DNA from: Acidimicrobiales bacterium | Lineage (GTDB): Bacteria; Actinomycetota; Acidimicrobiia; Acidimicrobiales; UBA8190 | Length of the DNA: 32,095 nt | Assembly (NCBI GenBank): GCA_031292675.1 | Contig: JARLGQ010000304.1 | Span: 1-32,095 of the forward strand | Direction: 5' to 3' | Part shown: one piece after another, positions 1 through 32,095 of the stretch | Position numbering within the stretch: the stretch's first letter is position 1 | Layout: each line of letters opens with the position of its first letter | The notes under the pieces: generated by a model | Databases searched by the model: none | What the model was told of the DNA's origin: nothing | The model's input: the letters and a program-made list of their open reading frames with translations, nothing else | Position numbers and translations under genes: made by a program

Positions 1-400
1 GCGCCGTCGACGTGAGCCGGGCGTCCCACGCCCACCACACCCCCCACGTGGGGCGGCCCCAGATGGAGCCCGTGACCAACGTCAGCGCGGTGAAGACGGT
101 GCCCACCTCGACCGCAGACACCGCCAGCCGGTCCCAGAACCGGCTGCGCGTCCGGCGCCACAACCAAAGCACGCTCGACGCCGCCGCCACCCCGTAGGCG
201 AGAGACTGCGCCACCCAGGCGATGGGCGGGTGGACGTAGACGAGGCGGACGAGGTTGTGCTGGGCCTGGTCGGGAGGTGTCACCCACAGTCCGAGCCACA
301 CGGTCGCGGCCACCGCCACCGCCGCCGCCATGCCCAAGCCCCGCACCACCCAGGTGGCAGTCGGGCTCCAGGGCGTCACCTCGGTGTCGGTCGGGTTCAT
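1..400 (-). CDS. ccmC: CcmC, heme-handling membrane protein of cytochrome c maturation (3' end outside window)
   Basis: The frame is open from an ATG at 400 to the window edge, giving the first 133 residues; the C-terminus is missing. Members of this family present heme to the chaperone CcmE on the outer face of the membrane. Visible features are a first membrane helix around residues 19-40, the conserved VYVHPPIAW segment with the heme-ligand histidine at residue 57, a second helix around 58-80, and the tryptophan-rich WWD-type motif (GSIWGRPTWGVWWAWDARL) at about 111-129. The start ATG overlaps the stop of ccmB as ATGA, which implies translational coupling. The WWD motif also occurs in CcsA and CcmF, but the ccmA-ccmB-ccmC order and the N-terminus fit CcmC. 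Confidence 0.9.
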   Translation of the reverse strand, partial: MNPTDTEVTPWSPTATWVVRGLGMAAAVAVAATVWLGLWVTPPDQAQHNLVRLVYVHPPIAWVAQSLAYGVAAASSVLWLWRRTRSRFWDRLAVSAVEVGTVFTALTLVTGSIWGRPTWGVWWAWDARLTSTA

Positions 401-1083
401 GACGCCTCCTGGAGGGGCCCGAAGATGACGACCCCCAGCGCGAGGTACACCGCCGCGAACACGAGGAGGAGGCGCACCCAGGGGTCTCCGGCACTGCCGA
501 CATTGCCGACGTTGCCTGCGGTGCCCAAGGCGACCTGCCAGGCCCGGGTTCCTGCCAGCAACACGGGCGCCGCCACGGGCAGGAACAGGAACGGGAGCAG
601 CGTCTCGCGCACGCGCAGCCCGGCGGCGAGCGCGCCGTAAAGGGTCCCGGCGGCGGCCAGGCCGGCGGTGCCGGCGAGCCCGGCGACGATGATCGACCCG
701 TAGGAGCGGATGTGCGAGCCGTAGAGCACCACCACCCCTGCGGTGAGGACGACCTCGAGGACGACGAGTTGCACCGCCACGGCCGCGCTCTTTCCCAAGA
801 ACACCCCGGCAGGATCGAGCCCAGACAACCGCAAGCCGTCGCGCGCTCCGTCGGAGGCCTCGACGGCGAAGCTGCGCTGCACCGCGAGCACGCTGGCGAA
901 GAGCACGGCCACCCAGAAGAGTCCCGGCGCGGCCTTGGCCATGGGGGCGCGGTCGGGACCGAGTGCGAACGCGAAGAGGACCAGGACGAGGACGCCCACC
1001 GGCACCACCTGGTGCATCACCACCCGCGAGCGAAGTTCGATCCGGAGGTCCTTGCCCGCCACCAGGACGGTGTCACGCCACAT
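397..1083 (-). CDS. ccmB: CcmB, permease subunit of the heme exporter complex
   Basis: A 228-residue protein starting at an ATG (1083) that lies inside the end of ccmA (11-bp overlap). The reading frame stays open further upstream, but that stretch is a shadow of ccmA. CcmB is the membrane partner of the ATPase CcmA in the CcmABCD complex that releases holo-CcmE. The sequence begins with a polar segment (KDLRIELRSR) as in other CcmB proteins, followed by about six hydrophobic segments and a short polar C-terminus. The length matches the usual 220 residues. The run GTAGNVGNVGSAGD near residues 187-200 is a low-complexity loop. The stop overlaps the ccmC start by 4 bp. Confidence 0.9.
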   Translation of the reverse strand: MWRDTVLVAGKDLRIELRSRVVMHQVVPVGVLVLVLFAFALGPDRAPMAKAAPGLFWVAVLFASVLAVQRSFAVEASDGARDGLRLSGLDPAGVFLGKSAAVAVQLVVLEVVLTAGVVVLYGSHIRSYGSIIVAGLAGTAGLAAAGTLYGALAAGLRVRETLLPFLFLPVAAPVLLAGTRAWQVALGTAGNVGNVGSAGDPWVRLLLVFAAVYLALGVVIFGPLQEAS

Positions 1084-1792
1084 GGACACCCCCGGGGACG
1101 GCCCGGAGCTGTTCGGGGGCGGGAGGCCGGCACTCCGGGGCGCGCAGGGCGCGTTCGCCCACGACGCGCCCCCCCACGAGCGACACGACGCGGTCCGCCA
1201 GCGGCCACGACTCCTCGGGCTCGTGCGAAGCCAGGAGCACGGTGGCCCCTCCGGATACGGCCTCGGCCACGATCTCCCCCAGGACCGCCCTGGCGCCGGT
1301 GTCGAGCCCAGCATGGGGCTCGTCGAGGAGCCACAGCTCGGGACGACGCGTCACGAGGAGGGCGAGCGCCACGCGCCGGCGCTGCCCCGCGGACAGACGG
1401 CCCACGGGCGTGCGCCGGAGCCGGCCCCCCAACTCCAGGCGGTCGAGCACGGAGTCGACGTGCGCCATGTCGCCACCGGCGGCGCGCACGGCGAACCGAA
1501 CGTTCTCGAAGACGGTCAGGTCGTCGTAGAGGGCGGCGGCATGTCCGAGCATTCCCACCCGTCGGCGCACCGCGGGCGCGTGGAGCCGAAGATCGCACCC
1601 GAGCACAGTCCCCTCACCACTCGACAGGGGCAGCAGGCCAGCGCACACCCGGAGCACGCTCGTCTTCCCGGCCCCGTTGGGACCTTCGAGAACGACCACT
1701 TCACCCTGGGCGACGGCGAGATCGACGCCGGCCAGGGCCGGAAACCGCCCGGTGACGCAGACGGCGGTGCGGAGGAGGACTGCGGTGGCCAT
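1073..1792 (-). CDS. ccmA: CcmA, ATP-binding subunit of the heme exporter complex
   Basis: A 239-residue ABC ATPase with Walker A GPNGAGKT at residues 37-44, ABC signature LSAGQ at 133-137, Walker B WLLDEP at 154-159 and the H-loop histidine in LLASHEP at 190. The LGHAAALYDDLT stretch (82-93) resembles the Q-loop region of CcmA proteins. It should energise the CcmB-CcmC complex for cytochrome c maturation. It overlaps ccmB by 11 bp and follows ccdA by 115 bp in the same direction. By itself it could be read as a generic ABC ATPase; the ccmB and ccmC genes behind it settle the assignment. Confidence 0.9.
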   Translation of the reverse strand: MATAVLLRTAVCVTGRFPALAGVDLAVAQGEVVVLEGPNGAGKTSVLRVCAGLLPLSSGEGTVLGCDLRLHAPAVRRRVGMLGHAAALYDDLTVFENVRFAVRAAGGDMAHVDSVLDRLELGGRLRRTPVGRLSAGQRRRVALALLVTRRPELWLLDEPHAGLDTGARAVLGEIVAEAVSGGATVLLASHEPEESWPLADRVVSLVGGRVVGERALRAPECRPPAPEQLRAVPGGVHVA

Positions 1793-1907
1793 GGCCTGGA
1801 GCCCATGCTACGGGGGACCCCCTCCCCGGTTCCAAGCGGGACCCGTGCCCGGTCACGGCGCCGCCTCCTCGGGGATGGGGGGTGGCCCCGGGGGCCTGAC
1901 GCCGGGC

Positions 1908-2693
1908 TCAGCTCACCGTCAACCGACCGAGGCCCACCGCCTTGAGCACATCGGCACTCACAGAGGACAACCAATGGAGGTTGTCGGTGAGGAGCAAGAT
2001 CCCGAACGCCACGAGGGCGACGCCCGACACCGCGTTCACGAGGAACAGGCGCCGGCGGACACGGGCGAAGAGCGAGGTGAGCCTTCCGAAGGCAAGGCCG
2101 GTGGCGAGGAAGGGCACCCCGAGGCCCAACGAGTAGGCCACGAGCAGCGCCACCCCCGAGGCGAGGGTGGCCCGGGCGGCGGCGAGCCCGAGGACGCCTC
2201 CGAGGACCGGACCGATACACGGCGTCCACCCGAAGGCGAACGCCATCCCGAGGACGGGCGGTGCCCACGCCCCGAGTCGGGACGGCAGCGGGTGGAAGCG
2301 GCGTTCGCGCAGGAACCGACGCGGCGTCCCGATCCCCGCCATCCACACCCCGAAGACCACGACGAGCACGCCGGCGGCGATGTCAAGGCCGCGTTGGTGG
2401 TCGAGGAGAAGATGCCCGAGACCCGACGCGGCGGCGCCGAGCGCCGTGAACACGATCGTGAAGCCGGCCACGAAGCCGAGCACCCCGCGCACCAGCGGTG
2501 CCCCGTCGCGCCGCGCCCCGGCTTCGAGCTCGGTGGCCGACAGGCCCGAGACCATGGACACGTACCCGGGCACGAGAGGCAAGACGCACGGCGAGAGGAA
2601 CGACAACATGCCCGCACCGAACGCCACCAGGACTCCGAGGGGGTCCGCGGAGATGGTGGCGTGGACGGAGAGTGCCGCCGACATGGTCACCAC
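1908..2693 (-). CDS. ccdA: CcdA/DsbD-type thiol-disulfide electron transporter
   Basis: A 261-residue polytopic membrane protein, the size of CcdA and of the DsbD core domain, which carry reducing equivalents across the membrane to keep apocytochrome c cysteines reduced. The two transport cysteines are visible in LSPCVLPLVPGY (Cys36) and FGWTPCIGP (Cys159), both with the proline-flanked context of the family. About six hydrophobic helices follow the family pattern. The frame starts at a GTG at 2693; an in-frame ATG four codons in (2684) is equally possible. The gene sits 24 bp downstream of gmd and just upstream of ccmABC, which fits a role in cytochrome c assembly. Confidence 0.9.
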   Translation of the reverse strand: MVTMSAALSVHATISADPLGVLVAFGAGMLSFLSPCVLPLVPGYVSMVSGLSATELEAGARRDGAPLVRGVLGFVAGFTIVFTALGAAASGLGHLLLDHQRGLDIAAGVLVVVFGVWMAGIGTPRRFLRERRFHPLPSRLGAWAPPVLGMAFAFGWTPCIGPVLGGVLGLAAARATLASGVALLVAYSLGLGVPFLATGLAFGRLTSLFARVRRRLFLVNAVSGVALVAFGILLLTDNLHWLSSVSADVLKAVGLGRLTVS

Positions 2694-2717
2694 GATCCCG
2701 GCGGCGGCGCCCCGGGC

Positions 2718-4563
<1,846 letters not shown>

Positions 4564-4570
4564 CCGTGCG

Positions 4571-4576
4571 ACGGTA
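4571..4576 (-). promoter_or_regulatory. Candidate -10 element for a leaderless crotonase message
   Basis: TACCGT on the minus strand matches the TAnnnT actinobacterial -10 pattern. It is followed by exactly 7 nt and then the GTG start, so transcription would begin at or next to the start codon. No clear -35 is visible. Confidence 0.4.
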
Positions 4577-4628
4577 GCGCCCGGCCCCGCGTAAGCCCAG
4601 CCCGACGCCGAAGGCCACTGCCCCGCGG

Positions 4629-4634
4629 TAGCGT
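4629..4634 (+). promoter_or_regulatory. Candidate -10 element for the glycosyltransferase gene
   Basis: TAGCGT is followed by 9 nt and the GTG start at 4644. No Shine-Dalgarno is present between them, so the message would be leaderless or nearly so. No clear -35 is visible. Confidence 0.35.
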
Positions 4635-4643
4635 GTTCGGCCC

Positions 4644-5693
4644 GTGGCCAGACCCGCCGCCGCCATCGTGTCGTTCCGCCTGGGCGGGTCCGACGGGGTG
4701 GCCGTCGAGGCCGTGAAGTGGGCCGGGGCCCTCGAGACCCTCGGCTTCGACATCACCACGGTGGCCGGGGAAGGCCCCGTCGACCGGCTGGTCCCGGGCT
4801 TGGCCATCGGCGCGCCCGAACCGCCCGGCGCGGCCGAGGTGCGTGACGCGCTCGACGGCGCCGAGCTCGTCGTGGTGGAGAACCTCTGTTCGTTGCCTCT
4901 CAACGAGGGCGCCTCGGCCGTGGTCGCCGAGGTGCTCCGTGGTCGTCGGGCGCTGCTGCACCACCACGACCTTCCCTGGCAGCGCGAGCAGTACGCCGGG
5001 TACCCCCCACCCCCGGACGATCCCTCCTGGGCCCACGTCACTGTCAACGAACGGAGCGCCCGTGAGCTGGCCCGGGTCGGGATGGAGGCGAGCGTGGTGC
5101 GCAACGCCTTCGACGTCGACGCCCCGGGAGGCGACCGCGACCGCACCCGTCGTGCCTTGGGCGTCGAGGCCGGCGTCCGGCTCGTCCTCCAACCGACACG
5201 GGCCATCCCGAGGAAGAACGTGGCGGGCGGGATCGCGCTGGCCGAAGCCGTAGGCGCCACGTTCTGGCTCCTCGGGCCGGCCGAGGACGGGTACGGGCCC
5301 GAGCTGGAGCGGCTCCTGGCCCGGGCGCGCACTCCGTGTCTGACCGGTCCCGCCGCCCCTTGGACGCCCGGTCACATCGCCGACGCCTACGCGGCCTGCG
5401 ACGTCGTCGTCCTCGGATCGACGTGGGAGGGGTTCGGCAACCCGGCCATCGAGTCGGCGGTGTACCGGCGCCCGCTCGCCATCGGCACCTATCCCGTCGC
5501 CGCCGAGCTCTGCGCCTTCGGCTTTCGCTGGTTCGCGCACGACGACCCGGCGTCGGTGTCGGCCTTCCTCGACGCACCCGAGGAGTCGCTGCTCGAGCAC
5601 AACCACCGCACCGCCCGCGCCCATTTCGCACTGCGCGACCTGCCGGGCCGGATCGGGAGGGTCTTCGAGTCCGCCGGTTGGGCGTTCCGCTGA
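4644..5693 (+). CDS. Glycosyltransferase, GT4/GT-B-like
   Basis: A 349-residue protein starting at GTG. The N-terminal half has an opening beta strand and glycine-rich loop (IVSFRLGGSDGVAVEAVKW) and LLHHHDLPWQR, typical of GT-B enzymes that bind an acceptor. The C-terminal half has the donor-nucleotide domain: PTRAIPRKNVAGGIALAEA (the R-x-x-x-K region), YAACDVVVLGSTWEGFGNPAIESAVYRRPLAIG (the E-x7-E-like segment) and a closing helix region. Family knowledge places it in the transfer of a sugar from an activated donor; the sugar and acceptor cannot be told. It is divergent from the crotonase gene by 80 bp. gmd nearby could supply a deoxysugar nucleotide, but this link is only positional. Confidence 0.82.
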   Translation: MARPAAAIVSFRLGGSDGVAVEAVKWAGALETLGFDITTVAGEGPVDRLVPGLAIGAPEPPGAAEVRDALDGAELVVVENLCSLPLNEGASAVVAEVLRGRRALLHHHDLPWQREQYAGYPPPPDDPSWAHVTVNERSARELARVGMEASVVRNAFDVDAPGGDRDRTRRALGVEAGVRLVLQPTRAIPRKNVAGGIALAEAVGATFWLLGPAEDGYGPELERLLARARTPCLTGPAAPWTPGHIADAYAACDVVVLGSTWEGFGNPAIESAVYRRPLAIGTYPVAAELCAFGFRWFAHDDPASVSAFLDAPEESLLEHNHRTARAHFALRDLPGRIGRVFESAGWAFR

Positions 5694-5794
5694 CCCCTGG
5701 CCCGGTCGGGGGTCCGGCGCGTCAACCTTTTACGGCTGCGGTCGGACCGGCGCGCCGGGAACGACCTGGCCCCGGCTCCAGGTTCGCCTGCCGG

Positions 5795-5800
5795 TACGCT
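5795..5800 (+). promoter_or_regulatory. Candidate -10 element for leaderless tetR-type gene
   Basis: TACGCT is followed by 6 nt and the ATG at 5807. There is no Shine-Dalgarno in those 6 nt. No good -35 is found 17 bp upstream. Confidence 0.4.
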
Positions 5801-5806
5801 TCGGAT

Positions 5807-6445
5807 ATGGCGACCAGTCCGTCCACCGGCTCGAGCAACACCGCCAAGCGCCTGCCTGCGGACCGGCGCCGGCAGCAGCTCCTCGACGTGGCGCTCAAGC
5901 TCTTCGCCCGACGCGGGTTCAACGCCACCACCATGGACGACATCGCCGAAGCTGCCGGCGTCACGAAACCCCTGCTCTATCAACACTTCGCCTCCAAGCG
6001 CGCCCTGTACCTGGAGCTCCTCGACTCCGTGTCGCACGCCATGCTCGAGGCCATCGGCAAGGCCATCGCCGCCGCCGGGGGCCCGCGCCAACAGGTGGAG
6101 GGCGGCTTCGCGGCCTACTTCCACCTGGTGGTGAGCCACGCCGATGGCTTCCACCTGCTCTTCGGCAGTGAGGTGCCCGACGATCCCGAGCTGTCGAGGG
6201 CGCTGCGCAACGTCGAGGACAGCATCGCCGAGTCCATCGACGTCCTCATCGACGCCGGGCTCGACGAAGACCATCGCCGCCTCCTGGCCTTCGCTGTCGT
6301 GGGCATGGCCGAAGGCGCGAGCCGGTACTTCCTCGCCTCGCGCGACCCCGTGGAAGGGGACCCCCACGAATCGGAGGCGACCCGCCTGGCCGGCCGCCTG
6401 GCCGACCTGGCCTGGGCCGGACTTCGCTCGGTCCACCCCGACTGA
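5807..6445 (+). CDS. TetR/AcrR family transcriptional regulator
   Basis: A 212-residue protein. The DNA-binding domain occupies roughly residues 15-70: RRQQLLDVALKLFARRGF, then TTMDDIAEAAGVTKPLLYQHF, the canonical helix-turn-helix with the tyrosine-phenylalanine end. The remainder is helical and forms the ligand and dimer domain. The frame remains open about 157 codons upstream, but that part is the shadow of the glycosyltransferase gene; the ATG at 5807 is preceded by a -10-like TACGCT and gives a normal TetR N-terminus. The ligand is unknown. Neighbouring acyl-CoA genes make a fatty-acid or acyl-CoA effector possible, but nothing in the sequence proves it. Confidence 0.88.
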   Translation: MATSPSTGSSNTAKRLPADRRRQQLLDVALKLFARRGFNATTMDDIAEAAGVTKPLLYQHFASKRALYLELLDSVSHAMLEAIGKAIAAAGGPRQQVEGGFAAYFHLVVSHADGFHLLFGSEVPDDPELSRALRNVEDSIAESIDVLIDAGLDEDHRRLLAFAVVGMAEGASRYFLASRDPVEGDPHESEATRLAGRLADLAWAGLRSVHPD

Positions 6446-6540
6446 CGGGAGCACCGCCGCCGGCACGGAAAGCTGACCTTCTGGGTAGACTTTCGGCTGT
6501 CGCCACGCACCCGGCGTGGGCAGGGCACCAGGTGGGCACC

Positions 6541-7065
6541 ATGTCGAGCCGCATCAGGTCCGTCTTCAGCTTCCCCAACCCGGTCAACGAGGTGGCGGCG
6601 CGGCTGGTGGCAGGCGGTGTCGTGGTGCTGTGCGCCCTGTCCATCGCCCTGCGCCAACAGTGGTTGCTCGTCCCCCTTGCCTACGGGTTCTGGGCCCGAG
6701 TGCTCACCGGGCCCACGCTGAGCCCGCTCGGCCAGCTGGCCACCCGGGTGGTCGCCCCCCGGCTCCCGGTCCCCGCCCGCCCGGTGGCGGGGCCGCCCAA
6801 ACGCTTCGCGCAGGCGATGGGGGTGGTGTTCTCGACCACCGCCCTCGTGTTGTGGTTCGGGGTGGGTGCCCAGGGAGCGGCGTGGGTCGTGGTCGCGCTC
6901 CTGGCGGGGGCGGCGCTGCTCGAGTCGGCCTTCGGCCTCTGTCTCGGGTGCAAGGTGTTCACCGTGCTCATGAGGCTCGGGCTCGTCCCCGAAACCGTGT
7001 GCGCGGCGTGCGCCGATGTCAGCGTGCGCCACCCCGAGCTGCGGCGCGAGCCCGCCGGAGTCTGA
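6541..7065 (+). CDS. DUF4395 family membrane protein
   Basis: A 174-residue protein starting at ATG (6541), with a GGTGG purine run 6 nt upstream; an in-frame GTG at 6532 would add three residues. The FSFPNPVNEVAARLVAG opening and the following helix pairs match the DUF4395 family of four-helix membrane proteins. Four hydrophobic segments are visible (about residues 20-40, 40-60, 90-112 and 113-135 in GTG numbering). Cysteine pairs occur in GLCLGCKVF and in VCAACADV near the C-terminus and could be redox-active or metal-binding (inference). Family members often neighbour thioredoxin-type genes. Here the neighbours are a TetR gene upstream and a convergent phosphatase gene downstream. Confidence 0.75.
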   Translation: MSSRIRSVFSFPNPVNEVAARLVAGGVVVLCALSIALRQQWLLVPLAYGFWARVLTGPTLSPLGQLATRVVAPRLPVPARPVAGPPKRFAQAMGVVFSTTALVLWFGVGAQGAAWVVVALLAGAALLESAFGLCLGCKVFTVLMRLGLVPETVCAACADVSVRHPELRREPAGV

Positions 7066-7101
7066 GCACCCCAATCCGGGCCGACGCGCCGGGGGCGGTC
7101 C

Positions 7102-7608
7102 TCACTCCAGGCGGGGCACGAGCTCGCCGATCAGCACCGACAGCTGGCGCGCACAGTCCACGTACTCCTCCTCGTCACCGCCCGCGGGGTCGGCGACATC
7201 ACCCTGCCCGGCGGGGTCCACGCGCGCCAACCCGAGCTCGGCCACGCGCTGGGCCAGGGGTGTGGGTCCCACGGGGAGATACTGCGCCAGGAAGCGCAAC
7301 GTCGCCGTGCGGTCCGCGCCGGCCGGGTGCCGCCGGCGGACATAGGACACGTGCTCGCTCGCCATCGCCACCACCACGTCGGCGGCGCCCAAGTCGGTGT
7401 CCGAGATCTGACGGCTCCGGTGCACCGAGGCATGCAGGCCCACGGCCTCCAGGGCGCGGCGCGTGCGCACGCTGATCGGTTGGTGCTCGACGACGTGGGT
7501 GCCGGCGGTGGTGACGCGCACGGCCAGGCCACTCGCCTCGAGCATGGCCCCGGCCATGACCGATCGGGCCGCGTTGCCGGTACAGAGGAAGAGGACCTGG
7601 GGCGTCAT
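7102..7608 (-). CDS. Low-molecular-weight protein-tyrosine-phosphatase/arsenate reductase family protein
   Basis: A 168-residue protein. The phosphate-binding loop C-x5-R-S is visible at the N-terminus as CTGNAARS (Cys9, Arg15, Ser16), directly after a beta strand (VLFL), as in the LMW-PTP fold. The general-acid aspartate is likely Asp140 in DVADPAGGDEEEY. This fold is shared by tyrosine phosphatases and thioredoxin-type arsenate reductases; the tail lacks the clear extra cysteine pair of ArsC, so phosphatase is favoured. The frame is open 66 codons upstream, but that section lies over the end of the acyl-CoA dehydrogenase gene, and the ATG at 7608 gives the usual short N-terminus. Confidence 0.82.
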   Translation of the reverse strand: MTPQVLFLCTGNAARSVMAGAMLEASGLAVRVTTAGTHVVEHQPISVRTRRALEAVGLHASVHRSRQISDTDLGAADVVVAMASEHVSYVRRRHPAGADRTATLRFLAQYLPVGPTPLAQRVAELGLARVDPAGQGDVADPAGGDEEEYVDCARQLSVLIGELVPRLE

Positions 7609-7687
7609 GGTTCGGGCCGCTTCCAACGTGGCCCAGGCGCCACCCCGGTAGGGGGGCGACGTCGGACGAGGTGCAGAACGCGACGGG

Positions 7688-8902
7688 TCAGTGGATGTGG
7701 ATCCCCGAGATCGCCCGGGCGATGATGAGGCGCTGGATCTCGGATGTTCCCTCGAAGATGGTGTAGATCTTGGAGTCGCGGTGCCAGCGCTCGACGGGGT
7801 GCTCACGGATGTAGCCGTAGCCGCCCATGATCTGGATGGCCTGCTCGGTCACCCAGACGGCGGTCTCCCCCGCGTAGAGCTTGGACATCGACCCCTCACC
7901 CGACACGAACTCCTTGCCCGTCCGTCCCATCCAGGCCGCCCGCCACACCAGGAGCCGGGAGGCGTCGATGCGCATCTTCATGTCGGCCAGCTTGAAGGCG
8001 ATGCCCTGGTTCTCGATGATGAGCCGACCGAACGCCTTGCGCTCCTTGGCGTAGTCGAGGGCATATTCGTAGGCGGCTCGGGAGATGCCGAGGGCCTGGG
8101 CGCCGACCGACGGACGTGAAGCCTCGAACGTGGCCATGGCCGCCTGCGAATTGGACCTCTTGCCCTCGCGGGCCCGGGCCAACTTGGCGTCGAGCTTCTC
8201 CTTGCCGCCGAGCAGGCAGTGCCCCGGAACGCGCACGTCGTCGAGGATCACCTCGCCGGTGTGCGAAGCGCGGATGCCCATCTTCTTGAACTTCTGCCCT
8301 GCCGACAGTCCGGGCGTCTTGGGGGGCACGATGAAGCTGGCCTGGCCACGCGATCCGAGTGCGGGGTCGACTGCTGCCACCACCACGTGGAGGTCGGCGA
8401 TGCCACCGTTGGTGATCCAGGTCTTGGTCCCGTTGATGACCCACTCGTCCTTGGCCTCGTCGTAGACCGCGGTGGTGCGCAACGAGCTCACGTCGGAGCC
8501 GGCGTCGGGCTCCGAGACCGCGAACGCGGCGAGCTGGATGTCGTCGGGGGTGCCGAAACACCGGGGGCCCCACTCCATCAGCTGCTCGGGCGTCCCGTTG
8601 GCGACGATGCCGGCCAGGCCTAGCGCGCTCCCGAAGATGGCGAGCCCGATTCCCGCGTCACCCCAAGCCAGCTCCTCGTTGGCGATCGGCAGCAGCAACC
8701 CGCCCGGGTCGAAGAAGCACTGCGTCATGAAGTCGAAGGAGTACAGGCCGATCTTGGCCGCCTCCTCGATGATCGGCCACGGGGTCTCCTCCCGCTCGTC
8801 CCACTCGTGGGCGGCCGGTCGGATCACGTCTTCGGCGAAGTCATGGACCCACTTCTGGATCTGGAGCTGGTCTTCGCTGAGGTCGAGCGAGAACTCGGGC
8901 AT
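7688..8902 (-). CDS. Acyl-CoA dehydrogenase
   Basis: A 404-residue flavoprotein of the acyl-CoA dehydrogenase family, which introduces the alpha-beta double bond in acyl-CoA and passes electrons to ETF. Visible are the N-terminal helical domain, the FAD-contact strand segment (FAVSEPDAGSDVSSLRTTA and KTWITNGGIADL), and the C-terminal helical domain with RKAFGRLIIENQGIAFKLADM. The closing QIMGGYGYIREHPVERWHRDSKIYTIFEGTSEIQ region carries the family's catalytic glutamate context. The ATG at 8902 has a good Shine-Dalgarno (AAGGGGAC) 3 nt upstream. A palindrome and a -10-like element lie about 120-130 bp upstream, suggesting regulation by a lipid-responsive repressor. The exact chain-length specificity cannot be read. 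Confidence 0.93.
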   Translation of the reverse strand: MPEFSLDLSEDQLQIQKWVHDFAEDVIRPAAHEWDEREETPWPIIEEAAKIGLYSFDFMTQCFFDPGGLLLPIANEELAWGDAGIGLAIFGSALGLAGIVANGTPEQLMEWGPRCFGTPDDIQLAAFAVSEPDAGSDVSSLRTTAVYDEAKDEWVINGTKTWITNGGIADLHVVVAAVDPALGSRGQASFIVPPKTPGLSAGQKFKKMGIRASHTGEVILDDVRVPGHCLLGGKEKLDAKLARAREGKRSNSQAAMATFEASRPSVGAQALGISRAAYEYALDYAKERKAFGRLIIENQGIAFKLADMKMRIDASRLLVWRAAWMGRTGKEFVSGEGSMSKLYAGETAVWVTEQAIQIMGGYGYIREHPVERWHRDSKIYTIFEGTSEIQRLIIARAISGIHIH

Positions 8903-9017
8903 GTCGTCCCCTTGGTCCGAGCACCGATCCGGGCCGTGCGGTCCTGGTCGGCATGGCGGCGGCCGGTCCGCGGGCCGACACCCGGTGCGCTGGGTTGCCG
9001 GCCTCGACCTGTCCGTT

Positions 9018-9036
9018 GTTACTCAACGGTAACCTA
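9018..9036 (-). promoter_or_regulatory. Candidate operator and -10 for the acyl-CoA dehydrogenase gene
   Basis: GTTAC (9018-9022) and GTAAC (9029-9033) form a perfect 5-bp inverted repeat with a 6-bp spacer. It overlaps a minus-strand TAGGTT (9036-9031), a TAnnnT -10 candidate. A dimeric repressor bound here would block initiation. This fits the style of TetR-type control of fatty acid genes, but which regulator binds is unknown. The remainder of 8903-9169 shows no gene. Confidence 0.4.
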
Positions 9037-9169
9037 TGCTCGGCCATTACGACAAACCATTCCCCGAGGAATGCCGTGCCCAGCCCTGTGACCAGGGAGA
9101 TCCGAGGCTCCGGTGACGACCGGGGAGCGGGGACGAGGCCCTGCACGGACCCCTGGCGCGAGCCGGGCG

Positions 9170-9376
9170 TCAGCCGGTGGCGGGCCGCACCTCGACGGCT
9201 TGGAGGCCCTTGGGGCCCTCCTTCAACTCGAATTCCACCGACTGCCCCTCCTCGAGGCTGCGGTACCCGTTCATCTGGATGGCGGAGTGGTGAACGAAGA
9301 CGTCTTCTCCGTCCGGCTGCGCGATGAAGCCGTAACCCTTCTCCGAGTTGAACCACTTGACCGTTCCCGACGGCAC
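9170..9376 (-). CDS. CspA-family cold-shock protein
   Basis: A 68-residue single-domain RNA chaperone. The RNP1 motif KGYGFI (residues 13-18) and RNP2 motif VFVHH (26-30) are intact, and the opening [16 protein letters not shown] is typical of the family. The start is a GTG at 9376 preceded by a strong purine-rich ribosome site (GAGGGGAG); the open frame extends far upstream but only as a shadow of cysS. The tail [13 protein letters not shown] matches the C-terminal strand. It lies 112 bp downstream of cysS on the same strand. Whether it is truly cold-induced cannot be told, since many actinobacterial copies are constitutive. Confidence 0.92.
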
Positions 9377-9488
9377 TCCATTCTCCCCTCTGTCCTCCTG
9401 CATCCCCCCACGCGCCCAAAAGGTAGCAGCGACGACGCTCGGCCCGGGGGTTTCACCTGGCCCTGCCGTCGACGGGACCGAGCGGCGG

Positions 9489-10883
9489 TCACGAGCCGGG
9501 GCGGCGGTGCAGGCGGGTGCCTTCGGCACTGTCCTCCACCACCCAGCCCTTCGCCTCGAGCTCGCGTCGGATGGCGTCGGCCCGGTCGTAGGACCCCGAG
9601 GCGCGGGCGCCGTCGCGCTCGGCGACCAGGGCGGTCGTCTCGACGTCCAACCCGGGCTCTGACCCTCCGAGCTCCAGCCCCAGCGCGTTGCACAGCACCG
9701 CCACCGTGAGGGCCCGACGCCGGCCTTCGTCGAGATCGCCGGCCTCGGCCGCCTGGTGGGCCCTCCGGGCGAGTTCGAAGATCTCGGCCAGAGCCCCGGG
9801 GGTGTCGAGGTCGTCGTCCATGTGCCCGACGAACGACGCCACCGCGGCGGCGTCGGCTCCGGCGTCCCCCGCACCCTCGGCGGTGACACCGGCCGGTGGC
9901 GCCGGCAGGTCGAAGCGACGCGCCAGGTCGTCGAGGCGTGCGAGAGCGCCCTCGGCCTGGTCGACGGTCGCCGGGGTGACCTCGATGGGCGAGCGGTAGT
10001 GGGCACGCAGGACGAGGAGGCGGTAGGCCCGGGCGTCGGCCCGCTCGAGCAGGTCGGTCAGCGACGTGAAGTTCCCGAGCGACTTCGACATCTTCTCGCC
10101 CTCGACCATCACCCACCCGTTGTGGACCCAGTGCCGGGCGAAGGCTCGGCCCAGTCCCACGGCCTGGGCACGCTCGTTCTCGTGGTGCGGGAAGGCGAGG
10201 TCCATCCCCCCGCCGTGCAGGTCGAATCCCTCACCCAGGAGGTCGAGCGACATCACGACGCATTCGGTGTGCCAGCCCGGGCGCCCCGCACCCCATGGCG
10301 AGGCCCAGGTGGGCTCACCGGGTCGGGCCTTCTTCCACAACACGAAGTCCAGCGGGGAGCGCTTCTCCTCGCCCAGCTCCACACGCGCCCCCGAACGCAG
10401 TGACTCCAGGCTCTGGCGCGCCAGAAGCCCATATCCCTCGATCCGGTCGACCGACAGGTAGACGCCGTCGGAGGTCTCGTAGGCGACGCCGCGGTCGACG
10501 AGAGCCCCGATCAGTCCGACCATGTCCTCCACGAACGCGGTGGCATGGGGGGCCTCGGTCGGCCTTTTCACCCCGAGGGCGTCCATGGCCTGCCACCACA
10601 CCACCTCGTACTCGCCGGCCACCTCGGCCTCGCTCCGCCCCTCCTCCGAAGCCCTGGTGATGATGTGGTCGTCGATGTCGGTGATGTTCGACACGTAGCG
10701 GACTTCGAGACCCCGGAACTCCAGGTAGCGCCGGAGCACGTCGAAGACCAGGGTGAAGCGGCCGTGCCCGAGGTGCGGGACGTCGTACACTGTCGGACCG
10801 CACACGTACATCGACACGCGGCCCTCCTCGCGCAGCTCGAGAGGCCGGACGGTGCCCGTCGCAGTGTCATGAAGCCGCAGCAC
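9489..10883 (-). CDS. cysS: Cysteinyl-tRNA synthetase
   Basis: A 464-residue class I synthetase that charges tRNA-Cys. The zinc-site cysteine is in YVCGPTVYD (Cys28), the HIGH-like motif is HLGH (37-40), further zinc ligands are in GWHTEC (Cys208) and FPHHENE (around 231-237), and KMSKS is at 264-268. The full C-terminal helical and tRNA-binding part is present, which separates it from the shorter paralog MshC (mycothiol ligase) that shares the catalytic core. The start is GTG at 10883, with a TACCGT -10-like element 7 nt upstream and no Shine-Dalgarno; the N-terminus MLRLHDT matches the family. It is divergent from valS with only 21 bp between the proposed starts. Confidence 0.93.
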
Positions 10884-10889
10884 TCGGAG

Positions 10890-10896
10890 TACGGTA
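10890..10896. promoter_or_regulatory. Shared symmetric -10 element for divergent cysS and valS
   Basis: The 7-bp TACGGTA reads TACGGT on the plus strand (10890-10895) and TACCGT on the minus strand (10896-10891), both TAnnnT. The minus copy is 7 nt from the cysS GTG; the plus copy is 9 nt from the valS GTG at 10905. Both messages would then be leaderless. No convincing -35 is visible on either side. Confidence 0.5.
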
Positions 10897-10904
10897 ACCG
10901 CACC

Positions 10905-13538
10905 GTGGACACCACCGTGGACGTCAGCGCGACGATCGATGTGCTCCCCCCCCAGCTCGAGGCGCCGCGGCCGCCGGAGGTCCCCGACAAGCCGTCCCTC
11001 GAGGGCCTCGAGGCCAAATGGTCGGCCCGGTGGGAGGAGGCGGGCACATACAGCTTCGACCGGTCAGCGCCCCGGACGCGGGTCTACGCCATCGACACGC
11101 CACCGCCGACGGTGTCGGGCTCCCTGCACATGGGTCACATGTTCTCCTTCACCCATACCGACGCCGTCGCACGCTTCCGGCGGATGCGCGGCTACGAGGT
11201 CTTCTACCCGATGGGATGGGACGACAACGGCCTGCCCACCGAGCGCCGCGTGCAGAACTACTACGGCGTGCGCTGTGATCCGAGTCTGCGATACGACCCG
11301 TCCTTCTCGCCGCCCAAGAAGCCGGGCCGGGACGTCATCTCCGTGTCACGGCCGAACTTCATCGAGCTGTGCGAGCGTTTGGTCATCGAAGACGAAAAGG
11401 CGTTCGAGCACCTGTGGCGGACGCTCGGCCTGTCGGTGGACTGGGGCCAGACCTACACGACCATCGACACCACCTCGCGTCGCACGTCGCAACGCTCCTT
11501 CCTCGGGATGCTCCGCTCGGGACACGCATACTCGGTGGAAGCGCCCACGCAGTGGGACGTGGACTTCCAGACGGCGGTGTCCCAGGCCGAGACCGAAGAC
11601 CGCGAACTCGACGGCGCGTACCACCGGTTGCGGTTCGCCCGGGCCGGAACCGACGGCGGGGTCGAGATCGAAACGACGCGCCCCGAACTACTCGCTGCGT
11701 GCGTGGCACTGGTCGCCCATCCCGAGGACGACCGGTACCGCGGCGTCGTCGGCCACGACGTGGTCACCCCTTTGTTCGACGTCCGCGTGCCCGTCCTGGC
11801 CCACCCGCTCGCCGACCCCGACAAGGGCTCGGGCATCGCCATGATCTGCACCTTCGGTGACACCACCGACGTGACGTGGTGGCGCGAGCTGGCACTGCCC
11901 ACCCGCACCGTGGTGGGGCGCAACGGACGCCTCCGGGCCGTGCCCTGGGGCGAGGAGGGATGGGCTTCTGAAGACCCGAGGGCGGCGGCCCTTGCCTACG
12001 GCGAGCTCGAGGGTCGCACCGTCTCCCAGGCGAGGACGCGCATCGTGGAGATGCTCGGCGACGCGGGGGCGATCGTCGGCGAGCCCAAGCCGATCCGACA
12101 TCCGGTCAAGTTCTACGAACGCGGTGAGCGTCCGCTCGAGATCGTCTCGAGCCGCCAGTGGTACGTGCGGACGCTCGCCCTGCGCGAACGCCTGCTCGAG
12201 CGGGGCCGCGAGCTGCGCTGGCACCCGCCGCACATGCGTCACCGGTACGAGGCGTGGGTGGAGGGCCTGAACGCCGACTGGAACATCTCCCGGCAGAGGT
12301 TCTTCGGGGTGCCGTTCCCGGTGTGGTACCCGGTCGACGACGAGGGCTCGGTCGACCAAGACCATCCCCTGCTCCCCGCCGACGACCGCGTGCCGGTGGA
12401 CCCCTCGAGCGACACCCCCGAGGGGTACCGGGAGGACCAACGGGGCCGGCCCGGCGGCTTCATGGGCGATCCCGACGTCATGGACACCTGGGCCACCTCG
12501 TCGCTCACCCCCCAGATCGCCGGGCGGCGCGAAGACGACCCCGACCTCTTCTCCCGGGTCTTCCCCATGGACCTCCGTCCCCAGGCCCACGAGATCATCC
12601 GGACGTGGCTGTTCAGCACGATCGTGCGCTCCGAGCTCGAGTACGGCTTCCTGCCCTGGACCGATGCGGCCATCTCGGGCTGGGTCCTCGACCCCGAGCG
12701 CAAGAAGATGTCGAAGTCGCGCGGCAACGTGATCACCCCGCTTCCGCTGCTGGAGTCCCACGGCGCGGACGGCATCCGGTACTGGGCCACCAGCGGCCGG
12801 CCCGGCGTCGACACGGCGGTGGACGAGGGTCAGATGAAGGTGGGCCGGCGTCTCGCCATCAAGATCCTGAACGCGTCCCGGTTCGCACTGGCCCGGCTCG
12901 GCACCGAAGCAGCGACCGGGACCGATGCCGTGACCGCACCACTCGATCTCGCCATGTTGCGCCGGCTCTCCGACGTCGTCGTCGATGCCACCGCTGCGTT
13001 CGAGTCCTACGACTACGCGCGGGCCCTCGAGCGCGCCGAGGCGTTCTTCTGGTCGTTCTGTGACGACTACCTCGAGCTCGTCAAGGCACGCGCCTACGAG
13101 GACTCGTCCGCACCCGGTCCGGCATCGGCGCGCGTCGCGCTGGCTGTCGCCCTGTCGGTGCAGCTGCGCCTGTTCGCCCCCTTCGTGCCCTTCGTCACCG
13201 AGGAGGTGTGGTCGTGGTGGCACGACGGCTCGATCCACCGCTCGCCGTGGCCCGCCCTCGAAGAGCTGTCCCCCGCGCCGCGCCACGGAGACGTCGCCGT
13301 GCTCGACATGGCCGCCTACGTGCTGGGCGAGGTCCGCCGGGCCAAGACCACGGCGCATTCGTCCATGCGGGCACCCGTGGCGAGGCTGACCGTCGTCGAC
13401 GATGCGGAGCGACTGGCCCTGCTGGCCGAGGCGGAGGGGGACCTGCGCGAGGCGGGTGGCGTCGTCGAGCTGGTCACCCGCCCGGGACCTCCCGAGGTCG
13501 CCGTCGAGCTGCTCGTCGAGGACACGGGGCAGGGGTAG
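10905..13538 (+). CDS. valS: Valyl-tRNA synthetase
   Basis: About 877 residues, class I synthetase. The HIGH motif is HMGH (residues 75-78 in SGSLHMGHMFS) and KMSKS is at 601-605 (KKMSKSRGN). The editing domain lies between, including ETTRPELLAACVALVAHP, and WNISRQRFFGVPFPVW and PQAHEIIRTWLF are characteristic of ValS. The C-terminus ends soon after the anticodon-binding domain and lacks the long coiled-coil tail of the E. coli type, so this is the shorter, archaeal-like form seen in some actinobacteria. Start choice is uncertain: GTG at 10905 fits a leaderless message, whereas an ATG at 10869 would overlap the start of cysS by 15 bp; GTGs at 10917 and 10941 are also in frame. The stop overlaps the next gene. 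Confidence 0.93.
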   Translation: MDTTVDVSATIDVLPPQLEAPRPPEVPDKPSLEGLEAKWSARWEEAGTYSFDRSAPRTRVYAIDTPPPTVSGSLHMGHMFSFTHTDAVARFRRMRGYEVFYPMGWDDNGLPTERRVQNYYGVRCDPSLRYDPSFSPPKKPGRDVISVSRPNFIELCERLVIEDEKAFEHLWRTLGLSVDWGQTYTTIDTTSRRTSQRSFLGMLRSGHAYSVEAPTQWDVDFQTAVSQAETEDRELDGAYHRLRFARAGTDGGVEIETTRPELLAACVALVAHPEDDRYRGVVGHDVVTPLFDVRVPVLAHPLADPDKGSGIAMICTFGDTTDVTWWRELALPTRTVVGRNGRLRAVPWGEEGWASEDPRAAALAYGELEGRTVSQARTRIVEMLGDAGAIVGEPKPIRHPVKFYERGERPLEIVSSRQWYVRTLALRERLLERGRELRWHPPHMRHRYEAWVEGLNADWNISRQRFFGVPFPVWYPVDDEGSVDQDHPLLPADDRVPVDPSSDTPEGYREDQRGRPGGFMGDPDVMDTWATSSLTPQIAGRREDDPDLFSRVFPMDLRPQAHEIIRTWLFSTIVRSELEYGFLPWTDAAISGWVLDPERKKMSKSRGNVITPLPLLESHGADGIRYWATSGRPGVDTAVDEGQMKVGRRLAIKILNASRFALARLGTEAATGTDAVTAPLDLAMLRRLSDVVVDATAAFESYDYARALERAEAFFWSFCDDYLELVKARAYEDSSAPGPASARVALAVALSVQLRLFAPFVPFVTEEVWSWWHDGSIHRSPWPALEELSPAPRHGDVAVLDMAAYVLGEVRRAKTTAHSSMRAPVARLTVVDDAERLALLAEAEGDLREAGGVVELVTRPGPPEVAVELLVEDTGQG

Positions 13539-14227
13539 TGGAGGCCGGCGGCCGAAGCGCCCCCGAGGAGTCGCAGGCCGAGCTCGACACCGTGCTGGCC
13601 GGATGCCGGTCGTCGCACGACGCGCTGGTCGGCACGGCGAGCGGTCTCGACGAGGCCGCCGTGCGGGGACCGAGCCGCCTGGAGGGCTGGACCGTCGGGC
13701 ACGTGATGACCCATCTCGCCCGCAACGCCGACTCCCACACCCGCATGCTCAGGGCGGCGCTCAACGGCGAGGCCGTCGAGCAGTACGCCGGCGGCCGCGA
13801 GGAGAGGGCGGGCGCCATCGAGTCCGGCTCGGGCCGCAGCGCCAAGGAGCTGCTCGACGACGTGCTGCGCTCGGTCACGGACCTCGAGGCGGCGTGGGCG
13901 GCGATGACGGCCGCGGCTTGGGACGGACACGGGCTCTCGCGAGGGCGCCCGTGGCCGTGCCGGCTGATGCCCTATTTCCGCTGGCGCGAGGTGGAGATCC
14001 ACCACGTCGACATGGGAACGGGGTACGAGCCCGGGGACTGGCCCGAGGAATACGTGCGCCGCGAGCTTGCCGCCCTCCTGGCCACCGTTCCGGGTCGGCT
14101 CGGCGAGGCCGCCCAGCGGCGGCGACTGCTGGCGTGGCTGACGGGGCGGTCCGCGTCGCCGGGCCAGCTCGACCTGGCCCGATGGGAGTCCAATCCGGGG
14201 AATTACTTCAAGGGTCTGGCGGACTGA
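13538..14227 (+). CDS. Maleylpyruvate isomerase family (mycothiol-dependent, DinB-like) protein
   Basis: A 229-residue protein starting at a GTG that shares one base with the valS stop (TAGTG), so it is probably translated by coupling; GGGGCAGGGG just upstream serves as ribosome site. The N-terminal domain matches the mycothiol-dependent maleylpyruvate isomerase/DinB fold: GWTVGHVMTHLARNADSH supplies the first metal histidine, and YFRWREVEIHHVDM supplies the glutamate-histidine pair. The sequence then runs through a shorter C-terminal part. Family members use mycothiol as cofactor, for example in ring-cleavage product isomerisation or detoxification. No aromatic-degradation genes are nearby, so the substrate is unknown. 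Confidence 0.8.
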   Translation: MEAGGRSAPEESQAELDTVLAGCRSSHDALVGTASGLDEAAVRGPSRLEGWTVGHVMTHLARNADSHTRMLRAALNGEAVEQYAGGREERAGAIESGSGRSAKELLDDVLRSVTDLEAAWAAMTAAAWDGHGLSRGRPWPCRLMPYFRWREVEIHHVDMGTGYEPGDWPEEYVRRELAALLATVPGRLGEAAQRRRLLAWLTGRSASPGQLDLARWESNPGNYFKGLAD

Positions 14228-14256
14228 ACCGGGGCCGCTCGGACCCGATGCACCCT

Positions 14257-15120
14257 TCAGGTGTCGAGCTTGAACACGCGCACGGCGTTGTCCCGCAGGA
14301 ACTTCGGCCACACGTGGTCGCGCAGGGGGACGTCGGCCAGCTCCGAGAAGATGCGCTCGAGGGTCAGTGCCATCGGGAAGTACCCGGCGTACAGGATCTT
14401 GTCGGCACCCCGGGTGTTGGCGTAGTCGATGATCGCCTTCGGGTAGTACTTGGGAGCGAACGCGCTCGTCATGTAATAGAGCCCCGGCCACTTGAGCATC
14501 AGCTTCACCGCCAACTCCTCCCAGGGCTCGGCCCCGTGCCGCATGACGATGCGGAGCTCGGGGAAGTCGTAGCAGACCTGGTCGAAATGCATCACGTCCT
14601 GGCAGGCCGAGGGCACCCGCGGCCCGGCGATCCCGGCGTTCACGACGATCGGCAGGTCCAGGTCGATGCAGGTCTGGTAGACGGGGTAGTAGCGCCGGTC
14701 GCTCACCGGCACCTGGGGGTTGCACCCCGCCGGGAAGGTGGTGACCGCCTTGATGCCACGCTCGGCGTGTGCGTCACGAATACGCCGGACGGCCCCGGTG
14801 ATGTCGTTGGGGTCGAGGGCCTCGAGGTTGGCCGCGAACCTGTCGGGGTGCTCGGAAAGGGCGCGGTCCACGACCGACCCCGCCAGCCCCACCAGGCCGA
14901 TGGCGATGCCGAAGCGGTCCATTTCCGCCAGCGTCACCGCCACGGGGTCGTCCTCCTCGCCGACGCGATTGGGATCGTCGTCTTTGAACATGTAGGAGAT
15001 CGGCGACGCCGCGGTGGCGCTCTCGTCGCGAAGCTGCGGCTTGAGGAAGTCGAAGCGGCGGGCGGCCCGTCGGCTCGGGAACCCGATCATGCAGTCGACG
15101 ACCCCGATGTCGGTTGGCAT
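14257..15120 (-). CDS. Amidohydrolase-related protein (TIM-barrel metal-dependent hydrolase, ACMSD-like)
   Basis: A 287-residue protein starting at ATG 15120, with the family-like opening MPTDIGVVDCMIGFPS. It resembles the amidohydrolase 2 group, which includes aminocarboxymuconate semialdehyde decarboxylase and similar hydrolases or decarboxylases. Recognisable parts are VTTFPAG at the strand end, LPIVVNAGIAGPRVPS, the VMRHGAEPWEELA segment that carries a metal or catalytic histidine, and KILYAGYFPMALTLERIF near the end. The usual N-terminal HxH metal motif is changed here (VDCMIGF), so metal binding may differ. An in-frame GTG at 15126 sits 8 nt after a TACGGT (minus strand, 15140-15135) and may be the start of a leaderless message. 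It is divergent from the SDR gene. Confidence 0.75.
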   Translation of the reverse strand: MPTDIGVVDCMIGFPSRRAARRFDFLKPQLRDESATAASPISYMFKDDDPNRVGEEDDPVAVTLAEMDRFGIAIGLVGLAGSVVDRALSEHPDRFAANLEALDPNDITGAVRRIRDAHAERGIKAVTTFPAGCNPQVPVSDRRYYPVYQTCIDLDLPIVVNAGIAGPRVPSACQDVMHFDQVCYDFPELRIVMRHGAEPWEELAVKLMLKWPGLYYMTSAFAPKYYPKAIIDYANTRGADKILYAGYFPMALTLERIFSELADVPLRDHVWPKFLRDNAVRVFKLDT

Positions 15121-15291
15121 CGGCACGGTCCGCCACCGTACAGCCGGAAAGAGGGTCTGTGACACGATCTCCGGGCTCGTCCCGGCGCGGCATTCCCCCT
15201 CGCGAGCAACCCGGCGGTCCGGGTGGCAACCTTAGGGCTGCCCTTGCGGGCGTGGGCCGGCTGACCGGCACGACAGCAGAGGATGGGATCG

Positions 15292-16161
15292 ATGGACGTG
15301 GCCGACATGACGGGCAAGACGGTGGTCATCACGGGTGGGAACTCGGGTATCGGCCTCGAGACGGCCGTCGGCCTCGCCAAGGCCGGGGCCAGGACCGTGA
15401 TCACCGCCCGTGACCGTGCCCGGGGCGAAGCCGCATTGGCCGACATCCGGACGCGCTCGGAGCGCGACGACGTCGACCTCGTCGTCTTCGACCTCGGCAG
15501 CATCGCCTCGATCCGTGAGGGGGCGGCTGCCATCTTGGAGCGCTGCGACCGCATCGACGTCCTGGTGAACAATGCCGGCCTGGTCCTTTCGCAGCGACGC
15601 GAGACCGAGGACGGCTTCGAGGCGACCTTGGGCATCAATCACCTCGGGCACTTCGTCCTCACCGAGCTGCTGCTCGACCGGATCAAGAACAGTGCCCCGG
15701 CGCGCATCGTCAACGTCGCCTCCACGGCACACAAGGGCGCCCGGAAAGGCCTCGACTTCGACGATCTGCAGTCCACCCGCTCTTACGGCGGGATGCAGGT
15801 CTACTCCAAGTCGAAGCTGGCCAACATCTACTTCACGACCGAGCTGGCTCGACGTCTGGAGGGAACCGGCGTCACGGTGAACTGCCTGCATCCCGGGACC
15901 GTGGCCACCGGGTACGCCCGGGACGGCGACGCGTCGGGGGTGCTCGCCTTCGGAATCAAGGTGATCAAGCCCTTCATCCTCACCGCCGCTCAGGGAGCGC
16001 GCACGTCGATCTACTTGGCGTCCTCACCCGAGGTGGCCGGTGTCACCGGCCGGTACTTCGTGAAGTGCAGGGCCCACAAGCCCTCCGCCGCGGCCCGCGA
16101 CGACGGGGCGGCCCGGCGGTTGTGGGAGCAGAGCGAGCAGCTCGTGGCCCAGAAGGGCTGA
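15292..16161 (+). CDS. Short-chain dehydrogenase/reductase (retinol dehydrogenase-like)
   Basis: A 289-residue Rossmann-fold oxidoreductase. Cofactor motif TGGNSGIG is at residues 14-21, NNAG at 93-96, and the catalytic Ser144 and Tyr171-x-x-x-Lys175 (YSKSK) are intact. An arginine after the second strand (TARDRARG) points to NADP(H). The INHLGHFVLT and LHPGTVATGY stretches are typical of the retinol dehydrogenase/WW-domain oxidoreductase-like group that acts on lipophilic alcohols or aldehydes. I chose ATG 15292 because AGAGG lies 9 nt upstream; the ATG at 15283 directly abuts that site. The substrate is not visible. The gene is convergent with the Liv-type transporter operon. Confidence 0.88.
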   Translation: MDVADMTGKTVVITGGNSGIGLETAVGLAKAGARTVITARDRARGEAALADIRTRSERDDVDLVVFDLGSIASIREGAAAILERCDRIDVLVNNAGLVLSQRRETEDGFEATLGINHLGHFVLTELLLDRIKNSAPARIVNVASTAHKGARKGLDFDDLQSTRSYGGMQVYSKSKLANIYFTTELARRLEGTGVTVNCLHPGTVATGYARDGDASGVLAFGIKVIKPFILTAAQGARTSIYLASSPEVAGVTGRYFVKCRAHKPSAAARDDGAARRLWEQSEQLVAQKG

Positions 16162-16193
16162 GGCCGGTCACGACGCACTCGGGGGCGGGGCCG

Positions 16194-16207
16194 AGGGCGT
16201 TTGCCCT
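16194..16207. terminator. Small hairpin between convergent SDR and ABC ATPase genes
   Basis: AGGGC (16194-16198) and GCCCT (16203-16207) form a 5-bp perfect stem with a GTTT loop, lying between two convergent genes and ending one base before the ATPase stop codon. There is no T-tract, so a terminator role is only tentative. Confidence 0.25.
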
Positions 16208-17767
16208 TCAGCCCACCTCACCCATGTACGCGCTCAGCAGGTGCTCCCCGACCTCGGCCGGGGAACCGGTGTGCACCAGCCGGCCGTTGACCATGATCCC
16301 TGCCTGATCGGCGATGGCGAGCGCGGTCTGTGCGAATTGCTCGACGAGCAGGATCGTGATGTGGTCCTCGGCGACGGCTTGTCCCACGAGCTCGTAGAGC
16401 TCGGCCACCACCAACGGGGCGAGGCCCATCGAGATCTCGTCGAGCAGCAGCAATCTCGGACTGGTGAACAGGGCGCGGGCCAGGGCCAGCATCTGCTGTT
16501 CTCCCCCCGAGAGCCGACCGGCCAACTGACGGCGGCGCTCCCCGAGCACCGGGAACCGGGCGTAGCTCTGCTCCTCGAGGTCGGCGACCTTGGTGTCCCT
16601 GGAGCGATAGCTGTACATCAGCAGGTTCTCGGCGACGGTCAGGTTCGGGAAGACGGCACGGCCCTCGGGAACGGCGCACAGTCCTTTGCGAGCGAGGCGG
16701 TCGGGCAGAGACCGGCGGATCTCCTCGCCGTCGAAGGAGACGCTCCCCGACGTCGCCGGCATCCTGCCGCTCGCCACCTTGAGCAACGTCGACTTGCCCG
16801 CGCCGTTCGGACCGAGCAACGCGTAGACCGAGCCTTCGGGTACCTCCAGCGACACGCCGTGGACGACCTCGATGCGTCCGTAGGCGGCCCGGACGTCGGT
16901 CATGGAGAGCATCGGGGTGCCCGGCGCCGCAGGAGGGGCCTGGGCGGGGAACGGGATCATCTTGCGGGGCTCGGCGCCGGCACGGGGGCGGGACGGGGAG
17001 CCGGTGTCGATGAAAGCGGGGGACGCGCTCGTCGGAGCGGGCTCTTCCTCCACGACTCCCAGGTAGGCGGCCTGGACGGCAGGGTCGGCCTGCACGCTGG
17101 CCGGATCGCCGCGGGAGATGACCGCGCCGTAGTCGAGAACGCTCACGTGGTCGCAGATGTTCATGACGAGGCTCATGTCGTGCTCGACCAGCAGCACGGC
17201 GATGCCCCTGCTCGCCAGGTCCACGAGGACCCGCCCCAGCTCGACGGTCTCCTCCTGGTTGAGGCCCGAGCTCGGCTCGTCGAGGAGCAGCACCGAAGGG
17301 CCCGTCGCCAGGGCCCGGCCGAGCTCGACGAGCCGCGCCAGGCCGGTGGGCAGCAGGTCGGTCGGCTCGTCGGCGACGTGCGACAACCCGATGTGGGCGA
17401 GGATGACGTCGGCTTCGACCTGCGAGCTGGCGCCCGTCGGGCGCCGGCGCCGGGTCTCGCTCGCCATCTGCACGTTCTCGCGCGCCGTCAACGTCCCGAA
17501 GAGCTCGAGTCGTTGGAAGGTGCGGGCCACCCCGAGACGGGCCCGATGGTGGGGGGAAAGATGGGTGATGTCCACTCCCCCGAGGCGCACCCGGCCCTGG
17601 GTGGGTGGCTGCAGGCCGGTGATCACGTTGAACAGCGTGGTCTTCCCCGCACCGTTGGGGCCGATGAGGCCGTTCACGGCCCCGGCATGGACCTCCAGGT
17701 TGACGTCCTGGAGCGCCTGGAGCCCGCCGAACCGGACCGAGATCTCTTCGACGGCGAGCTCAGACAA
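16208..17767 (-). CDS. livGF: Fused double ATPase of a branched-chain amino acid-type ABC importer (LivG-LivF fusion)
   Basis: A single 519-residue protein carrying two full ABC ATPases. Domain 1 (about 1-240, LivG-like): Walker A GPNGAGKT 36-43, signature region LPTGL 139-143, Walker B 160-165 and the LivG-type HDMSLVMNICDHVSVLDYG. A proline- and alanine-rich linker spans about 240-285. Domain 2 (about 286-519, LivF-like): Walker A GPNGAGKST 319-327, signature LSGGEQ 419-424, Walker B 439-444 and VEQFAQTALAIADQAG. The signature of domain 1 departs from LSGGQ, whereas domain 2 is canonical. The start is TTG at 17767, overlapping the permease stop by 8 bp. The two ATPases are separate genes in classical Liv operons. 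Confidence 0.92.
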   Translation of the reverse strand: MSELAVEEISVRFGGLQALQDVNLEVHAGAVNGLIGPNGAGKTTLFNVITGLQPPTQGRVRLGGVDITHLSPHHRARLGVARTFQRLELFGTLTARENVQMASETRRRRPTGASSQVEADVILAHIGLSHVADEPTDLLPTGLARLVELGRALATGPSVLLLDEPSSGLNQEETVELGRVLVDLASRGIAVLLVEHDMSLVMNICDHVSVLDYGAVISRGDPASVQADPAVQAAYLGVVEEEPAPTSASPAFIDTGSPSRPRAGAEPRKMIPFPAQAPPAAPGTPMLSMTDVRAAYGRIEVVHGVSLEVPEGSVYALLGPNGAGKSTLLKVASGRMPATSGSVSFDGEEIRRSLPDRLARKGLCAVPEGRAVFPNLTVAENLLMYSYRSRDTKVADLEEQSYARFPVLGERRRQLAGRLSGGEQQMLALARALFTSPRLLLLDEISMGLAPLVVAELYELVGQAVAEDHITILLVEQFAQTALAIADQAGIMVNGRLVHTGSPAEVGEHLLSAYMGEVG

Positions 17768-19697
17768 CCGAACGCACCCCCGTCTCCATCGTCGCCTCGG
17801 CGGGGGCGAGGACCGGGCTCAGCTGGTCGACGATCGGCGCGTCGCGTCCGTGTCGTCGGGTCCAGAAATTGCTTACCTCGGCATACAGCGTGCCGATGCC
17901 GTTGGGGTTCCGGCCGATGGTCACGACCCCGACGCCGATGAGCAGCTGGGTGAAGTTGGGGATCTGCGGGATGTGCGCGCCGATGACCGGGCCGACGGCC
18001 ACGAACAACCCCGCCAGGACGGCGCCCGAGAGAAGGCTGACACCCGAAAGCGTGACGCCGACGAAGATGGCGATGCTGAACAGGAAGTCGAACTGCGCGG
18101 CCCCCACGCTGGTGTTGAGCCCACCGTAGAGCGCCCCGGCCAGACCGGCCATGCCCGCCGAGAAGGCGAACACCGCCAGCTTGGTGATGGTGAGGCTCAA
18201 CCCGACGGTGCTGCAGGCGGCGGGCGAGTCGTTCATCCCCACCAGGCGTCGGCCGAAACGACCGCGCCGGAGGGCTCCCACGCCGATCACACAGAGGGCC
18301 AGGACGACGGCGAGGAACACGTCGAAGGCACGATTGGTGGTGAAGTGCATGCCGAAGATGTCGGGCCGACCGACCGACACCGTCCCGCCGATACCCATGA
18401 TCGAGCTCGACTGGAAGAACACGTTGTCCATGAGCACCGCGAACGCCAGGGTGGCGAGGGCCAGGTACAGACCGCGCAGGCGGAGGGTCGGCAGTGCCAG
18501 GACGGCTCCCACCCCGGCGCACACCCCCACCGCGGCCAGCAGCCCCAGCACGGAGCCGCCACCGCCGACGGCATGCATCACCACCGCGCCGATACCCAGG
18601 AACGTGAACTGGCACAACGAGACCTGGCCGGCGTACCCCGACAGCGGTACCAGGCTCAGCGCCAGCAGCGACAGGGCCAGGGCGCTGCCCATCGTGTAGA
18701 GGTTGTTCGCGTTCAACACAGCGCCGAGTCCGACGACCAGTACGACGATGACCACGGCACCGACGAGCGTCATCCTGGCGCTCGCCACCCGGGACGGCCG
18801 GACGCGGACCACGCGGCCGATGGCCAGGCGCACCTCGGGGATGAAGAGCAGTGCCAGGAACAGCATTGCCATCGGGAGGGCGGCGTCCACGTCGTTGCGC
18901 ACACCCTGCGGGGCGTAGCCGATGGCCATGGAGTTGGCCACGCCCAGGATCATCGCACCCAGGAAGGTCATGGGAAGGCTGCGCAGACGACCCACCACGG
19001 CCGCGGCATAGCCGTAGATCACGAGCTGGGTGAGCGTCTGGATGTTCATCCCCTGCACGCTGGGGGCAAGCAGGATGCCCCCCAGGCCGGCGAGCATCAC
19101 GCCGATCATCCAGGCGTAGGCCGCGATGCGTCCTGAGGGCGCCCCGGAGAGCGACGCCAGGCCGGGGTCGTCCACCACGGCGCGCATGGCCACACCCGTG
19201 CGGGTGCGCCGGAAGAACACCCTCAAGAAGACCGCCACCGCGATGGCCACCCCCACCGTGATGAGCTGCTCCCACGACAGGGTGATCCCGGCCACCGAGA
19301 TCGGGTTTCCGCTCAGGAGCTCCGGCGTGTCGTAGGTGTTGGTGGTCGGGTTCCACACGGCCCCGGCCAGCGCCACCAGCACCAGCAGCAGGCCGAGGGT
19401 GACGGCGAGCCGGATACTGGTGGCCGCCCCGTACAGAGGTCGCATGACGACCCGTTCGACGACGATCCCGAGCAACGGCGCCGCCACGAAGAGCGTGACG
19501 ACCAGCGCCACAAGTTCGGGCAGGCCCCACCCCTGCCACAGCTGCCAGAACACGTACGCCAGCACCATGCCCATGGCGCCATGGGCGAAATTGAAGATAC
19601 CCGTCGTGTTGTAGGTGACCACCAGACCGCTGGCGCTCACCGCGTAGATCGCCCCGAAGACGATGCCGGCGACGAGGAAGCTGAGGAATTCGGTCAC
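17760..19697 (-). CDS. livHM: Fused permease of a branched-chain amino acid-type ABC importer (LivH-LivM fusion)
   Basis: A 645-residue membrane protein joining two permeases. Residues 1 to about 305 are LivH-like: opening helix FLSFLVAGIVFGAIYAVSAS, TTGIFNFAHGAMGM, and a coupling loop near MRAVVDDPGLASLSG (171-185). From about 308 to 610 it is LivM-like: NLYTMGSALALSLLALSLVPLSGYAGQVSLCQ, LRLRGLYLALATLAFAVL, and a second coupling loop near LVGMNDSPAACSTVGLS. A polar tail of about 35 residues ends the protein. The start is GTG at 19697. A complementary frame gives long open stretches on the other strand, but only this frame shows membrane helices and family motifs. It lies between the binding-protein gene and the fused ATPase gene. 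Confidence 0.92.
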   Translation of the reverse strand: MTEFLSFLVAGIVFGAIYAVSASGLVVTYNTTGIFNFAHGAMGMVLAYVFWQLWQGWGLPELVALVVTLFVAAPLLGIVVERVVMRPLYGAATSIRLAVTLGLLLVLVALAGAVWNPTTNTYDTPELLSGNPISVAGITLSWEQLITVGVAIAVAVFLRVFFRRTRTGVAMRAVVDDPGLASLSGAPSGRIAAYAWMIGVMLAGLGGILLAPSVQGMNIQTLTQLVIYGYAAAVVGRLRSLPMTFLGAMILGVANSMAIGYAPQGVRNDVDAALPMAMLFLALLFIPEVRLAIGRVVRVRPSRVASARMTLVGAVVIVVLVVGLGAVLNANNLYTMGSALALSLLALSLVPLSGYAGQVSLCQFTFLGIGAVVMHAVGGGGSVLGLLAAVGVCAGVGAVLALPTLRLRGLYLALATLAFAVLMDNVFFQSSSIMGIGGTVSVGRPDIFGMHFTTNRAFDVFLAVVLALCVIGVGALRRGRFGRRLVGMNDSPAACSTVGLSLTITKLAVFAFSAGMAGLAGALYGGLNTSVGAAQFDFLFSIAIFVGVTLSGVSLLSGAVLAGLFVAVGPVIGAHIPQIPNFTQLLIGVGVVTIGRNPNGIGTLYAEVSNFWTRRHGRDAPIVDQLSPVLAPAEATMETGVRSVV

Positions 19698-19764
19698 TGC
19701 GCGACGAGCCTTTGCGGGCTGGCACCCGGAGGTCGGGCCTTCCGGCGATCGTCCATCTGCTCCC

Positions 19765-21114
19765 CTACGACGTCGGCCGTACCATCTTGGTGTAGCCGGT
19801 TTCCTTCAAGAAGCTGTTGGCGCCGCAGTAGAACCCTACGTTCGGCGTGGGCGCCACGCGCTTGATCTTGCCACTCTGCACCTGGGCGAGCAGGAAGCAC
19901 CCCGACGGTATGGCCTGGGCGGGGTCACTCGGGGGGACGAGCCCTCCGGCATCGAAGAACGTGATGTTGTTCAGTGCCTTGACCAGTCCCGCCCGGGTGG
20001 GCGGGTTGCCGGCTTGCTTGAGGGCCTGGGCGAACATCATTGCCGACGCCCAGCCGTAGACCGACTCGATCTCGAAGTTGGGTTTCGAGTCGACCTTCTT
20101 CATCCAGGTGTCGAACAATCCCACGGCGGGGACGGTCTTGGCGTCCTGCCCGAGGTACAGCGCGTAGCCCTGCTCGATGTAGATGTTGTTGGCGGCGCTC
20201 CCGGCCAGCCCCAGGAATTGGCTCGAATAGGCGGCACCCTCGATGTTGATGGCCTTGAAGTTCTGCTGCTGGAACTGCTTGGCGAGTGTGGCCGCGTAGT
20301 TGTCGGGCAGCTCCGTCGAGAAGAACATCTTCACGCCCTTGTTCTTCATGGAGATGATGTCGGGCAGGAAGTTGGTGTCGAAGGGTCCGACGCCGTGGTC
20401 GTAGACGATCTTGATCCCCGACGCCTTCATGGCGTTCTCGACGGCGGTCTCGGCCGCCGTCGTCGAGGCGGTGGCGTTCTCCCAGATGATCCCCACCTTC
20501 TTGGTCGCCTGCGGGTACGTCTTCACCAGGTACTTGAAGAGATTGAGCGGGTAGTAGTCCTCGGGGTTGGGAAGGGGGCTGTAGAGGTAGGGGTCAGACG
20601 AAAGGCCCGGGCTGAGCGAGAACCCGACGTCGGGCACATGGGCGATGTCGATAAGGGGCTTCTCGGCCGAGTCCAGGAGCGAGAAGCCGCCGACGAGGGC
20701 GAACTCCGTCCGGATCTGGGTGCCCGTGACGGTGGCCACCTGGCCGCCCTGGAAGGTGCTGTCCTGGGCGTCGAGGATCAGCCTCCTGCCGTTCACGCCG
20801 CCCATGCTGTTGATGTAGGCGAAATACGCCTTGGTGCCGTCCTCGGCCCCCTTGAACAACCCCGGGATGGGGGAGGAGAGGTCGTCCACCTGGCCCACCG
20901 TCACCGACGTGGCCGTGACCCCGGGCGAGGAGCCCGATGTCCCGGACGAACCCGACCCGCCCGTGGGAGTCGACGCCTGGGTCGTCGTCGACGACGACGA
21001 CGCCGAGCCCTTCGACGAGCAGGCAGCCAGGGTCAGGACACACACGGAGAGTAGGATGACGACCCCGGTCCGTAGCGCGAACGGGCGGGCCGGACCACCC
21101 CGGCGCGCTCGCAT
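19765..21114 (-). CDS. Periplasmic-type substrate-binding lipoprotein of the Liv-like ABC importer
   Basis: A 449-residue protein from ATG 21114, with GAGAGG 6 nt upstream; an in-frame GTG at 21141 has an alternative ribosome site. The N-terminus is a lipoprotein signal: basic MRARRGGPARPF, a hydrophobic core and the lipobox LTLAAC with Cys32, followed by a Ser/Thr-rich linker. The rest is a type I two-lobed binding protein of the LivJ/LivK class (VTVGQVDDLSSPIPGLFKGAEDGTKAYFAYINSMGGVNGR, then KKVGIIWEN). It delivers solute to the fused permease encoded 67 bp downstream. The binding specificity (amino acid, amide, short-chain acid or aromatic compound) cannot be read from sequence. Confidence 0.9.
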   Translation of the reverse strand: MRARRGGPARPFALRTGVVILLSVCVLTLAACSSKGSASSSSTTTQASTPTGGSGSSGTSGSSPGVTATSVTVGQVDDLSSPIPGLFKGAEDGTKAYFAYINSMGGVNGRRLILDAQDSTFQGGQVATVTGTQIRTEFALVGGFSLLDSAEKPLIDIAHVPDVGFSLSPGLSSDPYLYSPLPNPEDYYPLNLFKYLVKTYPQATKKVGIIWENATASTTAAETAVENAMKASGIKIVYDHGVGPFDTNFLPDIISMKNKGVKMFFSTELPDNYAATLAKQFQQQNFKAINIEGAAYSSQFLGLAGSAANNIYIEQGYALYLGQDAKTVPAVGLFDTWMKKVDSKPNFEIESVYGWASAMMFAQALKQAGNPPTRAGLVKALNNITFFDAGGLVPPSDPAQAIPSGCFLLAQVQSGKIKRVAPTPNVGFYCGANSFLKETGYTKMVRPTS

Positions 21115-21731
21115 CCGCACCCTCTCTCGGTTCGCGTTCACCAAGCCCCCCTCTGTGTCCCCATTTCCGAGCGTGCGACCCTCTCCCCAGGGTGCACCCA
21201 AGCTTGCCATGCCGACTTTCCGACCTGTCCGCACCCCCATGTGGCAGGAGTCGTGACAGCCGAGACCAAGTCCCGACGGCACCCCAGGTCCGACGCGGGA
21301 ACGCGTTCTAGTGATGCTACGTCAGATGCCGCGGCTATGAGGCAAATGCGAAGCGGTCGGCGAAACTCCTGCACAAGGCGTGAATCCCCGCACGCGAAAC
21401 GAGAGTGCCGAAGCCCTCCCCTTTCACCTGGTCAACCGTTGCCCCTGTGCTTCCGACGGAGTGCCGGCGCGCCAAAGCCCCTGTGGCACGACCAGGCCAT
21501 AGGCGGCGCTGCGCCGCCAGCGGAACGACTCCGGCCCTGGGCGAGCGCCGTGGTCGGTTGGGCGAGCATCGTCAGGTCGGCGTGCAAGGGCACCCGCTCG
21601 CTGTTCGTAGCGCGTCTTCCGGCGGTGCGTGGTCCGAGGGACGAGCCTGTCGAGGCGTTGGCCGTGGACGAGCCACGCTGATTCCCGGCCCGCCAAACGG
21701 GAAGGCCCATCGGGGGGCGCAAGGACTTCAG
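21115..21731. other. 617-bp gene-poor stretch upstream of the importer operon
   Basis: No convincing gene is visible. It should hold the promoter for the importer operon, on the minus strand. A perfect 10-bp palindrome GAACGCGTTC lies at 21299-21308, about 185 bp upstream of the binding-protein start, and could be an operator. A patch near 21520-21700 weakly resembles the end of a transposase (listed separately). Several open frames exist but lack recognisable domains or ribosome sites. Confidence 0.5.
21520..21700 (-). pseudogene. Possible degraded remnant of an IS5-like transposase C-terminus
   Basis: One minus-strand frame reads QRLDRLVPRTTHRRKTRYEQRAG (near 21654-21592). It recalls the region with TRYExxA that ends many IS5-type DDE transposases, and a second frame continues with LHADLTMLAQPTTAL. 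A frame change would be needed at about 21590 to join them. There are no inverted terminal repeats or target-site duplications that I can see. The match is short and from memory, so this is only a suggestion. Confidence 0.2.
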
Positions 21732-22184
21732 TTAGTGATTATGTGGCAGATGCAGGCCGTGATTGTGCCCATGGCCGTGACGATGTCGAGCGTGGCCTAC
21801 ATGCTGGCGCACCGACGTTACCGATGGGGTGACGCCCAAGAGGATCTTGTGTTTGGACAATGTCAGGCCCGGATTGACGGCCGGAGTCTGCCCCTTTGTC
21901 TCGGTCGGCACTGTCGAGATGGTCGAGGGGTTCGCAGCGGCGCTCGTCGTGGTCCCAGGGGCGGTGGTGGGAGTCACGAGTGGGTGAGCAGCCTTGAGTG
22001 CCTGGGCACGCTTGAGCATCGCCTGCCTGATCTCTTCCTTGTACCGCAGTGCCTGTGCTTGCGCTTTCGCTTGCTCGTGCTTGAGCTCGTGCTTGTGCTT
22101 GGTGGCCGAGCTGGCCCCCGAGCATGAAGCGACAAGCAGCGACGTGATCGCCAGAAAGATCGCAAGCCTCGCCCCGGTCCGCAT
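21732..22184 (-). CDS. Small lipoprotein with helical charged region and His-rich C-terminal tail
   Basis: About 150 residues, not recognised as a known family. The ATG at 22184 is preceded by GGAAAGG with 6 nt spacing; adjacent ATG and upstream GTG codons are alternatives. A signal peptide ends in a lipobox SLLVASC (Cys21). The mature part starts with a charged segment (about 30-70) rich in Lys, Glu, Gln and Ala that should form a helix or coiled coil. A Thr/Ser/Ala/Pro-rich linker follows. The last 24 residues are very His-rich (HVGHARHRHGHGHNHGLHLPHNH), as in metal-binding tails. A role in metal capture at the cell surface is inference only. No metal transporter gene is adjacent. Confidence 0.6.
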   Translation of the reverse strand: MRTGARLAIFLAITSLLVASCSGASSATKHKHELKHEQAKAQAQALRYKEEIRQAMLKRAQALKAAHPLVTPTTAPGTTTSAAANPSTISTVPTETKGQTPAVNPGLTLSKHKILLGVTPSVTSVRQHVGHARHRHGHGHNHGLHLPHNH

Positions 22185-22249
22185 CATCACCCTTTCCACG
22201 ACGTCCCCGACCCATCGTTTCACTTGGGCTTGCGGTGCGGGGTTCGGCC

Positions 22250-22277
22250 CCCAGGGAAATCCTGGGATACTCCCAGG
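22250..22277. repeat. Three alternating 6-bp inverted units spaced by 5 bp
   Basis: CCCAGG (22250-22255), CCTGGG (22261-22266) and CCCAGG (22272-22277) are separated by exactly 5 bp each. The middle unit can pair with either neighbour, so two mutually exclusive hairpins are possible. Unit starts are 11 bp apart, about one helical turn. The second pair extends to a 7-bp perfect stem (CCTGGGA/TCCCAGG with a TAC loop). The element is about 65-95 bp upstream of the His-rich lipoprotein start. Confidence 0.6.
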
Positions 22278-22318
22278 AGAACCGCAGAGTTGGGATTGGG
22301 GAAAGACCGCCGTCTGAC

Positions 22319-22333
22319 GGGTAGCGACTACCC
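22319..22333. repeat. Perfect short inverted repeat
   Basis: GGGTAG (22319-22324) and CTACCC (22328-22333) with a CGA loop. It lies between the lipoprotein and the esterase stop codon, and could be a hairpin in either transcript. There is no T-tract on either side. Confidence 0.4.
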
Positions 22334-22446
22334 AGACCCCGTGATTCCAGCCCCCTCTACCAGGATCGACGCGTTCCGCACATCCCTTCCATGCAGGACG
22401 ATTCCCGAGCTCGCACCGAGGTGGCGCGGGGTCCCCGACGGTGGCG

Positions 22447-23727
22447 TCACGACGCGGTCGGTGTCTCGGTCTCCCGGGCCGGGACGGCTTCGGCGCGGCG
22501 GAACCGGGCGCCCTCGAGAAACCGCACGACGGCGGCCACGGCGTGGGCGGTGCGCACCGAGGGGAGCACGTCGAAGGCGTGCTGGGTGTACGGGAGCTCG
22601 GCGTAGAGCACCGGTGCCTTCGACACGGCCCGGAGGGCGCTCACGAAGGCCCGGGCGTCGGCCACCGGCACAAGCGTGTCGTTCGTCCCGTGGATCACGT
22701 AGAACGGCGGCGCGTCGGGGTGCACGCGGTGGAGCGGGGACGCGGACTCGAAGATCCCGGGGTCGTCCGCCAGCCGCCGCTTGAACACACGGCGCTCGAG
22801 CAGCGCCAGGAGTCCCTCGTCGTACCTCGACGTGCCGCGCCCGGCGGCCATGTCGTACACGCCGTAGAAGGGCACGCACGCGTCCACCGAGGTGTCGGCC
22901 GTTTCGAACCCGGGCTGGAACTCGGGGTCACCGCCGCTGAGCGCCAGCAGGGCGGCGAGGTGCGCTCCCGCCGATCCCCCGGACACGGCGATGAACCCGG
23001 GGTCACCGCCGTACTCGGCGATGTGCTCGCGCACCCAGGCCACGGCCCGCTTGCAATCCACGATGTGATCGGGCCACGTGGCCTTGGGGCTCAGCCCGTA
23101 GTTGATCGTCACGGCCACCCAGCCCCGGCGGGCGAGCTCGTGCATGAGAGGGAGTCCCTGCTCGCGTTTGTCCCCGATCACCCACGCGCCCCCGTGGATG
23201 TAGACCAGGACAGGCGCACCCGTGGGAGGGGCGGCGCGCCGCCGGATGACGTCGAGTCTGTGCGCCCGGGCACCGTCGCCCGCATAGTCGATGTTCCGGA
23301 CCACCTGCACCGAGCGGGCCGGGCGCGGGAACGGGTAGATGAGCCGAGGGAATCGCCACATGGTGTGGCCCCCGTGTAGGGGGAGGACATCCCCGTCCGT
23401 CCCCGGCAGGGGCACCTCCTCCTCGGCCATGGTGAAGACGTGGCGCGCTGAGCCCGAGACCCGGGCGTGGACCACGAGCCCTGTCCACGAGGCCGCGTTG
23501 ACCCCCAGGGCCACCCAGCCGGGCCAGGATCCAAGTGCACCCTCGACGCCGAAGGCCACGGTGGCGCCCACCTGCCACACGATGTGCCAGACAGGCATCT
23601 CCGCCGTGTACCAGCCGGCGAAGAAGCTCGGGACCCCGAGAATCGGGTGCCGCGCCGGCCGGAAGGCGTTCGCCACGAGCAACGCGCCCACCACGCTCAC
23701 GGCCAGGTACACCCATGCCCATGCCAT
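22447..23727 (-). CDS. Membrane-anchored alpha/beta hydrolase (esterase/lipase)
   Basis: A 426-residue protein from ATG 23727 (GAGG lies 8 nt upstream; ATG 23745 is an alternative). The first 100 residues contain two or three hydrophobic segments, then a linker, then a serine hydrolase of the hormone-sensitive lipase/carboxylesterase type. The oxyanion motif HGGAW is at 178-182, the nucleophile elbow GGSAG at 250-254 (Ser252), the likely acid is Asp350 (HGTNDTLVPV) and the histidine His383 (QHAF). Family members hydrolyse acyl esters. It is divergent from a wax ester synthase gene (98-bp gap), so turnover of stored neutral lipid is a plausible role (inference). Confidence 0.88.
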   Translation of the reverse strand: MAWAWVYLAVSVVGALLVANAFRPARHPILGVPSFFAGWYTAEMPVWHIVWQVGATVAFGVEGALGSWPGWVALGVNAASWTGLVVHARVSGSARHVFTMAEEEVPLPGTDGDVLPLHGGHTMWRFPRLIYPFPRPARSVQVVRNIDYAGDGARAHRLDVIRRRAAPPTGAPVLVYIHGGAWVIGDKREQGLPLMHELARRGWVAVTINYGLSPKATWPDHIVDCKRAVAWVREHIAEYGGDPGFIAVSGGSAGAHLAALLALSGGDPEFQPGFETADTSVDACVPFYGVYDMAAGRGTSRYDEGLLALLERRVFKRRLADDPGIFESASPLHRVHPDAPPFYVIHGTNDTLVPVADARAFVSALRAVSKAPVLYAELPYTQHAFDVLPSVRTAHAVAAVVRFLEGARFRRAEAVPARETETPTAS

Positions 23728-23825
23728 GGCACCATCCTCGCTCATGGCGCGAAGATGGCGCACGTCGGGGAGGCAGGTTTCCGAAGGATTCGCGGACAGG
23801 ACCGACCAGCGAGGGCGAGACGACC

Positions 23826-25322
23826 ATGGAACAGCTCACCGGACTTGACGCGACTTTCCTGTACCTGGAGACATCCAGCCTGCACATGCACGTGTCGATG
23901 GCGGCCATCTTCGACCCCTCCACCGTCCCGGGCCAGTACTCCTTCGACAAGATGCGCGACCTCGTGAGCTCGCGGCTCGAGCTGGCCCCGATCTTCCGCA
24001 GGCGGCTCGTCGAGGTGCCTTTCCGCCTGGGCCACCCCTACTGGGTCGACGATCCGACATTCGACATCGAATACCACATCCGCCACTCGGCCCTGCCCGC
24101 CCCTGGCGGCGTCGACGAACTGGCCCGGTTCGTGGGCGACGTCTGCAGCCGCCAGCTGGACCGTGCCAAGCCACTGTGGGAGATGTACATCGTCGAAGGG
24201 TTGCACGGGAACCAGATCGCCGTGGTGACGAAGATCCATCACTGCACCATCGACGGTGTCTCGGGCGCGGAGCTGCTGTCGCAGCTCTTCGACCTCGAAC
24301 CCGAACCCCCACCCCGCCCCACACCCGACAACCCGCCCTCGGTGGACGAACACCTCCCTTCGGAGCTCAAACTCGTGGCGCAGTCACTCGGAACCCGCCT
24401 CGTGCGGCCGGTCGGGATGACGAAGCTCGCATGGCGCACCGGAAGGGCGTTGCTCGACGTCAAGCGGGTACGGGCGCGAGGGTCCGGACACGCCGCGTTG
24501 CCGCTCACCACCCCCCGTACGTCGCTCAACGCGTCCATCACCCCACACCGGCGTGTGGCGTTCTCGTCCATCGCGTTGGAAGACGCCAAGCGCGTGAGGC
24601 GGGCCTGTGACACCACCCTCAACGACGTGGTTCTCGCCGTGTGCACGGGCGCTCTGCGGCGGTACCTGCTCGACGGTGACGAGTTGCCCGACGACCCCCT
24701 CGTGGCGACGGTCCCGGTGTCGACGGCGCCAACGGTGGCCAACCAGCGGGGCGCCAACAAGGTGTCGGCGATGTTCGTGGCGCTACCGTGCCAGATCGAG
24801 GACCCCGTCGAACGGCTTCGTGTCATCCGCGAGGGCACGAAGGGGGCCAAGGAGGAGCACAACGCCCTGGGGGCCGACGTGCTGCTCAACTGGGCGGAGC
24901 ACGCCACCCCGAACGTGTTCTCGACCGCGGCCCGCGCCTACACGCGCCTGAAGCTGGCCGATCACCACCGGCCCATCCACAGTCTGGTGATCTCCAACGT
25001 GCCCGGGCCCGACTTCCCGCTGTATCTCTCGGGCGCCGAGCTCGTGGCCGGCTTCCCCCTGGGCCCGGTCATGGACGGCGCAGGACTGAACATCACGGTC
25101 ATGAGTTACCGGGGCATCCTCAACTGGGGTCTCATGGCCTGTGCCGAGACCGTGCCGCGTCTGTCGGACCTCGCCCTCTACATTCCCGCCGCGCTCGACG
25201 AGCTCACCGCGGCGGCCGGGCTCGGACCGGCTCTGCGGGTGGGCGTGGCTCCCGGTCGGACCCGGTCGGCTCCGCACCGCCGAGCAGGTGCCGCCGAGCG
25301 TGCACCACAACCGACAGGATGA
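23826..25322 (+). CDS. Wax ester synthase/diacylglycerol acyltransferase (WS/DGAT)
   Basis: A 498-residue acyltransferase that esterifies fatty alcohols or diacylglycerol with acyl-CoA to make wax esters or triacylglycerol. The catalytic HHxxxDG motif is HHCTIDG at residues 138-144. The N-terminus EQLTGLDATFLYLETSSLHMHV, PLWEMYIVEGL and the C-terminal ISNVPGPDFPLYLSGAELV are family landmarks. The frame is open far upstream, but the ATG at 23826, with an upstream purine-rich GAGGGCGAGACG, gives the conserved N-terminus. The length matches the 450-500 usual for actinobacterial members. The TGA stop overlaps the next gene start as ATGA. Confidence 0.93.
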   Translation: MEQLTGLDATFLYLETSSLHMHVSMAAIFDPSTVPGQYSFDKMRDLVSSRLELAPIFRRRLVEVPFRLGHPYWVDDPTFDIEYHIRHSALPAPGGVDELARFVGDVCSRQLDRAKPLWEMYIVEGLHGNQIAVVTKIHHCTIDGVSGAELLSQLFDLEPEPPPRPTPDNPPSVDEHLPSELKLVAQSLGTRLVRPVGMTKLAWRTGRALLDVKRVRARGSGHAALPLTTPRTSLNASITPHRRVAFSSIALEDAKRVRRACDTTLNDVVLAVCTGALRRYLLDGDELPDDPLVATVPVSTAPTVANQRGANKVSAMFVALPCQIEDPVERLRVIREGTKGAKEEHNALGADVLLNWAEHATPNVFSTAARAYTRLKLADHHRPIHSLVISNVPGPDFPLYLSGAELVAGFPLGPVMDGAGLNITVMSYRGILNWGLMACAETVPRLSDLALYIPAALDELTAAAGLGPALRVGVAPGRTRSAPHRRAGAAERAPQPTG

Positions 25323-26428
25323 CGCCGGGACAGCACGGCGACGGGGCGACCAGGGCACAGCGACCGCTGAGGATCGGGCTCATCGGCTGCGGCAATATCG
25401 GGCAGATCCACGCCGACGGGCTGCGCAAGATGTCCGAGGACGGCGAGATCGTCGCGGTGGGTGCGGCTGACCCCTCCGAGGCGTCCCGGACCGCCGCGGC
25501 GCGCAATTGCCCGTTCGAGTACTTGAGCGACGACGCCCGGCGCGTCGTCGACGATGCCGACATCGACGCCGTCATGATCACGTCGCCCACGTCGACGCAT
25601 CGCGACCTCGTCCTGTCGGTTCTGGCGTCGGGCAAGGCCCTCTTTTGCGAGAAACCGCTGGCACCGACTCTTGGCGTGGTCCGGGAGCTCTGCGCCGCGG
25701 TGGCGACAGCGACGCGCCCGGCACAGGTCGGGTTCCACTCGCGCTTCCATCCCATCGTCAACAGGATCTACGGGCTCGTGGACTCCAAGGAGCTCGGCGC
25801 ACCCATGGCCTACACGCTGCGAGACGACCAATACTGGCCCACGGGCGCGGTCGTCCCGGGACACAGTTCGTGGCGCTCTCAGCGCGACCAGGCCGGAGGG
25901 GGCGCGCTCTTGGAGCACTCCATCCACGCCGCGGACCTGGTGTGTTGGCTTTTCGGTCCCGCTGTGCGGGTATCGGCGAGCACCCGGGCCGTGTTCGGGT
26001 ACGACGTGGAGGACGTGGCGGCGGTCACGGTCGAGCATACGTCCGGTGTGGTCGGCAACATCCTCAGCGTCTTCAACGGTGTGCGGGGACGCGAGGAGCG
26101 GCGGTTCGAGGTCTTCTTCGAGAACGGTGCGGTCGAAGCCACCACCGATTTCATCGTGGGTGCCGCCGAGGACAGCTACCTCGTGCAACGACCCGATGCC
26201 GCTCCGGAGCGCCCTGACCTCGGTGCACTTCGAGAGGAGTTCTTCACCATGCTCGCCCTGCCTCGGCGCGACTTCGTCTTCTACACGTACCCTGCCGACC
26301 GGCATTGGGTGCAGTGCGTGCAGGCCGGCGATCCGGCCCGGCCAGGCTTCGACGACGCACTGCGAGCTCACGAGCTCGTGGACGCCGCGTACAGGTCCGC
26401 GGTGACAGGCTCGATTGTCACCCCCTGA
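25319..26428 (+). CDS. Gfo/Idh/MocA family oxidoreductase
   Basis: A 369-residue NAD(P)-dependent oxidoreductase starting at ATG 25319 inside the WS/DGAT stop (ATGA overlap). The Rossmann motif GLIGCGNIGQIH is at about residues 20-31, the TSPTSTHRDL segment at 88-97 and the family motif EKP at 111-113. GGGALLEHSIHAADLVCWLFG in the C-terminal domain fits the substrate-site G-G-x-x-x-(D/E)-x-x-x-H region. Members usually oxidise sugars, polyols or inositol, with some acting on other substrates. The coupling with a lipid acyltransferase is unexpected and there is no sugar cluster around it. A small CCTCG/CGAGG hairpin at 26467-26479 follows it, without a T-tract. Confidence 0.88.
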   Translation: MTPGQHGDGATRAQRPLRIGLIGCGNIGQIHADGLRKMSEDGEIVAVGAADPSEASRTAAARNCPFEYLSDDARRVVDDADIDAVMITSPTSTHRDLVLSVLASGKALFCEKPLAPTLGVVRELCAAVATATRPAQVGFHSRFHPIVNRIYGLVDSKELGAPMAYTLRDDQYWPTGAVVPGHSSWRSQRDQAGGGALLEHSIHAADLVCWLFGPAVRVSASTRAVFGYDVEDVAAVTVEHTSGVVGNILSVFNGVRGREERRFEVFFENGAVEATTDFIVGAAEDSYLVQRPDAAPERPDLGALREEFFTMLALPRRDFVFYTYPADRHWVQCVQAGDPARPGFDDALRAHELVDAAYRSAVTGSIVTP

Positions 26429-26662
26429 GGACCAGTGGCCGTGGCGCGCCGACAGACGATCCTGCCCCTCGAGACGAGGCTCGGTTCATCTGGGCGGGAG
26501 CCAGTGCGTTCCTCACGAGACCCCTCAATGTCGCCCAGATCGACCACACCGTGAGGAGCCCTCCTCGAGCTGTCCGCCCTGCGGTGACCTGGGCGGGCGG
26601 TCCACTGCCGTGACCCGGCCCGGACATCGGAGGTCTCCGGCGTCCGGCGGCATGATGCTGGG

Positions 26663-27214
26663 ATGACCGACACAGCTCCGGAGCCAGCTCGTCACCTTCC
26701 CCGTCCCGGAATCGGGAGAGTCGCGTCGGCGATCTCCAGGTGGGTGGAGCCCGACGACAATCCCTCGGGCGTGATCTACGGGACCATCGCCGTCGGAGCC
26801 GTGCTCGCTGCCGAAAGCACCCGCCACGAGACCTTCGGCGAAACCATCGCCGCCACCGCCATCGTCCTCGCCCTCTACTGGCTCGCCCACACGTATGCAA
26901 CCGTGGTCGGAGACCGGCTCAAGACCCGGGACACCCTTTCGGCCGACGCGCTCTGGCGGGCCCTCCTGCGAGAGGCGGCCATCATGAAAGGAGCGGTGAT
27001 CCCGATCGCGGTGCTCGCCATCCTGTGGGCGGCGGGCGTTTCCCTCGCCACCGGGGTGACCGGAGCGCTGTGGAGCAGTGCGGCCGCGCTCGCCGTCTTC
27101 GAGATCATCGCCACCCAGCGCAGCCGGGTCTCGGGAACCCAAGGTCTCCTGCAGATCGTGGTGGGAGCGCTCCTGGGAGCGGGGGTGCTCCTCGTCCGCG
27201 TCGTCTTGCATTGA
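26663..27214 (+). CDS. Small membrane protein of unknown function
   Basis: A 183-residue protein that I do not recognise. After a Pro/Arg-rich polar head (about 1-34) there are four or five hydrophobic segments: GVIYGTIAVGAVLAA, TIAATAIVLALYWLAHTYA, GAVIPIAVLAILWAAG, GALWSSAAALAVFEII and a C-terminal LLQIVVGALLGAGVLLVRVV. The middle polar loop LKTRDTLSADALWRALLREAAIMKG is conserved-looking in character. It stands 234 bp after the preceding gene, in which nothing but the small hairpin is seen, and is convergent with the MFS exporter gene. No cofactor or catalytic motif is visible. Confidence 0.65.
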   Translation: MTDTAPEPARHLPRPGIGRVASAISRWVEPDDNPSGVIYGTIAVGAVLAAESTRHETFGETIAATAIVLALYWLAHTYATVVGDRLKTRDTLSADALWRALLREAAIMKGAVIPIAVLAILWAAGVSLATGVTGALWSSAAALAVFEIIATQRSRVSGTQGLLQIVVGALLGAGVLLVRVVLH

Positions 27215-27247
27215 CCGCGCCGGGGGTTGGCGGGAAGTCCCGGGTGG

Positions 27248-28765
27248 TCAGGGCTCGCAGCCCGGGGGTGCGGTGGTGGACCGTGACGCGGTGGAAAGGC
27301 TCCCCACCACGGCGCGGCGCAGTGCGCCCATCCTCGTCGAGGTCACTCGTCGGGCTGCACCGGCAGTGCCAGGGCGCAGGAGGCTGCAGGAGAGGCCCGA
27401 CGCCACCGCCATCGAGGCCGCGTACCACCACAGGTGCCGGAAGTTCCCGAGAGCGGCGACAGCGGTGCGCGGAGTCCCGAGGATGACCACGAGCAGAGCC
27501 ACACCGACGGCGCCCCCCACCTGCCGGGCGGTCTGGTTGACGGCACTGCCGACGGCGAAGCGCTCGGGATGCAGGCTGGATACCGCCGCTGCGCTGAGCA
27601 CCGGGAAGGTGAGCCCGATCCCGAGACCGGTGATCAATGTCGCCGGCAGCCAGGTCGCCAGGTAGGCGGGCTCCACACCGACCCGGGTCGCGTACCAGAC
27701 GAGCCCGCCCGCGAAGCACGCCGTCCCCACGAGGAGCACGCGTCGGAACCCGACGCGGGTGGCGAGCCGACCGGCGGGGCCCGATACCGCCGCGACGACG
27801 AGCGGTCCGGGGGTGACGGCCAGGCCCGCCCGCAGGATGGAGTAGTGCCATACCGAAGTGAGGAAGAGGATGTTGCCCAGGAGCATGGCGAAGAACCCCA
27901 TGGCGTAGAGCAGGGTGGCCGTGTTGGCCACGATGAAGGACCGGGATGAAAAAAGGGTCAGGTCCAGTATCGGCGCAGCGTGACGGGCCGAGCGGTACAG
28001 GAAAGCCGCACCGAGGCCGGCGGTGACGACAAGGCACGCCACCACTCTTCCGCTGGACCAGCCCCAGCTCGGGCCCTCCGAGATGGCCAGAACCAAAGCT
28101 GCCAAGGCCGAGCTCACGAGCACGACCCCCAGATAGTCAGGACGGGCCCGCACCTCCTCGGACTTGGAGTCAGCCAGGACTCGCCGTCCCAACACCCAGG
28201 CCAGGGCTCCGACCGGAAGATTGACGTAGAACGCCCATCGCCACCCGCCAGCCGAGATGAGCGCCGCTCCGAGAGAGGGACCGGTTGCCACCGCCAGGGC
28301 TCCCACCCCTCCCCACATCGCCACGACCTGGGAACGCCGTTCGGTCGGAAACGCACCGAGGAGAAGCCCCAATGAAGCGGGCAACATGGCGGCTGCTCCG
28401 GCGCCCTGCACCAGCCGACCGGCGACCAGCAGGTCCACCGACGGCGCTAATCCGCACAACGCGGACCCCAGGCCGAACACCGCTAATCCGGTGAAGAACA
28501 CGCGGCGGCGGCCGATGCGGTCGGCGGTCCGACCGGCGGTGACGAGCAACGACGCGAACACGATGCTGTAGCCGGTGATCACCCACGCCAAGGCAGCCCT
28601 CGAATCGTGCGGGAAGGTGCGCTCGAGGGCCGGGAAGGCGACGTTGACGATGGAGAGGTCGAGGGACGCCATGAAGGCACCCAGCGCAGTCACCACGAAG
28701 ACCGCCGACCGACGGGCCCCGGCCATCGGCGTGGAACTTTCCGGAAGCGTAGACAGTCCTGTCAC
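27248..28765 (-). CDS. MFS multidrug exporter, DHA2 (14-helix) type
   Basis: A 505-residue proton-driven efflux pump related to EmrB/QacA. Family signs are FMASLDLSIVNVAFPAL in helix 1 (motif D1-like), GRTADRIGRRRVFFTGL in the loop 2-3 (motif A), GRLVQGAGAAAMLPASLGLL (motif B region) and GPSLGAALISAGGWRWAFYVNLP (motif C and the DHA2-type WRWAFYVN). About 14 helices can be counted. I place the start at GTG 28765, 7 nt after a TACAGT -10 and without a Shine-Dalgarno; ATG 28726 would also be valid, and a TTG at 28801 lies upstream of the -10, so it is unlikely. It is divergent from an HxlR regulator with shared -35 elements. Exported compounds are unknown. Confidence 0.9.
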   Translation of the reverse strand: MTGLSTLPESSTPMAGARRSAVFVVTALGAFMASLDLSIVNVAFPALERTFPHDSRAALAWVITGYSIVFASLLVTAGRTADRIGRRRVFFTGLAVFGLGSALCGLAPSVDLLVAGRLVQGAGAAAMLPASLGLLLGAFPTERRSQVVAMWGGVGALAVATGPSLGAALISAGGWRWAFYVNLPVGALAWVLGRRVLADSKSEEVRARPDYLGVVLVSSALAALVLAISEGPSWGWSSGRVVACLVVTAGLGAAFLYRSARHAAPILDLTLFSSRSFIVANTATLLYAMGFFAMLLGNILFLTSVWHYSILRAGLAVTPGPLVVAAVSGPAGRLATRVGFRRVLLVGTACFAGGLVWYATRVGVEPAYLATWLPATLITGLGIGLTFPVLSAAAVSSLHPERFAVGSAVNQTARQVGGAVGVALLVVILGTPRTAVAALGNFRHLWWYAASMAVASGLSCSLLRPGTAGAARRVTSTRMGALRRAVVGSLSTASRSTTAPPGCEP

Positions 28766-28772
28766 GCAACGC

Positions 28773-28801
28773 ACTGTACCCGATTGCGTTTCATAATGCA
28801 A
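28773..28801 (-). promoter_or_regulatory. Promoter of the MFS exporter gene
   Basis: On the minus strand: -35 TTGCAT (28801-28796), a 17-bp spacer and -10 TACAGT (28778-28773), then 7 nt to the GTG. Each hexamer matches the sigma-70-like consensus at 4 of 6 positions. The implied message is leaderless. Confidence 0.6.
28784..28801. promoter_or_regulatory. Palindromic operator containing both divergent -35 elements
   Basis: TTGCGTTTCATAATGCAA is an 18-bp imperfect palindrome: TTGC/GCAA outer arms are exact and the 7-bp arms TTGCGTT/AATGCAA match at 6 of 7 positions. Its left end is the HxlR -35 and its right end is the exporter -35. Occupancy by a regulator dimer would block both promoters, as expected for an autoregulated HxlR protein that controls the exporter. 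Confidence 0.55.
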
Positions 28802-28812
28802 CCCACTAGGCT
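28784..28812 (+). promoter_or_regulatory. Promoter of the HxlR regulator gene
   Basis: -35 TTGCGT (28784-28789), a 17-bp spacer and -10 TAGGCT (28807-28812), then 6 nt to the GTG start at 28819. The implied message is leaderless. Confidence 0.55.
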
Positions 28813-28818
28813 GGGAAC

Positions 28819-29319
28819 GTGGAACGGAAGAGCTTCGCCGATATGGACTGCTCGGTCGCCCAGTGCCTCGAGGTCGTGGGCGAGTGGTGGAGCATGCTCG
28901 TCGTGCGGGACGCCTTCTTGGGCGTCAGTCGCTTCGACGACTTCCAGCGCCGGCTGGGGATCTCACGAAACATCCTCCAGCAGCGTCTCGGACGACTGGT
29001 CGACGAGGGTGTCCTGACCCGGGTGCGGTATTCGGAGCACCCACCGCGCTACGACTACCGGCTCACGGACAAAGGACGCGACCTCTGGCCCGTGCTCACC
29101 GCCATGCGGCAGTGGGGGGACAAGCACGCCGCCCCCTCCGGACCGCCGCTGCAGGTCGTCCACAAGGGATGCGGCGCGATTGTCGATGCCGTGCTGGTGT
29201 GCGCGTCCTGCGGTGAACGCCTCGGTCCGCGAGACGTCGACGCGGTGGCCGGTCCCGGGCACCGACCCGGTCGACCGCTACCGCCCCGGGTGCGCCCCGC
29301 TGACATCAGTTCCGTGTAG
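28819..29319 (+). CDS. HxlR family transcriptional regulator
   Basis: A 166-residue winged-helix regulator starting at GTG. The HxlR core is CSVAQCLEVVGEWWSMLVVRDAFLGVSRFDDFQRRLGISRNILQQRLGRLVDEGVLTRVRYSEHPPRYDYRLTDKGRDLWPVL condensed over residues 11-93, with the RYDYRLTDKG wing typical of the family. Cys11 matches the conserved N-terminal cysteine that senses quinones or oxidants in YodB and HypR. A C-terminal extension (about 110-140) carries HKGCG and CASCGE (His115, Cys118, Cys128, Cys131), which looks like a small zinc ribbon. It very likely represses itself and the divergent exporter. The inducing compound is unknown. Confidence 0.9.
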   Translation: MERKSFADMDCSVAQCLEVVGEWWSMLVVRDAFLGVSRFDDFQRRLGISRNILQQRLGRLVDEGVLTRVRYSEHPPRYDYRLTDKGRDLWPVLTAMRQWGDKHAAPSGPPLQVVHKGCGAIVDAVLVCASCGERLGPRDVDAVAGPGHRPGRPLPPRVRPADISSV

Positions 29320-29477
29320 AGAGGCCTCACCCACCACGGAAGTCGAGCAGCACGGGGACGTCGACGCTCGGAGTCATCCTTCTGCCAACGCAGGCGAGCT
29401 GGGATGCCGCTGCCCGACCGATGCCTCCCGGAAGCTGCTGCCCCCGCGAGGTCGAGAACGACGATTCGATCGAGCTC

Positions 29478-29980
29478 TCAGTGGGACGAGACCGGGGCGT
29501 TCTCGTCTTGACCATGGGACGGTGCCTTCGATCCCAAACTGGCCATATTCGACCTCGATGGTGGGCTCAGCTCGCACAGGCCGTGCGAACCGATGTTGAG
29601 GCCGATATTGCTCACGTTGTAGAGATGCTCGCTCGCGACGAGCCACACGATGTCACAGATCTCCCGCTCGCTGTAGTAGCGGGCGAGCGTGAAAACGTGT
29701 TCGCGGTCACCTGCTTGTTCGACGTGAGCTCGGTCGCATAGTCCAGGGCGGCCCGCTCAGCATCGGTGAACAGTGGGCTCGTGTGATACTCCGCCAGTGC
29801 GTCGAAGCGCGCTGCGTTGTCCGAAGATACCTTCAGGGCGTACCAACGGGACGCGTCCATACAGAACAGGCAGGTGTTGATGCTCGCGACCTGCTCGCGG
29901 ATGAGCACCGCCGTCTGCGGCTGGAGCTCGGCCGAACTCGCCGTGACCGCCACCACACAGCGAATTAGGAGAACTTCCAC
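29478..29980 (-). pseudogene. Broken carboxymuconolactone decarboxylase/AhpD-like gene
   Basis: The minus strand encodes an AhpD-like core: TAVLIREQVASINTCLFCMDASRW with the redox CxxC, then SPLFTDAERAALDYATELTSNK. The homology continues in a different frame as LARYYSEREICDIVWLVASEHLYN and NIGLNIGSHGLCEL. A base loss in the T-run at 29692-29695 would explain the change; adding one T restores a continuous frame. The N-terminal 50 or so residues expected in complete relatives are absent, because the homology begins at about ELQPQ just past the end of the PPOX gene. It is therefore probably doubly broken. A sequencing error could explain the frameshift but not the missing N-terminus. Confidence 0.65.
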
Positions 29981-30480
29981 CGCGTCTGGCTGAACACGGC
30001 GCCTTTGCCGAATCCGAAGGCAGTCGAGGGAGCAATTCGGTACACGGCGACCTCATCTCGCCGGATGCTGTCACCGAGACCGAACCAGGTGCCCTCGGGT
30101 GCCGTGAAATGGGCCCCGTATTTCACCTCGAATGTGTCGGCAATGCTTGCGAGTTCGGCGGGGTCGCTCACCTTTGTGGCTTCCCCTTCAATGACGAGGT
30201 CGAGACCGTCGAGTCCGTTGCATCCTGTCGTGAGTATGCAATGTGGGTTCTGCGCGAGATTCTTAGCCTTGCGTTCGGTGGCGCCGGTGCAGATATACGA
30301 CGCACCGTCCAACCAGATTCCCAACAGTGGCGTAACGTGCGGCCGCCCTTCCGGACGTATTGTGGTCAGCCAGTAGATTTCGGCATTCCGTAGCTCCCGC
30401 CGTCCCATCGCCCACTGTGTAGGAGACGCGTCGGCGCTGCTGAAGGCGCTCAGCTCCGTAACCGGATCCAGTTCAACCAT
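29965..30480 (-). CDS. Pyridoxamine 5'-phosphate oxidase-fold protein (PPOX class, possibly F420-binding)
   Basis: A 171-residue protein from ATG 30480, chosen because GGAGAG sits 5 nt upstream; an ATG at 30498 would lack such a site. It has the split-barrel flavin-reductase-like fold: AEIYWLTTIRPEGRPHVTPLLGIWLDGASYICTG forms the first strands, KAKNLAQNPHCILTTG the next, and DLVIEGEATKVSD another. The end (RIAPSTAFGFGKGAVFSQTRWKF) is the usual tail of the actinobacterial class. Relatives bind F420 or FMN; which one cannot be told. It shares its last 16 bp with the broken AhpD-like frame and is divergent from the luciferase-like gene. Confidence 0.82.
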   Translation of the reverse strand: MVELDPVTELSAFSSADASPTQWAMGRRELRNAEIYWLTTIRPEGRPHVTPLLGIWLDGASYICTGATERKAKNLAQNPHCILTTGCNGLDGLDLVIEGEATKVSDPAELASIADTFEVKYGAHFTAPEGTWFGLGDSIRRDEVAVYRIAPSTAFGFGKGAVFSQTRWKFS

Positions 30481-30574
30481 GTCGTCTCTCCAGTTCACAG
30501 CTCATCCCGAGCTGCAGTCGTCGCCCAGCACGTTCTGCCATCGATTCGTTTGTGTGAGCCAAGGCCTCCACCGG

Positions 30575-30588
30575 GCCTCACTTGAGGC
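30575..30588. repeat. Perfect inverted repeat in the PPOX/luciferase-like intergenic region
   Basis: GCCTCA (30575-30580) and TGAGGC (30583-30588) are perfectly complementary with a 2-bp centre. It lies in the 198-bp divergent interval, about 95 bp from each start codon. It could be an operator for a dimeric regulator or a hairpin; nothing else distinguishes the two. Confidence 0.4.
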
Positions 30589-30666
30589 GGTGCGCCCACG
30601 GCGGAGAGAAATCCCTCTTTCCGTGAACGGTGATCGTGAACTCGGTGCGTTTGATGTGCCGCCGGC

Positions 30667-30672
30667 TAGCCT
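30667..30672 (+). promoter_or_regulatory. Candidate -10 element for the leaderless luciferase-like gene
   Basis: TAGCCT is followed by 6 nt and the GTG at 30679; no Shine-Dalgarno precedes the start. No good -35 is seen 17 bp upstream. Confidence 0.4.
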
Positions 30673-30678
30673 TCAACT

Positions 30679-31599
30679 GTGAAATTTTCCGTCACCTACC
30701 CCCTGATTGCGCATCCCTACAGCCCCGACCTCTTGAAAAGGGATGCCCTTGAGCAATTCTCCCAAACCGCCGAGAGGAGCGGCTTCGACGGGATCGGATT
30801 CACGGACCATCCAGCTCCCACCGCCAAATGGTTGCACAGTGGAGGTCACGACGCCCTCGACCCGTTCGTGGCCCTGTCGTTCTGTGCAGCCGTGACCGAG
30901 CGGATCCGTCTCATCCCGAACATCGTGGTGCTCCCATACCGACATCCTTTGATCGTTGCCAAGATGGTGGCGACACTCGACACGCTTTCCGGGGGGCGAT
31001 TCACGCTGGCAGTCGCCACCGGTTACCTGAGAGGCGAATACAAGGCACTCGGTGTCGATTTCAAGCAGCGCAATGCGCTCTTCGACCAAGCGGTCGAAGT
31101 GATCCGCGGAGTCTGGTCAGACGACGACTTCACGTACGAGGGTGCTGGGATCGCAGCCGCCGGCCTCGCCGCCAATCCCAAGCCTTCCCCCCTGCCACCG
31201 TTGTGGATCGGAGGAAACAGTCGTCAGTCCCGTCGCCGGGTGGCCCGCTACGGCGACGGCTGGACGCCGTTTCCGGCACCGCGAGCCATCTCTCAGACCA
31301 CCAAGACCCCACCCCTCGAGACGGTCGAGGATCTGGGGGAAATGCTCGACGAGTTGTGGCGCTTCGTCGATGAGGCAGGCCGCGACCGCGCCGAGATCGA
31401 CGTCGCCTTCGGAACTCCCGAAGGAGGCGCTCCCGGGAGCGAGGCATTCCGGCCTGATGCACATCTCTGGGGTCTCCAGAAACTTGTCGGGCTAGGCGTG
31501 ACCTGGGCTCACACCAGTGTGCCGGGCGACTCGTTGGCCCACGCCCTCGAAACTCTCCAGCGGTACGGCGAGACGGTCATCGCGCCGTCACGAGCCTGA
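30679..31599 (+). CDS. Luciferase-like (LLM) flavin/F420-dependent oxidoreductase
   Basis: A 306-residue TIM-barrel oxidoreductase of the bacterial luciferase superfamily. Landmarks are GFDGIGFTDHPAPT after strand 2, RIRLIPNIVVLPYRHPLIVAKMVATLDTLSGGRFTLAVATGYLRGEYKALGV with the LDTLSGGRF signature and PLWIGGNSRQSRRRVARYGDGW near the cofactor site. Actinobacterial members of this type usually use F420, and the neighbouring PPOX-fold protein fits, but FMN cannot be excluded. It starts at GTG 30679 after a -10-like element. The substrate is unknown. The gene appears lower in GC than those on the left side of the window. Confidence 0.87.
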   Translation: MKFSVTYPLIAHPYSPDLLKRDALEQFSQTAERSGFDGIGFTDHPAPTAKWLHSGGHDALDPFVALSFCAAVTERIRLIPNIVVLPYRHPLIVAKMVATLDTLSGGRFTLAVATGYLRGEYKALGVDFKQRNALFDQAVEVIRGVWSDDDFTYEGAGIAAAGLAANPKPSPLPPLWIGGNSRQSRRRVARYGDGWTPFPAPRAISQTTKTPPLETVEDLGEMLDELWRFVDEAGRDRAEIDVAFGTPEGGAPGSEAFRPDAHLWGLQKLVGLGVTWAHTSVPGDSLAHALETLQRYGETVIAPSRA

Positions 31600-31701
31600 A
31601 CCCTGGGGGACAGGAGAGTCTCGGATCGGCCCCGACTGGAGGTTCTGGCGACCTTCAGTGCTGCACGACCGGGCGCGAGTCCCCAGGAATTCGATCATGC
31701 C

Positions 31702-31806
31702 GTGACGGTGAGCGTGGCCGTCGTCGGGGGCATCGCCACACTCTGCCTCGGGCTCGTGTGGCTGCTCCCGCGCCACGCGCCCACCGCGGACCATCCCGAC
31801 ACCTGA
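31702..31806 (+). CDS. Possible small single-pass membrane protein
   Basis: A 34-codon frame from GTG 31702 gives VSVAVVGGIATLCLGLVWLL as a clear hydrophobic stretch followed by a polar tail. The start lacks a strong Shine-Dalgarno, and a longer upstream frame is also open. It could be a true microprotein or chance. Confidence 0.2.
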   Translation: MTVSVAVVGGIATLCLGLVWLLPRHAPTADHPDT

Positions 31807-31886
31807 CCCGGAGGATCCTCGCGAGCACCACGCGTGTGCGCCCCGCCGGTCTCGACCCGCGCCATCCCGGCCCCCGGGAAACCGAA

Positions 31887-31917
31887 AGTCCCGACCTCCA
31901 CAATGGAAACCGGGACT
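31887..31917 (-). terminator. Candidate terminator downstream of the initiator tRNA
   Basis: On the minus strand AGTCCCG (31917-31911) and CGGGACT (31893-31887) form a perfect 7-bp stem with a 17-nt loop, followed by a T-rich stretch (TTTCGGTTT if the last stem T is counted). It lies 37 nt beyond the tRNA 3' end. Confidence 0.4.
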
Positions 31918-31954
31918 CGGTTGCTGCTCCAGCGTCACTTTCGTGAACACCTGT

Positions 31955-32031
<77 letters not shown>

Positions 32032-32042
32032 TCGTTCCCCCC

Positions 32043-32048
32043 AGGTTA
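32043..32048 (-). promoter_or_regulatory. Candidate -10 element of the initiator tRNA gene
   Basis: TAACCT on the minus strand fits TAnnnT and lies 11 nt upstream of the mature tRNA 5' end, a usual distance for a short leader. The -35 region is not convincing. Confidence 0.35.
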
Positions 32049-32095
32049 GCACCGAGTCCGGCCCCGGGTTTCGGCCGGGTGGGGTCCTCGTGGCC

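Follow-up and report, generated by a model that had tools for sequence, protein, structure and literature searches.

A compact control region with two putative operators between a divergent HxlR-family regulator and an MFS exporter of Acidimicrobiales

The Divergent Gene Pair and Its Relatives

The window considered here, meaning the whole stretch of 32,095 nucleotides that was analysed, is one complete contig of an Acidimicrobiales assembly of 4.02 Mb in 406 contigs. It carries two genes that diverge from a common gap of 53 bp (28766-28818), which is all that separates their GTG codons:

27248-28765, minus strand: DHA2/EmrB-type MFS exporter, 505 aa, GTG start (PF07690, MFS_1, 3.3e-47)
28819-29319, plus strand: HxlR-family regulator, 166 aa, GTG start (Pfam PF01638, 1.2e-23)

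The regulator passes the cut-off of PF01638 for the HxlR-type winged helix-turn-helix domain, and the exporter scores 283.9 bits against TIGR00711 (efflux_EmrB), for which the curated cut-off is 230.2, in line with its assignment to the DHA2/EmrB type. The pair probably consists of a stress-type repressor controlling the drug-type exporter next door. Elsewhere in the window, a reading frame on the minus strand (29612-29980) resembles by eye a fragment of the AhpD/carboxymuconolactone type and matched no Pfam family.

HxlR homologs were gathered from 17 genomes of the family, 397 of the order and a set of named genomes, mostly Acidimicrobiaceae and Acidimicrobiales MAGs, with the addition of Parafrankia, Frankia, Nocardia, and Nocardioides. 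Removal of duplicates left 97 loci, 68 of them with a divergent MFS homolog; the motif described below was built on 95 upstream regions, and 65 non-redundant ones served for leave-one-out testing. The start codon of the regulator lies at the same position in the homologs and that of the exporter is maintained in orthologs; eight loci with a divergent MFS gene have no MFS start at the expected place.

Two Promoters of the Leaderless Type

The gap can be read as two promoters facing away from each other, composed of the following elements:

28784-28789, plus strand: TTGCGT, -35 box of the HxlR promoter (T/T/G at 0.54/0.82/0.76 in 95 loci)
28807-28812, plus strand: TAGGCT, -10 box of the HxlR promoter, GTG 6 nt on (TAnnnT kept in relatives)
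28796-28801, minus strand: TTGCAT, -35 box of the MFS promoter, in the right half of the site called operator B below (CAA, or TTG on the minus strand, invariant in 62/62 loci with the MFS gene)
28773-28778, minus strand: TACAGT, -10 box of the MFS promoter, GTG 7 nt on (TAnnnT kept in relatives)

On the plus strand the sequence thus reads TTGCGT-17-TAGGCT-6-GTG, with the GTG at 28819-28821, and on the minus strand TTGCAT-17-TACAGT-7-GTG, with the GTG at 28765-28763. These paired promoters, with 17-bp spacers and 6-7 nt between a TAnnnT box and the GTG, had been proposed in a preliminary description of this DNA, and every element of it is present at the stated coordinates. The TAnnnT box is moreover conserved: it lies 5-8 nt ahead of the regulator's start codon at 89 of the 95 loci (6.5% expected from shuffles) and ahead of the divergent MFS start in 55 of 64, at exactly 7 nt in 51 of these. 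A core resembling a Shine-Dalgarno sequence is present in only 8 of the 95 HxlR upstream regions, and both mRNAs would begin with leaderless 5' ends. The same type of signature recurs in the window at a luciferase-like gene (30679), where TAGCCT is followed after 6 nt by the GTG (30661-30681).

One position deserves attention because its conservation is linked to the exporter. The C at 28799, corresponding to the G of the TTG in the MFS -35 box, is found in 62/62 loci with a divergent MFS gene vs 20/26 without it (Fisher p=4e-4, a value that is inflated, like the one reported below for operator A, because the loci were picked by regulator homology and are mutually related), which supports the view that the right half of operator B provides the MFS -35 box. 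The comparison of upstream regions supports two divergent promoters of the leaderless type, both with their -35 regions within one conserved site, that have been retained across orthologs.

A Conserved Site in the Gap

The upstream regions share the element TTGCGTTCTATnATGCAACYSACTA, which ends 10-15 nt before the HxlR start in 89/95 of them. Its palindromic core and a related copy near the exporter start are designated here as putative operators B and A:

28788-28802, either strand: operator B core, GTTTCATAATGCAAC, odd palindrome with centre at 28795, placed by conservation and symmetry centre; the extended 23-bp element covers 28784-28806
28756-28770, either strand: operator A, GTCCTGTCACGCAAC, centre at 28763, containing the MFS start codon; a B-like copy 32 bp from B

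In leave-one-out scoring of the 65 non-redundant regions, operator B reached a median of 30.7 bits vs -11.8 for shuffles, and 61 regions exceeded the 99.9% shuffle level. The preliminary description had named conservation in orthologous loci as a check on its palindrome, and by this measure the site is indeed conserved; this conservation sets the gap region far beyond what chance would give.

The position of the symmetry is another matter. According to the preliminary description, the two -35 boxes form the ends of one 18-bp palindrome, TTGCGTTTCATAATGCAA at 28784-28801. This 18-mer is present with 6/9 complementary pairs, yet taken alone it is weak, since shuffling the 53-bp gap 20,000 times gave 6/9 or better in 32% of cases. 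In the alignment the best symmetry centre falls instead on column 11, equivalent to 28795 in the window, within a conserved odd 15-mer, GTTnnATnATnnAAC, at 28788-28802. Mean complementarity over 7 pairs in 89 loci is 0.69 at this centre vs 0.49 at the earlier one (28792.5), 2.5 bp away, so that the 15-mer and not the 18-mer was accepted as the element whose symmetry is conserved. The window's own version, GTTTCATAATGCAAC, has 6/7 pairs, a level that occurs in 5% of the same shuffles. With the conserved core centred at 28795, the HxlR -35 box overlaps it by 2 bp only, while lying inside the extended 23-bp element.

Searches of the same genome for further operators, one allowing as many as 3 mismatches to the 25-mer and one using a degenerate 19-mer, found none. 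The longer operator pattern has four exact matches in 118 genomes; one of these (L131, G078:C45) lies near a contig end, with the gene behind it cut off, and has an A-like copy 32 bp away. In another locus (L019, G002:C14, 1501-1701) the HxlR ortholog is reduced to 67 aa by a large internal deletion, operator B being still intact, and in Candidatus Frankia californiensis (L127) apparently three tandem operator-like copies lie between the two genes, upstream of the HxlR start. A 48%-identical paralog encoded in the window's own genome (L002, G000:C284) has related upstream sites, GTTGTATCACGCAAC and GTCGCATGATGCAAC, 37 bp apart, so that cross-binding is possible. More distant HxlR homologs (L009, L014-L017) have a different-looking upstream palindrome near ACTTGCAAGT, which in several of them stands directly ahead of ACTA.

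A Second Site at the Exporter Start

Where an MFS gene is divergent, operator A follows the consensus GTTCTGTCATGRAAC, and its best match is spaced 32 or 33 bp from B in 54/62 such loci. The start codon of the exporter, which is GTG in the window but ATG in the majority of relatives, sits in its middle. Median scores of 16.8 bits with the MFS gene vs -6.6 without it (p=1.2e-8, inflated as noted) indicate that the site is mostly absent where the exporter is missing. The copy in the window, with 15.5 bits, stands at the 37th percentile of loci with the MFS gene and has a weak left arm (4/7 pairs). When the matrix of B is applied to A, it gives 12.5 bits vs -9.0 for shuffles; since the one matrix recognises the other site, the same protein probably binds both. 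Five loci without an MFS homolog also score high for A, and inspection by eye of the divergent frames at four of them suggested a PaaI-type thioesterase (L091, L120), an SDR (L107), and a molybdopterin oxidoreductase (L094).

Operator A bears directly on the earlier idea that a single dimer, bound to the 18-bp palindrome ending in the two -35 boxes (28784-28801), switches both genes off equally. The 18-mer does exist with its 6/9 pairs and both -35 boxes do lie in the conserved block, so the notion of a shared conserved site survives in the form of B; however, the displaced symmetry centre, the frequency of such 18-mers in shuffled gaps and the second conserved operator at the exporter start render the model improbable. 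It is at best incomplete: the promoter of the exporter has a site on either side, that of the regulator a single one, and therefore one dimer common to both does not account for everything.

Could the conservation reflect nothing else than two overlapping promoters, without any operator? Certain conserved columns do coincide with the -35 and -10 boxes. Against this stand the conservation of the arms (GTT/AAC) and of the centre (AT/AT) beyond any promoter consensus, even where no such divergent gene is present, the uniqueness of the motif (the 4-Mb genome has a single match to GTTNNRTNAYNNAACNNAC, at operator B) and the location of A downstream of the MFS -10 box, where a promoter element is not expected. 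We find this reading hardly credible.

The Regulator Protein

The predicted structure of the regulator (pLDDT 86.9) has its nearest neighbours in two HxlR-family structures of Pseudomonas aeruginosa, PA1607 (2f2e) and PA1374 (4gcv), which are the closest solved structures by sequence as well as by fold, C-terminal extension included. The aligned extensions of these proteins lack the cluster of histidine and cysteines of the regulator here, H115-x2-C118-x9-C128-x2-C131 (HxxC-x9-CxxC), all four residues of which are invariant in 32/32 aligned homologs. Such invariance makes the cluster a trait of the subfamily: the preliminary description was right in seeing it but not in regarding it as an addition to this protein. 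The conserved N-terminal cysteine that it had also pointed out, Cys11, is likewise invariant in 32/32 homologs and corresponds to the helix 1 cysteine typical of HxlR/DUF24 regulators.

Cys11 occupies the same position in HxlR of Bacillus subtilis, the namesake of the family, a formaldehyde-sensing activator in which the signal is perceived through Cys11-Lys13 (PMC7835342). Position 13 of the regulator here is Val, and all aligned homologs have Val or another small residue, never Lys; because Lys13 and with it the Cys11-x-Lys13 pair are absent, formaldehyde sensing as in B. subtilis was rejected. Thiol sensing by the regulator is nevertheless plausible, and thiol-reactive compounds would be the first candidate signals by analogy with family members such as YodB, QsrR, and HypR; a metal would come second.

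The B. subtilis protein also raises the question of the sign of control, for it shows that membership of the family does not by itself guarantee repression. The regulator might activate the exporter, as HxlR does with hxlAB, and repress only itself; in B. subtilis, formaldehyde activates the DNA binding of HxlR and transcription is raised (PMC7835342). We regard this as unlikely for the present pair: A lies over the exporter start and B over its -35 box, both places where polymerase would be blocked, the sensing Lys13 is missing, and both promoters have normal 17-bp spacers. Overlap with core promoter elements or with the start is the usual situation for repressor sites, which favours repression.

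Comparison with Known Systems

A literature search for an HxlR/MFS operator found nothing direct. The Tn10 tetR/tetA system offers an arrangement of this kind, with a repressor and a divergent MFS exporter, a short common gap and a pair of tandem operators spaced by about 30 bp; unlike the pair here, it involves the TetR family, leadered genes and tetracycline as ligand. A gap with two operators is known also for SCO3205 of Streptomyces coelicolor, where two pseudopalindromic operators upstream of the regulator were predicted from orthologs and confirmed by SPR (PMC3737563), but this regulator is of the MarR rather than the HxlR family and its operator is TTnAAnnnTCAA.

Closer relatives of the regulator are the redox repressors YodB, QsrR, and HypR of the HxlR/DUF24 group of Firmicutes, which share the winged helix-turn-helix family and the conserved N-terminal cysteine. 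These proteins lack the C-terminal ribbon, however, and they control mainly quinone or azo reductases instead of a divergent MFS exporter. YodB prefers a palindrome with a 7-bp centre, TACT-N7-AGTA (PMC8063818), which has the same odd 15-bp geometry as operator B with different letters.

Proposed Mechanism and Its Significance

The explanation that we consider rather probable, judging from the conserved sites, is that an autorepressed HxlR regulator and a divergent exporter share a compact control region on which two dimers bind two 15-bp operators. One dimer would sit on B (centre 28795) and one on A (centre 28763), and the distance of 32 bp, about three helical turns, would place both on the same face of the DNA. 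The dimer at B would cover the regulator's -35 region and promoter spacer together with the MFS -35 box, and that at A the transcription start and start codon of the MFS gene; both promoters would thereby be shut, the exporter doubly and the regulator singly. The dimers would be freed by a small molecule, for which a thiol-reactive toxicant that attacks Cys11, close to the dimer interface, is the likeliest candidate; exporter and regulator would then be made from leaderless mRNAs and export would lower the signal. Binding by this HxlR, repression, cooperativity, the leaderless 5' ends and the nature of the signal are all features that we infer.

A broader reading, possible though doubtful, is that of a widespread and undescribed actinobacterial module in which HxlR regulators of a subfamily whose C-terminal ribbon binds metal control a leaderless divergent exporter through two phased operators; the response may be gated by Cys11 as well as by the metal site. 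Since one of the operators contains the exporter start codon, operator, promoter and translation start would be fused in such a module.

The arrangement is a compact version of an already known type: the comparison shows the switch to be real and conserved, with two probable repressor sites and not one. For a large, apparently uncharacterised HxlR group that spans Acidimicrobiales as well as Frankia, Parafrankia, Nocardia, and Nocardioides, it provides a testable operator model of two 15-bp sites, 32 bp apart, in which leaderless divergent promoters squeeze control into 53 bp. At loci in which something else has taken the exporter's place, the gene found beside site A, be it for a thioesterase, an SDR or a molybdopterin enzyme, may help to narrow the signal.
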